Shown: positions 1-64,000 of the stretch, piece by piece
Layout of the letters: every line of letters begins with the position of its first letter
Numbering within the stretch: the stretch's first letter is position 1
NCBI RefSeq assembly: GCF_000712975.1
Contig: NZ_JHQL01000005.1
Span: forward strand, 62,001 to 126,000
DNA: 64,000 nucleotides
Source: Vreelandella neptunia
GTDB taxonomy: Bacteria; Pseudomonadota; Gammaproteobacteria; Pseudomonadales; Halomonadaceae
Direction: 5' to 3'
Position numbers and translations under genes: made by a program
Notes under the pieces: model-generated
What the model saw: the letters and a program-made list of their open reading frames with translations, nothing else
Database searches by the model: none
Told to the model about the DNA's origin: nothing

Positions 1-822
1 TCCAAAACCAAACGTCAACGCAGGTATAAAAGGCAGCACCTTGACGCGATCATAATAAGACAGCTGATCTTTTGCGGTAATTGGGTTAATCACCGTGACC
101 CCGACCTCGTTGGCTACCAACGCGCTAATCGTACCGATGTTAGCTTCCGTTTTACCGGCAATCTTAACGCCGTGTTCAGCTACCAGTTCCAACAGCGGGT
201 TTGTGCTCACACTTGGCTGATTGCTGATTACTAAATGTTGACCACGCAAGTCGCTGACTTCAACGACGTTCTGCTTAGCTAGCGCAAGCTTTTCAGGCAC
301 CAGTGCCACAGCTTCTGTGGTCAGCAGCGCTTCGGTCAAGAGCTGGGGGGAAGTCGCCGGTAGCGTGATAAAGCCAATATCTGCATGGCTTGATTCCACC
401 GCCGTTTGTACATCATGGCTCGACATCATATCCAGACTAATACTTATCCGACTGTTTTCAGCCAGCAACGCTGCCACTACCTGAGGTACAAACCCAAAAC
501 ATAGTCCAGGAATCGCGGCGATTCTCAAGCGTGATGTACCAAACTCCTTTAGCGCCAGCACGCTATGACGAAGCTCTTCAATATTGCCCATCAGCCTGAG
601 AATTTCATCGTACAGCTCTCGTGCTTCAGGCGTTGCTAATAAGCGGTTTTTTTCACGTAAAAAAAGCTGTATTCCCAGGTTCTCTTCCAGCTGTGCTAGC
701 GAGCGACTGACGCCAGACTGCGTCATGCCAAGAAGGCGTGCCGTTCCTGAAGCGCTGCCCACCTCAAATAGTGTTTTGAACGTTGCTAATGCTTTCAACG
801 AGTTAATGGTAACTTCAGGCAT
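1..822 (-). CDS. LysR-family transcriptional regulator (partial, C-terminus outside window)
   Basis: Read on the minus strand from the ATG at 822, an open frame of 274 codons runs off the left edge, so the C-terminus is missing. The protein begins MPEVTINSLKALATF. The winged helix-turn-helix covers about residues 5-65 and includes ARLLGMTQSGVSRSLAQLEE, typical of LysR regulators. The rest (from about residue 90) looks like the periplasmic-binding-type effector domain. It is transcribed away from the aminotransferase operon that starts at 932, the usual arrangement for a LysR protein controlling its neighbour, so it is probably the operon's inducer-responsive regulator. The inducer cannot be read from the sequence. 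Family call is firm; target is inferred. Confidence 0.9.
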   Translation of the reverse strand, partial: MPEVTINSLKALATFKTLFEVGSASGTARLLGMTQSGVSRSLAQLEENLGIQLFLREKNRLLATPEARELYDEILRLMGNIEELRHSVLALKEFGTSRLRIAAIPGLCFGFVPQVVAALLAENSRISISLDMMSSHDVQTAVESSHADIGFITLPATSPQLLTEALLTTEAVALVPEKLALAKQNVVEVSDLRGQHLVISNQPSVSTNPLLELVAEHGVKIAGKTEANIGTISALVANEVGVTVINPITAKDQLSYYDRVKVLPFIPALTFGFG

Positions 823-855
823 GACTTTTACTCATTGATATTCGAAAAACGATCA

Positions 856-869
856 TATATTGAAATATA
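856..869. promoter_or_regulatory. Candidate LysR operator palindrome
   Basis: In the 109-base gap between the divergent regulator and operon lies TATATT-GA-AATATA, a perfect 6-bp inverted repeat with a 2-base centre. LysR proteins bind dyads of this sort (T-N11-A type) between divergent genes. Position and symmetry support it; the spacing is one base off the classic motif, so this is only a candidate. Confidence 0.4.
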
Positions 870-931
870 GTAACAAGCCTACCTAGACTGCAAGGGAGAT
901 TTTTCAACCGACTATAAAAACGGAAAACGTG

Positions 932-2293
932 ATGACCGACTCTCCGCTGTTCTACCAGGCAGGCCCTGCCCTGCCGGAAGTCAGCCACGCTGATGGCGTC
1001 ATGCTCTGGGACACCCAGGGCAAGGATTATCTGGATGGCTGTTCCGGGGCCATTTCCTGCAACCTTGGTCATGGCCGTCAGGATATTCGTGACGCTATGC
1101 TCGCCCAAATGGACAAGGTTGCCTTCACTTACCGCACCCAGTTTGAAAGCGCGCCCGCCGAAGCCCTAGGCCAACAGCTGGTTGAGCTGTTTAACGGCGA
1201 GCTGGGCAAGGTGTTCTTTGTTTCCAGTGGCTCCGAGGCGGTGGAGTCTGCCCTCAAGCTAGCGCGCCAATACTTCTTCGCACTCGGCCAGCCCCAGCGT
1301 CAGCGCTTTGTCTCGCTGCGCCCCTCCTATCATGGCAGCACCATGGGGGCGCTGGGCATGACCGGCTATCAACCGCTGGAAGCCCCTTTTACCAGCATGA
1401 CCCATGCCTCCATCAAGGTGCCAGGGCCGGATTTCTTCCGCCATCAGGATAGCGATGACGACACCCACGTGGATCGCCTGCTGGCAGAAGCACGCGCCGC
1501 CATGCAAGCCGCCGGGCCGGAGTCACTGATTGGCTTTATCCTCGAACCGATTGGCGGTGCCAGCACCGGCGCGCGGCTGTTGGGCAAGCGCTACCTGCAA
1601 GGCATTCGCGCCCTGTGCGATGAGTTTGGTTGCCTGCTGATTGCCGATGAAGTGCTCACCGGGGTGGGCCGTACCGGCGCCTGGTTTGCCTGCCAACATT
1701 ACGATGTGGTGCCGGATATTCTGGTCACCGCCAAAGGCCTGGGCGCGGGCTACTACCCAATTGGTGCCATGCTGGCCCGCACTGACATCGTCGAAACGGT
1801 GATGGCCAGCGGTGGCTTCCAACATGGCCATACCTATGCGGGCAACCCGCTGTCTTGTGCCACTGGCCTGGCTGTCATCGATGCCATCAAGCGCGAAAAT
1901 TTACTGGAAAACACCCAGGCGCGCGGCACGCAGTTGGAAGCCGGGCTGCGCCAGCTCGCAGAGCGTTACGACTGGGTCGGCCATGTACGCGGCGCTGGCC
2001 TGTTATGGGGCGTCGAACTGGTCGCCGATGGCGCATCACGCAAGCCCTTCCCCGCTGAGCAGAACCGCTTCGCCCAGATCACCGCCTTGGCCAAGCAGGA
2101 AGGCCTGCTGATCTACCCGCGCCGCAGCCTGGATGGCCTGGCCGGTGACCATTTCCTGGTCTGCCCGCCGCTGACCATTCAAGCCGAGGAAGTGGACACC
2201 CTGCTGGAACGTCTGGCACGTGCCATGGCGCGTTTTGACCAAGCGCTTACGCCGTCGCCTGACCTGAACGCACAACCCACCAGGGAGAGCTGA
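932..2293 (+). CDS. Class III PLP-dependent aminotransferase
   Basis: Transfers an amino group between an omega- or beta-amino compound and a keto acid using pyridoxal phosphate. The 453-aa protein has the class III fold. SSGSEAVESALKLARQY (about residue 98 onward) is the phosphate-binding segment, DEVLTGVGRTG carries the cofactor-contacting Asp, and Lys268 in VTAKGLGAGYYPIG is the predicted Schiff-base lysine. A GTG at 929 directly precedes the ATG at 932 and is an alternative start. It is the first gene of an operon with a CoA-transferase, an M20 deacylase and a thiolase, so its product is probably a 3-oxo acid that is then activated to a CoA thioester. Substrate is not identifiable from sequence; a beta-amino acid is the best guess from context. 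Confidence 0.9.
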   Translation: MTDSPLFYQAGPALPEVSHADGVMLWDTQGKDYLDGCSGAISCNLGHGRQDIRDAMLAQMDKVAFTYRTQFESAPAEALGQQLVELFNGELGKVFFVSSGSEAVESALKLARQYFFALGQPQRQRFVSLRPSYHGSTMGALGMTGYQPLEAPFTSMTHASIKVPGPDFFRHQDSDDDTHVDRLLAEARAAMQAAGPESLIGFILEPIGGASTGARLLGKRYLQGIRALCDEFGCLLIADEVLTGVGRTGAWFACQHYDVVPDILVTAKGLGAGYYPIGAMLARTDIVETVMASGGFQHGHTYAGNPLSCATGLAVIDAIKRENLLENTQARGTQLEAGLRQLAERYDWVGHVRGAGLLWGVELVADGASRKPFPAEQNRFAQITALAKQEGLLIYPRRSLDGLAGDHFLVCPPLTIQAEEVDTLLERLARAMARFDQALTPSPDLNAQPTRES

Positions 2294-2298
2294 ACACC

Positions 2299-3000
2299 AT
2301 GACGCTGCTTAACCACAAGGTCTGTGAAATTGACGCGGCCATTGCCCAGATTCCTGATGGCGCCACCATCATGGTCGGTGGCTTTGGCTCGCCGGGCACG
2401 CCCTTTGCGCTGCTTGATGCCCTGCTGGCATCCGGCCAAGGCAACCTGACGCTGATCAAAAATGATGCTAACGAGCCCGGCATCGGGATTGGCAAGCTTA
2501 TTGAAGCGGGCCGGGTCAAGCGCCTGATCACCTCGCATCTCGGCTTGAACCGGACGGCCATCGAAGCGATGAATAGTGGCCAGATGGAAGTCACCTTTCA
2601 CCCCCAGGGGCTATTGGCGGAAAAAATCCGCTGTGCAGGCGTTGGCCACGGCGGCTTTCTCACCGATATCGGGATGGGAACGGAAATTGCCGAAGGGCGC
2701 CATGAGATCACTATCGAAGGCGCAACCTGGGCCATCGAACCGGCGCTTCAGGCAGATTTCGCCCTGGTACATGCCGAGCGGGCCGACCGCTACGGTAACC
2801 TCATCTATCGCGCCACCGCCAGCAACTTCAACCCCCTGATGGCCATGGCGGCTGATCGGGTAATTGCCCAAACCTACCGCATCGACGAACCCGGCGACCT
2901 GCCTATCGACACCATTCATACGCCCTGTGCCTTTATTAGCCAAGTCGTGCAGGTCGACCGCGCGTCCAGCCAGCAAGGAGTTCGCCCCCATGCCCTCTGA
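2299..3000 (+). CDS. 3-oxoacid CoA-transferase subunit A
   Basis: Alpha subunit (233 aa) of a two-subunit CoA-transferase that moves CoA from a donor thioester such as succinyl-CoA to a 3-oxo acid. The family signature near the N-terminus is clear: DGATIMVGGFGSPGTP at about residues 20-35. The rest follows the AtoD/PcaI pattern, with LITSHLGLNR, EIRC-type and RYGNLIYRATASNFNP segments. It starts 5 bases after the aminotransferase stop and overlaps the B subunit by 11 bases, so the two are translationally coupled. It cannot be told from sequence alone whether the acceptor is acetoacetate, 3-oxoadipate or another 3-oxo acid. Confidence 0.9.
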   Translation: MTLLNHKVCEIDAAIAQIPDGATIMVGGFGSPGTPFALLDALLASGQGNLTLIKNDANEPGIGIGKLIEAGRVKRLITSHLGLNRTAIEAMNSGQMEVTFHPQGLLAEKIRCAGVGHGGFLTDIGMGTEIAEGRHEITIEGATWAIEPALQADFALVHAERADRYGNLIYRATASNFNPLMAMAADRVIAQTYRIDEPGDLPIDTIHTPCAFISQVVQVDRASSQQGVRPHAL

Positions 3001-3643
3001 CCAGCAACGCATGTTGACCCGTGCTGCCCGTGAAGTCATCGATGGCCAGATCGTCAACCTGGGCATTGGGCTGCCAACTCGCCTGTTCCACTATCTACCC
3101 GATGGCATGAATGTCCTGGTGCACTCTGAAAATGGCGTACTCGGCTGCCGCCCGCGCCACGAGGGCGAAACCCCGGATATCGACATGATTGACTCCGGCG
3201 GCGCGTATATCACCACTCGCCCGGGGGCCAGCGTGTTCGATAGCGCCACCTCCTTTGCGATGATCCGCCGCAGCCGCGTGGACGTTACCTTTATGGGCGC
3301 CTTCGAGGTTGATCAGGAAGGCAACCTGGCCAACTGGAAAATTCCCGGCAAGTTCTCACCAGGGATTGGCGGCGCCATGGAGCTGGCCCAGAAAGTCGCC
3401 CGGCTGGTGGTGCTGTGTTCGCATAATGATAAGCATGGCAACCCCAAGATTCTGACCCGCTGCCAACTACCCCTGACGGCCAGCCGCTGTGTGTCGCGCA
3501 TTATCACCGAAAAAGCCGTGATGGACGTGACCCCAAAAGGGCTTGAAGTAGTGGAAATCGCTGAAGGGCTGAGCGTTGCGGCGCTGCGCGAAGCCACCGA
3601 CGCTACTCTGCTGATTGATGAATCACGCCTGGGGAGGTTCTGA
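2990..3643 (+). CDS. 3-oxoacid CoA-transferase subunit B
   Basis: Beta subunit (217 aa) carrying the catalytic glutamate. The family motif LVHSENGVLG places that residue at Glu47. An in-frame upstream start exists at 2864, but it would overlap subunit A by more than 130 bases. The ATG at 2990 has a good ribosome site (AAGGAG, 2975-2980) and gives the normal length and N-terminus (MPSDQQRMLTRAAREV), so it is chosen. The stop overlaps the ATG of the next gene (TGATG), which fits a tightly coupled operon. The conserved GGAMELAQKVARLVV region is present. Family is certain; the acid substrate is inferred only from the neighbours. Confidence 0.9.
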   Translation: MPSDQQRMLTRAAREVIDGQIVNLGIGLPTRLFHYLPDGMNVLVHSENGVLGCRPRHEGETPDIDMIDSGGAYITTRPGASVFDSATSFAMIRRSRVDVTFMGAFEVDQEGNLANWKIPGKFSPGIGGAMELAQKVARLVVLCSHNDKHGNPKILTRCQLPLTASRCVSRIITEKAVMDVTPKGLEVVEIAEGLSVAALREATDATLLIDESRLGRF

Positions 3644-4926
3644 TGCTTGATGCTACCGAACAGCGCATTATCGCCTGCTGCAACGCCTTGATGGACGACA
3701 CTCTGGAACTGACCAGCGACCTGGTGAAAAGCTACAGCGTGATTGGCCAGGAACAGGGCGCGCTGGATACCATGGAGCGCCATCTTGAACGCCTGGGCCT
3801 GCCGGTCACCCGTGTGCCGCTGGATGCCCCAGGTTTTGAGGAGCACCCTCATCGGGCGCCCGCCGAGTGGCCCAGCACTGGGCGTTACAATGTGATTTCA
3901 GACCTCAACCCCGGTGCGCCAGGGCCGCACCTGGTGTTCAACGGCCATCTCGATGTAGTGCCCGCCGAACCTACCGATATGTGGACCCGCCCGCCCTGGG
4001 AGCCCTGGCAAAAAGATGGCTGGCTGTATGGCCGCGGCGCCGGCGACATGAAAGCCGGTATTGCCGCCATGGTGATGGCGGTTGAAGCAGTGCGCCAGGC
4101 AGGCGTCGAGATCAACTTCCCGCTCACCCTGCAAACCGTGATTGAGGAAGAGTGTACCGGCAACGGCGCTCTGGCTTGCCTGCACCAAGGCTACAGCGGT
4201 GATTTCGTGCTGATACCAGAGCCGTTCGGCGCTCAGATCTATGCAGGCCAGGTAGGTGTGCTGTGGTTCCGGATGCGCCTGGATGGCGTACCCGCCCACG
4301 TGCTTGACCCTTCCGCCGGGCGCAATGCCATTGAAGCCCTGCAGGACTATCTGCCCGCGCTGAAGACCCTGGAAGCGGAAATGAACAGCCTTGCGCGGCC
4401 TGAACTTTATGCCGACCACCCTCACCCCTTCAACCTGAGCATTGGCCGGGTGGATGCGGGCAACTGGGCCTCCAGCGTGCCGGCCCACGCCATTCTGGAA
4501 GGCCGCGTTGGTTTCCCCCCCGGCATGTCGCCGGAAGAGGCCATGCAGCGGGTTCGCGATACCCTGCAGGCCCGCCACGCCGAGCTTGATGACGCCACCC
4601 CGGCGCCCCAGGTGAGCTTTCACGGTTTTCGCTCTGAAGGGCATGTGGTTGATCTCGACACCCCGGGCATCCGGCTACTCTCGGAATGTCACGAAGCGCT
4701 GATCGGCGCGCCTCCCGGCCATTATATCTCCACCTGCACCACCGACCTGCGCGCCTTCCACGTATCCGGCAATATCAACGGTACCTGCTACGGTCCCGTT
4801 GCCCAGCGCATTCACGGTGTAGATGAGTGTGTGGAGATCGACTCAATCCGCCATGTACTGACCACCTATGCCTTGTTTATCCATCGCTGGGCAAAGATGG
4901 CTGAACAGCAGGAGAGCAACCAATGA
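3643..4926 (+). CDS. M20-family metallopeptidase / N-acyl amino acid deacylase
   Basis: A zinc hydrolase of the ArgE/DapE family (427 aa) that cleaves an amide bond, typically removing an acyl or formyl group from an amino compound. Visible metal and catalytic residues are His102 and Asp104 (FNGHLDVVP), Asp135 (GRGAGDMKAG) and the Glu168-Glu169-Glu170 cluster (EEECTGNG). It is distinct from the true ArgE encoded at 13523-14692. It lies between the CoA-transferase and the thiolase with one-base and four-base overlaps, so it belongs to the same pathway. The likely role is deacylation of an N-acylated substrate before transamination, or hydrolysis of a side-chain amide. Exact substrate unknown. 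Confidence 0.85.
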   Translation: MLDATEQRIIACCNALMDDTLELTSDLVKSYSVIGQEQGALDTMERHLERLGLPVTRVPLDAPGFEEHPHRAPAEWPSTGRYNVISDLNPGAPGPHLVFNGHLDVVPAEPTDMWTRPPWEPWQKDGWLYGRGAGDMKAGIAAMVMAVEAVRQAGVEINFPLTLQTVIEEECTGNGALACLHQGYSGDFVLIPEPFGAQIYAGQVGVLWFRMRLDGVPAHVLDPSAGRNAIEALQDYLPALKTLEAEMNSLARPELYADHPHPFNLSIGRVDAGNWASSVPAHAILEGRVGFPPGMSPEEAMQRVRDTLQARHAELDDATPAPQVSFHGFRSEGHVVDLDTPGIRLLSECHEALIGAPPGHYISTCTTDLRAFHVSGNINGTCYGPVAQRIHGVDECVEIDSIRHVLTTYALFIHRWAKMAEQQESNQ

Positions 4927-6113
4927 GAAACGTCTACCTGGCTGACTATGCACGCAGTGCCTTCAGCCGCGCTCACCCCCGCAAGCCCGAGGTGGATGCC
5001 TGGGCCGACACCCGCAGCGATGCCCTGCTGGCCAGCGTTCTGGATGGCTTACTGGCGCGCAGCGATGTTGATGGCGCAGCGGTGGAAGACCTGAGTATTG
5101 GCTGCGCCCTACCAGTAAAAGAACAATGGAGCTTTGGTGGCCGCTACCCGCTGTGGCTGGCCGAACGCCTGGGCCCCAAAGGCCAGGCGTGCGCCACCCG
5201 GCAGATTGATCAGCAGTGTGGCTCCGGCCTTGCTGCCCTGCGCAACACCGCGCGGGAGATTCAGGCCGGTGCCGTTGAAGTGGGTATGGCCGGTGGCGTG
5301 GAAAACATGACCCGTGTGCCCATGGGCCCAGCCTTGTTCAAGGAAGGTGTGTTGACCAGCCCTGACGCGCTGCAACAGGCTGACTGGCTCGCGCTGGACG
5401 TGGTGCTCAATATGGGCCTGACCGCTGAGCGACTCGCCACGTCAGCGGGTATTTCCCGTGCTGCCATGGACGCCCTTGCCCTCAGTTCCCACCAGCGGGC
5501 GGCGAGCGCCGATGCAGCCGGCCACTTCGCTGGCGAACGTTTGACCCTGAACAACGCAGCCGGTGAGCCAATCAGTGTGGATGGTAACATTCGCGCCGAT
5601 ACCAGCGCCGAGCGTTTAGCGGGGCTGGACCCGGTCTTCATGCAAGGCGGCATGGTCACCGCAGGCAACAGCTCACCGCTGACCTCTGGCGCCGCCGCCA
5701 CGCTTTTGATGTCAGAACCTGCCCTGCACCAGCACGGCATTAGCCCCTTGGCGCGGGTTGTGGCAATTGCCGACTGCGGCGTCAAGCCGGAAGAAATGGG
5801 GGCCGGAGCCGCCGCCGCTATCCAACGCGCCCTGAAGCAGGCGCAGCTAACGCCTGACGATATCAGCGTATGGGAAATCAACGAGGCCTTTGCGGCTGTG
5901 CCACTGCATGCCATGGGTGAGCTTTCGCTTGACCCCGAAAACGTCAATATCTGGGGCGGTGCCATGTCACTCGGGCATCCGTTAGGCGCAACCGGTATTC
6001 GCCTCGCTGGCACCCTTGGCCGCCTGCTGCAGCATCGCCAACAGCGTTACGGCTGTGCGGCGGCCTGCATCGGTGGCGGTCAGGGCATCGCCATCATTCT
6101 GGAACGCTGCTGA
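4923..6113 (+). CDS. Acetyl-CoA acetyltransferase / 3-oxoacyl-CoA thiolase
   Basis: Thiolase (396 aa) that splits a 3-oxoacyl-CoA with CoA to give acetyl-CoA and a shortened acyl-CoA. The three catalytic sites are visible: nucleophilic Cys99 (DQQCGSGLAAL), His352 (LGHPLGATG) and Cys382 (ACIGGGQG), plus the NEAFA segment. The ATG overlaps the end of the M20 gene by four bases (ATGA). With the aminotransferase and CoA-transferase upstream it completes a route from an amino acid to acetyl-CoA. It could act on acetoacetyl-CoA or on 3-oxoadipyl-CoA; the sequence alone does not decide. Confidence 0.9.
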   Translation: MRNVYLADYARSAFSRAHPRKPEVDAWADTRSDALLASVLDGLLARSDVDGAAVEDLSIGCALPVKEQWSFGGRYPLWLAERLGPKGQACATRQIDQQCGSGLAALRNTAREIQAGAVEVGMAGGVENMTRVPMGPALFKEGVLTSPDALQQADWLALDVVLNMGLTAERLATSAGISRAAMDALALSSHQRAASADAAGHFAGERLTLNNAAGEPISVDGNIRADTSAERLAGLDPVFMQGGMVTAGNSSPLTSGAAATLLMSEPALHQHGISPLARVVAIADCGVKPEEMGAGAAAAIQRALKQAQLTPDDISVWEINEAFAAVPLHAMGELSLDPENVNIWGGAMSLGHPLGATGIRLAGTLGRLLQHRQQRYGCAAACIGGGQGIAIILERC

Positions 6114-6180
6114 CTGCCACTGGATTTACGAGAACAACGTTACGATAACAACGCTTGACCCCTAAGCAGGGAGAATAACA

Positions 6181-7647
6181 ATGTCAACAACCACGCAAGA
6201 CACCCATAAGCGTCCTTCATTTCTGGGCGCTATCACCGTTATCGGATTTCTGTGCTTCATGATGTTTGCACAGATTTTTATCCTCGGTGAAGACTGGGTG
6301 ACGCATATTTCACTGATTTTCGCCATCGTGGTCTGCGCCCTGGTGGCACTGTATTCCGGCTTCAGCTGGCAGGATATCCAGAAAGGCATCCTGTATGGCT
6401 GTGAAATCGCCATGCTGCCGATGCTGATCTTGATGATGGTCGGGATACTGGTGGCCAGTTGGATCGCCTCAGGAACGATTCCATCGCTGGTCTATTACGG
6501 CTTGCAGCTGATCAACCCTTCGTATTTCCTGTTCACCGCGGTGATTGTCTGCGCTGTTGCCTCACTGGTCACCGGCAGTTCATGGACAACCGCCGCCACC
6601 TTTGGCGTGGCTTTTATCGGCATTGGCAGTGGGCTGGGTATTTCTCCGGCGATGACTGCCGGGGCAGTGATTTCCGGAGCAATCTTTGGTGACAAGATTT
6701 CACCAGTATCAGACTCCACCAACCTCGCCGCTGGGGTTGCCGAGGCCAACCTGTTCGACCACATCCGTTCGATGTTCTACACCACCGGCCCTGCACTAAT
6801 CATTACCATTATTCTGTTCTTTTTTATTGGTATGCGCTTTGACGGCGAAGGGGCTGATATTTCGCGCACCGCTGAGCTTTTGGCCGGCATTCGCGAGAAC
6901 TTTTCGGTCGGTCTGCTGCCCTTTATCCCTCCACTGGTAGTTGTGGTACTTGCCTACCGGCGTGTTAATGCGCTGGCGGTGATGGTGATTGGCAGCCTGC
7001 TGGGTGCGGGCCTTGCCGTGGCTACTCAGGGCGTTGCGCTAGGCAACATGATGAACTACATGAACTACGGCTATGTTTCGGAGACCGGCGTAGAAGCGGT
7101 TGATGACCTGCTCAGCCGCGGGGGTCTGCAAAGCATGATGTGGACCATCTCACTGGGCTTTATCGGCCTGAGCCTGGGCGGTTTGCTGGAAAAAACCCGT
7201 ATGCTAGAAGTTATCCTGGAAAAGTTGGGCAAACTGGTCAGCAATTCACGCGGGTTGATCGTCACACACGTTTTCTCGTCGCTGGCCACTAACCTGTTCT
7301 CGGCCAGCCAGTATATTGCCATCATCATTCCGGGGCGCATGTTTGTACCCGCCTACCGTAAGCTGAAAATTCTGCCCTCGGTATGCTCTCGCACCTGTGA
7401 AGACTCGGCAACCGTCACGTCACCTCTGGTGCCCTGGGGGCTGGGTGGCGCTTACTACATGGGGGTGCTGGATGTTTCCGCGTGGGATTATATGGGCTGG
7501 ACGTTTTTAGCCATCATCACGCCGATCATCGCTATTCTCTATGGCCTGTTCAACATCTTCATCTGGCGGGAAGGCGAGCGTAACGACGTTAACACCTATA
7601 GCCAGTCAAACGTTGAACACCAACCGTCAGCCGATCTAGCGAAGTAG
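6181..7647 (+). CDS. NhaC-family Na+/H+ antiporter-type transporter
   Basis: Inner-membrane secondary transporter (488 aa) with about 11-12 hydrophobic segments. The NhaC family signature is clear around residues 165-180: GDKISPVSDSTNLAAG. NhaC relatives exchange Na+ for H+, and some have been linked to amine or amino-acid exchange. It follows the thiolase after 67 bases and shares its strand, so it may be co-transcribed. In this setting it could import the operon's amino substrate or export a by-product. It could equally be a plain sodium antiporter suited to a halophile; uptake of the substrate is an inference. Confidence 0.85.
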   Translation: MSTTTQDTHKRPSFLGAITVIGFLCFMMFAQIFILGEDWVTHISLIFAIVVCALVALYSGFSWQDIQKGILYGCEIAMLPMLILMMVGILVASWIASGTIPSLVYYGLQLINPSYFLFTAVIVCAVASLVTGSSWTTAATFGVAFIGIGSGLGISPAMTAGAVISGAIFGDKISPVSDSTNLAAGVAEANLFDHIRSMFYTTGPALIITIILFFFIGMRFDGEGADISRTAELLAGIRENFSVGLLPFIPPLVVVVLAYRRVNALAVMVIGSLLGAGLAVATQGVALGNMMNYMNYGYVSETGVEAVDDLLSRGGLQSMMWTISLGFIGLSLGGLLEKTRMLEVILEKLGKLVSNSRGLIVTHVFSSLATNLFSASQYIAIIIPGRMFVPAYRKLKILPSVCSRTCEDSATVTSPLVPWGLGGAYYMGVLDVSAWDYMGWTFLAIITPIIAILYGLFNIFIWREGERNDVNTYSQSNVEHQPSADLAK

Positions 7648-7724
7648 ATCGAGAACAGGCACGTGGCAAGAGGCGACCAAGCTATCGCCTCATGCCACCG
7701 CCTATCAGCCTGAGGATACATGTC

Positions 7725-8129
7725 ATGTATAAAAATATTCTGATTACCACGGCGGCAGACAATAACTCGAATGTTGTGCAGAAAATCGACGTAGCACGTA
7801 AGTTGGCCGACGAAGATAGCACCATACAGATCATTTCTGTCATGGAGCGTATTCCGCCTTATATTGCACCATCACTGCCCAGTGATTACCGCGAAACCAC
7901 CGCGCAACGCATTAAAGACGGTATTCAAAAGAAAATTGGCGACGAGCACTACGAGATTCATGTGGTGGAAGGCAATGCCGCCCATCAAGTGGTCAAGTTT
8001 GCCAAGCGCAATGGCGTCGACTGCATCATTATTTCATCGAACCGTCCCGGCTTTCCTGACCACTTTATGGGTTCCACCGCCTTAAATGTTGTGCGCCAGG
8101 CAACGTGTACTGTAACGGTAGTTCGGTAA
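7725..8129 (+). CDS. Universal stress protein (UspA family)
   Basis: Small cytoplasmic UspA-fold protein (134 aa). It begins MYKNILITTAADNNSNV and ends with the usual nucleotide-binding pattern (SSNRPGFPDHFMGSTALNVVRQATCTVTVVR; compare G-x2-G-x9-G-S/T). An in-frame ATG at 7692 would add an untypical proline-rich leader. The ATG at 7725 follows TGAGGA at 7711-7716 and matches the family start. Usp genes often sit next to transporters, which they may modulate, so a link with the antiporter upstream is plausible. A terminator follows 76 bases downstream, so it is probably the last gene of the operon. Confidence 0.85.
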   Translation: MYKNILITTAADNNSNVVQKIDVARKLADEDSTIQIISVMERIPPYIAPSLPSDYRETTAQRIKDGIQKKIGDEHYEIHVVEGNAAHQVVKFAKRNGVDCIIISSNRPGFPDHFMGSTALNVVRQATCTVTVVR

Positions 8130-8431
8130 ACATCCCCTAAAGTAAAGCCAAAAACGCGGTGCGTTGCATCGCGCTTTATTACCAAACATAAAGAATATTT
8201 AAGCCAGGCAATTAATTGCCTGTTTTTTTATGCTTTTGAAACTTAACTACTATTTATTATGGATAATTAATCAAACGCTAAAAGTATCAATATTACACAT
8301 TTTTTAGTATTTACCAGCCAGTGCTAGCTTGATAATTTAGCCAGCTCAAATCACTCTAACCATTTAAAAACTTCAGACGAGCAGTCACTTTAAGCATTCT
8401 TTAGTGGCTTTATCAGGAAGATAATACTGCC
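8130..8431. other. Gene-free AT-rich stretch before the effector island
   Basis: About 300 bases with no convincing gene. Apart from the terminator at 8205-8229, the part from 8230 to 8400 is markedly richer in A and T than the flanking genes, in keeping with the start of an acquired island. No promoter is clear enough to call. Confidence 0.5.
8205..8229 (+). terminator. Rho-independent terminator after the catabolic operon
   Basis: CAGGCAATTAATTGCCTG is a self-complementary stem followed by a run of seven T, ending the transcript from the aminotransferase-to-usp operon. Confidence 0.8.
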
Positions 8432-8917
8432 ATGGAACAAGCGAAGCTTGGCGACCAAGTTGCCTGCCCCTGCAAGGGAGGCCCTCACCGCATTGTCAGT
8501 GCGGCCTCGACCACCTTTGTTGACGGCGTTCCCGCCGCCCGCGTTGGCGACCGCAGTTCCTGCGGCGCCAGTATCGTCACCGGCCTGGATTGGTACACCA
8601 TTGAAGGTGCCGCGGCGGCCATTCACGGCAGCCAAACTTCATGTGGCGGAACGGTAATCGCAGCCTCCAGTGCTGTCACTGGCCAACCTTCAGGCGGGGC
8701 AAGCGCCTCGTCACTCCCCGGCATTCAACCACCTCGCTACAACCGACGCGTTGTTTTGCGTGATGAATACGGTTCCCCGCTTGCTAATCAACCCTATCGG
8801 TTAGTTCTGGAAAGTGGAGAAACAAAAGAGGGGAAAACCAACGCCGAAGGGGAAGCAGACCTGATGGATTCAGAGCTTTCCGCCAAGGTCGTCGACGTTT
8901 TGATCAGGAGCAGTTGA
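8432..8917 (+). CDS. PAAR-domain spike protein with transthyretin-like extension
   Basis: PAAR proteins cap the VgrG spike of type VI secretion systems and carry effectors. This 161-aa protein has a PAAR domain over about residues 1-95, seen in VACPCKGGPHRIVSAAS, DGVPAARVGDRSSCG and the glycine/alanine-rich IHGSQTSCGGTVI, with metal-binding Cys/His. After a Gly/Ser linker comes a segment like the transthyretin-type adaptor found in VgrG and PAAR proteins (PLANQPYRLVLESGET, then GKTNAEGEADL). It ends one base before the next gene, which looks like its cargo. No other T6SS structural gene is in the window, so this is an orphan effector cassette. Confidence 0.88.
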   Translation: MEQAKLGDQVACPCKGGPHRIVSAASTTFVDGVPAARVGDRSSCGASIVTGLDWYTIEGAAAAIHGSQTSCGGTVIAASSAVTGQPSGGASASSLPGIQPPRYNRRVVLRDEYGSPLANQPYRLVLESGETKEGKTNAEGEADLMDSELSAKVVDVLIRSS

Positions 8918-8918
8918 A

Positions 8919-9770
8919 ATGGCCCAGTGGCAGCATATAGCACAAACCACCACCACCCCCGCCACGCTGGATGACCCTTTTATCGTCACGGTTCCCTGTC
9001 CACATAGAGATCAGGCGCTGGAAGTTGCTGCCTGGATCGTTGAGGAAATTCAGACCAACGTTGAATCCGACGACGCCCAGCGTATAAAGCAGCAGAACGC
9101 CTATAGCTGGCTTGAAGCCATAGAGCGCTGGCAGCGAGAAGGCGAGTCACTCAATATCGTTCAGCGCCTTGCTCGTGAAGTCACAAGGCCTAATTTTATG
9201 CAGATCGAAATGCAACTAAAAGCAGCGGCACTTGGCCGCTGGGCTTTACTGGTGAGGCCAGGCGGCGTATGGGATCACAAACAATACTTTGACCCAAGGG
9301 TGAATCCTGAGAGGGGAAGGCAGTTTGCAACCTTAGGTATCACGACTGAACCGTATCACCATAAATACCAAGGCTACGAATATTATTACGATATCTGGTC
9401 CAACATTCACTACGGTTATGTTGGCCGCTACATCGGCTTTTCTGAAGACAGCCTATTAGACGGCGCCGGTCTGGCGCAGTATCTCGATGATTTTAGAAAA
9501 TTTGGTAGATCGCCAACTGACCGCAGTGATATTAACGGTGAGGGGGTTCGTCGCTTTGATGATGTAACCGACTACCTTTCAGTCCACTTAGGCATATCGT
9601 TGTATGAGCGTTTTACCCCTCAGCAGTTAACGGGCTCTCTACTAATGAATGAAATCACTCAAGTAGAGTATCCAGAGGAAAAGGGCTCCAAAATACCCCA
9701 TACTTGCCAAGGGGTCAGACGGCGGCTGGAAGAAGTTAAATTGAAAAACAGCCAGGGAGCAGCACAATAA
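8919..9770 (+). CDS. Polymorphic toxin type 44 domain effector
   Basis: A 283-aa protein directly after the PAAR gene (one-base gap). The C-terminal part (about residues 125-230) carries the pattern I recognise from polymorphic toxin type 44: GVWDHK, then YYDIWSNIHYGYVGRYIGF, then LLDGAGLAQY. These polar and aromatic residues (Trp, Asp, Asn, His, Tyr) are probably the active site; a nuclease activity has been predicted for the family but I cannot confirm it. The N-terminal 120 residues are helical and likely mediate loading on the spike. The next gene starts on its stop codon (TAATG). Probable T6SS-delivered antibacterial toxin; family assignment is from memory of the motif. Confidence 0.75.
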   Translation: MAQWQHIAQTTTTPATLDDPFIVTVPCPHRDQALEVAAWIVEEIQTNVESDDAQRIKQQNAYSWLEAIERWQREGESLNIVQRLAREVTRPNFMQIEMQLKAAALGRWALLVRPGGVWDHKQYFDPRVNPERGRQFATLGITTEPYHHKYQGYEYYYDIWSNIHYGYVGRYIGFSEDSLLDGAGLAQYLDDFRKFGRSPTDRSDINGEGVRRFDDVTDYLSVHLGISLYERFTPQQLTGSLLMNEITQVEYPEEKGSKIPHTCQGVRRRLEEVKLKNSQGAAQ

Positions 9771-10351
9771 TGTCATTCTATAGACGTAAGATTTTTATAA
9801 TACCCCTAATTGTTGGCGTTGTTTTTTTTGCCTGGCAGCTTTATATCTATGGTGTTATGACCTACCAGCCTGATCCCAAACTTACTAAGAGCGCCGAAAA
9901 CATCTTCGACTTTATAGATAAAAACGATATATTAAAAATCATCATAGAGAATGGAAATGCCGAGGCGTATATACGTGATGGTAGATTTCGTGCTAAACCG
10001 ACAATACTAGAAAATCAAATCCCCAGTTCTGCAATAAAGAGTATAGAAGACTCAACCCTTAATATCAAAAACGCAAGCTTTACGAAAGTTTGCGGTCATT
10101 TTCAAGACTGCTACTTCGAGGCTTTTTTTAGAATTAAAAGACCTTTTGAAGTAAGCGGCTTTCCATTATACGCACCTTGGTGGTATTTAAGATACTCTCC
10201 TAGTGGGGCATATTTTGAGGAGGGCGTAATTCCATCGTTAGTAGATGCCCTCGAAAACACCGAAGAAGCCAGCCCCTTAAAAAATGGTTATTTATTCTGC
10301 GAGACTACAGAGTTGGCACATTGGTATCTCTGCACAGGTAAGCATCTCTAG
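9770..10351 (+). CDS. Membrane-anchored protein, candidate immunity protein (copy 1)
   Basis: A 193-aa protein with a basic N-terminus (SFYRRK) and one transmembrane segment at about residues 8-28, leaving most of the chain in the periplasm. It ends in a Cys-rich pattern, GYLFCE then HWYLCTGK. It is paralogous to the next gene: both start with FYRRK plus a hydrophobic IIP segment, and both end G-Y-x-[FY]-C-E, x5, H-W, x2, C-x-G-K. The ATG overlaps the toxin stop, the classic toxin-immunity spacing. Codon use is more AT-rich than the chromosome genes around it. An immunity role is inferred from position only. The periplasmic topology is odd for protection from a nuclease, so the toxin may act elsewhere. 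Confidence 0.6.
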   Translation: MSFYRRKIFIIPLIVGVVFFAWQLYIYGVMTYQPDPKLTKSAENIFDFIDKNDILKIIIENGNAEAYIRDGRFRAKPTILENQIPSSAIKSIEDSTLNIKNASFTKVCGHFQDCYFEAFFRIKRPFEVSGFPLYAPWWYLRYSPSGAYFEEGVIPSLVDALENTEEASPLKNGYLFCETTELAHWYLCTGKHL

Positions 10352-10418
10352 CAATTGGCTATGCTGTGCTCAACCTTATTAAAAATCATCAACCAATACA
10401 GAGTATAATAATTTAAAA

Positions 10419-11021
10419 ATGCATTTCTATCGCCGTAAAGCCATCATTATCCCGATGGTGATCAGCAGCATCTTTCTTACCTGGCTAAGCTATTTACTGG
10501 CAGTTGAGCGCTATCGGCCTGGAATAAAACAAACACAGGCTCTAACTACTCTTGCTGATCAAGTTCACGCCTTTATGCAACAAAACAACCTAAGGGCCAT
10601 GGGAATAAAAAATGGCATAGTGTGGCCAGAATCACTACAAGACGAAACTTTTATCGATAGGCTTTTAGCCGCTATAACGGACGTAAATAGCAAGATAGAG
10701 CGTGTATCATTTTCTTACCGATGCCAACCTAAATTTTATTTTATTGCCTATTTTTATTTTGACCTACAAGAAGAGTTTGTTCCCGGGCCTTATCGCTACA
10801 TTCAATACAACCCTGATGGCCATCTCAGACGCATACTACACCCAGATGAAATGCAAAATAGGCTGACAGAGTTTCAGCAACATAATCCATACGGCTGGAC
10901 TGAGGAGTTCGTCCCCTCTATATCGGGAGCACTAAAAGAATGGAGGGCTAATAGTGGCTATTTTTATTGTGAGCCTTTAGAGCAAGAGCATTGGCATTTT
11001 TGCCGCGGGAAGTATGACTAA
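10419..11021 (+). CDS. Membrane-anchored protein, candidate immunity protein (copy 2)
   Basis: A 200-aa paralogue of the gene before it, with the same N-terminal anchor (HFYRRKAIIIPMV) and the same C-terminal signature (GYFYCE, then EHWHFCRGK). The middle parts have diverged strongly. Tandem diverged immunity genes are common next to polymorphic toxins, where they can widen protection against variant toxins. It lies 67 bases after copy 1 and overlaps the Coq4-like gene by 8 bases, so all are likely one transcript. Function is inferred from context; no known domain is recognised. Confidence 0.6.
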   Translation: MHFYRRKAIIIPMVISSIFLTWLSYLLAVERYRPGIKQTQALTTLADQVHAFMQQNNLRAMGIKNGIVWPESLQDETFIDRLLAAITDVNSKIERVSFSYRCQPKFYFIAYFYFDLQEEFVPGPYRYIQYNPDGHLRRILHPDEMQNRLTEFQQHNPYGWTEEFVPSISGALKEWRANSGYFYCEPLEQEHWHFCRGKYD

Positions 11022-11508
11022 CATTTATCATAAAGCTCCAAAAACAAACTTTATTCATACAATACGAGAGGCATTAATAGGCTTTGGATTTAAGCTATCT
11101 AGCCGCTTATACATATTACTTAAAACTGGACCAGCGTGGAATATTCGCGTAGAGCAACTACTTTCATACCCTACTGATAGCTTGGGATTTAGTTTGGGGT
11201 GTTTTTTATCACAGCACGAATTTGAACCTCAACCGCATTGCGAAAATCATGATATTTTTCATATTTTGACGGGTTACTCTACCAATACAGCCCAAGAGAT
11301 AGCTATGCAATATTGGTTATGGGGGAATGGAAAGCGTAGCATTTACTCGGCTCTGGCAATGTTTGTCGGGATAATATTTTACCCTGATCACTATGGACTG
11401 TTTATAAGCTCCTACCGCCAAGGCACTTGGCATATTGCTATACATAGCATTGATTATAAAAATAAATTATCATTACCTATTTCAATTTTTAAGATTAAAT
11501 TAAAATAA
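11014..11508 (+). CDS. Coq4-like protein with HDxxH-x11-E metal motif
   Basis: A 164-aa protein whose centre reads HDIFHILTGYSTNTAQE (His79, Asp80, His83, Glu95). That is the HDxxH-x11-E arrangement of Coq4, the ubiquinone-biosynthesis scaffold/lyase family. The flanking EIAMQYWLWGNGKRS and a hydrophobic segment also fit Coq4-type proteins. It overlaps the second candidate immunity gene by 8 bases and is AT-rich like it. A Coq4 relative is unexpected in an effector island. It might be a third immunity or modifier protein that uses the fold for another purpose, or a misplaced metabolic gene. No terminator separates it from the upstream genes. Confidence 0.6.
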   Translation: MTNIYHKAPKTNFIHTIREALIGFGFKLSSRLYILLKTGPAWNIRVEQLLSYPTDSLGFSLGCFLSQHEFEPQPHCENHDIFHILTGYSTNTAQEIAMQYWLWGNGKRSIYSALAMFVGIIFYPDHYGLFISSYRQGTWHIAIHSIDYKNKLSLPISIFKIKLK

Positions 11509-11654
11509 TGAGTTAATAGAAGGGGACTCTCGGTCATGGTAAGTCTGAGACGAGAGAACACTTTCACTTCCGTGACCAGTGCTGATACAGAGTTGTGATG
11601 ATATAACGATCTTGCTCAGCCTGAAGCCCAAAGGCTGTGAAAAAAAGCCTAACC

Positions 11655-12044
11655 TCACAGCCTCTTAATTAAATATCTATTTGTCAGATAGGCAATACTC
11701 ACCGCCAGTGCTATACCGACAAAATTTGCGGCCAAGTCAAGAAGGTCAAATGTGCGAGACGAAATAAATAGTTGGCTGAATTCTTCACCAATGGTGAACA
11801 ATGCGACAAGTACCGCACCATAATAAACGTTCAACTTTCCACACTGAAACGCTCGAAACTTCGAACCAATCACGGCTGCTAGTGTAAGAAAGCCAAACAA
11901 CCCCATATGCCCCAGCTTATCGCCATAAGGGATGCTCCGAATAAAATCGAAAAATAGGCTATTTCCGCCAGTGTTAGCTAAATAGAGGATCCATAATATA
12001 AAAACAAAAAAGCAAACAGCGCTTGCTGATATTAATTTATACAC
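11655..12044 (-). CDS. VanZ-like family membrane protein
   Basis: A 129-aa protein with four hydrophobic segments, in the VanZ-like family. The diagnostic parts are DKLGHMGLFGFLTL (His between helices) and EEFSQLFISSRTFDLLDLAAN, matching the conserved ExxQ and DxxDxxxN pattern. The family is widespread and mostly uncharacterised; teicoplanin resistance applies only to the namesake. It is transcribed alone on the minus strand, and the sequence just past its stop (11640-11662) contains a GGCTGTGA/TCACAGCC inverted repeat. Confidence 0.75.
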   Translation of the reverse strand: MYKLISASAVCFFVFILWILYLANTGGNSLFFDFIRSIPYGDKLGHMGLFGFLTLAAVIGSKFRAFQCGKLNVYYGAVLVALFTIGEEFSQLFISSRTFDLLDLAANFVGIALAVSIAYLTNRYLIKRL

Positions 12045-12152
12045 ACATCACGCCTTAAACTTAACTATTGGTTCTTATTCCCGAATGCTCCGACACTGGT
12101 TGGCGCACGCGGATGGAGTTTTCTTGATGCTTGGCAGTGATATTACCACTAC

Positions 12153-12169
12153 CCGCCTGCCGCAGGCGG
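12153..12169. repeat. Short GC-rich palindrome
   Basis: CCGCCTG-CCG-CAGGCGG forms a 7-bp perfect stem just past the stop of the GIY-YIG gene. There is no T run on either side, so it is more like a REP-type element than a terminator. The core resembles the hairpin at 16234-16258. Confidence 0.5.
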
Positions 12170-12484
12170 TTACCTCCTGAGAAAAGCGTCAGCATTATGG
12201 TTACTAACTTGTAACGTGTAAGGCCACTGAGTGGCCCATTCACGTTTTCGACGTGGCGTTTGGCGCTTCAGCGCATATTCAGCGCGGCTGGCCTCGGCGC
12301 GATCTGCGAATGGCTGCGCGCCAAGCAGTGCCAGCGGCGGGTTGGCACGGGTATAGCGTGCGCCTTTACCATTGCAGTGCGCTTGGTAACGTTTCGCTAG
12401 GTTATTGGTAATTCCCACATAGGTGCCGCGCTTGCACTCAAGTAAGTAGAGGTACCATTGGGTATCGGTATTGATACTACTCAC
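12170..12484 (-). CDS. GIY-YIG nuclease domain protein (YhbQ type)
   Basis: A 104-aa single-domain GIY-YIG protein. The motif is visible as WYLYLLECKRGTYVGITN (about residues 10-27), followed by the conserved Arg in LAKRYQAHCNGKGARYTR and the catalytic Glu region EASRAEYALKRQ. The family includes E. coli YhbQ, linked to DNA-damage tolerance, and UvrC-type nuclease domains. The gene overlaps the stop of ychJ by 8 bases, so the two are probably co-transcribed from upstream of ychJ. Confidence 0.85.
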   Translation of the reverse strand: MSSINTDTQWYLYLLECKRGTYVGITNNLAKRYQAHCNGKGARYTRANPPLALLGAQPFADRAEASRAEYALKRQTPRRKREWATQWPYTLQVSNHNADAFLRR

Positions 12485-12950
12485 CGCAACAACTCTTTAT
12501 TTTTCGACCGCTGCCACATAGGCAGCGCTCATTTCGCCGTGGTTTAAGGCGCTCAATGGTCGGCACGCCATCAACATACCACCAGCGCCCGTCTTCAAAC
12601 ACAAACCGGGAGTTTTCTTCCAGCACCTGCCAGCGGTTTTGTTCACGAAAATAGGCTAAAAAATGTACCGTGCCCTGTTCCTCTTTTACTGGCGGTGCCG
12701 CCACAATCGTAAGCGCTTTCCACTGGGTATCTGGGTCGAGCTGCAGCTGCGCTGGCCGCGTTGATGGGTGCCAAGTGGCGAGTAAGTAATCGTGGCTATT
12801 CAACGCAAATGCCGTGTAACGTGAACGCATTAGCGCTTCAGGCGTCGGTGCCGTTACACCTTGATGATAAGGTTGGCAACACGCCGAGAGTGCAGCACCA
12901 CTGCCGCACGGGCAGTTGGCTGACGTTGAGACTGGCGTTGAAAGCGTCAT
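12477..12950 (-). CDS. YchJ-family SEC-C motif protein
   Basis: A 157-aa YchJ (UPF0225) protein with two zinc-binding SEC-C motifs. One is at the N-terminus (CPCGSGAALSACCQPYHQG, about residues 14-32) and one at the C-terminus (CLCGSGRKIKSCCG). The middle is the NTF2-like domain beginning EALMRSRYTAFALNSHDYLLATWHPSTRP. The family is common in gammaproteobacteria; its function is unknown but zinc binding is expected. It is the first gene of a two-gene minus-strand unit with the GIY-YIG protein. Confidence 0.88.
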   Translation of the reverse strand: MTLSTPVSTSANCPCGSGAALSACCQPYHQGVTAPTPEALMRSRYTAFALNSHDYLLATWHPSTRPAQLQLDPDTQWKALTIVAAPPVKEEQGTVHFLAYFREQNRWQVLEENSRFVFEDGRWWYVDGVPTIERLKPRRNERCLCGSGRKIKSCCGE

Positions 12951-13104
12951 ATTGAAGACTCTGTATTCTTTGGTTTATAGACTTGGTATACGTTTTGTTT
13001 CGGTATTGGCAAATAGTTAGGTATAGTACCAGAGCTACATCATCAGACAGACGGAGTACGACACACGATCGATCATTCTTTCCAAACGCAGTGGAGGTTC
13101 TCCT

Positions 13105-13416
13105 ATGAAGGTTTACAAACCCGAATGGCAGTGCACGTTTAGCGTAAACGAAGGCGCGGTAGAATCAGCAACCTGGAAAGAGCGAATCGCGTGGCGGCTT
13201 AGACAAATCGCCGATCGACTAGAAGGCGGTGGCCGTACGGTAAAAATCGACTACAACGTCTCTCCGCACGTTAGCCGAGACGAAGTTGATACCTGTTTGG
13301 GGAAAGGGTTTGAGGTGACTCAGCGGCTGCTGACCCAACTTGCCCGCCAACAGGCCTGCGAAGATGTGATGCGCCATGCGAAAGCAGAGCTTTACGAAGA
13401 GCAACATCAGCATTAG
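13105..13416 (+). CDS. Conserved hypothetical protein, 103 aa
   Basis: A soluble 103-aa protein beginning MKVYKPEWQCTFSVNEG. The ATG is well placed after AGTGGAGG at about 13090-13097. Residues 22-45 are basic and likely helical (WKERIAWRLRQIADRLEGG), and the C-terminal half is helical (EVTQRLLTQLARQQACEDVMRHAK). It is monocistronic and ends at a strong shared terminator. I do not recognise a named family; proteins of this appearance occur in halomonads. No function can be given. Confidence 0.7.
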   Translation: MKVYKPEWQCTFSVNEGAVESATWKERIAWRLRQIADRLEGGGRTVKIDYNVSPHVSRDEVDTCLGKGFEVTQRLLTQLARQQACEDVMRHAKAELYEEQHQH

Positions 13417-13445
13417 TCGTAATGAGCAACGCAGCAACGTTTTAG

Positions 13446-13485
13446 AAAAACACCCGCCTGTCTAAACATTGGCGGGTGTTTTTTA
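13446..13485. terminator. Bidirectional terminator between the 13105 gene and argE
   Basis: AACACCCGCC and GGCGGGTGTT form a 10-bp stem with a T run on the plus side and an A run (T on the minus strand) on the other. It can therefore end both the plus-strand hypothetical gene and the minus-strand argE. Confidence 0.85.
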
Positions 13486-13522
13486 TTGTGTGCTATTTAT
13501 ATTCAAGGCTCATTAGCAGCCA

Positions 13523-14692
13523 TCATCCCGAATAGGGTGTTTCTAACGCCTGACCTAATCGCTGCATAAACGCCGTGCATTCATGCAGCTGGGCCGTCTC
13601 AATATACTCATCGGGCTGATGCGCTTGAGCGATGCTGCCAGGGCCAAGAATGATTGTCTGCAAGCCCTGGCCTTGGAACTGTCCCGCTTCCGTGGCGTAA
13701 GCCACCGCATGGTCGCAGCACCCTGCTGGCAAATGGTCTTTGGCTAAGCGAAGCACCCGATCGTTTTCGCGGTCGGCCAAGCCCGGTACGGTCACGTTTA
13801 GCGGCTTAGTGGTAATTTCAACGTGCTTGCCTTTGGCCTGCAACTCAGCGCTTTGCTGGTCGCAATAGGCCTTAAAGCGCGCGTATATTTCGTCGAAGGT
13901 GTCCGTTGGCAGGTGACGAATTTCCCACTCGAACTGACACTCCCGCGCCATAATATTGATTGCCGTGCCACCTTTTATTTTGCCTACATGCAGGCTGGTG
14001 TGGGGCACGTTAAAGGCCTCGTCGACGCGGCCCTCTTCCACCAATGCCGCCATCGTGTCTTCAATAAACGTGACCAGCCTTGCCGCCACATGAATAGCTG
14101 ACGTGCCTTGATTCACTTGGCTACTGTGGGCCTCCCGACCAATCACGGTGGTGCGCAGATTAGTTGCGCCTTTTTGAGCGACCACAGGCTGCATGCTAGT
14201 AGGTTCACCAACAATGACGTGGGCGGTGGTGGAGTAATGCTCGTAAAAGCGTTTAATAAGGCTAGGTGCGCCCACACAGCCAATTTCTTCGTCGTAAGAA
14301 AACCCGAAATAGATAGGCTGCTTCAGCGACGCATTGACCCAGACAGGCACCATGGCTAACGCACAGGCAATAAAGCCTTTCATGTCACAGGTGCCACGCC
14401 CGTAAAGACGGCCATCGCCGCCATCACGCAGGGTAAACGGGTCACTCGACCATGGCTGACCGGCCACAGGCACTACGTCGGTATGGCCAGAAAGCACCAC
14501 GCCGCCAGGGGCATCAGGGCCTACGCGGGCAATCAGATTGGCTTTGGTTCCACACGGGCTCATCACTCGCTCTGAAGCAACACCATAATCAGCTAGATAG
14601 TGCTCAACAAATTCAATTAAGGCTAAATTTGATCCACTTGAGGTGGTATCGAATGATACTAGCTTCGCCAGTAAGGTAGTCACGTCAATCAT
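13523..14692 (-). CDS. argE: Acetylornithine deacetylase
   Basis: ArgE removes the acetyl group from N-acetylornithine to give ornithine in arginine synthesis. The 389-aa protein is full length for the family. Metal ligands and catalytic residues are visible in VVLSGHTDVVPVAGQPW, LYGRGTCDMKGFIACALA and GFSYDEEIGCVGAPSLI, with the late His in GSIAQAHQPDEYI. It stands alone on the minus strand and ends at the bidirectional terminator. The start MIDVTTLLAKLVSFDTT is the family's usual N-terminus. Confidence 0.92.
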   Translation of the reverse strand: MIDVTTLLAKLVSFDTTSSGSNLALIEFVEHYLADYGVASERVMSPCGTKANLIARVGPDAPGGVVLSGHTDVVPVAGQPWSSDPFTLRDGGDGRLYGRGTCDMKGFIACALAMVPVWVNASLKQPIYFGFSYDEEIGCVGAPSLIKRFYEHYSTTAHVIVGEPTSMQPVVAQKGATNLRTTVIGREAHSSQVNQGTSAIHVAARLVTFIEDTMAALVEEGRVDEAFNVPHTSLHVGKIKGGTAINIMARECQFEWEIRHLPTDTFDEIYARFKAYCDQQSAELQAKGKHVEITTKPLNVTVPGLADRENDRVLRLAKDHLPAGCCDHAVAYATEAGQFQGQGLQTIILGPGSIAQAHQPDEYIETAQLHECTAFMQRLGQALETPYSG

Positions 14693-14893
14693 TCTGCTCT
14701 CGCTAGTTAATCTCTTGATATTACCCTATCACCGCCATTCGCCTTTTCCTACTCAGCAGGCTTGCTGCCAACTAAACGTTGACTGTCACGTCGAGTTCAT
14801 CGTGCATTCATGAAAACGTCATCTACACTTTCTAATGTTCAGTGCACCCAAAAACTTAATAAATGTACTGCGAACGACCCACAAGGAGCCGTT

Positions 14894-16219
14894 ATGTCTC
14901 GTTTCACATTGCACGCGCTTACCCTAGGGGTGGCGACCGCCACGTTTAGCCTTTCTGCCCATTCAGCGACTGAAGTGACTTGGTGGCACGCCATGGGAGG
15001 CCAGCTTGGTGAAATCCTTGAAGAAATGACGGAGGAGTTTAACGCCTCCCAGGATGATTACCGCGTAACCCCAAGCTATCGTGGCAATTATACCGAAACG
15101 ATGACCGGTGCCATTGCGGCGTTCCGTGCAGGCGAGCAGCCCCATATTTTGCAGGTCTTCGAAGTCGGCACAGGTACCATGATGAATGCTGATGGCGCCA
15201 TTTATCCGGTGTATCAGCTCATGGAGGATCATGGCCGCGCATTTGATCGTGACGCTTTCCTACCTGCGGTAGTCGGTTACTACACCGACACGAACGGCAA
15301 CATGCTGTCGTTCCCGTTCAACTCCTCAACGCCGATTATGTATTACAACCGTGACGTGTTTGAGGAAGCAGGTTTAGACCCTGAGCAGCCACCACAAACT
15401 TGGGATGAAGTCGCGGAGTATGCAACTCAAATTACCGAGTCAGGTGCTGCAAACTGTGGTTTCACCACCTCATGGCCAAGCTGGGTGATGCTGGAAAACT
15501 TCTCTGCCATGCACAACTCTCCGCTAGGCACGTTAGAAAACGGCTTTGGCGGAATAGAAACAGAGTTCAACTTCAACAATGAACTAGTGGCCCGCCACTG
15601 GGATAATTTGAAGACGTGGCAGGATGCGGATGCCTTTAAGTGGGGCGGCCCTGGTTCCGGCCCAGACTCTGAACCGCTGTTTTACTCACAAGAGTGTGCG
15701 ATTTTCTTTGGCTCTTCTGCCTCTCGTGCGGATGTCGCTGCTAATTCCGACTTTGAAGTTGGTTTCGGTATGCAGCCCTACTATGACGACGTAGATGGCG
15801 CGCCACAGAACTCCATCATTGGCGGTGCCACCCTGTGGGCACTTCAAGGCCACACCGATGACGAGTATGAAGCCGTTGCTGCCTTCTTTGAGTACCTCTC
15901 ACAGCCTGAAGTGCAAGCTGAGTGGCACCAGCAGACCGGCTACCTGCCAATCACTCAAGCGGCATGGGACTTAAGCAAAGAGCAGGGCTACTACGATGAG
16001 AATCCAGGCGCTGATATTTCGCTGAAGCAGATGACGCTAAACGAACCAACTGAAAACTCGAAAGGCCTGCGGTTTGGTAACTTTGTACAGATCCGCGACA
16101 TCATCTCCGAAGAGATGGAGGCCGTGATGACCGGCGCTAAAACGGGCCAAGAAGCTGCCGATTCAGCGGTTGAACGTGGTAATCGATTGCTGCGCGACTT
16201 CCAATCAGCCAACCAGTAA
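14894..16219 (+). CDS. ugpB: sn-glycerol-3-phosphate ABC transporter, substrate-binding protein
   Basis: Periplasmic binding protein of the Ugp importer for glycerol-3-phosphate and glycerophosphodiesters. The mature protein starts at about ATEVTWWHAMGGQLGEILEE, after a Sec signal peptide (MSRFTLHALTLGVATATFSL). A longer in-frame start at 14810 exists, but the ATG at 14894 has AAGGAG at 14883-14888 and puts the signal peptide at the N-terminus. Length is 441 aa, as usual. Typical segments are FPFNSSTPIMYYNRDVFEEAG and GGATLWALQGHTDDE. It is the first gene of ugpBAEC; a strong hairpin follows before ugpA. Confidence 0.92.
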   Translation: MSRFTLHALTLGVATATFSLSAHSATEVTWWHAMGGQLGEILEEMTEEFNASQDDYRVTPSYRGNYTETMTGAIAAFRAGEQPHILQVFEVGTGTMMNADGAIYPVYQLMEDHGRAFDRDAFLPAVVGYYTDTNGNMLSFPFNSSTPIMYYNRDVFEEAGLDPEQPPQTWDEVAEYATQITESGAANCGFTTSWPSWVMLENFSAMHNSPLGTLENGFGGIETEFNFNNELVARHWDNLKTWQDADAFKWGGPGSGPDSEPLFYSQECAIFFGSSASRADVAANSDFEVGFGMQPYYDDVDGAPQNSIIGGATLWALQGHTDDEYEAVAAFFEYLSQPEVQAEWHQQTGYLPITQAAWDLSKEQGYYDENPGADISLKQMTLNEPTENSKGLRFGNFVQIRDIISEEMEAVMTGAKTGQEAADSAVERGNRLLRDFQSANQ

Positions 16220-16233
16220 GTAAGCACCCGCTC

Positions 16234-16258
16234 CGCCGCCTGCCTTTGGCAGGCGGCG
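16234..16258 (+). terminator. Strong intercistronic hairpin between ugpB and ugpA
   Basis: CGCCGCCTGCC-TTT-GGCAGGCGGCG is an 11-bp perfect stem with a 3-base loop, followed at 16266 by five T. It lies within the operon, so it probably acts as a partial terminator or 3'-end stabiliser that keeps the binding protein more abundant than the membrane subunits. Confidence 0.75.
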
Positions 16259-16317
16259 AGCCTATTTTTAAGTGCCCCGCTTATTGGTGCCGTTTATAGA
16301 CGCAGGATACGTCGCCT

Positions 16318-17202
16318 ATGCAAACCAAACGCATGACTTTTCCAGGGCGTTTTTTGCCCTACGCCCTGCTGGCTCCTCAGGTCATTGTCACGCTGATTTT
16401 CTTTATTTGGCCTGCCGGTCAAGCGCTTTACCAATCACTGCTGCGGGAAGACGCCTTTGGTCTACGCACCACCTTTGTGGGCTTGGAAAACTTTGCGCGT
16501 CTCTTTCGCGATGGTGCCTATCTTAATTCGCTCTCAGTGACAGTGGTGTTTGCGGTAGGTACCACACTACTTTCCATGTCCGTTGCGCTGCTGTTAGCAA
16601 GTACGGTTAACCGCATGATCCGCTCACGCAGTACCTATACCACGCTGCTGGTATGGCCCTACGCGATTGCCCCGGCGGTTGCCGGTGTGCTGTGGTGGTT
16701 TATCTTCAACCCTTCGATTGGCATTGTGCCTTACATACTGGACATGGTTGGCTACCAGTGGAACCACCGTACCTCAGGCGCAGACGCCATGATGCTGGTG
16801 ATTTTTGCCGCCGCCTGGAAGCAGATTTCTTATAACTTCCTGTTTTTTCTCGCTGGCTTACAGTCGATTCCTCAATCACTGATTGAAGCAGCGGCCATTG
16901 ACGGCGCAAGCCCCATGAAGCGCTTCTGGACCATTATTTTCCCACTGCTGACGCCAACGACCTTCTTCTTGATGGTGGTTAACGTGGTGTACGCCATGTT
17001 CGATACCTTCGGCATTATTCACGCGACTACCCAAGGCGGCCCTGCCCAAGCGACCAACACGCTGGTCTATAAGGTCTACGCCGATGGCTTCGTAGGCTTG
17101 AACTTAGGCTCTTCGGCCGCTCAGTCGGTGATTTTGATGGCCATTGTGGTCGCACTTACGGTGGTGCAGTTCCGCTTTATTGAGCGCCGCGTGAACTACT
17201 AA
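16318..17202 (+). CDS. ugpA: sn-glycerol-3-phosphate ABC transporter, permease
   Basis: Inner-membrane permease (294 aa) of the Ugp importer with six predicted membrane segments. The EAA loop that contacts the ATPase is clear: [22 protein letters not shown] at about residues 190-210. The N-terminus [20 protein letters not shown] is typical of UgpA/MalF-type proteins. It is followed after 31 bases by ugpE. Pairing with UgpE and order in the operon support the specific name. Confidence 0.9.
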
Positions 17203-17233
17203 CACCGCTGGTTAATTGTTTGGGAGACTTTCA

Positions 17234-18076
17234 ATGGTTGAAAACCGACCCTGGGCGAATTTTTTTGCTCATCTGACGTTGATGATTGGCGTCGCGGTGG
17301 TGGTGTTCCCTGTTTACGTTGCACTCGTGGCGTCTACCCAGGCACCGGGCGACTTGCTACGCGGCACGCTGCCGATGCTGCCCGGCGCTCATGGTATCGA
17401 GAACTTTACCCGCATGTGGCAGTCCGGCGTTTCCAACGCAGGTGCCCCACCAGCAGGAATGATGCTATGGAACAGCTTTGTTATGGCCATGGCGATTACC
17501 ATAGGAAAACTGTCGATCTCGTTACTGTCGGCGTTTGCGATTGTTTACTTTCGCTTTCGTTTTCGGATGTTCTTCTTCTGGCTAATTTTCATCACGCTGA
17601 TGCTGCCCGTCGAAGTACGCATTATTCCGACATTTCAGGTCGTTGCAGATCTCAATATGCTAAACAGCTTCGCGGGGCTTTCAATTCCACTGATTGCATC
17701 GGCCACCGCGACGTTTCTGTTTCGCCAGTTCTTTATGACGATTCCGGAAGAGATGCTGGAAGCGGCCCGAGTCGATGGTGCAGGACCACTCAAGTTCTTT
17801 AAAGACATCCTTATGCCGCTATCAGTTACCAATATCGCGGCGCTGTTTGTGATCATGTTCATTTATGGCTGGAACCAATACCTATGGCCACTGCTGATCA
17901 CCACCGACCCTGACTACTACACCATTGTGATGGGCATTCAGCGCATGACCTCAGAAGAGAATCCCCAGTGGCACTTGATTATGGCCGCCGTGGTAATGGC
18001 CGCCCTGCCGCCCGTACTGGTGATTCTGTTTATGCAACGCCTGTTTGTAAAAGGCCTGACCGAGACGGAGAAATAA
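17234..18076 (+). CDS. ugpE: sn-glycerol-3-phosphate ABC transporter, permease
   Basis: Second permease subunit (280 aa), with six membrane segments and the EAA loop [19 protein letters not shown]. An upstream TTG at 17216 is in frame, but the ATG at 17234 follows GGGAGA at 17222-17227 and gives the standard UgpE start ([16 protein letters not shown]). The stop is two bases from the ugpC start, so expression of the permease and ATPase is coupled. UgpE-specific segments include [17 protein letters not shown] and [14 protein letters not shown]. Confidence 0.9.
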
Positions 18077-18078
18077 AG

Positions 18079-19131
18079 ATGGCCAGCATTACCCTGGAAG
18101 GGCTAAAAAAAACCTATGCGGGCAACGTGGCTGCGGTCAAAGGGATCGACTTACAGATTGAAGACGGTGAATTTGTGGTACTCGTCGGGCCATCCGGTTG
18201 TGGAAAATCGACTCTGCTACGGATGGTCGCTGGGCTTGAAACCATTACCGAAGGCACGCTCAAAATTGGCGATCGGGTAGTGAATAAGCTAGAGCCCGCT
18301 GAGCGCGACATCGCCATGGTGTTCCAAAACTACGCGCTTTATCCACACATGACCGTCTACAACAACCTCGCTTATGGCTTAAAGAACCGAGGTTTCAAAA
18401 AAGATGACATTGATAAACGCGTGCGTTTAGCGGCCAAGATGCTGGAAATTGAAGACTTCCTGGAGCGCAAACCCCGCAAGCTTTCCGGCGGCCAGCGCCA
18501 ACGGGTAGCGATGGGCCGAGCACTGGTGCGCGAGCCTTCAGCCTTCTTGTTCGATGAACCGCTTTCCAACCTAGACGCCAAGCTACGCGTACAAATGCGG
18601 GTAGAAATTAAACAGCTACAACGTCGCCTAAAAACCACCAGCCTGTACGTCACCCACGATCAACTGGAAGCAATGACCCTGGGCGACCGCTTGGTCGTAC
18701 TAAATGCCGGGCAAATTGAGCAGGTAGGCACACCGATGGAGATCTACGCCCGTCCGGCCACGATGTTCGTTGCGGAATTTATTGGCTCCCCGGCCATGAA
18801 CATGTTGCCGCTGGATTATCTGCGTACTCAAAGCAGCAGCGTGCTGGAACACCTTCCTGAAGGCACCGACACCCTTGGCATACGCCCTGACGACATGCAC
18901 CTCACCCCGCCCGAGGCTCCCCATCTAGCTATCGACGCGACACTCATGCTTTTTGAAGCGGCAGGCGCGGAAAGCCATCTATACGTTAATCTCGCCGACA
19001 GCGAGCAACCCACGGTGATTCGCACCACGGGCCAGCCAGCCGTTCGTGAAGGGGAAACATTGCGCTTCTATGTAACCCGCGATGCGCTTCATCCTTTTAA
19101 TAGCACCACTCGAAAGCGCACCGGTGTCTGA
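18079..19131 (+). CDS. ugpC: sn-glycerol-3-phosphate ABC transporter, ATPase
   Basis: ATPase subunit (350 aa) powering the Ugp importer. Walker A is GPSGCGKST (about residue 38), the Q-loop [16 protein letters not shown], the signature [17 protein letters not shown], and Walker [17 protein letters not shown], with the switch His in [10 protein letters not shown]. The C-terminal regulatory OB-like domain is present (about residues 235-350). The ATG at 18079 is chosen because it starts the canonical [15 protein letters not shown]; the longer frame from 17968 lies inside ugpE. No ugpQ follows. Confidence 0.93.
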
Positions 19132-19362
19132 CAGACATTGCGCTGAAACATCAGTCCTGAAAAACATCAGTCCTGAAAACATCAGCCTTGGAAAACATAA
19201 GCCCTGGCAAAAAATAGCGGGCGGCCAAGTGGGTAGCGCTTGCCGCCCACCTGGCCGTAGGCGTGCCTTAACGCTACCCTTCTGCTATGCATGACAACGT
19301 TCATACAGGTGTCATGGTTCATCGTTAGCGTGCCATAAAGGCCCAACAAAACGGTGACCATA

Positions 19363-19503
19363 ATGGCGAATCAAACGCGCAAGCCGCTGAGCGATGAAGA
19401 AATCACCTACCTAGTCGAGCTGGCGAATGGCAACGCATTAGCCAAGCAGCGTCGCCGTGAGAAAAAACGCCAAGCGACAGCGGCGAAAAAACCCGTAGAG
19501 TAA
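19363..19503 (+). CDS. Small basic hypothetical protein, 46 aa
   Basis: A 46-aa reading frame (MANQTRKPLSDEEITYLVE..., stop TAA at 19501). It has an acidic, helical first half and a very basic second half (KQRRREKKRQATAAKK). Composition looks protein-like and the frame sits alone in the gap before the convergent SDR gene. No good ribosome site is visible. No family is recognised. The basic tail could bind nucleic acid, which is only a guess. Confidence 0.5.
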   Translation: MANQTRKPLSDEEITYLVELANGNALAKQRRREKKRQATAAKKPVE

Positions 19504-19510
19504 CCACGCG

Positions 19511-20176
19511 TTACCAGGGCAATAATTCACCGTTGGAGTGCCAGAAGCTGCCGCTATTTTCGAGGGTTAACGCCTCGATGCGTGCAATGATGCCAGCGGC
19601 GGCTTCTTGGGGTGAAATATGGCCGCCAAAATTAACCATACGGGTTTGGACATAGCCTGGATGCAGCTGCGCCACGGCAATACCTTGCGGCTTAAGATCC
19701 ATTGCCAACGATTTTCCAAACGCATTTAGCGCCGCTTTAGACGCACGGTAGCCGTAACGCCCGCCAGAATCGTTATCGGCAATGGACCCCATGCGGCTGG
19801 TGATATTGGCAATTTTGCTGCCCTTTTTCAGCCGCGGCAACAGCGCTTCACAGACCCTTAGCGGTGCATAGGCGTTGATTTCCATCTGCGTTCGAATGCT
19901 GTCAAAATCAAGACTGCCCAAGGACTCATCCTGCAAAAGCCCCGCATTATTGATCAGCACATCCAGCGTTTCATCCTGCAAGGCGTTGGCCAACGCAGCG
20001 ACGCTTTCTGGCTGCGTGACATCAATGCCTTCAATAACACGCTCTGCCGCCGCCTGCAGCGCATCTGACGATTCACGGCAAACACCGATTACCCGCCAGC
20101 CAGCCTGATGATACTGCTCGGCTAGTGCAAGCCCTACGCCTCGGTTAGCGCCAGTGATTACTACAGTCGATGTCAT
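19511..20176 (-). CDS. Short-chain dehydrogenase/reductase (C-factor-like)
   Basis: A 221-aa NAD(P)-dependent oxidoreductase of the SDR superfamily. The cofactor site is VVITGANRGVGLALAE (TGxxxGxG), then LINNAGLL (NNAG). The catalytic set is Ser in NITSRMGSIAD and the YxxxK motif in YGYRASKAALNAFGKSL. The HPGYVQTRM segment after it is typical of the C-factor/CsgA-like group, which act on small carbonyl compounds; the substrate is unknown. It stands alone on the minus strand, converging with the small gene at 19363. Confidence 0.88.
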   Translation of the reverse strand: MTSTVVITGANRGVGLALAEQYHQAGWRVIGVCRESSDALQAAAERVIEGIDVTQPESVAALANALQDETLDVLINNAGLLQDESLGSLDFDSIRTQMEINAYAPLRVCEALLPRLKKGSKIANITSRMGSIADNDSGGRYGYRASKAALNAFGKSLAMDLKPQGIAVAQLHPGYVQTRMVNFGGHISPQEAAAGIIARIEALTLENSGSFWHSNGELLPW

Positions 20177-20218
20177 AGGAGTATCCTAAGGTTATTTTCA
20201 AATATAATAAATATTGTA

Positions 20219-20252
20219 ACGCAAAAAGCCGATGCACTTTTAGTGCATCGGC
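20219..20252 (-). terminator. Terminator of the porin gene
   Basis: GCCGATGCACT and AGTGCATCGGC form an 11-bp perfect stem around a 3-base loop. Read on the minus strand it is followed by TTTTT, so it ends the porin transcript about 50 bases past its stop. Confidence 0.85.
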
Positions 20253-20301
20253 AAAACGATCTTTATAAATTAATTACATGCTAAGGAATCTATCGAATCA
20301 T

Positions 20302-21303
20302 TTAAAAATGATAACGTGCACCGATTGCGTAATACAGGTCGTCTTCGAAGTCATTAACAGCATCTTTATTCGCGTCATTCAATTCGACAAACACATCAAG
20401 ATTGTTAGAAATATCATAATGCGCCGCAGCGGCCCAAGCGTCACGATCATCATCAGTATTATCTGGGTCAATATTGTAATAATCGAGATAGAAGGTCCAA
20501 GCGCCAGTGGCAAAAGTACCGCCCAGACCCACGGTGTCAAAACCACCTCCTCGCGTATCGCTATCACCACGGGTTTCATACCCTAAGCGCGCAGAAAAAG
20601 CGTCATTTATATCGTACGTGGCTGTAGTGCCAAAACGCGTTTCACCGTTGCCACCGCCACGAGCGGTGTCTTCTACGTAACCAAGCGCTAAGCGAACAGG
20701 GCCAGTCGCGTAAACGATGCCACCCTGTGTAGCGATCACACTGCCTTCGCTAGACTGCTGTGCTTCAGTAAGCCCACGCTCAGAAAAGTGTTTCGCTGAG
20801 AAAACCGCCTGAAAACCATTGATTTCAGGTGTTTTATAGCCAATCGAGTCACCACGTGCCTGTAGGCCACCACCGGCGAATTCATAACCGCGCTCGATGT
20901 AAACATCGAACGGTGTCATGACGTAGTTATCGTAGTAACTATTATAGTTACCGGCCATAAACGTACCGTACTGCTTACTTTCGAGGCCAAGGTAGCTATT
21001 ACGTACTTCATCAAAGCCTGGACGACTGCGCTCATCCCCAGTAAAGCGCCATTCTACTCGAGCAAACGCACGCAGATCCGCGTTGATTTGATGGCCTGCC
21101 GTAAAGCGCAAACGAGAACCGAAATTACGGAACTCTTCACCGTTATCAACGCCATCTTTTTCACCGCCGCCTTCAAACCCCATGGCGATGCGGCCATAGA
21201 TATCTAGCTTTGTACCATCTTGGTCATACACTACTGCCGCTTGGGCTGCAGAAGCACCTAATAAACCACTGACCGCCAGAGCAAGTGTCGTTTTTTTAAA
21301 CAT
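20302..21303 (-). CDS. Outer-membrane general porin
   Basis: A 333-aa Gram-negative porin of 16-strand trimeric type. It has a signal peptide (MFKKTTLALAVSGLLGASAA, cleaved near AQA|AVVYDQDG) and alternating polar/aromatic beta strands. It ends YYAIGARYHF, the C-terminal Phe recognised by the BAM machinery. An acidic loop 3 region (ERGYEFAGGGLQARGD) is visible, and acidic surface residues are frequent (DNTDDDRDA), which suits a halophile. The frame is open upstream to 21342, but the ATG at 21303 places the signal peptide first. It is monocistronic with its own terminator. Confidence 0.9.
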   Translation of the reverse strand: MFKKTTLALAVSGLLGASAAQAAVVYDQDGTKLDIYGRIAMGFEGGGEKDGVDNGEEFRNFGSRLRFTAGHQINADLRAFARVEWRFTGDERSRPGFDEVRNSYLGLESKQYGTFMAGNYNSYYDNYVMTPFDVYIERGYEFAGGGLQARGDSIGYKTPEINGFQAVFSAKHFSERGLTEAQQSSEGSVIATQGGIVYATGPVRLALGYVEDTARGGGNGETRFGTTATYDINDAFSARLGYETRGDSDTRGGGFDTVGLGGTFATGAWTFYLDYYNIDPDNTDDDRDAWAAAAHYDISNNLDVFVELNDANKDAVNDFEDDLYYAIGARYHF

Positions 21304-21725
21304 GATTGATCCCATAAAGTCGTTAGCGCTTTTTATAAGCACTTATATTTTCAGTAGATCTAGTTTCAATAGATTTTAAATGACAAGATGTATTCGTTTT
21401 TTCTGATCATAACTCCTTCAGAAAAACAAGAATTTTATTATCAATGTATTTTTATTTAACCTTTAACTGCGCATTGCGAAGGCACTGTTTAGGATATGCT
21501 TACCTTGTCATCGATCACTTTAAAGGCTCTATGTGTCATTCTTCTTAAAGTTTTATTTTTTAGTTATTTTTCTGAAAGCTAAGAATAAGTAGCCAGACCA
21601 ACATACTGACCTGCTAAAACACTTGGCATCCCCCTTGTCATCCCTTGTTCACTAGGCTGTCTTGGCAGTGTCACTGTCGCTGCGCATAGTGGCTACAACG
21701 TGATAGATAAAGGGATGAATCGCTC
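21304..21725. other. Divergent promoter region, porin / glycosyltransferase
   Basis: About 420 gene-free, AT-rich bases between the minus-strand porin and the plus-strand glycosyltransferase. The promoters of both genes must lie here. I see no motif strong enough to name an osmoregulatory or other operator. Confidence 0.5.
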
Positions 21726-22913
21726 ATGCGGCTCTGTATCGTTAGCGAAACCTGGTCACCAGAAATCAACGGTGTCGCGCATACCCTGAATAGGCTATGT
21801 CGTGAGCTCACCCGGTTGGGGGTAACCGTGGATGTTATTCGTCCCATCCCTAAGGTGCCTGGTATCGCCAGCAAGGTTACTCAAGGGTTAGCTCAAGAGC
21901 CGTCTCAAGAACTTCAGGTACGGCGCTTCGCGTTACCCGGTTATAACGACGTGCAGATTGGGCTTGCCAGTCCCGCCAAATTACGCCGCTTTTGGCAGCA
22001 GCAACGGCCTGATTCAATTTACTTGGCGACCCAAGGCCCGTTAGGCTGGGTCGCTCGCCAGGCGGCACACCAATTAAATATTCCACTGGTGGCTGGTTGG
22101 CATACTAACTTTGACCACTACTGCCATAATTATGGAGTCCCCTGGCTAGCTGCCGCCACACGGCGCTATTTACGCTACTTTCATAACGGTTGCGACCTTA
22201 CCCTAGTGCCTACTCAACAGCAGGTCGAAGCACTGCGCGGTCAGGGTATTCACGATGTACAGGTGCTCTCACGAGGTATCGATGGCGATAAATTTTCACC
22301 CGTCCACCGTGACGATGCTCTACGCAAGCAGTGGGGTGTTAGCGAACATCAACCGGTTGCCCTATACGTGGGTCGCTTAGCACCAGAAAAGAACCTGGCA
22401 TTGCTACAAGAAACGCTGCAGGCCATGAGCGACGTGCGCCCCGATATGGCTCAGGTAATTGTTGGTGATGGCCCCGGCCGCGCTCAGTTACAAAACGCGT
22501 TGCCAGATGCCCACTTCACCGGCTTTATCAATAAACAAGCACTAGCACGTCACTATGCCAGTGCCGATATGTTTATTTTCCCTTCTCAATCGGAAACCTG
22601 GGGGAATGTGGTAACCGAAGCCATGGCCAGCGGATTGGCAGTCGTGGCTTATCACCATGCTGCCAGCGCTGAGCTAATTCAAAGTGGGCATAACGGCATC
22701 ACCGTTCCAACTGACGAGCCGCTTGCCTTTCAGCAGGCTGCCGTCGCGTTATGCCAGCACCCTGCAGACTACGCTCGCCTTGGAAGAATCGCCCGCCTAC
22801 GCGCGTTAGAACAAAGCTGGTCGGGAATCGCAGAGCAGTTTTTACGCTACTTACAAAACGCCCAGGAGACCCACCATGCGTCCGCGTCCGCTTGTCGTAT
22901 TCGATCGTCTTGA
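21726..22913 (+). CDS. GT4 glycosyltransferase (MgtA-like)
   Basis: A 395-aa GT-B-fold retaining glycosyltransferase of family 4. The N-terminal Rossmann domain starts MRLCIVSETWSPEINGVAHTL (Gly-rich acceptor loop). The donor-binding half has VALYVGRLAPEKNLALLQET and the E-x7-E motif SQSETWGNVVTEAMASG (about residues 280-296). The closest type I know is the mannosyl/glucosyl transferase acting on diacylglycerol, and the PAP2 phosphatase gene overlapping its end supports a lipid substrate. The pair could make a glycolipid under phosphate limitation, which is an inference. It is preceded by a long AT-rich control region. Confidence 0.85.
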   Translation: MRLCIVSETWSPEINGVAHTLNRLCRELTRLGVTVDVIRPIPKVPGIASKVTQGLAQEPSQELQVRRFALPGYNDVQIGLASPAKLRRFWQQQRPDSIYLATQGPLGWVARQAAHQLNIPLVAGWHTNFDHYCHNYGVPWLAAATRRYLRYFHNGCDLTLVPTQQQVEALRGQGIHDVQVLSRGIDGDKFSPVHRDDALRKQWGVSEHQPVALYVGRLAPEKNLALLQETLQAMSDVRPDMAQVIVGDGPGRAQLQNALPDAHFTGFINKQALARHYASADMFIFPSQSETWGNVVTEAMASGLAVVAYHHAASAELIQSGHNGITVPTDEPLAFQQAAVALCQHPADYARLGRIARLRALEQSWSGIAEQFLRYLQNAQETHHASASACRIRSS

Positions 22914-23415
22914 TGTACTGGAATGGCAGCTTTGCCAGCGAGTAACACACTTAACGCTTTATCGCCCCTGGCGGCTAACGCTGCAAACGGCCAGTAAACT
23001 AGGAGACTGGCCTGTCTGGGTGCTATTAATCGCCGCACAGCCCTGGTTACAACCTAACGGCGCTTGGCGCATCATGCAGTACAGCGCCATCGCACTATTC
23101 GCAGTCGCTATTTATAAATTGGTAAAAACGCGGATGTGTCGTGAACGTCCGTTCATCACCTACTTAGGCGGCGTCCACTGTGGCGAGCCTGCTCGGGATA
23201 AATACAGTTTCCCCAGCGGCCACACTATGCATGCGGTCATGTTTAGCGTGCTAGTGGCCGCCCATACCCCCTGGCTGCTTCCCATTGTGATTCCGCTTAG
23301 TTTACTGATCGCTGTTTCACGGGTAGGGCTTGGGTTGCACTATGTCAGCGATGTCATTGCTGGCGCTGCCATGGGCTACGGCTTCGCGCTGCTCAGCCTT
23401 TATTGGATGGGATAA
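22876..23415 (+). CDS. PAP2-family phosphatase (membrane)
   Basis: A 179-aa membrane phosphatase. The three PAP2 motifs are intact: KTRMCRERP (K-x6-RP), FPSGHTMHA (PSGH) and SRVGLGLHYVSDV (SR-x5-H-x3-D). It probably dephosphorylates phosphatidic acid or undecaprenyl pyrophosphate at the inner membrane. It overlaps the glycosyltransferase gene by 38 bases in another frame, an unusually long overlap that implies translational coupling. Producing diacylglycerol for the upstream GT4 enzyme is an attractive, untested role. A terminator follows immediately. Confidence 0.85.
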   Translation: MRPRPLVVFDRLDVLEWQLCQRVTHLTLYRPWRLTLQTASKLGDWPVWVLLIAAQPWLQPNGAWRIMQYSAIALFAVAIYKLVKTRMCRERPFITYLGGVHCGEPARDKYSFPSGHTMHAVMFSVLVAAHTPWLLPIVIPLSLLIAVSRVGLGLHYVSDVIAGAAMGYGFALLSLYWMG

Positions 23416-23447
23416 AAAAACCACCAACGCGAGCGAAGGTGGTTTTT
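23414..23447. terminator. Bidirectional terminator
   Basis: AAAAAAACCACC and GGTGGTTTTT flank a short loop just past the PAP2 stop. A and T runs lie on the two sides, so it can serve both PAP2 (plus) and the small gene at 23484 (minus). Confidence 0.8.
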
Positions 23448-23483
23448 GACATTATTGTCTAATTATCGTTGTTTCTTCTTCAC

Positions 23484-23615
23484 TTACATATCGGGAGGCA
23501 AATCGTCACGATCCTCTAATGTGGTCATAAAGGATGTTTTAAACATCATATAAAGGCCGACCCCCGAAAACCCTAGAAACAGCACAAACATGCATAACAT
23601 CAATACCATCGCCAT
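23484..23615 (-). CDS. Small single-pass membrane protein, 43 aa
   Basis: A 43-codon frame on the minus strand, from ATG at 23615 to TAA at 23484. It reads MAMVLMLCMFVLFLGFSGVG then LYMMFKTSFMTTLEDRDDLPPDM. It is one hydrophobic helix (about residues 2-25) with a short acidic tail, the look of a genuine small membrane protein. It shares the bidirectional terminator with PAP2. No family is recognised. Such proteins often tune a larger membrane complex, but nothing here shows which one. Confidence 0.55.
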   Translation of the reverse strand: MAMVLMLCMFVLFLGFSGVGLYMMFKTSFMTTLEDRDDLPPDM

Positions 23616-24328
23616 AGCGCTTGTCCCTGGAAGTTTGCGGCTGCTGCGTTGACGTTTTCTAACCGCTGAATTTTGGTTTAAACATGAGGATAGACCAAAA
23701 TGTCCTGCCTATTGGGTACAAAAGCTACTCAAAAAAATAGACAACACCTAATATTCAATAAAATCAAAATGTTAAAAACCTTTAATTAACGCAAAAAAAC
23801 CACCTCGCTTTCACGAGATGGTCGTTTTGCATCATTACCACTCCCTGGCGGTGATGATCAGCGTTTCCTTACACTGATAAGGGTGAGCAGGCTGACTGTC
23901 CTTTCATGTCCTTTCGCTGATATGGCTCCATGCCTTCCTTAGTTACCTATCAGCCTGCTCACGCTGTTTACTGATTGCGACTAGACTTGAGCTTAAGTAG
24001 TAATAACAAATAGCAATAACGATAGCTTATTTTTTAAATTTAAGGTTACTTATAAGTTGTCTACTCATAACTTTGCAGATAATAGGCCAAAAATCATAAA
24101 TATGAAAAAATTACTTTATTAACAATTATTTATATGGAAACAAACCATGCCAGTCACGGTTCGATATGTCGCAATTTTATGGCTAAAACTGACACATGCG
24201 ACAAAATCGCATTGTCAGTTGACACAATCCATAGGGAAACCTGTGGCACCAATAGCACTCAGCGATTATTTTAAATAGCAGCGTACAGCACTGCTTATTG
24301 CACGCCCCACCTACTGAGGAATCATTTG
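23616..24328. other. Gene-free stretch with inverted repeats
   Basis: About 710 bases without a convincing coding frame. It contains a terminator-like hairpin near 23797-23830 (ACCACCTCG / CGAGATGGT), a 13-bp perfect inverted repeat (23883-23895 with 23950-23962), and an AT-rich part. At 24165-24235 is a run of GACA/TGTC-containing segments ahead of the entericidin-like gene that may be regulatory. A small RNA gene is possible but not shown. Confidence 0.5.
23883..23962. repeat. 13-bp perfect inverted repeat with 54-base loop
   Basis: GTGAGCAGGCTGA (23883-23895) and TCAGCCTGCTCAC (23950-23962) are exact reverse complements. The enclosed bases contain a short direct repeat (GTCCTTTC at 23898-23905 and again at 23908-23915 as TGTCCTTTC). 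It could fold into a long stem in RNA or be the remnant of a small mobile element. Confidence 0.6.
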
Positions 24329-24463
24329 ATGAAACGTACAATGGCTACCCTTTTATTAATAATAGTGACTCTAGTGAGCATCAGTGGCTGTAATACCATT
24401 CGCGGTGCAGGCGAAGACATTGAGCGCGGCGGCGAGGCTATTCAGCGCTCTGCAAGTAGTTAA
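24329..24463 (+). CDS. Entericidin-type small lipoprotein
   Basis: A 44-aa lipoprotein. It has a lysine/arginine start (MKRTMATLLLIIVTLVSISG), a lipobox ending in SGC with the lipidated Cys21, and a short mature part of charged helix (NTIRGAGEDIERGGEAIQRS). This GxGxDIxxxGxAI pattern is that of entericidin A/B proteins, small envelope lipoproteins linked to stress-induced lysis and its antidote. Only one copy is seen, so it is not an obvious antidote/toxin pair. It lies 12 bases before the next start. Confidence 0.8.
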   Translation: MKRTMATLLLIIVTLVSISGCNTIRGAGEDIERGGEAIQRSASS

Positions 24464-24475
24464 GGGTTGCAACTG

Positions 24476-25009
24476 ATGACAATGATGACCGTCTATCTAT
24501 CACATGGTTTGGAAAGCGGGCCTAACGCCCTGAAAGTACAAGCTTTAAAAAGAGTCGCTGAACAGCGCCATGACTGTGAAGCCGTGGTCATAGACTACCG
24601 CGGCATAGCAGCGCCTCAGGAGCGCTTACAATATTTGCTCAATGTGATCGCCGATCGAAACGATTCGTTAGCTAACTGCGTGATGGCAGGCTCCAGTCTT
24701 GGCGGATGGTTAAGTGCAGCAGTAAGTGCTCACGAACCCGTGCTGGGCTGCTTTTTACTAGCCCCGGCACTTGGCCTGCCAAACTACCCACAAACCTCAC
24801 TCACATTGCAGGCAGCCCACACGCATATTATTCATGGATGGAGAGATGACGTCGTGCCATCTGGCCCTGTTATTGAACATGCCCAAAGTCAACGCCTGTC
24901 GTTACGCCTGCTTGATGATGACCATCGCCTTCATAACAGCCTGGAAACGATACTTACCGATTTCGAGCATTTCCTAGCCCAGTGTGCTTCACCTCTGCCC
25001 TCTCACTAA
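24476..25009 (+). CDS. YqiA/YcfP-like alpha/beta hydrolase
   Basis: A small esterase-type protein (about 177 aa). It starts with the family pattern VYLSHGLESGPNALKVQAL, has the nucleophile elbow GSSLGGWLSA (Ser), the acid in HGWRDDVVPSG and the His in LLDDDHRLHNSLE, giving a complete catalytic triad. Several starts cluster here (TTG 24467, ATG 24476, 24482 and 24485). The ATG at 24476 is the best spaced from AAGGG at 24462-24466. Substrate unknown. It probably shares a transcript with the lipoprotein gene. Confidence 0.8.
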   Translation: MTMMTVYLSHGLESGPNALKVQALKRVAEQRHDCEAVVIDYRGIAAPQERLQYLLNVIADRNDSLANCVMAGSSLGGWLSAAVSAHEPVLGCFLLAPALGLPNYPQTSLTLQAAHTHIIHGWRDDVVPSGPVIEHAQSQRLSLRLLDDDHRLHNSLETILTDFEHFLAQCASPLPSH

Positions 25010-25085
25010 CAACGCGTTACAACAAATAGTCGACATGAGCCAAATAAAACTATACAAATGGTGTACACACATAAGGAGAGTGCTC

Positions 25086-25262
25086 ATGTTTGGTTTATTT
25101 AAGCGCGACCCCAAGAAAAAGCTACAGCAAGATTACGAACGCAAGCTACAAGCAGCCATGGAAGCTTCACGCAATGGTGACATGCGAGCCAACGCCACAC
25201 TAACGGAAGAAGCAGAAGCAATTTTAGCTGAGATTAATCGCCTAAAAGCAGAAGAACGCTAG
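25086..25262 (+). CDS. DUF6435 family small protein
   Basis: A 58-aa helical protein, MFGLFKRDPKKKLQQDYERK then a long charged helix ending EILAEINRLKAEER-like. The pattern FGLFK-x-DPKKKLxxxYExxLxxAMExxRNGD is that of DUF6435 (Lacal_2735-like) proteins, whose function is unknown. The ATG at 25086 follows AAGGAGAG; the frame open from 24984 lies inside the hydrolase gene. It is close to chaN (12 bases) and probably shares its transcript. Confidence 0.8.
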   Translation: MFGLFKRDPKKKLQQDYERKLQAAMEASRNGDMRANATLTEEAEAILAEINRLKAEER

Positions 25263-25274
25263 GATAAATCGCCC

Positions 25275-26120
25275 ATGCGCCATCGTGTCATTGCTGCCGT
25301 CGCTTTTAGCTGGTTGCCTTTGTCTGCACACGCCAGCTGCCCATCGCCTGGCCAATGGTGGCAATCGCAAAACAGCGTTGCCAACAGTGCTATTTTAACC
25401 CAGGCATCACAGCATCAGGTGGTGCTTCTAGGCGAGCAGCATGACGCAGCTGACCACCACCGTTGGCAGCTGCACACCCTGGCGGGGCTTCATGCATTGC
25501 GTGATGATATGGTCATTGGGTTAGAAATGTTGCCCAGAGGAGTGCAAGATGTTCTTGATGATTGGGTGGCCGGTTTATTGACCGAAGAAGAACTGCTAGC
25601 ACAGTCCCACTGGGAAGAAACCTGGGGGTTTGATGCCAATCTTTATCTCCCTATATTTCATTTTGCCCGCCTTCACAACATCCCTCTGATTGCGCTAAAC
25701 ATTACCCCTGAGCTCCGCCAGCGCTTGTCTAGTGAGGGGTTCACTAATGTGCCTGCCGAACAGCGCCACCATATTCCTGCACCGTTGCCCCCCAGCGATC
25801 GCTATGAAAAGCGTTTAAAGGAGGTATTTGATCAGCATGCCATGGGCGACGACCCCGCCATGCTAAATCGATTTGTACAGGCTCAGCTTAGCTGGGATGT
25901 CGCCATGGCCGAAGGGCTAGCGAATGCCGCCACAGAAGGCGCACTTGCCGTTGGCTTAATGGGCCTAGGCCATGTCATTTACCACGATGGTGTACCACAT
26001 CAACTAGGTGGGCTGGGGGTGGATCACACCTTCAGTTTACTGCCCTGGTCAACAGAAGCCTGTGCCCCCCCCAACCCTGAATTAGCAGATGCGGTTTTTG
26101 TACTGCCAACGGCGGAGTAA
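25275..26120 (+). CDS. ChaN-family (haem-binding, Tiki-like) protein
   Basis: A 281-aa exported protein of the ChaN/PhuW family, which bind haem or act as Tiki-type metalloproteases. The signal peptide ends near LSAHA|SCPSP. The family fold starts VVLLGEQHDAADHHRWQLHTLA (metal/haem-contacting Glu and His) and continues VIGLEMLPRGVQDVLDDW, ETWGFDANLYLPIFHFAR and GLGHVIYHDGVPHQL (final His). Length is normal. It follows the DUF6435 gene by 12 bases. A role in haem or iron handling is likely from family knowledge; no iron-regulatory site was seen. Confidence 0.85.
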   Translation: MRHRVIAAVAFSWLPLSAHASCPSPGQWWQSQNSVANSAILTQASQHQVVLLGEQHDAADHHRWQLHTLAGLHALRDDMVIGLEMLPRGVQDVLDDWVAGLLTEEELLAQSHWEETWGFDANLYLPIFHFARLHNIPLIALNITPELRQRLSSEGFTNVPAEQRHHIPAPLPPSDRYEKRLKEVFDQHAMGDDPAMLNRFVQAQLSWDVAMAEGLANAATEGALAVGLMGLGHVIYHDGVPHQLGGLGVDHTFSLLPWSTEACAPPNPELADAVFVLPTAE

Positions 26121-26169
26121 CCGCTGGCAGATTGGTTGCTAACAGGGTGTTTGCTAGAAAAATGGTCGG

Positions 26170-27600
26170 TTAGGCATCATCTGCCAGCGCAGGCAGTAGC
26201 GTTTTTAGCTTACGGGTAAGGGTATTACGCCCCCAACCAAGCAATTCAGCGGCTTCCCCTTTGCGGCCACCGGTATGCTTCAGCGCCGTTTCAATTAGAA
26301 TACGTTCAAAATCCGGCACGGCTTCTTCTAATAAGTGGGTGTGACCTTCCGCAAGCGCATGATCCGCCCAATCCCTAAACGCGGAACGCCAATCGCCATG
26401 CGCGCTGCTGTCAGAGGCAGTGACAGAGCGCAACTCGGGAGGCAGGTCCTCCACCAGAATCTCACGACCAGACGCCATTACCGTCAACCAGCGGCAAATA
26501 TTTTCTAACTGGCGTACATTGCCAGGCCAAGGAAGGCGGGTAAGGTGCGTTTCAGCATCGGGGGTGAGCACCTTAATGTCTGTCGATAACTCTTTGGCTG
26601 CTTCTGCCAAAAAATGACGTGTTAAGCGTGGGATATCTTCGCGGCGCTCGGCAAGGCGTGGCAAGTGCACACGAATCACGTTTAAACGGTGGAACAAGTC
26701 TTCCCGAAACCGGCCGTCGTCAACTAACGACTCCAGGTTCTGGTGAGTCGCGGCAATAATACGCACATCGACCTTAACGGGGGTGTGTCCGCCCACGCGA
26801 TAAAATTCACCGTCGGCTAACACGCGCAGCAAACGCGTTTGGGTCTCAGCGGGCATGTCACCAATTTCATCCAGAAACAGCGTCCCACCGTTAGCCTGTT
26901 CAAAGCGACCTTGGCGCTGCTGCGCCGCCCCGGTAAACGCCCCCTTCTCATGGCCAAACAGTTCGGACTCAATCAGATCACGGGGGATCGCTGCCATATT
27001 TAGCGCGATAAACGGCTTACCTGCCCGGGGGCTATGCTGGTGCAACGCCTGCGCCACCCGCTCTTTACCGGTGCCAGACTCGCCGTTAATTAATACCGTG
27101 ATGTGGGAATGAGAAAGCCTTCCGATCGCGCGAAACACTTCCTGCATGGCCGGCGCTTCACCAATGATCTCAGCACTCAACCCTTCCGGCACGCTGACTG
27201 GGCGCTGACGCTCTCTGGCATGAGCTACCGCACGGCGTACCAGGGCCAGCGCTTCGTCCACATCAAAGGGTTTAGGCAAGTATTCAAATGCTCCCCCTTG
27301 ATAAGACGCCACGGCGCTGTCGAGATCTGAATGCGCAGTCATCACAATAACAGGCAGATCTGGATGGGCATCACGTACCCGAGACATCAAATCAAGCCCA
27401 TCAATGCCAGGCATGCGAATGTCCGTGACAAGCACATCGGGGGGATTTTCTAACAACCGCTCCAGCGCGGTATCGGCACGTTCAATACATTCAACGTCCA
27501 GGTCTGGCTGCGCTAAAGCCCGCTCTAATACCCAACGGATGGCGCGGTCATCATCGACAATAACCACTCGTGCAACATCGGTTTGTGTCGCCTCAGTCAT
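26170..27600 (-). CDS. glnG: Nitrogen regulation response regulator NtrC
   Basis: Sigma-54 activator (476 aa) of nitrogen-starvation genes. The receiver domain (residues 8-125) has the phospho-acceptor Asp60 in VLVTDIRMPG. The AAA+ domain follows with Walker A GESGTGKE, the sigma-54 contact loop GAFTGA and Walker B LFLDEIGDM. The C-terminal Fis-type helix-turn-helix is GGRKGEAAELLGWGRNTLTRKL. The ATG at 27600 overlaps the ntrB stop (ATGA), so the longer start at 27618 is rejected. It is the last gene of a block with glnA, a DUF4124 gene and ntrB. Confidence 0.95.
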   Translation of the reverse strand: MTEATQTDVARVVIVDDDRAIRWVLERALAQPDLDVECIERADTALERLLENPPDVLVTDIRMPGIDGLDLMSRVRDAHPDLPVIVMTAHSDLDSAVASYQGGAFEYLPKPFDVDEALALVRRAVAHARERQRPVSVPEGLSAEIIGEAPAMQEVFRAIGRLSHSHITVLINGESGTGKERVAQALHQHSPRAGKPFIALNMAAIPRDLIESELFGHEKGAFTGAAQQRQGRFEQANGGTLFLDEIGDMPAETQTRLLRVLADGEFYRVGGHTPVKVDVRIIAATHQNLESLVDDGRFREDLFHRLNVIRVHLPRLAERREDIPRLTRHFLAEAAKELSTDIKVLTPDAETHLTRLPWPGNVRQLENICRWLTVMASGREILVEDLPPELRSVTASDSSAHGDWRSAFRDWADHALAEGHTHLLEEAVPDFERILIETALKHTGGRKGEAAELLGWGRNTLTRKLKTLLPALADDA

Positions 27601-28655
27601 GACGCTTCTCCGGTGCAATTAATAACCAATGGAATCAGTAAACGAAATTCGGTATGTCCAGGGCGTGAGTCGCATTCGATCAATCCTTGATGTTGGTGCA
27701 AAATCGACTGAGCAATCGATAGCCCAAGGCCGCTACCTTCAGCGCGCCCAGAAACCATGGGATAGAAAAGCGTTTCACGTAACGTTTCAGGTATGCCAGG
27801 GCCGTTATCAATCACCCCTACTTCACTGACTAAACGATGACGTTCGGCACCCAACGTAAATTGGCGGCGCGCGCGGGTGCGAAGCGTAAGTTCCGGCGAG
27901 GGAGTCCCTGCATCGCTCATGGCCTGCACGGCATTGCGCGCCACATTTAATAAGGCTTGGATCATTTGAGATTCATCGCCGGAAAGGTCCGGCAAACTCG
28001 GGTCATAATCACGTCGAATCTCAACATGCGGATGCTCGGCAATCAGCAGTGCCCGCACCCGCTCTAACACCTTATGAATATTGACCGGCTCATGTTTGAC
28101 GATGCGATTGGGACCCAACATGGAATCGACCAAATCTCTCAGGCGGTCGACCTCTTCAACAATAATATGGGTAAATTCGCGCAGCGCCGGGTCGTCCAGG
28201 TCACGTTCTAACAACTGAGCAGCACCGCGAATCCCGCCTAGCGGATTTTTAACTTCATGGGCCAAACCTCGAGCCAGCACTTTGATAGTCTCTTGCCGAG
28301 TGGTCAGCGCTTCTTCGCGGGAGATCTGCATCAGCCGGTCCCGTGGTTCTACCTCTAACAGCAGCTCATCGGCTGAAAGCGGGGTCACCGTGTAGTCCAC
28401 CGTTAAAGGCTCGCTGTTCAGCGGCGTAATGCGTGCTTCTCGCTGGGTATAGGGATGAAAGGCATCCCGCGCCTTGGCGAGGACATCGTCAATACTCTCA
28501 TCGCCCCCTAGCAGCGTATCTAAACTAATGCCCTGGACACGGCTAAAACTCACCGCTAACAACGCTTCTGCAGCTGGGTTCATCCAGCGAACGCGGAGTT
28601 CACCGTCTAGCAGCAAGACTGCGGTGGTGAGATGTTCAAGTAAGCGCTGGTACAT
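27597..28655 (-). CDS. glnL: Nitrogen regulation sensor histidine kinase NtrB
   Basis: Cytoplasmic kinase/phosphatase (352 aa) that phosphorylates NtrC under nitrogen limitation and is controlled by PII. It has an N-terminal PAS domain (about residues 6-110), the phospho-acceptor His133 in GLAHEVKNPLGG, the N box in QALLNVARNAVQAM and G boxes IDNGPGIP and GSGLGLSIAQ. The frame is open to 28730, but the ATG at 28655 (MYQRLLEHLTTAVLLLDGEL) gives the family's length and start. It overlaps glnG by four bases. Confidence 0.93.
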   Translation of the reverse strand: MYQRLLEHLTTAVLLLDGELRVRWMNPAAEALLAVSFSRVQGISLDTLLGGDESIDDVLAKARDAFHPYTQREARITPLNSEPLTVDYTVTPLSADELLLEVEPRDRLMQISREEALTTRQETIKVLARGLAHEVKNPLGGIRGAAQLLERDLDDPALREFTHIIVEEVDRLRDLVDSMLGPNRIVKHEPVNIHKVLERVRALLIAEHPHVEIRRDYDPSLPDLSGDESQMIQALLNVARNAVQAMSDAGTPSPELTLRTRARRQFTLGAERHRLVSEVGVIDNGPGIPETLRETLFYPMVSGRAEGSGLGLSIAQSILHQHQGLIECDSRPGHTEFRLLIPLVINCTGEAS

Positions 28656-28847
28656 GGCGTATCCTGAAGCGTCGCTGTAAAAAATAGTGTTATCGAGCGT
28701 ATGAAAGAGAAACTGCAAAAAGCGCGCCAATTAAGCACAAATGGCCATTTGCACGGCTAATGAGCAAGGGGCAGTGGCGTAGCGAGTCGTTATAGCGCAA
28801 ACCCTACGATAATCGCACCACTCAACGCACCATTATAGTGCGCATAG

Positions 28848-29390
28848 TTAATCAACAATAAAAATACTCACCGGATCAGTGCGGTGCTGAACGCGCCCAT
28901 CACTGTCTAGCAACTCTGCCTGTAGCTGATGTTGGCCAGCGGCTAAACCAGCAAGCCAGAAAGCATCACTGTGCAGTGCCGACTGACTTATCTCACCGTT
29001 CACCAGCAGTTGAATTCGATGATCTTCGCGAAGCGGTGGAACAACATCCACAACTACCGCGGTATGGTCGTTCTGAAGCGACGCCTCTGCCTGGGGTAGC
29101 TCAATCGCAAAACGGTCATAGGGCATAAACGGCTGACCAGGATATCCCTGTCGACGGGATGAAGCCGCAACGGGAGGCAGGGACGTGGAAACACCAGGCA
29201 AAGGCGCCAGCGTTAGCACTTCGCCACCGCGTTCCGGGTTATCGGTAAAGGTCACTTTGCCTTGTTCATCCACCACGCGGTACACCGTTTGTGACTGCGC
29301 AGCGCTTACCCACAAGCACAGCAGTAGCGTAGCCCCTGTGGATAAGCACATTTTATGTTGCAAACGTAAACTCCTTGTCATTACTGGCAC
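28848..29390 (-). CDS. DUF4124 domain protein (exported)
   Basis: A 180-aa exported protein with a signal peptide ending near AAQSQ|TVYRV. It is followed by the DUF4124 domain (VYRVVDEQGKVTFTDNPERG), then a proline-rich linker and a C-terminal Ig-like segment (about residues 115-178: HTAVVVDVVPPLREDHRIQ, then QLQAELLDSDGRVQHRT). Genes of this type recur between glnA and ntrB in gammaproteobacteria; their function is unknown. ATGs at 29390, 29381 and 29351 are all possible; the most upstream is given. It lies between the glnA terminator and ntrB. Confidence 0.8.
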   Translation of the reverse strand: MPVMTRSLRLQHKMCLSTGATLLLCLWVSAAQSQTVYRVVDEQGKVTFTDNPERGGEVLTLAPLPGVSTSLPPVAASSRRQGYPGQPFMPYDRFAIELPQAEASLQNDHTAVVVDVVPPLREDHRIQLLVNGEISQSALHSDAFWLAGLAAGQHQLQAELLDSDGRVQHRTDPVSIFIVD

Positions 29391-29412
29391 ACCTTCTCAG
29401 TTTGCTACCATA

Positions 29413-29438
29413 AAAAAACCCCGCCGAGGCGGGGTTTT
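29413..29438 (-). terminator. Terminator of glnA
   Basis: AACCCCGCC-GA-GGCGGGGTT stem. Read on the minus strand it is followed by seven T. It lies 41 bases past the glnA stop and separates glnA from the DUF4124-ntrB-ntrC unit, which therefore depends on read-through or its own promoter. Confidence 0.88.
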
Positions 29439-29478
29439 CAGGCTAATCACACCGCAAAGGTGATGTTAGCAGCCGTTA

Positions 29479-30885
29479 TTAGCAGCTGTAGTACATATCA
29501 AACTCGATGGGGTGAGTGGTCATGCGAATGCGCTCCACTTCTTCCATTTTGAGTTCAATGTAAGCATCAATCATCTCGTCGGTGAACACGCCACCTTCGG
29601 TCAAGAACGCGCGGTCTGCATCGAGTGCTTCCAACGCTTGGTCCAGGCTGTTGGCAACGGTTGGTACAGACTTGCCTTCTTCCGGCGGCAGGTCATACAA
29701 GTTTTTATCCATGGCATCGCCAGGATGAATCTTGTTTTTAATACCGTCGATACCTGCCATCAACAAGGCAGAGAACGCCAGGTAAGGGTTAGCCGTCGGA
29801 TCAGGGAAACGAGTCTCTACACGCTTACCTTTCGGGCTAGCAGTGTAAGGAATACGAATAGAGGCGGAACGGTTACGAGCACTGTAAGCCAGCATAACCG
29901 GTGCTTCGAAACCGGGTACCAAACGCTTGTACGAGTTAGTCGATGCGTTGGTGAAAGCGTTTAGTGCACGGGCGTGCTTGATAACACCACCAATGTAGTA
30001 AAGCGCCATTTCAGAAAGACCCGCGTATTCGTCACCCGCGAACTGGTTTTGGCCATCTTTCCAGAACGACTGGTGTACGTGCATACCAGAGCCGTTATCG
30101 CCAACGAGTGGCTTCGGCATAAACGTAGCGGTCTTACCGTAAGCGTGGGCCACGTTGTGGATCACGTACTTCATTTCCTGAACTTCGTCAGCCTTCTTCA
30201 CCAACGTGTTGAATTTAACGCCGATTTCGTTCTGACCTGCGTTAGCAACTTCGTGGTGGTGAACTTCTACGGTCTGGCCAATCGCTTCCAGGGTGTTACA
30301 CATCGCACCACGAATATCGTGGAAACTGTCGACCGGGGGAACCGGGAAGTAGCCGCCTTTAACCCGCGGACGGTGACCCAAGTTGCCGCCTTCCACTTGG
30401 TTACTGGTCGCCCAGGCACCTTCGTCGGACGTAATTTTGTACATAGAACCCTGAATGTCAGACTTCCAATGTACTTCGTCAAAAATGAAGAACTCAGGCT
30501 CTGGGCCAAAGAAGGCGGTATCGCCCAGACCGGTGGACTGCAGGTAGGCTTCTGCGCGCTTGGCAATAGAACGCGGGTCGCGATCATAACCCTGCATAGT
30601 GGCAGGCTCGATAATATCGCAACGCAAAATTAGGGTAGCGTCTTCAGTGAAGGGGTCAAGGAAAGCGGTACCATCTTCTGGACGCAGAATCATGTCGGAT
30701 TCGTTAATGCCTTTCCAGCCTTCAATAGAAGAACCGTCAAACATTTGACCGTTTTCAAAAAACTCTTCGTTCACGTCCCGTGCCGGAACGGTGACGTGCT
30801 GCTCTTTACCGCGCGTGTCGGTGAAACGCAGGTCTACCCATTTAACATCATGTTCTTCGATTAGCGCGAGAGTCTTGGCTGACAT
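29479..30885 (-). CDS. glnA: Glutamine synthetase, type I
   Basis: Dodecameric GSI-beta enzyme (468 aa) making glutamine from glutamate, ammonia and ATP. It starts [20 protein letters not shown]. Key segments are FDGSSIEGW near residue 50, the metal/ATP-site [12 protein letters not shown], the [10 protein letters not shown] motif and the adenylylation loop NLYDLPPEE (Tyr near residue 397). Activity is therefore probably controlled by GlnE adenylylation. The long 5' region holds a possible sigma-54 promoter and NtrC site. It is followed by its own terminator and then the DUF4124, ntrB and ntrC genes. Confidence 0.96.
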
Positions 30886-31357
30886 AGTGTCCTCCGGTAT
30901 GAACGTGGCTTAAAGCTTGTGACAGTAAGCTACCGATAAAAGAGTTATTCAACAATCCGGCTATCGTTGTAGCACGCCGCGAGGCATCTGCCTACGACCC
31001 GCTAGCCGCTAACAAATATAAAGCACAGAGCATGCCAACCTTGCACCAATATGGCATAAAAAAATGGCAAATCATTGTTTAATAAGTACTAAAATATTAA
31101 ATTTAATGCTTCTTAATGTAGCATACCTTCTTTCTTTTTATCCTCACCAGCTCAAAATAACGCCATAGCTTGTAAAAACGCACCAATAAAGCCCAATAAA
31201 AAACCAGAAGCACCAAAATGGAGCGCCAACCAACTAATTAATTCCTAACTGGGTATAGAAAACTTAGGCTTGCTAATAAAACAAACCAACACCTACAATA
31301 AATTACAAAAATAACCATTGGGTTACAAAAAGCGGCGTAAAGCAGGAAACCATCGAC
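30886..31357. other. Long AT-rich control region upstream of glnA
   Basis: About 470 bases without a gene between glnA (minus) and the divergent gene at 31358. Besides the candidate sigma-54/NtrC sites it contains very AT-rich stretches (31060-31130 and 31220-31330) of the kind that bend easily or bind IHF. No small gene is seen. Confidence 0.5.
31033..31058 (-). promoter_or_regulatory. Possible sigma-54 promoter / NtrC half-site upstream of glnA
   Basis: Read on the minus strand, TGGTGCAAGGTTGGCA (31048-31033) has GG and GC at the spacing of a -24/-12 promoter. Read on the plus strand, TGCACCAATATGGCATA (31042-31058) matches one full half of the NtrC dyad (TGCACCA, N3, TGG...). The two overlap, about 150 bases upstream of glnA. 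Regulation by the NtrB/NtrC pair nearby makes this plausible, but both matches are imperfect. Confidence 0.35.
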
Positions 31358-31981
31358 ATGAGCACGGTCTGTTTTATTCTAGATGCGTTAGTCACAAGTG
31401 CCCTTCTACCGCGTCACTTGCGAGCTATTCGCCAAACAGGCTTAGCAGACCACCTGCTACCCATCATCGTAACAAGTTCCACCAATGATCCACGCATACC
31501 CTGTATTGAACAGCGCTACCGCGTTCACTTCCTTATTTCGCCATCCCAGTCATTAGGCGCCAGAATCAATCAAGCTGCCTCTCTCAGCCAAGCTGACTGG
31601 TTGCTAATTGCCATGCACCAACAAGCACTAGAGGCCAATCTGTGGTGCTTACTTTATCCGCAACTGGATACCTGCCTGCTGGATGCTGTTTTGATCGATT
31701 ACCAACCACCGAGTATCTCCGAGCGGTTACTACAGCGCTTCTTAGGAGCAGGTATCGCTACTCCGCCTTACCTAGCCATCAGGCGTGCTTGGTTGGAACG
31801 TCTAGGAGGACTAGACCCTGAATTAGAAGAACCGGCGCTGGCCGATTTACTGCAACGCCTTTACGCCTGCCCCACACGTTTACAAACGTTCAGCTTAGAG
31901 GCTTCACGACTCGATCACGACTCATCGTTAATGGCCGCTAATCCTTACCGATTACCACCCACTTCGCCAACAGACACATAA
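31358..31981 (+). CDS. Glycosyltransferase family 2-like protein (divergent)
   Basis: A 207-aa protein resembling a shortened GT2 fold. It has a nucleotide-binding-like start (VCFILDALVTSALLPRHLRA), then SLGARINQAASLSQADWLLI, which echoes the Gly-Ala-Arg-x-x-Asn and aspartate-containing sugar-nucleotide site, then a helical end with RRAWLERLGGLDPELEEPALADLLQRL, a common GT2 C-terminal pattern. The usual DxD motif is replaced (AMHQQA), so it may be inactive or use another donor. It stands alone before the convergent acyltransferase. Family call is tentative. Confidence 0.55.
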   Translation: MSTVCFILDALVTSALLPRHLRAIRQTGLADHLLPIIVTSSTNDPRIPCIEQRYRVHFLISPSQSLGARINQAASLSQADWLLIAMHQQALEANLWCLLYPQLDTCLLDAVLIDYQPPSISERLLQRFLGAGIATPPYLAIRRAWLERLGGLDPELEEPALADLLQRLYACPTRLQTFSLEASRLDHDSSLMAANPYRLPPTSPTDT

Positions 31982-32006
31982 CCACCTTAATGCATAAGCG
32001 GTTGCA

Positions 32007-33032
32007 TTAAACATTCAAACGTTTGCCAAATAACATAGCGCCTGTAGTGGTGGTATTAGCAATAGTGTTCAACACAATAGAGCCAAGCACACCGACTAAT
32101 ATCAACAGTGCGGCATAGGCCATAAGCGGTAAGGTGAAAGGCCCCACGACGGCATCGGTTAATGCAAAAAACATCGGGTGGGCCAGGTAAATACCAAACG
32201 AATATACATTGATATAACGCACCCAAGCTGGTGCTTTACGACCTTTTAAGAACCCCATTAACCAAAGGGTAAACAGTACAAAGAAAGGGATTACCCACAC
32301 CTCTTTTGAAGAAAAGGCTAATCCTCCATTAAACGTGAGGGCCACGATCAACGCTACAAATCCAAGTAACCAATAGGGCTTTGATAACGATTTCATCCAT
32401 TTAGGGCGCACACACTGATCTGCTTGAGGAGCCAACGGATAATAGCGGACTAACACCAATGCCAGAAAAAATAGATAGACCCAACCCAGCGGTGCGATCC
32501 ATAGGAGATACCCAGGCGGCTCAATATCCAGCCAATACGCTAGCCCCCAATATCCCATGCTGACTAAGCACCCGCCCCACAGCCACGGCACAGGATTAAA
32601 GCGCCATAACCGAAACCGGGTATAGCACCAATACGCCGCGTAAAACTGCATGGCAATAATCAAAAAATAGCCATGCCATCCCGCATAAATAAAATACTCT
32701 TTGGCATTGTTCAAAAAACCAACAGCGTTATTGCTATCCGCTAATCGTATCCACTCCGCTGTCGAATAAATAAAGCCGTATACCAAATAAGGCAACATGA
32801 CATATTTAACGCGCTGAAGAAGAAAACCAGGTGGGACTTGCTTATCGTAACGAACAGCAAACACAAATACCGAAATAAACAAAAAGATGGGCGTGCCCAG
32901 CACAAGGGGAAGTCGCATCAAGTCGGTGACTATATTATCGACTCGCTGGTTCAAGTGATCCAACCAATGAAATAGAAATACAGCAACACACCCGTAAGCA
33001 CGCAGCCAATAAATCTCCTCGATTTTTTGCAT
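32007..33032 (-). CDS. Acyltransferase 3 family membrane protein
   Basis: A 341-aa integral membrane protein with about ten hydrophobic segments. It begins MQKIEEIYWLRAYGCVAVFLFHW, where the Arg and His match the catalytic R/H pattern of acyltransferase-3 proteins such as OatA and WecH. These acetylate sugars in surface polysaccharide or peptidoglycan. The late segment YSFGIYLAHPMFFALTD is also typical. It is monocistronic. The acceptor is unknown; the neighbouring esterase may act on the same kind of ester, but this is a guess. Confidence 0.85.
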   Translation of the reverse strand: MQKIEEIYWLRAYGCVAVFLFHWLDHLNQRVDNIVTDLMRLPLVLGTPIFLFISVFVFAVRYDKQVPPGFLLQRVKYVMLPYLVYGFIYSTAEWIRLADSNNAVGFLNNAKEYFIYAGWHGYFLIIAMQFYAAYWCYTRFRLWRFNPVPWLWGGCLVSMGYWGLAYWLDIEPPGYLLWIAPLGWVYLFFLALVLVRYYPLAPQADQCVRPKWMKSLSKPYWLLGFVALIVALTFNGGLAFSSKEVWVIPFFVLFTLWLMGFLKGRKAPAWVRYINVYSFGIYLAHPMFFALTDAVVGPFTLPLMAYAALLILVGVLGSIVLNTIANTTTTGAMLFGKRLNV

Positions 33033-33191
33033 TAGCTTCCTCGCTAATTCCTCAACACCAGCCCATCACCCAGGGTTCTCAGCACTAGACATTCAGCACC
33101 ACCCTATTGGCTGCTACCTTTAAATGAATTGAACAGCGACACACTCTGCGCTGTCGGACTGCGGTAACGTTATAAAATTCCTGGAGGCTTT

Positions 33192-34127
33192 GTGTTCGGG
33201 ACATTACTAGTAAGATACCTTTCCTCGTTAACAACACCTATTATGGGCTTACTCAGCTGGCTTATACTCAGCAGCCATGCCCTAGCAGGCGATGTTTCCC
33301 ATCAGCACTTTTTCTCGCCCACGTTAGACCATAACTATCCCTATACCGTGTATTTACCTGATGACTATGACACGGATGCGACTACGCCTTACCCAGTCGT
33401 GTATTTGCTTCATGGCTCATTTGGAAACGAACGCGACTGGGTAACACGAGGCAACTTACCCCAAACAGCAGACCGATTAATCGCAGCAGGACACTTGCCA
33501 CCGACCGTGTTTGTCATGCCCGGAAGCCGTAGTTGGTGGGTGGATGGATACAACGAGGCAGCGCGCAGCGCTTTCTTCAACGACTTACTGCCACATATTG
33601 AAAGCACTTATCATGTTGGTGGTGAACGCCACTTACGGGGCGTTGCAGGGTTATCTGCTGGTGGTTACGGCGCGCTTAATTTTGCCCTAGAGCGGCCCGA
33701 ACTATTCGCAGCCGTTGCCGCATTAAGCCCCGCCAGCTATGCACCAGCGCCGCCGGCTAATTCGTCGGCACGTCGCCATCCCGCGTTTCTAGATGAACAA
33801 GGACAATTTGACCACGAACGCTGGGAAGCGCTGAATTACACGGCTCACTTAGAAAATTATCGTCTTCAGGTCACACCGCGAACCACAGGAGAGCGCGACA
33901 TATCGCCAGTGCCTCTTTATATCAGTGCAGGGCGCAGCGATGTTTACGATGCAGAGTTCCACGCCCGCCTATTACGCCAAACGATGGAACGCATTCAGCC
34001 GGATGACGTGCGACTTGATCTTTACCCGGGTGGCCACACATGGCGCGTATGGCGAGCTAGTTTACCTGCCGCTTTAAACTTTATGTTTCAACATATTGAT
34101 CAACCAAGCGCTAACGCCGCTGAATAA
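33192..34127 (+). CDS. Secreted alpha/beta hydrolase (esterase D / PF00756 type)
   Basis: A 311-aa exported esterase. It starts with GTG at 33192, preceded by GGAGG at 33183-33187, and has a signal peptide ending near HALAG. The hydrolase core shows PVVYLLHGSFGNERDWV (oxyanion loop), the nucleophile GLSAGGYGALNFAL, an acid near SAGRSDVYDAEF and the His in GGHTWRVWR. Relatives hydrolyse feruloyl, acetyl or mycoloyl esters and S-formylglutathione. Its 3' end overlaps the convergent GGDEF gene by 28 bases. Confidence 0.85.
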   Translation: MFGTLLVRYLSSLTTPIMGLLSWLILSSHALAGDVSHQHFFSPTLDHNYPYTVYLPDDYDTDATTPYPVVYLLHGSFGNERDWVTRGNLPQTADRLIAAGHLPPTVFVMPGSRSWWVDGYNEAARSAFFNDLLPHIESTYHVGGERHLRGVAGLSAGGYGALNFALERPELFAAVAALSPASYAPAPPANSSARRHPAFLDEQGQFDHERWEALNYTAHLENYRLQVTPRTTGERDISPVPLYISAGRSDVYDAEFHARLLRQTMERIQPDDVRLDLYPGGHTWRVWRASLPAALNFMFQHIDQPSANAAE

Positions 34128-35725
34128 AGTACTGCTTGATTACGCCCCTTGGCTTTGGCCATGTACATAGCCTCATCAGCACGATGAACCAAGGCGGCTT
34201 CTTCTCTTGCGTGCAGAGGGTACATGGCCACCCCAATGCTTGCGGAAATACTCACCCGATGGCCTGCTAATAAAAATGGTTCGGCAAGTGAATTGCATAG
34301 CTGGTTAGCAACGCCCATCGCTTCGCTAGCCATTAGCGGCCCACTTAGCATCGCAACAAACTCATCACCCCCAATCCGCCCAACCACATCACCTTCACGC
34401 AGGCGATGCTTCATACGCTGGGCAACCTGCACTAATAACTGATCGCCAATCGCATGCCCCAGCCGATCATTTACCGGCTTAAAGTTATCCAAATCAATAA
34501 ACAGCAGTGCCAACTGGCGACCTTCCTGTTCACACATCTGAAGCGACTCGGCCAAGTGTGCAAAAAACTGCGCCCGATTAGGTAATTGCGTTAAAGAATC
34601 CTGCTGCGCCAAACGCCGCACCTGCTCCTCCATTTCACGACGCGGGGTAATATCGTGCGAAATACCTAAGAAACTAGTGACATGCCCCTGCTCGTCCAGC
34701 ACTGGCGCGCCGTTAGTGAAATGCCAGCGCCACTCACCACTGATATGCTGTACTCGATACTCAATGATGCCTTGCGGCTTAGCTGTCTGAAAAACCTTCG
34801 AGATATAGTGACGGCACGCCTCCAAATCCTCAGGATGCAGCACAAAGTTAATATTGCGCCCTAGCACCTCTTTCACGCGATGCCCCAAAATACGCGGCCA
34901 GTTAGGCGAGACGTACGTCAGCTCTCCCGCTGCATTTAAGGTATAAATAATATCGTTAGCCTGCTCCACCAACTGACGAAAACGCTGTTCGCTAGAGGTC
35001 AGTGCTGTTTCTAGGGATTTTCGTTGGGTAATATCATTAGCGTAGCCCGTCCATACCACACTGCCGTCTTGTTGACGGTGCGGCCTATCATTCGCCTCGA
35101 CCCAAATGATCTGGCCGTTACGGTGAAACATTCTGAATTCGTGCTGCCATGGCCTTAACGTACGCGCGCTCTCTAACGAACTCGCTATCACCGACTCTTT
35201 ATCATTTGGATGAATACTGTCCAGCAACGTTTGTGCATCCGCCAGCACCTCCATCACGCTTACCCCAAAAAACTCCTCTACACTTTCACTGACATAGCTA
35301 TAGTGCCAGGCTCCTTCCAACGAATAATGAAGCTGATAGACAAACCCAGGAAGTTGCTTAAGAAACGCATCCAACGACTCACCAAACGGCAACGACGCCT
35401 GAAGCAACGCCCCGTGCACCGCACGGTAATCGCCCGACATGACCGGTGACAGCTGCAGCTGCCAACCACAAGACGACTCCCCCCAACTAACGTTGACATA
35501 CTGTGGCACTTGCTGCGTATCGCACGCATTAATGGCAGCCATGACCTTCTCATACTCAAATGGAAAGCAGCGCCACAGCGCCGACTCACTCTCTTCTGAA
35601 ACCCAACCAGCAACACGCCGAAAGGCCGCATTGCCCTGCACATTGGACGAGCAATGCATTGAACGCTCAACGACAAACAACGGCGTCACCGACTGTTCAA
35701 ATAGCGCATGATGATTCGTCATCAA
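34100..35725 (-). CDS. PAS-domain diguanylate cyclase
   Basis: A 541-aa signalling protein that makes cyclic di-GMP. The N-terminal 370 residues contain about three PAS modules; the last two are clear from the PAC-type ends (RPWQHEFRMFHRNGQIIWVE and GIIEYRVQHISGEWRWHF). The GGDEF domain (about 375-540) starts DSLTQLPNRAQFFAHLA and has the intact active-site GGDEF, preceded by the inhibitory RxxD site (REGD), so product feedback is expected. There is no membrane segment and no EAL domain. The most upstream ATG (35725) is used; a second follows immediately. Confidence 0.9.
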   Translation of the reverse strand: MMTNHHALFEQSVTPLFVVERSMHCSSNVQGNAAFRRVAGWVSEESESALWRCFPFEYEKVMAAINACDTQQVPQYVNVSWGESSCGWQLQLSPVMSGDYRAVHGALLQASLPFGESLDAFLKQLPGFVYQLHYSLEGAWHYSYVSESVEEFFGVSVMEVLADAQTLLDSIHPNDKESVIASSLESARTLRPWQHEFRMFHRNGQIIWVEANDRPHRQQDGSVVWTGYANDITQRKSLETALTSSEQRFRQLVEQANDIIYTLNAAGELTYVSPNWPRILGHRVKEVLGRNINFVLHPEDLEACRHYISKVFQTAKPQGIIEYRVQHISGEWRWHFTNGAPVLDEQGHVTSFLGISHDITPRREMEEQVRRLAQQDSLTQLPNRAQFFAHLAESLQMCEQEGRQLALLFIDLDNFKPVNDRLGHAIGDQLLVQVAQRMKHRLREGDVVGRIGGDEFVAMLSGPLMASEAMGVANQLCNSLAEPFLLAGHRVSISASIGVAMYPLHAREEAALVHRADEAMYMAKAKGRNQAVLYSAALALG

Positions 35726-35863
35726 AGCCCCTCCACAACCCCTTAAAAGGCCACGTTAAGTGTCCACAACATCTCTGTCTATGCACAGTGGCCCTATTGC
35801 ATCAACGCACACTACACTTAAACCTCACGCTACGTGATAACGCTCAGCAAAAGGACTCTGACA

Positions 35864-36178
35864 ATGCATCAGCATATCGAATGGGATGAACCAGGCAGCG
35901 CAAGCGTCGCAGAATTTTTTAAAGATGACCCCGACCACAAACCACCTTACCCAGGAGCCATGCTCTCTGCCCGCTATCAAGGCCGCATTGTGCGCGTAAA
36001 AGTAGAGGTTTACCGTGAAGAAGATGCCGTCAGCATCGGCCACGTTGCCGCCATACTCGACCGCCAAGGGCATCACCATGACACCCACCACAAGCTTAAA
36101 GTAGGTGATATTGTCCGCCTGCCTGATGACAAACGTGCCATGGAACGCTGGGAAGACGACGAGGACGACAAAGCGTAA
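35864..36178 (+). CDS. Small acidic/histidine-rich hypothetical protein, 104 aa
   Basis: A 104-aa protein, MHQHIEWDEPGSASVAEFF onward, with an ATG at 35864 and AAAGGA upstream at about 35850. It is rich in Asp, Glu and His (RQGHHHDTHHKLKVGDIVRL and WEDDEDD), which suits a halophile's cytoplasm or metal binding. The frame open from 35834 is longer, but the chosen start has the better ribosome site. A mirror frame on the opposite strand has poorer composition. No family recognised. Confidence 0.6.
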   Translation: MHQHIEWDEPGSASVAEFFKDDPDHKPPYPGAMLSARYQGRIVRVKVEVYREEDAVSIGHVAAILDRQGHHHDTHHKLKVGDIVRLPDDKRAMERWEDDEDDKA

Positions 36179-36204
36179 CAAGCCACCCCAAGAAAATGCC
36201 TACC

Positions 36205-36228
36205 GTGCGCGGCCCCGCCGCCGCGCAC
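36205..36228 (+). terminator. Possible terminator hairpin
   Basis: GTGCGCGGC and GCCGCGCAC form a 9-bp perfect stem with a 6-base loop 27 bases past the stop of the 35864 gene, followed loosely by ATGCTTTTAA. The T run is short and displaced, so this is a weak terminator or a REP-like element. Confidence 0.5.
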
Positions 36229-36430
36229 ATGCTTTTAATGAGAGTAACGCAGATTTCGAGTCGCGCGTGGTAAGCCCCAACGCACCCGCAACAAAAGCCC
36301 GACGCGAAAGCACGGCGCAGCGGTGCGATGGGCATACACTTCAACGCTGCCAGGGCGACAGCGCACGGCCAATGGGCGGGCTGCCCGCAATGCGTGATTT
36401 TCTGAACTGCCTGTGCGGCTAACATTTCCT

Positions 36431-36528
36431 GCGTGCCACCCTAACCCGTCAATCCCGCATGCCACCCGACCCCGTCATTCCCGCATGCCACCCGATCCCG
36501 TCATTCCCGCATGCTTTTAGCGGGAATC
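36431..36528. repeat. 26-bp tandem repeat (3 copies) ending in a hairpin
   Basis: Units at 36431-36456, 36457-36482 and 36483-36508 share the core GCATGCCACCCGA then CCCGTCATTCCC, with a few changes in the first copy. The last unit runs into ATTCCCGC-ATGCTTTTA-GCGGGAAT, an 8-bp stem (about 36504-36528). This GTCATTCCCGC...GCGGGAATCC form resembles dispersed intergenic repeats of many proteobacteria. Confidence 0.8.
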
Positions 36529-36624
36529 CATTTTGACCTTGGTATTCTTGCTACTGCAGGAAAGGTCACTCCTCCTACACGCGTAGTGAAGGAACACACA
36601 AGCCCCCGACAGCATCACCAGCAC

Positions 36625-39600
36625 CAGAAACATCTCAGCAGTGCGGGGATCGGCGCTGAGCCAAAATCGAAAACTCTGGCCGATGCGGTTCATCCCCGCG
36701 GGTGCGGGGATCGGAGAACATGCAGCACTACCAAAGCGAGTGTGTGCGCTTCATCCCCGCGGGTGCGGGGATCGGATCGACGGCGCTGATCATGTGACGT
36801 ATCAGAGCGGTTCATCCCCGCGGGTGCGGGGATCGGCAGATCTCGCGATCGAACGGCTTTCAAAACATCGGTTCATCCCCGCGGGTGCGGGGATCGGAGC
36901 GCCACCCGTACCACCCATCCCCATCATGCCGGTTCATCCCCGCGGGTGCGGGGATCGGATTGCCCAGCGTGACCGTTTGGTGGCTTTCTACGGTTCATCC
37001 CCGCGGGTGCGGGGATCGGCTGCATGAACTCGCCAACACGGTCATTAACATCGGTTCATCCCCGCGGGTGCGGGGATCGGAGCCTGCTGTCAGCCAGCAT
37101 GGAACGACTTAACGGTTCATCCCCGCGGGTGCGGGGATCGGCTGCATAGCTTCATTGACAGAGGTAACTACAGCGGTTCATCCCCGCGGGTGCGGGGATC
37201 GGATCCAGCAGCCCGACTCTTCATCGACGATATACGGTTCATCCCCGCGGGTGCGGGGATCGGCACGCTGTTAACGGTCACGCCCAGCGCTTCGGCGGTT
37301 CATCCCCGCGGGTGCGGGGATCGGCGGTAGAGCTGCAGGTAACCGCCTTCGGGCACCGGTTCATCCCCGCGGGTGCGGGGATCGGATTCGTGAATAATCA
37401 TCCCGTCAACCATGACGCGGTTCATCCCCGCGGGTGCGGGGATCGGTCAATGATCTCGATGCGCTTATCCCTAATCTGCGGTTCATCCCCGCGGGTGCGG
37501 GGATCGGTTTGCCATCAATACCGGACTGCCTTGGAACAGCGGTTCATCCCCGCGGGTGCGGGGATCGGTACTGAGGAAGCGTGATATGCAGCAGTTCCCA
37601 CGGTTCATCCCCGCGGGTGCGGGGATCGGTCGTTGACGTTCTCCCAGTCCTTTAGCAAGCCCGGTTCATCCCCGCGGGTGCGGGGATCGGATCACGAAAC
37701 GCATTCCATGCCTTTTTGTAGTCGGTTCATCCCCGCGGGTGCGGGGATCGGCGATGGCAAGAACGACCGTGCCACCCTTAGCCACGGTTCATCCCCGCGG
37801 GTGCGGGGATCGGGCACTTAATGCCTACTGTCAGCCCTGTGGCGGCGGTTCATCCCCGCGGGTGCGGGGATCGGATCAGTTCCAGCGCTTCGTCACCCAG
37901 ACGGGTCGGTTCATCCCCGCGGGTGCGGGGATCGGACATAGTCGTTACGGGCAGCGACATAAGGAGACGGTTCATCCCCGCGGGTGCGGGGATCGGCTAA
38001 GATGCCTAGCTTTTACTTTTGGGTCTTGCGGTTCATCCCCGCGGGTGCGGGGATCGGAGACACAACGCACGTTCGACATCGGCCACGCGCGGTTCATCCC
38101 CGCGGGTGCGGGGATCGGTAAACTACGGGTGATAGGCTTGTCGGCCACCCCGGTTCATCCCCGCGGGTGCGGGGATCGGAGGTCATTGCGCAGTGCCAAA
38201 AAACAGGCCAGCGGTTCATCCCCGCGGGTGCGGGGATCGGCGCCGAACGATGCAGCGCCGCGTAAATACTGTCGGTTCATCCCCGCGGGTGCGGGGATCG
38301 GTGGTACTCAGATTTACGGCGGTCGTTAATGCCCGGTTCATCCCCGCGGGTGCGGGGATCGGCTGTCTAATTTCTAAATCATGCACTGCAAAGGCGGTTC
38401 ATCCCCGCGGGTGCGGGGATCGGAGCAGGCCATGCCTAACATTGACGTTTCAAACCGGTTCATCCCCGCGGGTGCGGGGATCGGCTAATAGGCCAGTCTC
38501 ATCATCGAGATTGCTACGGTTCATCCCCGCGGGTGCGGGGATCGGTGCCCAAATTTCACCAGGGCGATTAATAGCAACGGTTCATCCCCGCGGGTGCGGG
38601 GATCGGCACTCGACTCTTTCGCCACCTCACGCAACCGGCGGTTCATCCCCGCGGGTGCGGGGATCGGGTTAGCCGGGGCCGTGGGCGGCGGGTTGCTGCC
38701 GGTTCATCCCCGCGGGTGCGGGGATCGGATAGCGAGAACGCACGCATCCAAAAGTTAATTCGGTTCATCCCCGCGGGTGCGGGGATCGGAGGTGCCAAGA
38801 TTCTGTGCCCTGCTCCAAATCCGGTTCATCCCCGCGGGTGCGGGGATCGGGCGGTCGGCCTTCTCAATAGCTTTATCGCGCTGGGTTCATCCCCGCGGGT
38901 GCGGGGATCGGAACGTAACCCGTTGGCGGGATATTAATAGAATCGGTTCATCCCCGCGGGTGCGGGGATCGGCGAAAGAAAGCCCACCTTCAGGTTTTTT
39001 CTCGCGGTTCATCCCCGCGGGTGCGGGGATCGGGGGGTCGAAGTCAACGAAAAGCACTTTGTAGCCGGTTCATCCCCGCGGGTGCGGGGATCGGGCTAGC
39101 GGCGCATCTTTAGAAAAGCCAATTTTCGGTTCATCCCCGCGGGTGCGGGGATCGGTGCTCAAGACAGCGCGCCGTTTCCGGGCATCGCGGTTCATCCCCG
39201 CGGGTGCGGGGATCGGTTCGGTGGCTCCTGGGAAACCAAAGACGGCGGCGGTTCATCCCCGCGGGTGCGGGGATCGGGCCTTGGCTAGGTCTAGCTCATC
39301 GCGGTAGTGCGGTTCATCCCCGCGGGTGCGGGGATCGGTTCAAAAGGAGAAAGCAAATGCAGTGGCGTAACGGTTCATCCCCGCGGGTGCGGGGATCGGC
39401 AGATTAGCGACACAACAGAGACAGATCAAGCCGGTTCATCCCCGCGGGTGCGGGGATCGGAAGCTCGCGGTTAATCGTTGCATTCGCTCTACCGGTTCAT
39501 CCCCGCGGGTGCGGGGATCGGGTTTCATCAAACGCGCCCCACTGGCTGGCGAACGGTTCATCCCCGCGGGTGCGGGGATCGGAAAACGCCGCGTCAAGTC

Positions 39601-42600
39601 ATCTTTGTTTTTCACGGTTCATCCCCGCGGGTGCGGGGATCGGCCGCTGAATCTCTTTCGAGATGCGCTCGCTGGCGGTTCATCCCCGCGGGTGCGGGGA
39701 TCGGGTGTTTAGGGGGTGAAGATGAATGAGCCAAAGCGGTTCATCCCCGCGGGTGCGGGGATCGGAAGATCAGTGTCACCAATGTTCGTGATTCTCACGG
39801 TTCATCCCCGCGGGTGCGGGGATCGGTGTTTCAGGATGCACAGACGGCGGTAGGACGTCGGTTCATCCCCGCGGGTGCGGGGATCGGTCTTTTTGTTCCA
39901 GGCACCACGCCTGCCAATACGGTTCATCCCCGCGGGTGCGGGGATCGGTGGGCGAACAGGCGCATCGCCTAGACTCCACGCGGTTCATCCCCGCGGGTGC
40001 GGGGATCGGCGGCGTTGTCGTAAAGGTCACGCGGGTCTGCGCGGTTCATCCCCGCGGGTGCGGGGATCGGATCGATACACCAGCGTGTCACCAGACGCAA
40101 TGCGGTTCATCCCCGCGGGTGCGGGGATCGGGACACCTACCCAGAGCAGTTGATTGAAGCATACGGTTCATCCCCGCGGGTGCGGGGATCGGAGCAGGAG
40201 GTGTGCAGCCCTCTACGCTCTATGCGGTTCATCCCCGCGGGTGCGGGGATCGGGCAACAAAGTCGCCAATTCGGTCGTTAACGTCCGGTTCATCCCCGCG
40301 GGTGCGGGGATCGGAGCAGGAGGTGTGCAGCCCTCTACGCTATATGCGGTTCATCCCCGCGGGTGCGGGGATCGGGGGCTTTTTCATGCCTAGAGGAAAG
40401 CAAATGGCGGTTCATCCCCGCGGGTGCGGGGATCGGATACCGAAAATAGGATCATCCGGGTTCGGCAGCGGTTCATCCCCGCGGGTGCGGGGATCGGACC
40501 CACGGCACCGACGCAATCAGCTTGGCGCGCGGTTCATCCCCGCGGGTGCGGGGATCGGGGACTTCCCCGAGCGCATGGAGACACAATATGGCGGTTCATC
40601 CCCGCGGGTGCGGGGATCGGGCGGGCGATATTGTCAGCTTTGCAGAGAGAGGCGGTTCATCCCCGCGGGTGCGGGGATCGGGTTTTTAAGGTCATAGATA
40701 TAGGAGTAGTAGGCGGTTCATCCCCGCGGGTGCGGGGATCGGCCAGTGCAATACCGCTGGAACACTCGGTTTATCGGTTCATCCCCGCGGGTGCGGGGAT
40801 CGGTTTTAATGCCTCGGCAAACTCGGCGCGGGGATCGGTTCATCCCCGCGGGTGCGGGGATCGGCCACACAGGCGGTTCCAGGGTGCCATCCGAACCGGT
40901 TCATCCCCGCGGGTGCGGGGATCGGCCTATACCACCTTCCGCAAGCAGATCCAGGCGCGGTTCATCCCCGCGGGTGCGGGGATCGGTATGTACTTCTCGC
41001 CGTTGTCGTCCTCGAACTCGGTTCATCCCCGCGGGTGCGGGGATCGGTTGAAGGTTCGTCAGGTGACGTTCGCCCTCCCCGGTTCATCCCCGCGGGTGCG
41101 GGGATCGGACGCCCACTTGTCCGCTAGGGATGCGTCCGCCCGGTTCATCCCCGCGGGTGCGGGGATCGGAGATAGAATAGAACGTTTAAAAGTATCTAGC
41201 TCGGTTCATCCCCGCGGGTGCGGGGATCGGAAGAATATGGGAAAGGCGTTGTAGCTGGATGGCGGTTCATCCCCGCGGGTGCGGGGATCGGGTATTGGCC
41301 GAGCGTAAAGACAACCGAGGCTTTCGGTTCATCCCCGCGGGTGCGGGGATCGGGCCTGGCACACCCGCGAGGATCGTTTCACTGACGGTTCATCCCCGCG
41401 GGTGCGGGGATCGGCGCTATGCAGGCACAAACGTGGCCCCGAATGGCGGTTCATCCCCGCGGGTGCGGGGATCGGGAGTCCTAAAAAATGAAAGTAGCTG
41501 TCATGAACGGTTCATCCCCGCGGGTGCGGGGATCGGAATAGGTAGCCAAACATCAGGATTGTCCCCTACGGTTCATCCCCGCGGGTGCGGGGATCGGGAG
41601 CGTATAAGATCAAACTCTGTTTCTGACAACGGTTCATCCCCGCGGGTGCGGGGATCGGTGCATACCGTTGAGCACGGGCTGGATAGCCTGTGGTTCATCC
41701 CCGCGGGTGCGGGGATCGGCTGTACGAATGCCTGGCGGGCACCTGCAATACCGGTTCATCCCCGCGGGTGCGGGGATCGGTAGCTCCATTCTGTAAACCA
41801 ATCGGAGCGAGACGGTTCATCCCCGCGGGTGCGGGGATCGGTATTAGGTATCCTAAGCTCCCTGATGAGTCCCCGGTTCATCCCCGCGGGTGCGGGGATC
41901 GGCGAAAAAGAAGAAATGGCACAGCAAATAGTAGCGGTTCATCCCCGCGGGTGCGGGGATCGGTGGTTCTTGGTCGGTCTTTGAGATTGAACAGCTGGTT
42001 CATCCCCGCGGGTGCGGGGATCGGGCGATATAGGCACGGGCAATCAACAAATACAGCGGTTCATCCCCGCGGGTGCGGGGATCGGGCTACCATTAGACGA
42101 AGCTGAAGCGCTAGTAGCGGTTCATCCCCGCGGGTGCGGGGATCGGGCTATTAATCTCATTTAATTTACTAACACAATCGGTTCATCCCCGCGGGTGCGG
42201 GGATCGGATGAATACCCAAGAGGGAAGAGATATTTCAAACGGTTCATCCCCGCGGGTGCGGGGATCGGCCCCGCGCGTCTCGTCCCTTCGGGTAACGATC
42301 CGGTTCATCCCCGCGGGTGCGGGGATCGGACACAAGGCAAGCATTTAGGCGTAAAAGAGTGCGGTTCATCCCCGCGGGTGCGGGGATCGGGCGTCCTATC
42401 TCGTCAACGGCGATGCCAGCGGCGGTTCATCCCCGCGGGTGCGGGGATCGGAGCTCGGCAACCAGTTTTTGCTGGGTCTGAACCGGTTCATCCCCGCGGG
42501 TGCGGGGATCGGATCCTCGGCTTCGGTGCGCTCTGCGTCCCATGCGGTTCATCCCCGCGGGTGCGGGGATCGGTTGAGTCAGAACTAAACGATTAACACG

Positions 42601-45600
42601 CCTCCCGGTTCATCCCCGCGGGTGCGGGGATCGGAGCTGTGTACTCGCTCGGCGCGAGGGGGCTTGCGGTTCATCCCCGCGGGTGCGGGGATCGGGGCTT
42701 GGGCTTGGACTTGAGAATTACCATTATTCGGTTCATCCCCGCGGGTGCGGGGATCGGGGATGGGGTTGTTGAGGAGTCACTATGACCAGCGGTTCATCCC
42801 CGCGGGTGCGGGGATCGGAACACGCCTGCCCCGTGGCGTTAATAGCGGGGCGGTTCATCCCCGCGGGTGCGGGGATCGGGCCCCATGCGCCGCACAAGAC
42901 GCGGATCATGCCGGTTCATCCCCGCGGGTGCGGGGATCGGCCTTTACTGAACTCTCGGCCTAAGTCGCTGGCCGGTTCATCCCCGCGGGTGCGGGGATCG
43001 GCTCCCGGCCGCTTTCATCGACATAAGGAACGCCGGTTCATCCCCGCGGGTGCGGGGATCGGTAGCCTTTTGTTTCTTGCGCTCCTTTTTTTGGCGGTTC
43101 ATCCCCGCGGGTGCGGGGATCGGCCTGGGAGAAGGGCGCTTAACGCTATTACATACGGTTCATCCCCGCGGGTGCGGGGATCGGAGTTCTTGTAGCTTAT
43201 CAGGCGTATTTAACGGCGGTTCATCCCCGCGGGTGCGGGGATCGGGTCACAGCGCTGTTCGATATTGTGCAGTATGGCGGTTCATCCCCGCGGGTGCGGG
43301 GATCGGGGGCTGGAGCGCCCCTTCTTATCGCTAATTGGCGGTTCATCCCCGCGGGTGCGGGGATCGGGTCGTGCATAGATGCGCCACGGTGCAGTCGTAC
43401 GGTTCATCCCCGCGGGTGCGGGGATCGGGATGGCAAGCACGACAGTGCCGCCTTTAGCGACGGTTCATCCCCGCGGGTGCGGGGATCGGTGGCCAACTGC
43501 CTGCGCCATGTTTCCGCTTAGCGGTTCATCCCCGCGGGTGCGGGGATCGGATCGCCACGTTCAGTGCTATCCAGCTCCTCAACGGTTCATCCCCGCGGGT
43601 GCGGGGATCGGAGTTTTTCAGGGAATGGTGCCGGGTGGCTGGTCGGTTCATCCCCGCGGGTGCGGGGATCGGGTAATCATCGTCACCGCTTGCTCGCAAT
43701 GTACCGGTTCATCCCCGCGGGTGCGGGGATCGGTTCTTGACGCCGATATGGAAGTCCAGGGTGTGCGGTTCATCCCCGCGGGTGCGGGGATCGGGACCAA
43801 GGGCGCGGAAGGCCGGAAACACCACGCGGTTCATCCCCGCGGGTGCGGGGATCGGACATGAAGGCTCCTTTATCAATCCAGCATGCGCGGTTCATCCCCG
43901 CGGGTGCGGGGATCGGGTGGCCCTAGTGGCATTAAAAATATTATCAATCGGTTCATCCCCGCGGGTGCGGGGATCGGAATTAAACGATATGTCAGACACG
44001 GATAAGGCCGCGGTTCATCCCCGCGGGTGCGGGGATCGGAACTAAAACCACGTTCCGATGCCGCTAAGCAACGGTTCATCCCCGCGGGTGCGGGGATCGG
44101 GTTTGATGCTGGTTTAGGGGCTTTTGCTTTAACGGTTCATCCCCGCGGGTGCGGGGATCGGATGATCGCTTTATACGATCTGAAGAATCCCCGCGGTTCA
44201 TCCCCGCGGGTGCGGGGATCGGTAACTTTCTCTGATAAGAACATGAATAAGCAACGGTTCATCCCCGCGGGTGCGGGGATCGGTCCTCAGCTCGGTTTCT
44301 GGCGAAGGCTCTTTGCGGTTCATCCCCGCGGGTGCGGGGATCGGTTGTATATATTCTCATCACTCACTCCCCTCTGCGGTTCATCCCCGCGGGTGCGGGG
44401 ATCGGGTACTCGACGCGAATCTCCTGGCCTTGCAGCGCGGTTCATCCCCGCGGGTGCGGGGATCGGTCAACGTGCTTTGAGTTCCAGCGCTTGCGGTACG
44501 GTTCATCCCCGCGGGTGCGGGGATCGGATTTTGATCTTACGAAGTGTAACAGCGTCTAACGGTTCATCCCCGCGGGTGCGGGGATCGGCATGGCAGTACC
44601 GTTTTTACGCTTTACGCCTGCGGTTCATCCCCGCGGGTGCGGGGATCGGGTTGTGATGTTCATTGTTTGCCCTCTTATGAGCGGTTCATCCCCGCGGGTG
44701 CGGGGATCGGTTTCCGGCATTCCATGCCTGTGCGAAGTGCTGGCGGTTCATCCCCGCGGGTGCGGGGATCGGACTATTAGTTTTTTCATAATTATTCTTC
44801 CCCGCGGTTCATCCCCGCGGGTGCGGGGATCGGGCGCTGGCATTGTTTAGTCGTTGGTTTCATAGGGGTTCATCCCCGCGGGTGCGGGGATCGGGCGGCT
44901 TTTTTAACTGCGCTTGCTCAAACTTGCGGTTCATCCCCGCGGGTGCGGGGATCGGTGATGGGCGCAACACATCCAGCACCACATTTACGGTTCATCCCCG
45001 CGGGTGCGGGGATCGGAATCTCAGTTATTTCGAACTGCCCTGCTAGGTCGGTTCATCCCCGCGGGTGCGGGGATCGGTGGGCAAGCAGGCACACCGTCTA
45101 GATTCAACCCGGTTCATCCCCGCGGGTGCGGGGATCGGATGTCTTGCAGGCGCTGGTCAATGTCGCGCCGCGGTTCATCCCCGCGGGTGCGGGGATCGGG
45201 TACCCGGCACTCTCGCGAGCTACAACATTGCCGGTTCATCCCCGCGGGTGCGGGGATCGGGATCGACGTAGATGATTAGGCCTGGCTCATACCGGTTCAT
45301 CCCCGCGGGTGCGGGGATCGGCTCACCAGCAACGCGAGCAGCAAAGCCGCAAGCGGTTCATCCCCGCGGGTGCGGGGATCGGCCGTTTTGATCCTGCCAT
45401 TTGCGCGTTTGCATCGGTTCATCCCCGCGGGTGCGGGGATCGGTATCCCCGTGGTTAATCGTGACGCGAATCCAACGGTTCATCCCCGCGGGTGCGGGGA
45501 TCGGTTCTGCTTGAGCAAATCAGAGCGCGACTGGTACGGTTCATCCCCGCGGGTGCGGGGATCGGCTGAACGTCACGGTGTGCTTGCTGGCGTCGTGCGG

Positions 45601-45809
45601 TTCATCCCCGCGGGTGCGGGGATCGGCCAAAAGCGCTCCACAAATTCTCAAGACATCTCGGTTCATCCCCGCGGGTGCGGGGATCGGTCTCGCACCTGAT
45701 CAGCAAAGGCGCCTAGTGGCGGTTCATCCCCGCGGGTGCGGGGATCGGTCTTGCGAACCAAGGCATCCTTCTCTTCATCGCGGTTCATCCCCGCGGGTGC
45801 GGGGATCGG
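36625..45809 (-). CRISPR. Type I-E CRISPR array, 150 full repeats plus one degenerate, 150 spacers
   Basis: The 29-bp repeat, read on the minus strand (crRNA sense), begins CCGATCCCCGC and ends GCGGGGATGAACCG. It has an 8-bp ATCCCCGC/GCGGGGAT hairpin stem and the ATGAACCG 5' handle typical of I-E. Full repeats start at 36686 and the last at 45781. Walking every interval gives 149 spacers between full repeats: 143 of 32 nt and six of 33 nt. One more spacer (36654-36685) lies next to a degenerate repeat at 36625-36653 in which only the 13 bases GTGCGGGGATCGG are intact, so that is the trailer end. The leader and cas2 adjoin the 45809 end, so new spacers enter there. Nearly all repeats are identical, as expected of an active array. 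Variants: position 1 (plus strand) is G at 38883 and 44866 and T at 41691 and 41996; the repeat at 36747 has CGCTTC. Confidence 0.98.
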
Positions 45810-45919
45810 ACTAGTTGTAGATAATTGATCTACAAAAAGAAAATAGCAGATAAAAAATTTACCGGCTATTTTGCTTACTTTTTAACCAGATCAAATTATT
45901 AAAGATCAAATAAAATCAG
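45810..45919 (-). promoter_or_regulatory. CRISPR leader
   Basis: The 110 bases between the first repeat and the cas2 stop are strongly AT-rich, as leaders are. Immediately next to the array is an 8-bp inverted repeat (45815-45835). An IHF-like sequence (ATCAA, N4, TTA at 45890-45901, plus strand) lies about 80 bases from the repeat. The array promoter and the integration signals should be here. Confidence 0.85.
45815..45835. repeat. Leader-anchoring palindrome beside the first repeat
   Basis: TTGTAGAT-AATTG-ATCTACAA, an exact 8-bp inverted repeat starting 6 bases from the newest CRISPR repeat. It could bind a host factor or Cas1-Cas2 during spacer integration, or be part of the crRNA promoter. 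Confidence 0.65.
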
Positions 45920-46213
<294 letters not shown>

Positions 46214-47134
46214 TTATCCGCTCCTATGCCCAGCATCACCAACTGAAGGTGGCTCTGGAATAGCAGGTGGCACTGAATCAGGTGCTGGCGGAGGTGGCTG
46301 AATATCGCCAGCGGCAAGCACATCTTCGATCATGGGGATTAAGCGCTGGAGTATGCGGGATTGCTTGAATGCATCTCGGCAAGCGATACGAACTTCCCTT
46401 TCTGGCATAGGCGGATTACGTGCCGCAACCCGAAAAGCCGCGGGCACCACCGTTTCAAACTTGACGATATCGGCAATATCGTAAACAAAACTCAACGGCT
46501 TGCCGGTATGAAGATACCCAATCGCTGGAGCGTAGCCTGCTGCCAAAATAGCCGCTTCGGTAATCCCGTATAAGCAGGCAGTTGCTGCTGATAGGCATTG
46601 GTTAGCGACATCGGAGGCGTCCCACTGTTTAGGATCGTAGCGGCGCCCGTTCCATTTAACGCCATATTGTTTGGCTAATAGTTGATAGGTTTTCCGAACT
46701 CTGGCGCCTTCCATACCGCGTAGTTGCTCGATGCTGCGACGAGAAGGTGGCTCTTCGCCAAAACGCAGTTCAAACATTTTACGTACCACTTTCAGACGCA
46801 ACTTTTCATCCAGCGCCAGCTGCGCTTGGTACAACAATTTGTCTGATCGCGCACCGCCCGGCTGACCTGCGCTATAGAGCCTTACGCCAGCATCACCCAC
46901 CCAAATCAGTAGCGTGCCCACCGCAGCGGCTAGCTTTATGGCGGCATGTGAAACCCGTGTGCCCGGCTCCAGTAGCAGGCACGCCACTGACCCGACCGGG
47001 ATATGCATGCGCTCGCCGTTCACGTCGTCGACCACAACAAAGGCGCCGTCACGAACATCTATCTGCCCCATCCCGATAAAGATCATCGACATACGGTCTT
47101 TTTCGGGGATGGGCTTTAGCGGAATAAAGCCCAT
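46214..47134 (-). CDS. cas1: CRISPR-associated integrase Cas1 (type I-E)
   Basis: A 306-aa Cas1e that integrates new spacers. The active-site residues fall at Glu142 (RGMEGARVR), His209 (GYLHTGKPLS), Asp219 and Asp222 (VYDIADIVKFE), one number off E. coli Cas1, so the enzyme should be active. The C-terminus is a proline-rich tail (PPPPAPDSVPPAIPEPP), longer than usual. It lies between cas6e (9-base gap) and cas2 (no gap). Confidence 0.95.
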   Translation of the reverse strand: MGFIPLKPIPEKDRMSMIFIGMGQIDVRDGAFVVVDDVNGERMHIPVGSVACLLLEPGTRVSHAAIKLAAAVGTLLIWVGDAGVRLYSAGQPGGARSDKLLYQAQLALDEKLRLKVVRKMFELRFGEEPPSRRSIEQLRGMEGARVRKTYQLLAKQYGVKWNGRRYDPKQWDASDVANQCLSAATACLYGITEAAILAAGYAPAIGYLHTGKPLSFVYDIADIVKFETVVPAAFRVAARNPPMPEREVRIACRDAFKQSRILQRLIPMIEDVLAAGDIQPPPPAPDSVPPAIPEPPSVGDAGHRSG

Positions 47135-47143
47135 ATTGGTCTC

Positions 47144-47833
47144 CTAAGGACGGCGCAGTAGTAACAAACCACCGCCAAACGCTTTGGCCCGCCCAATTCC
47201 GTGGACCATTGTTTCGATCAGCTTTCCTGGATTTGTCACTTCCAGCAGACCTTCGTAATCCACCGTAGAGAACTGAACCGGCTTTCCGCTACCTTTATTC
47301 AGCACATGTTGGCGATAAGCACCGAGCTCTGGCGTAACTGGCAATCGAAAGCCCCATGTTTCAGCGCGGCTTTCGAGCCATTCACGGGCTTTACCATTCA
47401 TCGCATCGACACAGGCTTGGCTGGTGCGCTGCCCCGGTGGAAATGGCTTTTTGGCTGCCATCAGCACATCGGCGCGCTGGCCACGTTTTCCAGGAATGGG
47501 AACTGCTACCGTGGGGTTCGCACGCAGGCGAAATGCTAGCGTATCACCAACGTTGAGCTCTGGCGTGAAGGGTTTGCTCTCGGCGTTAAGCAGACCCGTC
47601 ACCGAGGTAGGCTCACGGTCTGAAAGAACGTAAAACAGCGGTAACCCTTTGGTACTTCTACCCTCCTCGGCATCTTCCATTTCTTGTCGGAAAATAAATG
47701 GTCGAGCCCCTTCATAATCTGGGAAGAGCTGCCATAAGAGCTGGTGTGCCGTGTAAGCTTCAGCGTTCATCACATCAAACAGCTTTTCTCGAGGCAGCCC
47801 ATTCAGGTCGATACGCACGCGTGAGAGATACAT
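47144..47833 (-). CDS. cas6e: crRNA endonuclease Cas6e (CasE)
   Basis: Processes the pre-crRNA at the base of each repeat hairpin and stays bound to the crRNA 3' end. The protein is 229 aa, two ferredoxin-like domains. The catalytic His is probably His30 (EAYTAHQLLWQLFP). The C-terminal glycine-rich loop is HGIGRAKAFGGGLLLLRR. The frame is open upstream to 47920, but the ATG at 47833 overlaps the cas5 stop (TAATG) and gives the standard start MYLSRVRIDL. Confidence 0.93.
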   Translation of the reverse strand: MYLSRVRIDLNGLPREKLFDVMNAEAYTAHQLLWQLFPDYEGARPFIFRQEMEDAEEGRSTKGLPLFYVLSDREPTSVTGLLNAESKPFTPELNVGDTLAFRLRANPTVAVPIPGKRGQRADVLMAAKKPFPPGQRTSQACVDAMNGKAREWLESRAETWGFRLPVTPELGAYRQHVLNKGSGKPVQFSTVDYEGLLEVTNPGKLIETMVHGIGRAKAFGGGLLLLRRP

Positions 47834-48585
47834 TAACTCGCCTCCTCGTTCGACTGGGTACGGCGAAACTCCAACCGTGGGCCAAACTGCCAGCGGCGGC
47901 GATTCAGTGGTAAATCCCACACATCATTGTATTCTGCCGCTTGACCATCGCCATCTAACCTACTGGCTTCACCCTCCCAGGCATATAAAGCTTCCTCAGG
48001 AAAGCGAAGCACCGTTCTGTCTTCTCGACCGTTGAACGCCAGTGCAGGAAATGCCGCATCAAGTGCTTCTTTGAGCGTGCTGCACTGCTGCCGCTGAGGT
48101 GCCAACGGCGCAGCGGGCGGGCAGGATTTACGCCCTAGATAAAGCGGGTAATGTGGCGTTTTCAGCGCTTGCTCAAGCTCAGCCAGCGTCAGGCTGGCCG
48201 CTGGCGTTAGCCATATAGCTATTGTCCATAGACCATCGCAGCGATAGTCACGGCTGGATAGTATCGTTTTCAGCGCATCACGCGGCCCGCTAAGCTCTTC
48301 TTTGCGGGTGGCGTAACTCACCTTTGATTGTGAAGCGGGTACCTGCACCGTATGGTAATCACGCATCAGCAGGCCGGGGGTGTACTGTTTTACGCCCATG
48401 GCAATGCTTTCGCGTAACTGTGCCTGGCCCTGGTCGTCATCGCGACGTACGCCCAACGCTGCCCCGAGCAACCCAAGTACGGCGCCTTTACCAGGATAAG
48501 TAGCCGTTGGGCGCGTTTCACCAACGGCCGCTTCGCCCCAACTGGCCAGCGGCGCATAAAGCCGAAAAATAAGATAGTCGGTCAT
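47833..48585 (-). CDS. cas5e: Cascade subunit Cas5e (CasD)
   Basis: Caps the 5' handle of the crRNA in Cascade (250 aa). The N-terminus MTDYLIFRLYAPLASWGEAA carries the family pattern LxxPLxSWG, and the segment GETRPTATYPGKGAVLGLLGAALG is characteristic. It overlaps cas6e by one base and follows cas7 by 9 bases. Confidence 0.93.
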   Translation of the reverse strand: MTDYLIFRLYAPLASWGEAAVGETRPTATYPGKGAVLGLLGAALGVRRDDDQGQAQLRESIAMGVKQYTPGLLMRDYHTVQVPASQSKVSYATRKEELSGPRDALKTILSSRDYRCDGLWTIAIWLTPAASLTLAELEQALKTPHYPLYLGRKSCPPAAPLAPQRQQCSTLKEALDAAFPALAFNGREDRTVLRFPEEALYAWEGEASRLDGDGQAAEYNDVWDLPLNRRRWQFGPRLEFRRTQSNEEAS

Positions 48586-48594
48586 GCCGCCCCC

Positions 48595-49686
48595 TTATTG
48601 GTCAGTTTTCAGGAAGCCAAGTAGCTCCGTCAGAGTGCCTTTCTTAACATCACCTTTTAGTTGAGGTTGTTCATAGTCAGGTTCGGCACTGATGACAAAT
48701 CGACTGTCAGCGCCTGCTTCGTAGGCGTTATCAAACGCATTGGCTTGCGCTTCTATGCGCTTAATAGCGTCAAGCGCCTGATTTTGACCCACCACAGGCC
48801 GCAGGTAGGCAGTGGAAAGCGAACGTGGCTGTTGATTGCCTTTTTCGGCTAGCACATAGCTCGCATGGGCGCGGGAGCCGAAGCTGTTTTGCTTACCTTT
48901 GGGTGAAGTTTTGACAGCCGCTTCCACTAGGGCCGCAATCGCCTGATCGGCTAGCTCGCTGTTGCCTTGCAGGTTTTCTACCAGTTGTTGGCGGTCGATG
49001 CAGATATACAGATAGAACAGCCCCGCACCAAAGCCGGATTCTCCGATATGGGCAGCACCACGGTCTTTATCACCCGTGTTCAAGTCATCGACTGCCGTGA
49101 AGTAATCATCTTCCACTTCGGCAGCATGCACAGTGATGGCGTGAGCGACCTGGCAGGCGGCATCGACGTTATACTCGGGAACAGCGGCCAGCATGCGGCC
49201 AAACAGTGCCACATCAGCAGCGGCAGGTTTGTGGCGTAAGAGCTTTAGCTCATCATCGTTGGGCTCGCGTTTTTCTTCCGCCAGTGTTTCTACCAGCTCG
49301 CTGATCGCTAGGCGCTCTTCCAGGCCAACGTGGACTAACTGCTCAATCTCAAACTCTTTGGCTTCACCTTTTTCTACTTTGCGAAGCTTGCCAAACACAC
49401 CGGCAATCTTTTCTGCGCAAGCACCTGCCGTTTTCTGATCAACGCCCTTCTCGATTAATTGATCATAAGCTTCTTTTCCTAAACGCTTGGTGCGGGTACC
49501 GACATGCCCGGCCAGGGCTTCTTCAAATAGCGCAGAGGTACGCCAGGTACGTTTCAGGCTTTGAGAAGAAACACGCAGGCGTTTTGCACCACCCATCAAG
49601 GCTGTTTTAGGGCGTCCCAAATCATCGCGGTTCAGGTTAGCGGGCGGATAAGAGGTTAGCAGGTGCAGTTGAATAAAGTGGCTCAT
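48595..49686 (-). CDS. cas7e: Cascade backbone subunit Cas7e (CasC)
   Basis: Six copies form the crRNA-binding backbone of Cascade. The 363-aa protein begins MSHFIQLHLLTSYPPANLNR, the standard Cas7e start (NLNRDDLGRPKTA). It includes RVSSQSLKRTWRTS and GEAGFG-type HIGESGFGAGLFYLY segments and ends with GTLTELLGFL. A 58-base gap separates it from cse2, the largest gap within the Cascade genes. Confidence 0.94.
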   Translation of the reverse strand: MSHFIQLHLLTSYPPANLNRDDLGRPKTALMGGAKRLRVSSQSLKRTWRTSALFEEALAGHVGTRTKRLGKEAYDQLIEKGVDQKTAGACAEKIAGVFGKLRKVEKGEAKEFEIEQLVHVGLEERLAISELVETLAEEKREPNDDELKLLRHKPAAADVALFGRMLAAVPEYNVDAACQVAHAITVHAAEVEDDYFTAVDDLNTGDKDRGAAHIGESGFGAGLFYLYICIDRQQLVENLQGNSELADQAIAALVEAAVKTSPKGKQNSFGSRAHASYVLAEKGNQQPRSLSTAYLRPVVGQNQALDAIKRIEAQANAFDNAYEAGADSRFVISAEPDYEQPQLKGDVKKGTLTELLGFLKTDQ

Positions 49687-49744
49687 GGATAGCTCCGACA
49701 GTCAGTTAAAAATGCGCTAAAGATGATAAAAATCAGGCTTTAAA

Positions 49745-50410
49745 TCAGTCGCCGCAATGGCTGTAGCGAGACGTTGCGGCAAAATAGTCGTTCGCTAATA
49801 CAAAGCCGAGCCGTTGCGTCGGCTTGGCAGACAAACGCCCACGATGCTCGCGCCACCAGAGTGAGATAACGCTTGCTAGCAGGACAACGCTGATGTCTTT
49901 CTTATCAGCCAACGCCAGCGCACGGCGTAAGCGCTGAATAAACTCTTCAGGGGTTTGGCAGGAAAGCAGTTGCTGAAAGCGCAGCTCGCTCATCAAGGCT
50001 TTACCAGACGACTCTTTTTGCTGGCCAAGGCGTGTGGCTAATGAGATACCGTCCTTTTCGCCGCGGAGTTCTGCGACGATCAACGCGATGCAAGACCATA
50101 CTTGTAGCTTTTCAGCGCGGTAATCCGTTTGCTTCGTAGCCTCCGGCAGCGCTACCCATAGTTCACGAAAACCTTGGGTTAGCATTGCCGCATCGGCGCT
50201 ATCACATCGGCGCAGCACCGCGCCGACTCCACGTGGCAACGACCGCTGATTGGTGAGTTTTGCCAGCTCGTGCGGGGGTAGCGTTAATCGTTGCCACCAA
50301 CGGCGTAAAGCGGTAGCTTCGGCATACGTCAAAGCCACTAGCGATTTTTTCTCCGCCTCGGTCAATAACTCATCTTTTTCGGATGTTTCCGGCGTTACTA
50401 AATCACTCAT
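49745..50410 (-). CDS. cse2: Cascade small subunit Cse2 (CasB)
   Basis: Two copies line the belly of Cascade and steady the displaced DNA strand. This helical protein is 221 aa, a little longer than E. coli CasB (160 aa). Typical segments are ATALRRWWQRLTLPP, RGVGAVLRRCDSADAAM and CQTPEEFIQRLRRALALAD. The ATG overlaps the cas8e stop (TGATG). Confidence 0.92.
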   Translation of the reverse strand: MSDLVTPETSEKDELLTEAEKKSLVALTYAEATALRRWWQRLTLPPHELAKLTNQRSLPRGVGAVLRRCDSADAAMLTQGFRELWVALPEATKQTDYRAEKLQVWSCIALIVAELRGEKDGISLATRLGQQKESSGKALMSELRFQQLLSCQTPEEFIQRLRRALALADKKDISVVLLASVISLWWREHRGRLSAKPTQRLGFVLANDYFAATSRYSHCGD

Positions 50411-52113
50411 CAGGCGTCTCCAGTCGTTGTTACAGCAGAGGCCTCGTTACGCTTGGCCTTCGCGGATGGGTCAAAACTTCCCTGCTTGATAAAATCACTG
50501 ACCACTTTGCTGCCTTTACTCTTGCCACTCAGAAAGTGTTGCAACTGCCGGTGAGCGGCGGTGGCACGTTCAAGATCCATGCTTTCATGGGCACCGCTGA
50601 GCGCCAGATCTTCAAATACACGCATGGCCTCATACTTCAAGGCGAAGTACCAGTTCTCAGCAACACTGGAAGGGATATGCGGCGCAGAAGGGTTATCTTG
50701 CAATGACTGTCGAAGCCCTAGCAGGGCTTTGAAAAACACCGCTTGAGTCGCATCGTAAAACTGGCTATCAATGGCGCTCATATCGCCCTTGGCATCTGAC
50801 GGGCGCGAAAACCAAGCGTTTTTCACCTGAGTGCGTACCATCCAGGCGATATTGCGGGCAAGCTCGGTCAGTTGCTGTATCCATACACGCAATTTTTCCT
50901 GCTGGCCTTGTGGAATTTCCACCAGCGGCATTTCGATGCTGTACCAACCGCGCGGCTTCATGTTGTCCATGTCGTAGCCAAACACCCATAGGCGGGTCTC
51001 TCTCAGCAGCGCCTGGATGTTATCGTCGAAACGACGCTCTTGCGTTACTAGCGGTTGCTTGCCATCGATATAGCTTTTCAGCACCGCTGCCGCTATCGCG
51101 CCACTGTTATCTTCATCATGGAGCACGAAGCCGGACCAATGCCGATAACCCAGCCCGCCGGGTTGGCCTTTGCTGGATAGCGGCAACTCATTTGGTTTCT
51201 TAGGGTCGCGTCGGTAAGGCGTCAGCGGATGTAGCCAGGGGCCATCGTAATTGGCCCCCTGTTTTTTGGCGCGTAATTCACGTACCAACCGCTGCGTTTT
51301 ACGCCCGCAGATATCGCATGTACATTCATCAGCTTCATCAAACAGGAGCCGAAAACGGCGCGGCATTGACCAGTAAGCGTGTAGTGGGTGGGTGTCTTCA
51401 GGTAGCACTTCAGTGCCTTTTTTATCGCTTACCCGCGTATTGGCCATCCAGAAAAATAGCGAAGGCTCTTCTGGATGCGGTGTCGACCACTGCTGTCCTT
51501 TCTGAATGGCTTCTTTCTGCGTAATGACGTTTAGCCACAGCCGCTCCCACAAGCGGGCTGTGGACAACTCAGGCATGACCAATGTTGTCAGCGGGCCTCC
51601 GCCCCGTAGGCCCACGCGAATACCGGCGCCGCCTGCGGGGGCGTTAATCTGCATAGTGTAAAGCGCTATGGCTGCGCAAGAATCGCACATCGCGTCAACG
51701 CGGCCGCGTTTAACAAAGAAGTCGGTATTGTTCTTAATGCCGTTCGCACCGGGTGCATCAATCAAGAGGCCGCTGACAGTGGCATTCTTAACATCTTCCA
51801 GCGGGTCAAGATCCTGCATAAAGCGAGGGCCGTCGCCATCCAGCTCAAAAGCACTATTGAAAGGCTCGAACGCTGTGTCCAAAGCTGCAACACTGGGTGG
51901 TTCAAGCAATCTATCAAGCCAATCGTCATGAGTTTTCGGCGACAGTGCCGTTTGCAGCAGACCAATCAGAAACTGGTAAGCAGCCCCCTGAAAATCCGCA
52001 CGCGGTAGAGCAAGATTGATGACGTCAGGATCAGCCAGCGCTGAGGGCGCGCGATAGTCCACCTCACCGCTTTTCAGCAGAAAAGGTAGCCAGGGATCGT
52101 TAAGTAGGTTCAT
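50410..52113 (-). CDS. cas8e: Cascade large subunit Cas8e (Cse1/CasA)
   Basis: Recognises the PAM and recruits Cas3. Starting from the ATG at 52113 it is 567 aa (MNLLNDPWLPFLLKSGEVDY, the family start); a GTG at 52119 is the alternative. The region FDLDGDGPRFMQDLDP-like and the L1-loop region KNNTDFFVKRGRVDAMCDSCA are present. A Cys pair typical of Cas8e follows (DECTCDICGRKTQ). Its promoter must lie within about 90 bases upstream or inside the antisense DUF29 gene, because cas3 transcription is interrupted there by an opposing gene. Confidence 0.93.
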   Translation of the reverse strand: MNLLNDPWLPFLLKSGEVDYRAPSALADPDVINLALPRADFQGAAYQFLIGLLQTALSPKTHDDWLDRLLEPPSVAALDTAFEPFNSAFELDGDGPRFMQDLDPLEDVKNATVSGLLIDAPGANGIKNNTDFFVKRGRVDAMCDSCAAIALYTMQINAPAGGAGIRVGLRGGGPLTTLVMPELSTARLWERLWLNVITQKEAIQKGQQWSTPHPEEPSLFFWMANTRVSDKKGTEVLPEDTHPLHAYWSMPRRFRLLFDEADECTCDICGRKTQRLVRELRAKKQGANYDGPWLHPLTPYRRDPKKPNELPLSSKGQPGGLGYRHWSGFVLHDEDNSGAIAAAVLKSYIDGKQPLVTQERRFDDNIQALLRETRLWVFGYDMDNMKPRGWYSIEMPLVEIPQGQQEKLRVWIQQLTELARNIAWMVRTQVKNAWFSRPSDAKGDMSAIDSQFYDATQAVFFKALLGLRQSLQDNPSAPHIPSSVAENWYFALKYEAMRVFEDLALSGAHESMDLERATAAHRQLQHFLSGKSKGSKVVSDFIKQGSFDPSAKAKRNEASAVTTTGDA

Positions 52114-52201
52114 GTACACCTCGATAGTGTCGTCTGGTGTTATTGCTTGGTTTACACTGAAACATGTGGGAATCAGTCAGCAGACGGGGAGGATCAGGAC
52201 A

Positions 52202-52633
52202 ATGGCGATTCATTATGAACAGGATGCCTACGCCTGGGCGCTTGAACAGGCGGGGCTGCTGCGGGCTGGAAAAGTGGATAAGCTGGATCTTGAGCATCTC
52301 GCTGAGGAGATTGAAAGCATGGGAAAAAGCGAGCGACGCGCCTTGATCAGTCAGCTGGCCCGCTTGCTGATGCACCTGCTGAAATGGGATCACCAGCCGG
52401 ACAGGCGCTCGCGCAGCTGGCGGCTGACAATTCAGGATGCGCAAAGCAAGGTAAACCGTTTGTTGAAAGACAACCCTAGCTTGAAAGCATCGCTGCCTGA
52501 TCTGATGAATGAAGCCTATGAAGATGCACGTCGAGCGGCGGCCATCGAAACAGACCGCGAGCCGCAAGACTTTCCCGAACCGTGCCTGTACAGTTTTGAA
52601 GAAGCCATCAACTTTCAGCCCAGCGAACACTGA
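52202..52633 (+). CDS. DUF29 family protein inside the cas operon (opposite strand)
   Basis: A 143-aa protein with the DUF29 pattern: HYEQDAYAWALEQAGLLRAG, then DLEHLAEEIESMGKSERRAL, then HLLKWDHQPDRRSRSW. The ATG at 52202 follows GGGGAGGATC and is preferred over the long extension starting at 52112. DUF29 proteins are small and helical, common in cyanobacteria and proteobacteria, with no known function. The gene sits between cas3 and cas8e on the other strand: head to head with cas8e (88 bases apart) and tail to tail with cas3 (5 bases apart). It could control the cas promoter, be a passenger, or be a CRISPR-linked accessory. Confidence 0.85.
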   Translation: MAIHYEQDAYAWALEQAGLLRAGKVDKLDLEHLAEEIESMGKSERRALISQLARLLMHLLKWDHQPDRRSRSWRLTIQDAQSKVNRLLKDNPSLKASLPDLMNEAYEDARRAAAIETDREPQDFPEPCLYSFEEAINFQPSEH

Positions 52634-52638
52634 GCGAC

Positions 52639-55314
52639 TCATGACGTTTGCTCTTTAGCGCCAAGCCGAACGCCCCATTGGGTATCATAGCCACAATCCG
52701 GGTCATCATTAGGCAGCCAGGGCTGAGTATATTTCAGCACTTTATAGCGCTCTTGAAGGGTAAGCCACTGGCTTTCATAGCGGCTTGGCAACGCTGCCAA
52801 CTTGGTAGCCTGGCTTTGGCGTAGCTTCACCTGGCTGAGCATATCAGCATGGCGGCCCTCTCCCGCCCATAGCGCCAGCTCGTCACCGTCAGAGAATGAC
52901 AACAGCACGACATTAATGGTTGGCTCATCCATCAAGCGTGTGCCTATCTCTTGTTCTTCCTGCCATTGATCGCTTTTGACGTAGCCCTCTTCAAGATCAA
53001 GTGCATTGAATGTCGCCATCGAACCAGCCGTTCTCTGCATGCCTTTTTGCTCATAGCGAGCAGTCTGAAGACCATCAGGAATAACGTCAGCGACGCGGCC
53101 GTAAACGCCTTCAATAAGCTCTCTCGCCTCTTCGGGTAGACGTATCGCTTCCAGGTGGCGCAATACTCGCTGGGTTAGCCAGCTCAGCGAGGTGTCGCGG
53201 TAAACGGCCTGAGTACCTGGCAGTGTTCGCTGCAGCCATTTTTCATCGGGGTCATCTGACCATGGCGGTGCCAGAACTAAAAGCCGTGGTGGGCAGCGCA
53301 ACCCACGCTGATGGCGCTGCAAACGCCCAGCCCGCTGGATAAGTAAATCAATGGGTGCGATATCGCTGACCATCACATCCACATCACAGTCCAAGGACTC
53401 CTGGAATACCTGCGTGCTGATTAACACCTGGCCCTTGCGCATGTCGGGTGTCGAATCCTTGCCTAAACGCTCAATGACCTGAGATTCAATGCGCTGCCTA
53501 TCCACCATGGCAAAACGACTGTGGAATAGCAGGCAGTGCTCTGGGTCAGGATGGCGGGCAGCAATCGCTTCAAACGCGCGAATAGCGTCATCAACGGTAT
53601 TGCGCACCCAGGCAATACACTCACCGGCCTCTATTGCCGCCAGCACAGCATCAATGGCCTGCTCTTCTTCGGTTAGCCAATCAACCTCTACGCTTCTAGC
53701 AACTTCCTTGCGTGAGCCAAGCGGCAATTCTAGCGGCTGCCCTTCACTCACATGAGTCAGAAGCGGAAAATCATCTTTTTGTGGCGTTGTTTCTGACTGG
53801 CCAAGTCCTGCTTGCCAAGCAGCCATCAAGTCACTGCGCATAGCGCGGGGAAGCGTCGCGGTTAACAGAATAGCGCTACCGCCCTGCCGAGCGTGGTAGC
53901 TTAGTAGCTGGCTTAGCAGCGTCTGCATGTAATTGTCGTAGGCATGCACTTCATCAATCACTAACACCTTGCGCGCCAGCCCATACAATCGCAGTGACTG
54001 ATGACGAAATGGCAAAATAGCCATCAGCGCCTGATCGATAGTGCCGACACCGACTTCAGCCAACAGTGCTTTTTTACGCGAGTCCGCTAGCCATTGATTA
54101 CAGCGGCTGGTCGCTGAGAGCTCACTGCTGGTGTAATCAAGATCGCCAGGATGAGGCGCCGCAACCGCTGCCATAAAATCATCGTTTAAATCCCGCGCCC
54201 CATGGGCAAGAACAAAAGAAGGCATTGATTCAGCGGTGTAAAATCGACGATGTAAATTGCCTAGCCGTGCATACATGGCGTTAGAAGTGGCCATTGTAGG
54301 CAGTGCAAAATAAAGCCCATCGCCATGACCTGCTGCCAACAGGCGCTGGGTAAGAATGCAGGCAGCTTCTGTTTTCCCTGAACCTGTCTCATCTTCCAAT
54401 ATAAACAGCTGTGGCCCATCGGTAATTGCCACCGTTTCCGCTGCGTGCTGCAAAGGGGTAGGCGTGACAGTTTGCTGGCCAAACCAGCTTGCCATACCCG
54501 CGTAAGGAAGTGGCTCAGGGAGGCGTTTAAATCCTGTTTCTTGCAGTGCCCGCTCTGCGTTAGCCAACGCCATTTGCCAGTAATCAGTAAGTGGCATCTT
54601 CATTTGGTGGTAAGCAAAGTGATCCTGATTAGAACCTAACCAATCACTTAATGTTGCCCAGCCTGCAATTGACCAGCTTAAGGTTTGCAGCGCATAAACC
54701 CACTCTTCAGAAAACAGCTGCTCGGTGGGCCAATCTGGCGGGACAATGTCGGCCCAATCAGCAATAAACTGACGCGTTGCCTCCACGTCATCTGCGTGTT
54801 GATCACGGCAAAAGAATGCCTCTACATCAACTTTTCCTGCCTCAACAGGCTGGCCGTGATGGCCGAAAAAAGGCGGTGTGAGGACAGGCAAAGCTGCGCG
54901 TAGCGCCTTGCGCTCCATACGGCTAAATCCAGCAGGCCATCGTAGCGTGCCGTCTTCAAACCATTCATGCCATTTAGCCTCCCAAATCACTGCGCCTAAG
55001 CGGTCATGGCGCTGCGTATAGGCACATTGTGCTATTGGCGGTACCAAATCTTGATTTGCTGAAGATGTAAAAAGCCCTTGAAAAGCTCGTGAGAACTTAC
55101 CGATATCGTGCAGGCCAAGCCAAAAAACCAATAGCTGGCGCAGCGCTTCAGGTTTAAGACTTAGTTGTGCTGCCAAGCGTTGCGTCAGCGGCCTATCAGG
55201 CGAAAGCAATAGCCAACCCACAGCAGCAACATCGAGGTTGTGATAAGGCAATAGGTGGCACTCAACAGCCTGCCCTTTGGCCTGCGCTTTACCCCAGTAG
55301 CGGTAGTAAGTCAC
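52639..55314 (-). CDS. cas3: CRISPR-associated nuclease/helicase Cas3
   Basis: Cas3 (891 aa) nicks and degrades DNA marked by Cascade. The HD nuclease has His25 (LLPYHNLDVA), His69-Asp70 with Lys73 (WLGLHDIGKFSRAFQ) and the later HH in PFFGHHGQPVEAG. The helicase shows ETGSGKTEAA (Walker A), VIDEVHAYD (DExH), LLTATLP and QRAGRLQRHQR (motif VI). An ATG at 55356 is in frame, but the GTG at 55314 has a very strong ribosome site (AAGGAGG, plus-strand 55320-55326) and begins the usual MTYYRYWGKA, so GTG is chosen. It is the first cas gene; its 3' end meets the DUF29 gene. Confidence 0.95.
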   Translation of the reverse strand: MTYYRYWGKAQAKGQAVECHLLPYHNLDVAAVGWLLLSPDRPLTQRLAAQLSLKPEALRQLLVFWLGLHDIGKFSRAFQGLFTSSANQDLVPPIAQCAYTQRHDRLGAVIWEAKWHEWFEDGTLRWPAGFSRMERKALRAALPVLTPPFFGHHGQPVEAGKVDVEAFFCRDQHADDVEATRQFIADWADIVPPDWPTEQLFSEEWVYALQTLSWSIAGWATLSDWLGSNQDHFAYHQMKMPLTDYWQMALANAERALQETGFKRLPEPLPYAGMASWFGQQTVTPTPLQHAAETVAITDGPQLFILEDETGSGKTEAACILTQRLLAAGHGDGLYFALPTMATSNAMYARLGNLHRRFYTAESMPSFVLAHGARDLNDDFMAAVAAPHPGDLDYTSSELSATSRCNQWLADSRKKALLAEVGVGTIDQALMAILPFRHQSLRLYGLARKVLVIDEVHAYDNYMQTLLSQLLSYHARQGGSAILLTATLPRAMRSDLMAAWQAGLGQSETTPQKDDFPLLTHVSEGQPLELPLGSRKEVARSVEVDWLTEEEQAIDAVLAAIEAGECIAWVRNTVDDAIRAFEAIAARHPDPEHCLLFHSRFAMVDRQRIESQVIERLGKDSTPDMRKGQVLISTQVFQESLDCDVDVMVSDIAPIDLLIQRAGRLQRHQRGLRCPPRLLVLAPPWSDDPDEKWLQRTLPGTQAVYRDTSLSWLTQRVLRHLEAIRLPEEARELIEGVYGRVADVIPDGLQTARYEQKGMQRTAGSMATFNALDLEEGYVKSDQWQEEQEIGTRLMDEPTINVVLLSFSDGDELALWAGEGRHADMLSQVKLRQSQATKLAALPSRYESQWLTLQERYKVLKYTQPWLPNDDPDCGYDTQWGVRLGAKEQTS

Positions 55315-55474
55315 TGCTGCCTCCTTGCGCCTTTGTCTATCCCTCCATCTAACCATTCTTTACTCACCCTCGCTATTGACCTTAGTCATACTTAGCGCTC
55401 CTGAACACCACGCCATCTCGTTGCACGTGACGTGCTACGCTTTACGTTACTTTTTCTTATTTAGGTAATTTGCT

Positions 55475-56137
55475 ATGCCGATGTTTCGTGTGTGGGCGGC
55501 TTCTGCGCTGGTGCTATTTACGCTGTCTACGCAAGCTCAGGCGCAGTCGTCTACTGACTGGACAATGTATGACGATGTGTTTGAAAACGGGGCACACCAT
55601 GCGGCGTGGTGGGATGCGGGGTGGACGGGGATTTATGCGACGAGCCTTGCCTTTGATGCTTACCAGTCGAGCGAGGCGAGTAGCCGCAATGACCGCTTTG
55701 ATGCGCGGGTGGGGGTGGTGAAGTCGGCTTTAGCCTTGGGTGGAATGCTCACGGATCGGCAGCCACATCAGGCGGCATTGATTGAGTACGAGCGTTTGAA
55801 AGCGCGTGGCGAGCTGAGCGGCGTGCAGGCGCTGGGGTTACAGCTTGCCCAGGCGGAGCGTGAACGCCGTGGGTTTGAGGCGCGCCTTAGTTCGCTGTTG
55901 GTGAATAGCGTGGCGGGCGCGGTCATTGCCGCCGATGGCCGTGAACGCGATGGCGCGGTGAACTTTGCCACCGGTATGCTGATCAATGAGCTGCAGATTT
56001 GGACGCAGCCCAACCAGGCCTCCAGTGCAATTAACCGCTTTCAGCCTGCTCGCCTCTCGGTTGGCCCTGTCACGCTGGATGGCGAATACGCATTATTGAT
56101 CTCCCCACAGCAAATTGGTGCTACGTGGCGCTATTAG
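55475..56137 (+). CDS. Exported hypothetical protein, 220 aa
   Basis: A 220-aa protein with a signal peptide (MPMFRVWAASALVLFTLSTQ, cleavage near AQAQ|SSTDW). The mature part has aromatic clusters (HHAAWWDAGWTGIYATSLAF) and a charged helical middle (QLAQAERERRGFEARLSSLL) followed by hydrophobic NSVAGAVIAADG. No known domain is recognised. A periplasmic or membrane-associated location is likely. Starts at 55475 and 55481 are both possible. It is divergent from cas3 and monocistronic. Confidence 0.7.
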   Translation: MPMFRVWAASALVLFTLSTQAQAQSSTDWTMYDDVFENGAHHAAWWDAGWTGIYATSLAFDAYQSSEASSRNDRFDARVGVVKSALALGGMLTDRQPHQAALIEYERLKARGELSGVQALGLQLAQAERERRGFEARLSSLLVNSVAGAVIAADGRERDGAVNFATGMLINELQIWTQPNQASSAINRFQPARLSVGPVTLDGEYALLISPQQIGATWRY

Positions 56138-56289
56138 CCGCGACGTGATCGCCGTATGCCATGGTGATAGTAAGAGACACGTTGATTCACGCACGGGGTA
56201 CTGCCAGTCGATTTAACATTGTCAGTGCAGCAGGATTGTCAGCACACCAGGAGCGCGTAAAATATTGGCCTCTTTTTTGGTTTCACCAA

Positions 56290-56310
56290 TTGTTATGTTA
56301 TAACTTATTT
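56290..56310. promoter_or_regulatory. Zur-box-like palindrome upstream of the znu genes
   Basis: TTGTTATGTTATAACTTAT contains the palindromic core GTTATAAC, matching the centre of gammaproteobacterial Zur boxes (TGTTATAxTATAACA), 23 bases before the first znu-operon start. Zinc repression of znuCBA is usual, so the position supports the call; the outer half-sites are imperfect. Confidence 0.5.
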
Positions 56311-56331
56311 ATTGGTTAGCGAGGACACTCA

Positions 56332-56481
56332 ATGAGTGAGCATATGCATCGCCATAACAAGGAAGGTCCTTGTCATTTTTCGTTGATGTCGTTATCTGCC
56401 GCGAAGCGGTTGGGTTTAGTGGCACTCCCGCTGCTGGGGTTGTGGGGTTTAGTGGTGTGGGCCAGCGGGTGGCCACTATGA
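56332..56481 (+). CDS. His-rich small membrane protein coupled to znuC, 49 aa
   Basis: A 49-aa frame, MSEHMHRHNKEGPCHFSLMS then a hydrophobic helix (LGLVALPLLGLWGLVVWASG), ending WPL. The ATG at 56332 follows GCGAGGACAC. Its stop overlaps the znuC ATG (ATGA), the hallmark of real translational coupling. The N-terminus holds four His and one Cys within 15 residues, suited to binding zinc. It is the first gene after the Zur-like palindrome. No family recognised; it may be a zinc sensor or ZnuB partner. Confidence 0.6.
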   Translation: MSEHMHRHNKEGPCHFSLMSLSAAKRLGLVALPLLGLWGLVVWASGWPL

Positions 56482-57212
56482 GTGAACGTTCACTTTCACG
56501 CTTGCAGTTGCATGATTTGCACCTTGCCCAGGGCGGACGCACGGTTCTTGAGCATGTTGATGGCGATATAAAGCCCGGTGCTATTACGGCGCTGATTGGC
56601 GCGAATGGGGCGGGTAAAAGTACGTTGATCCAGGCGATTATGGGTGAGCTACGTCCTATTAGTGGTGAAGTAGTCTGCACGATCGATAAAGCACGCCGTG
56701 CGTGGTTGCCCCAGCAGTTGGCGTTAGACCTGACTTTTCCGATGAGCGTTGAAGAGTTGGTAATGACCGGCAGCTGGCCAAGCCATGGGGCGTTAAAAGG
56801 CTACTGCGCAGCGCATTATCGCAAGGGCCGCGACATCATGGCGCGCTTGGGTATTTCGCATTTGGCTCACCGCCCTTTGGGTGAGCTTTCTGGTGGTCAG
56901 CGCCAGCGGGCACTGATTGGCCGTACGTTGATGCAGGAAGCGGAGCTTTTGTTACTGGATGAGCCGTTTGCCAATGTGGATAGCGATACGGTGGATATTT
57001 TAATTCGCAGCTTGCGTCAAATGGCCGATGAAGGCGTAACCATCATTGTTGTCCTGCACGATATGGATCACCTAAGCCGCCTAGCCGATGAAGTGTTGAT
57101 GTTAAGTGGTGGGCATGGGCGCTGGGTCGCGCCTAGCGCGCTTAACCACCAACATGCACCAGCACAGGTGGTGCCGTTTGCTTTGGGAGGTCGTCATGCT
57201 GGCACTGCTTGA
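56478..57212 (+). CDS. znuC: Zinc ABC transporter ATPase
   Basis: ATPase (244 aa) of the high-affinity zinc importer. Walker A is GANGAGKST, the signature [15 protein letters not shown], Walker B LLLLDEPFANVD, with the switch His in VVLHDMDHL. The ATG at 56478 gives MSERSLSRLQLHDLHLAQGG and overlaps the upstream small gene; the longer frame from 56370 reads through that gene. The C-terminal tail has His residues (NHQHAPAQ). It overlaps znuB by 17 bases. Confidence 0.92.
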   Translation: MSERSLSRLQLHDLHLAQGGRTVLEHVDGDIKPGAITALIGANGAGKSTLIQAIMGELRPISGEVVCTIDKARRAWLPQQLALDLTFPMSVEELVMTGSWPSHGALKGYCAAHYRKGRDIMARLGISHLAHRPLGELSGGQRQRALIGRTLMQEAELLLLDEPFANVDSDTVDILIRSLRQMADEGVTIIVVLHDMDHLSRLADEVLMLSGGHGRWVAPSALNHQHAPAQVVPFALGGRHAGTA

Positions 57213-58086
57213 TGCATGGTTTGTGGCACCTTTCGAGTATGGCTTTATGCGCCGTGCTGTCGTTGGTGGCTTAGCCCTTTCGCTTGCTGCCCCTCCGTTG
57301 GGCGTATTTTTGGTGCTACGGGGCATGAGCTTGATTGGCGATGCCATGGCGCACGCTATTTTGCCTGGTGTGGCACTGGGTTTTTTGCTCGCAGGGTTCT
57401 CTCTGCCGGTGATGAGCGTCGGCGGTGTTCTGTTCGGCGTGATGGTGGCCTTACTTGCTGGAGCTGTGTCGAAAATGGGCGGCCAGCGGGAAGATGCGGC
57501 GATGGCGAGCTTTTTTATTATTTCGCTAGCGGCCGGAGTATTACTTATTTCTATGGGTGGCAGCAGTGTGGATTTAACCCATGTGCTGTTCGGCTCAATT
57601 TTGGCGATTAACTCCACAGCGCTACTGCTCATTGCCTCTATCAGCACGTTGATTGTGATTATTCTGGCGATTATTTTCCGGGCGTTGGTCGTGGAGTGTT
57701 TAGACCCCCTGTTTTTACGCGGGCAAAGCCGCCGCAGTGGCTGGGTACATAGTGTTTTTTTAGGGCTATTGGTGCTGAATTTAACTGCGGGGTTCCAAAC
57801 ATTGGGCACGTTAATGGCGGTGGGCTTAATGATGCTGCCTGCTACAGCAGCACGGTTTTGGAGTAAACGACTGGAAGGCTTAATCGGCATTGCCGTGGTC
57901 TTAGCCATGATCGCTAGTACCGGTGGCTTGTTGATTTCGTTCCACCTTGATACCCCCTCTGGGCCAAGCATTATTTTGCTGGCGGGGTTGGGCTATCTAC
58001 TGTCGGCACTGTTCGGCCGCTATCACAGCTTAGCCGCGAAGCTGCGGCGTAAGACAACGCCGCTAGCGCTTGAACAGTCGTCATAA
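57196..58086 (+). CDS. znuB: Zinc ABC transporter permease
   Basis: Membrane subunit (296 aa) with eight or nine hydrophobic segments, family ABC-3. It begins MLALLDAWFVAPFEYGFMRR and has GMSLIGDAMAHAILPGVALG, the family's hallmark. The ATG at 57196 follows GGGAGG (57185-57190); the frame open from 57106 lies in znuC. It is followed after 27 bases by znuA. Confidence 0.92.
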   Translation: MLALLDAWFVAPFEYGFMRRAVVGGLALSLAAPPLGVFLVLRGMSLIGDAMAHAILPGVALGFLLAGFSLPVMSVGGVLFGVMVALLAGAVSKMGGQREDAAMASFFIISLAAGVLLISMGGSSVDLTHVLFGSILAINSTALLLIASISTLIVIILAIIFRALVVECLDPLFLRGQSRRSGWVHSVFLGLLVLNLTAGFQTLGTLMAVGLMMLPATAARFWSKRLEGLIGIAVVLAMIASTGGLLISFHLDTPSGPSIILLAGLGYLLSALFGRYHSLAAKLRRKTTPLALEQSS

Positions 58087-58113
58087 CTTTTTATCTTTTT
58101 GAAGGAGCGTTGT

Positions 58114-59217
<1,104 letters not shown>

Positions 59218-59236
59218 GATAAAATGTAAACATTTG

Positions 59237-59264
59237 AATACCGTCAAGCAGACGGTATTTTTTT
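59237..59264 (+). terminator. Terminator of the znu operon
   Basis: AATACCGTC-AAGCA-GACGGTATT is a 9-bp stem followed by TTTTT, 20 bases past the znuA stop. Confidence 0.88.
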
Positions 59265-59356
59265 GCGTTGCATTTTGCCCTGGGGATGGGGAGACTTGCA
59301 CTACTGCTGCGAATTTTCACCTCTGCAAATTTTCACCCCTGTAAAGAGCCAACACC

Positions 59357-60052
59357 ATGCGACTGAACGCCGATTTTAGCCACTTTGCCTGTGTCACACC
59401 GGATCAGTATCGTTGGGTGGACTCCCCCAGTGCTGGTGTAGAGCGCATGATGCTGGACCGCATTGGCGACGAAGTCGCCAGAGCTACTAGCCTGGTGCGC
59501 TACGCGCCGAACAGCCAGTTCAGCCGTCATACTCACGGCGGTGGTGAAGAAATTTTGGTGCTGGAAGGTGTCTTTGCCGATGAGCATGGCCGCTATCCGG
59601 CAGGCAGCTACTTACGCAACCCGATTGGCACTGGTCATACCCCGCAAATAGGCGAAGAAGGCGCACTTATTCTGGTTAAGCTACACCAGTTTGATGAAGA
59701 TGACCTTCTTCAGCTGGCCGTGCCTGCCCATCGCCTTCCCTGGCAACCCGACCGGCGGCCTGGCATTACTTATAAAATGCTACACACCTATAGCTCAGAA
59801 CAGTACGGTCCTGAACGAGTCAGCCTAGAACGCTGGGAGGCCGATACAACGGTGTCTTATCCAACGCTTAGCGGCGGTTTAGAGCTATTTGTGTTGGAAG
59901 GTGCTGTTCTTAGTGATGGGCAGGAGTACGCAACTGGCAGTTGGTGTCGCTTCCCGGTGGGTGCGGCACCTCAGTTGCAAGCAGGTAGCGAAGGCGTGCA
60001 GCTTTATTTAAAGCGCGGCCATTTAGCCGCCGCTAATTTACTAAGCCAATAA
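59357..60052 (+). CDS. ChrR-like double cupin protein
   Basis: A 231-aa protein with two cupin modules. The first is marked by FSRHTHGGGEEILVLEGVF and YPAGSYLRNPIGTGHTP (His/Glu metal site, about residues 55-95). The second, from about residue 140, is less conserved (GGLELFVLEGAVLSDGQEY). This is the cupin of ChrR-type anti-sigma factors, but the N-terminal zinc anti-sigma domain is missing, so it is not an obvious sigma-factor partner. It may bind a metal or act as an oxygen or thiol-linked enzyme. Its end overlaps the convergent DUF6164 gene by 20 bases. Confidence 0.8.
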   Translation: MRLNADFSHFACVTPDQYRWVDSPSAGVERMMLDRIGDEVARATSLVRYAPNSQFSRHTHGGGEEILVLEGVFADEHGRYPAGSYLRNPIGTGHTPQIGEEGALILVKLHQFDEDDLLQLAVPAHRLPWQPDRRPGITYKMLHTYSSEQYGPERVSLERWEADTTVSYPTLSGGLELFVLEGAVLSDGQEYATGSWCRFPVGAAPQLQAGSEGVQLYLKRGHLAAANLLSQ

Positions 60053-60398
60053 ACGGTAGCAGCGTCAATAACGCAATCAGTATCACGGCAACCATCACCA
60101 ATAAGACTTGCACGGGGTGGGCGAGAAAGCGCCGCCATAACGTAGGGGCATTGCCACTAGCAACGGCTTCTTCATGGGCGCGCCGTGCGTTGGCTTGGCG
60201 GTTTTCCTGATACGCTGCCAACGCTGCTTCGGCAGCCTCGCGTTGTGCGGTGTTACGCAGCCAAATGGCATCGACACCCAGGCGAAAAAACCCCGCCTGG
60301 GTTTCATACACATCAAAGCCCTGCTCATCTAGCAGCTGGCGTACTTCCATCGCCTCTTCATCTGTCACGTGGCGCAACCGAAACAGCAAGTGGGCCAT
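60033..60398 (-). CDS. DUF6164 family protein
   Basis: A 121-aa protein. The first 60 residues are a small soluble domain (MAHLLFRLRHVTDEEAMEVR then LLDEQGFDVYETQAGFFRLG). After a charged linker there is one C-terminal membrane helix (VQVLLVMVAVILIALLTLL). This matches DUF6164 proteins of gammaproteobacteria, which have no known function. It follows gloA by one base on the same strand, so the two form a unit. Confidence 0.75.
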   Translation of the reverse strand: MAHLLFRLRHVTDEEAMEVRQLLDEQGFDVYETQAGFFRLGVDAIWLRNTAQREAAEAALAAYQENRQANARRAHEEAVASGNAPTLWRRFLAHPVQVLLVMVAVILIALLTLLPFIGLVN

Positions 60399-60399
60399 G

Positions 60400-60933
60400 T
60401 TAGTCGCCCTTATCAGCCATACGGTCTGCCTGAATCACCTCGATCCAGTAGCCGTCTGCATCTTTGACAAAAATAACGTCTTTCATCTTGCCCTGATCCG
60501 CGCGCTTAACGAACGTCACCTGATGCTCGTCGAACCATGCTTGAGCGGCTTCTAGGTCAGGCACGCTAAAACAAATATGACCAAACCCTTGGGGCTCTGC
60601 GTTACCGTCGTGATAGGCAAAATCTTGCTGATCCTCGGTGCTCCAGTTATGCGTTAACTCTAACAAGCCTTTCTGACTGAAGGTCCAGGCAGTACGGGCT
60701 TGAAGGTCTTCCGGTACATTATCGCTGTCATCCATATTGGCTAGAAAGTAGAGCGAAAACTGCATCTCTTCAAAATCCAATCGACGTAGCACCTGCATGC
60801 CAAAGACCGTGGAGTAAAACGCTAGCGCGCGTTCGGGATCTTTTACCCGCAGCATCGTATGATTTAAGCGAAACCCTTGGGTTTGCGGCGCCGCGGATGC
60901 GACACCGGGATGTTGTTCGCCTTGAAACGACAT
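60400..60933 (-). CDS. gloA: Lactoylglutathione lyase (glyoxalase I)
   Basis: Converts the methylglyoxal-glutathione adduct to lactoylglutathione. The 177-aa protein is the longer, zinc-type form. Signature segments are LNHTMLRVKDPERALAFYST, QFSLYFLANM and ELTHNWSTEDQ, with GFGHICFSVPDLEAA and KDADGYWIEVIQ holding the metal-binding His and Glu. It is the first gene of a two-gene unit with the DUF6164 gene. Confidence 0.93.
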   Translation of the reverse strand: MSFQGEQHPGVASAAPQTQGFRLNHTMLRVKDPERALAFYSTVFGMQVLRRLDFEEMQFSLYFLANMDDSDNVPEDLQARTAWTFSQKGLLELTHNWSTEDQQDFAYHDGNAEPQGFGHICFSVPDLEAAQAWFDEHQVTFVKRADQGKMKDVIFVKDADGYWIEVIQADRMADKGD

Positions 60934-61177
60934 AACCTCTCCTATTTCATATTCATAAAATACGTTGACGAACCCTACAACTTGTACAAAACTTTGACCA
61001 CTTTCAATATTTTGTAAGCTTTTAAGTACAAACGTTTTTAAGTACGTAAGCTTTTACGTACGTAGTCTATCAGCACCTGATGCACTACCTTACCTCATCA
61101 TGCTGTTTCACTATTTAAAAGGTGGGCATCGTTTAGCTAGCCCTTAGCTTAGCCCGCCCTATGCCAGAGGAGCCACT

Positions 61178-61552
61178 ATGTCTCGTGATCGCAATGTGCT
61201 AGGTGAACCATTAACTCCCTGCTGCCATGACCCTAAAACTGGTTTTTACCGTGATGGCTTTTGTCGCACAGGGCCCGATGATGTCGGTACGCACTCAGTA
61301 TGCGCGATGGTAACCGAAGAATTTTTAACGTTTTCAAGAGCTCAAGGCAACGACCTAGTGACTCCACGCCCAGAATATGGGTTTCCAGGCCTGCAGCCCG
61401 GCGACCGCTGGTGTGTCTGTGCTAACCGTTGGCAGGAAGCTGCACAAGTTGGCTTGGCTCCACCAGTGTTATTGTCTGGCACTCATGAGAAAACATTAGA
61501 GATTATTCCATTCATCAAGCTGCAGCAGCATGCACTGGATGCTGTTCATTAA
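61178..61552 (+). CDS. DUF2237 family protein
   Basis: A 124-aa protein beginning MSRDRNVLGEPLTPCCHDPK. The DUF2237 pattern is plain: NVLGxPLxxCxxxPxTGFYRDGxCxTGxxDxGxHxVCAxxTxEFLxFSxxxGNDLxTPxPxxxFPGLxPGDxWCxCxxRW. The conserved Cys and His residues suggest metal or cofactor binding. Function unknown. Start at 61178 follows GAGGAG. Monocistronic. Confidence 0.92.
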   Translation: MSRDRNVLGEPLTPCCHDPKTGFYRDGFCRTGPDDVGTHSVCAMVTEEFLTFSRAQGNDLVTPRPEYGFPGLQPGDRWCVCANRWQEAAQVGLAPPVLLSGTHEKTLEIIPFIKLQQHALDAVH

Positions 61553-61706
61553 GTGCTTTCGCTTCGAATCCTGGAATTTCTATGCAAACCTTCTACACTC
61601 TAGTGTGTATTTTTACAAAACTTAATTACCTTTACTAACTTCGCTTGTAGCATTCCTCTAGAGAACACTGTGATGCCTTACTAACGGTATCCACTTGGAG
61701 TTTGTC

Positions 61707-62051
61707 ATGACTGCGATTGATATGACCCTCGGCGACCATCTAACACTCAAGCAGTTGGCCCGCGCTATACAGAATGGCTTTTCGCCTATTGTGGAAGTCG
61801 AATCCATGGATGGCATCTATAAAGTTCGCTTCCATCACGCTAACGGTGTCTCTGATTTAACCAATGCCCAAGGCCATGTCAGTACCTTTTTGGGCACTGG
61901 TGAAATTCGCGATACTCTAGGCCAATTAGGCCTTACTCATGGCGTGCTTACCTTTGCAGACCAGTGTGGCGATGAAATGATTGGTGTCGAAGGAAAAGCG
62001 ATAACTCCCGATGAAATGTTAACTTACGGTACACGTATCGCATTTCGCTAA
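61707..62051 (+). CDS. DUF6482-like hypothetical protein
   Basis: A 114-aa protein starting MTAIDMTLGDHLTLKQLARA. The ATG at 61707 has TTGGAG at 61695-61700. The middle VEVESMDGIYKVRFHHANG then VSDLTNAQGHVSTFLGTGEI resembles the DUF6482 family of gammaproteobacteria, where a 'GIYLL-V' strand precedes a similar segment. Function unknown. It lies upstream of the TPP riboswitch but is not part of the thiamine unit. Confidence 0.6.
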   Translation: MTAIDMTLGDHLTLKQLARAIQNGFSPIVEVESMDGIYKVRFHHANGVSDLTNAQGHVSTFLGTGEIRDTLGQLGLTHGVLTFADQCGDEMIGVEGKAITPDEMLTYGTRIAFR

Positions 62052-62174
62052 TCGCGCTTCGCTAATAGCTAACTGTTCGCTAATAGCTAACTGGTAGTCT
62101 GTTAATAGCTAAGACAGTTAGTAGCGCGAAAGCCCTCAGGCTTTACAGATTGATCTAAGCCAAGGATAGTACTA

Positions 62175-62257
62175 CCACGACAGGGGCGCCCATGACTAAT
62201 GGGCTGAGAAGCACCCTTTGAACCTGAACCGGATAACGCCGGCGTAGGGAGTCGTGG
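62175..62257 (+). ncRNA. TPP riboswitch (THI element)
   Basis: A complete thiamine pyrophosphate aptamer. P1 is CCACGAC (62175-62181) with GTCGTGG (62251-62257). The conserved core reads GGGGCGCCC, CTGAGAAGCACCCTTTGAAC, then CTGAACCGGATAACGCCGG and CGTAGGGA. It controls thiM-thiE, which start 37 bases downstream. The expression platform appears to act on translation (see the hairpin at 62271-62288). Confidence 0.96.
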
Positions 62258-62270
62258 TGCGGCTGCACCA

Positions 62271-62288
62271 CCTCCCCCTGCCGGGAGG
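62271..62288 (+). promoter_or_regulatory. Shine-Dalgarno-sequestering hairpin of thiM
   Basis: CCTCCC (62271-62276) pairs with GGGAGG (62283-62288), the thiM ribosome site 6 bases before the ATG. A second stem, GTGGTGC (62254-62260) with GCACCAC (62265-62271), uses the 3' strand of P1 and one base of the sequestering stem. The two folds can therefore compete according to TPP binding. Confidence 0.65.
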
Positions 62289-62293
62289 ATATT

Positions 62294-63103
62294 ATGCTTT
62301 CACGCCCACTCGGCGATTACCTCATCGATCTGCGCGCTGCGACACCACTGGTACATTGCATTACCAACTACGTGGCGATGAACAGCACCGCTAATTTGCT
62401 ATTAGCGACAGGCGCATCCCCTGCCATGCTACATGCGCAAGAAGAGGTGGCTGAATTCACCGCTATTTCTGGCGCGCTATCGATCAATATTGGCACCCTC
62501 TCTTCCCCTTGGGCTGACGCCATGGTTATCGCTGCGCGCACCGCCCAGCAAAACAATATTCCATGGGTGCTCGATCCTGTTGCGGTTGGTGCCACCACCT
62601 TTCGCCAGCGTTTGTGCAAGACGCTGCTGACTTATCAACCCAGCGTTATTCGCGGCAACGCCTCGGAAATCCAAGCGCTTAACGGTTTGGCTAGCCTGGG
62701 GCGAGGCGTTGATGCCACCACCAGTTCTCAAGAAGCCACGACCGCAGCCATTGCGCTAGCACAACAACATCGTTGCGTCGTCGCGGTTACCGGTGAGACA
62801 GATGTCATCACTGACGGCACCCATCATTATCGGCTTAAAGGTGGTCACCCGTTAATGCCCCGCGTGACTACCTTAGGCTGTGGACTGAGTGCGCTGGTGG
62901 CAAGCTTTGTGGCCGCCAATCACGAGCAGCCGTTGGAGGCCAGCTTGGCCGCCTTAGCATGTTTTAGCATAGCGGGCAGTCGCGCAGGTAAGCAGGCTCA
63001 AGGCCCTGGTAGTTTCCAGGTGGCGCTGTTGGATACGCTCTATCAGTTAACGCCCGACGATCTCTCAACTTTTGCTCAATTGGAGGCAGTGCATGCCGTT
63101 TGA
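62294..63103 (+). CDS. thiM: Hydroxyethylthiazole kinase
   Basis: Phosphorylates the thiazole moiety in thiamine salvage. It is 269 aa, ribokinase-like fold. Segments are LVHCITNYVAMNSTANLLLA near the N-terminus, WVLDPVAVGATTFR, IRGNASEIQAL, VAVTGETDVITDG and the late LGCGLSALVASF with the catalytic Cys/Gly anion hole. It is the first gene after the TPP riboswitch and overlaps thiE by 11 bases. Confidence 0.95.
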   Translation: MLSRPLGDYLIDLRAATPLVHCITNYVAMNSTANLLLATGASPAMLHAQEEVAEFTAISGALSINIGTLSSPWADAMVIAARTAQQNNIPWVLDPVAVGATTFRQRLCKTLLTYQPSVIRGNASEIQALNGLASLGRGVDATTSSQEATTAAIALAQQHRCVVAVTGETDVITDGTHHYRLKGGHPLMPRVTTLGCGLSALVASFVAANHEQPLEASLAALACFSIAGSRAGKQAQGPGSFQVALLDTLYQLTPDDLSTFAQLEAVHAV

Positions 63104-63713
63104 TCTTTCGCTCTATCTCATTACTGATGCTGAGCTATGCGCCGAATTTGGCCTTGAAAAGACGGTCGAAGCGGCTATACAAGGCGGCATTACCATGGTG
63201 CAGCTTCGCGATAAATACGCGAGTGACGAGCAAATGATCGCCCAGGCCAAACGCCTCAAAGCGATGTTATCAGGTAGTGGCGTTCCACTGATTATTAACG
63301 ATCGTCTGAACGTGGCGTTAGCCAGCCAAGCTGATGGCTTACATGTCGGGCAAAGCGACACGGCTGTTCAAGAAGCGCGAAACACTCTCGGCCAGCACGC
63401 CATTATTGGGCTTTCGATTAACACCCCTGCCCAACTTCAGGAAGCTCCCGTCGAACTGCTCAATTACGTCGGTTTAGGGCCCGTCTTTGCAACTGGCAGC
63501 AAACAAGATCATGCCCAACCAATTGGCTTTGATGGGCTGGCATGGCTTGCTAATGCTTGCCAACTCCCCAGTGTCGCGATTGGTGGACTAAAAGCTGAAC
63601 ACATGGCTCAAGTGAAAGCCGCTGGGGCAAACGGTATTGCGGTTATTTCTGCTATTTGTGGTCAGCCAGACCCACGCTTAGCCGCGCAGGCCTTTTTCCA
63701 CGACCGCTTGTAA
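63093..63713 (+). CDS. thiE: Thiamine-phosphate synthase
   Basis: Joins the thiazole and pyrimidine phosphates to make thiamine phosphate. The 206-aa TIM barrel shows LSLYLITDAELC, GGITMVQLRDK, PLIINDRLNVALASQADGLH, VGQSD and YVGLGPVFATGSKQDH. The ATG at 63093, with TTGGAGG at 63080-63086, is chosen over 63072. Co-transcribed with thiM under TPP control. No thiD in the window. Confidence 0.95.
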   Translation: MPFDLSLYLITDAELCAEFGLEKTVEAAIQGGITMVQLRDKYASDEQMIAQAKRLKAMLSGSGVPLIINDRLNVALASQADGLHVGQSDTAVQEARNTLGQHAIIGLSINTPAQLQEAPVELLNYVGLGPVFATGSKQDHAQPIGFDGLAWLANACQLPSVAIGGLKAEHMAQVKAAGANGIAVISAICGQPDPRLAAQAFFHDRL

Positions 63714-63785
63714 CCATCTTCCTAACGACGCTCTTAACGGGTCTCTTAAGACCACGCAACAACTGTGCGTGATTTTAAGGATAAT

Positions 63786-64000
63786 TTAAGCAGCAGGTAC
63801 GCCGAGTTGAACCGCGGCAATAGATCCTGCTGGCTTGAGGTCGCGCATCAAAAGCGCAAACTCTAGCTGTTCAGGAGGGATGCTGACGCCTGGCACTGGG
63901 ATACGTACCCGGTGCCCAGAGCCAGGAGCGGCCTTTTGGGCTTCGCCGCGGGTATTCTCAATATGGTCAAGCACAAAACGGTGGTTTCCACTTGGCAGCA
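63786..64000 (-). CDS. U32-type protein, TrhP/YegQ-like (C-terminal fragment, cut by the right edge)
   Basis: The minus-strand frame is open from the right edge to the TAA at 63786-63788. It reads LPSGNHRFVLDHIENTRGEA, then APGSGHRVRIPVPG, then LEFALLMRDL. This matches the C-terminal domain of YegQ/TrhP-type U32 proteins (PxGNxxFxLExIxxxxGE, then APGxGHxVxIPxP, then YALLMR), which help form 5-hydroxyuridine in tRNA. About 71 codons are visible; the start lies outside the window, and the GTG at 63974 is internal. Confidence 0.75.
   Translation of the reverse strand, partial: LPSGNHRFVLDHIENTRGEAQKAAPGSGHRVRIPVPGVSIPPEQLEFALLMRDLKPAGSIAAVQLGVPAA

Follow-up and report, generated by a model that had tools for sequence, protein, structure and literature searches.

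Does the CRISPR array of Vreelandella neptunia hold two separate records of the same coding site of an invader, and, if so, did anything other than ordinary sampling bring the second one in? The initial annotation of this locus pointed to two spacers whose differences fall at every third base, and proposed that the system had twice captured one conserved site from diverged relatives of one invader. Here we weigh that proposal against the rest of the array, against related arrays in the genus, and against the sequences that the spacers may target.

A codon-phased spacer pair in a long type I-E array

The window, meaning the whole stretch of 64,000 nucleotides that was analyzed, carries a CRISPR array on its minus strand (36686-45809) with 150 near-identical 29-bp repeats and 149 spacers of 32-33 nt. 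Between the array and cas2e lies a leader (45810-45919, minus strand) that resembles the sequence upstream of eight related arrays, closely in six of them. Because the leader is on this side, the array grows at its 45809 end, where spacer S1 is the newest; of the two spacers at issue, S132 is the older and S39 the newer. All of the cas genes likewise lie on the minus strand: cas2e (45920-46213), which adjoins the leader side of the array, cas1e (46214-47134), cas6e or casE (47144-47920, from a putative start codon), cas5e or casD (47833-48585), cas7e or casC (48595-49686), cse2 or casB (49745-50410), cas8e or casA (50410-52119), and cas3 (52639-55356). Together, Cas3, Cas8e, Cse2, Cas7e, Cas5e, Cas6e, Cas1e and Cas2e make up a full type I-E set. 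Seven of the eight proteins score above the cut-off of an NCBIfam I-E model; Cas3 passes the cut-offs for the Cas3 core and HD regions and has Cas3e as its best PADLOC match, while falling below the cut-off of the full-length model PRK09694 (459 vs. 569 bits). The system resembles that of E. coli in its full gene set, the lengths of its repeats and spacers, and a leader adjoining cas2. An AAG-like PAM is a candidate further resemblance: AAG adjoins the closest homologs of the S103 and S91 sites (bacterial prophages, IMG/VR), and AAA, CGG or AGG adjoins other homologous sites. The system differs in the length of the array and in a DUF29 gene, encoded on the opposite strand, between cas3 and cas8e.

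Spacers S39 (43429-43460, minus strand, 32 nt) and S132 (37752-37784, minus strand, 33 nt) match at 27 of 32 positions, on the same strand and at offset zero, with 92 spacers between them, in line with the estimate of about 90 in the initial annotation, whose positions and match count are also correct. The five mismatches, at plus-strand positions 10, 16, 22, 25 and 31 of the aligned 32-mer (positions 2, 8, 11, 17 and 23 on the crRNA strand), all fall in a single codon phase (p 0.0059), and the minus strand of both spacers encodes the peptide AKGGTVVLAI. In E. coli type I-E systems the last base of the repeat, a G, comes from the protospacer; if that base is counted here, both peptides gain a leading valine, giving [V]AKGGTVVLAI, with synonymous codons (GTC/GTG). 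The opposite strand is also open in both spacers, but it reads MA[S/R]TTVPPLA and costs one amino-acid change, so the AKGGTVVLAI strand is favored rather than proven. At the PAM side, adjoining the upstream repeat, the ends of the two spacers coincide; a shared boundary is thus confirmed, and use of the same PAM site, as the initial annotation had it, would follow from that boundary.

With 149 spacers there are 11,026 pairs from which to pick a resemblance, and two unrelated spacers might be alike by chance. In a comparison blind to codon phase, however, the pair scores z 7.3, whereas none of five shuffles of the 149 spacers exceeded 4.9, and chance would seldom confine the mismatches to one phase; we regard this explanation as having almost no probability. 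A single capture, with the spacer then duplicated within the array and mutated, has somewhat more to recommend it, in that exact duplicates are found in related arrays, some as blocks (spacers 13-17 and 19-23 of the array at locus L177), but it too is very improbable. Drift within an array would not respect third codon positions. In addition, the repeats flanking S39 and S132 carry no mutations, the two spacers differ in length, and their neighbors are dissimilar, with no cross-partnering among the 25 most similar spacer pairs. The pair is, very probably, best explained by one coding site having been captured more than once, from relatives that were diverging.

Further probable same-site pairs and candidate targets

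The same phase-blind comparison found three further pairs that exceed the shuffles: S90/S92, S12/S96 and S91/S144. Codon phase played no part in choosing them, and when the four pairs, including S39/S132, were pooled, the observed phasing was reached in one of 200,000 simulations. S12 (45078-45109, minus strand) and S96 (39949-39980, minus strand) are identical at 24 of 32 positions, with seven of the eight mismatches in one phase (p 0.0015); a degenerate form of their peptide, in one of two possible readings, had no match in IMG/VR. S90 (40315-40346, minus strand) and S92 (40193-40224, minus strand) differ only at position 5 of 32.

The fourth pair, S91 (40254-40285, minus strand) and S144 (37020-37051, minus strand), is identical at 21 of 31 positions with a one-base offset (z 5.1), and taken alone its codon phasing is not significant (p 0.13). 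The pair encodes the peptide [D]VNDR[IV]G[DE]F, and S91 fits the tape-measure motif DVNDRIGDF. IMG/VR contains at least 120 matches to the degenerate motif, and among the matches listed nearly all occur in the context DI[L/F]KDVNDRVGDF or near it. Two full proteins with the motif were scanned with PHROGs, and both are tape-measure proteins. Homologous sites match these spacers at 23 to 26 of 32 positions, and at 26 of 32 the adjoining trinucleotide is AAG for S91 and AGG for S144. The pair fits, from sequence comparison, a single tape-measure site sampled twice with a slip of one base.

As a side observation, five of the six same-register pairs found within arrays differ somewhere in their first eight positions, compared with about 3.3 expected, or four of six if position 6 is left out; this is a hand count, on which we base no claim.

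Spacer S103 (39522-39553, minus strand) shows the pattern of S39/S132 with the target gene in hand. It matches one IMG/VR contig at 32 of 32 positions and two more at 31 of 32, with AAA adjoining the site. In the genus, homologous sites occur in genomes G013 (30 of 32) and G012 (27 of 32), both with AAG, while CGG adjoins three more diverged copies (25, 23 and 23 of 32). The site encodes FASQWGAFDET within a P-like phage helicase loader (phrog_109), relatives of which (E-value 1e-10 or better) are found in 55 of 275 genomes from the family, and not in the host's own genome. The same site, in identical register, is also a spacer once in G039 and twice in G044. When the 149 spacers were compared with 20 stretches of family genomes, representing ten loci around the S103 gene, plus three IMG/VR contigs, the shuffle maximum of 17.5 was exceeded by S103 and a single S13 site alone.

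Protospacer searches for S39 and S132, including the search of phage sequence for the shared peptide that the initial annotation had suggested, returned no comparable target. An exact degenerate search with AKGGTVVLAI had no match in IMG/VR or in a collection of one genome per species (genome_contigs), and the opposite-strand peptide MAxTTVPPLA likewise had none in IMG/VR. Relaxed forms of AKGGTVVLAI matched 11, 14 and 7 stretches in IMG/VR and 84 genome stretches, 80 of which were read in frame, and these represent many unrelated families rather than a single target family. Among 275 family genomes, the good matches to a 15-residue read-through peptide were the two places in the array itself, with two further weak matches at E-values of 2.6 and 7.6, and a search of the same genomes with the S39/S132 consensus, allowing three mismatches, found no protospacer beyond the array. 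Single-spacer blastn, a weak method at such divergence, found nothing better than an E-value of 0.4 among phages and plasmids. AKGGTVVLAI was not found in 50 of 54 partial tape-measure records from IMG/VR, a negative that shows nothing by itself because no known positive was read alongside, and, with up to three substitutions allowed, the array itself was the one place that carried it among the stretches of 120 loci. As a control, the read-through method was applied to S103 in the 82 genus genomes, where it recovered the natural gene in three (83% identity, E-value about 0.015) while failing to pick up the more divergent copies of G005, G024 and G060. Because of those misses, the negative result for S39 and S132 rules out close relatives only.

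Individual candidates were set aside. An ATPase-like protein at locus L223 (LRRFIAKGGTVILAGHANKH; phrog_6357, function unknown) is too weak a match, with relatives in two of 275 family genomes that lack the peptide, and a short membrane-like reading frame at L352 that contains GGTVVLAI, but has no PHROG assignment, is too weak as well. In the best phage record, from a Lelliottia phage, 26 of 32 positions agree with S39 over the full spacer, but on the strand opposite the annotated gene, and S132 matches an RcapMu lysozyme gene in whose frame the peptide is absent; both were treated as chance. Since no protospacer was returned, we infer the gene, coding strand, PAM and phage origin of S39/S132 from the spacers themselves, and for these the proposal of the initial annotation remains provisional. 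Its central element, double capture from diverged relatives, holds as the best reading, given the codon phasing, the unlike neighbors and the recurrence of the pattern elsewhere.

Recurrence across the genus and the likely cause of the probable repeated capture

A similar repeat, with three mismatches allowed, occurs in 26 of 82 genomes of the genus, the host included. We compared array stretches from 18 of the 25 other repeat-bearing genomes, together with a second array from G044; seven genomes in which the repeat occurs one to three times, and 12 spacers of an irregular array in G021, were left out. The resulting set of 1,049 spacers in 19 arrays from 18 genomes was scored with a phase-aware scheme, so codon phase in this comparison is not independent evidence. 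Thirteen non-identical pairs, at eight sites, beat the top shuffle score of 16.5 (15.3 in four shuffles of the 1,049 spacers). The register is the same at seven of the eight sites and one base off at the eighth (spacers 77 and 78 at L176). Two sites were added: S91/S144, which at 13.7 scores below the shuffles in the phase-aware scheme and is included for its phase-blind result and its motif, and an opposite-strand overlap with 21 identical bases (spacers 19 and 27 at L186). Exact duplicates within an array were excluded from the count. In all there are ten recurring sites, seven in the same register, two one base off and one overlapping; S11 with spacer 48 at L172, one of the seven, is not codon-phased. 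The pattern is seen again in the array that holds S39 and S132 as well as in related arrays, with two of the sites lying in phage genes.

How often should such pairs arise? Genus sequence surrounding the S103 gene, 214 kb in all, carries AAG-anchored protospacers at a density of about 1,157 per 40 kb. If the 149 spacers are assumed to come from two or three phage clades, random sampling at this density predicts 4.8 or 3.2 same-site pairs, and four are seen. Because the predicted number is three to five, chance suffices to explain how many pairs there are, and a view of the event as remarkable finds no support. Judged by these sequence comparisons, the S39/S132 pattern would be an ordinary one, of the kind that an active type I-E array should produce.

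Under repeated capture, Cas1e-Cas2e would have made ordinary captures of a single PAM-anchored site carried by related phages of a group that persists, and the register would be identical on both occasions because the conserved codons had kept their adjoining PAM. S132 would have been captured first and S39 some 92 insertions later. Facing the element that gave rise to S39, the S132 guide would form five mismatches, rG-dG at position 2, within the seed, rG-dT at 8, rU-dG at 11, rG-dA at 17 and rU-dC at 23. Since purine-dG mismatches in the seed are among the worst for interference in the available portion of a study of primed type I-E adaptation (PMC12871591), the older spacer probably protected poorly against the S39 source. 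Its guide should cut that target poorly and might still prime, and the second capture would have been useful because the older guide should no longer cut well. We infer both the loss of interference and any priming.

A different possibility is that recapture was directed, either by an older crRNA that binds the diverged site weakly and primes there or by a hot spot for Cas1-Cas2, such that the same register is favored beyond chance. At nine of the ten recurring sites the register is either kept exactly or shifted by a single base (p 0.033 if AAG sites are drawn at random), and seed mismatches can block interference while allowing priming, according to the same portion of PMC12871591. On a strict count, however, seven of ten are in the same register (p 0.32), full overlaps are easier to detect than partial ones, and the number of pairs calls for no extra cause. 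Moreover, priming yields spacers along the element, with no special preference for the site that primed. Directed recapture thus seems unlikely, while ordinary repeated capture accounts for the observations. About equally unlikely is a broader conjecture, in which arrays of the genus follow certain coding sites in temperate phages that persist, escape leaves weak binding by old guides that steers recapture in the same register, and an array becomes a time series of silent codon states.

A protospacer matched by two spacers that were acquired separately has been reported before, the two being among 23 in the available part of a priming experiment with a Legionella type I-C system (PMC5071653). 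The similarity lies in the independent capture; as far as that part shows, the experiment involved one plasmid, whereas here a natural array carries silent divergence between the two captures. Likewise, the available portion of PMC12871591 matches the present case in that an older guide meets a newer target with seed mismatches that are said to hurt interference and could permit priming, but in the present case priming is only a possibility. In a search at the level of titles and abstract openings, with subscription journals thinly covered, we found no description of silent recapture within one array. That a single protospacer can be captured independently was already known; the present work adds a natural example in which the two versions differ silently, and shows the pattern recurring across the genus.

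The finding leaves the current view of type I-E function unchanged. The recurring pairs point to phage sites conserved enough for renewed capture, and in S39/S132 the memory of one host preserves one coding site in two states whose order is known. Together with the other pairs, S39/S132 makes it possible to ask if a site that has diverged is recaptured at random or with assistance from the old guide.

Gene matches of two further spacers

Spacer S7 (45383-45414) agrees at 28 of 29 bases with a single-strand binding protein gene of Vibrio phages, eight records being matched at an E-value of 0.03. Spacer S13 (45017-45048) matches the terminase large subunit gene of another genome, G024, at 23 of 32 positions, in a codon-phased match; the site lies on the minus strand of locus L330 and is flanked by GGG.

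A reversed gene within the cas operon

A DUF29 gene (52112-52633, plus strand) is located between cas3 and cas8e, on the strand opposite to both. The related loci L171, L181 and L350 share this layout, with DUF29 likewise reversed. Relatives of the DUF29 stretch, queried as the opposite-strand frame, were found in 14 of 82 genus genomes.

Related arrays and their rearrangement

The host array repeat has no match, with up to three mismatches allowed, in the host species' other genome, G037. Within the L350 array, from a second genome (G044, contig C60), there are two separate recapture pairs, spacers 51/82 and 37/40; the pair at the S103 site, in a phage P-like helicase loader, is 30/32 identical, and the second, at a different site, 31/32.

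Exact duplication of spacer blocks is found in two other related arrays: spacers 13-17 recur as 19-23 in L177, and spacers 114-115 as 116-117 in L185. CRISPR array rearrangement, therefore, does occur within the genus.
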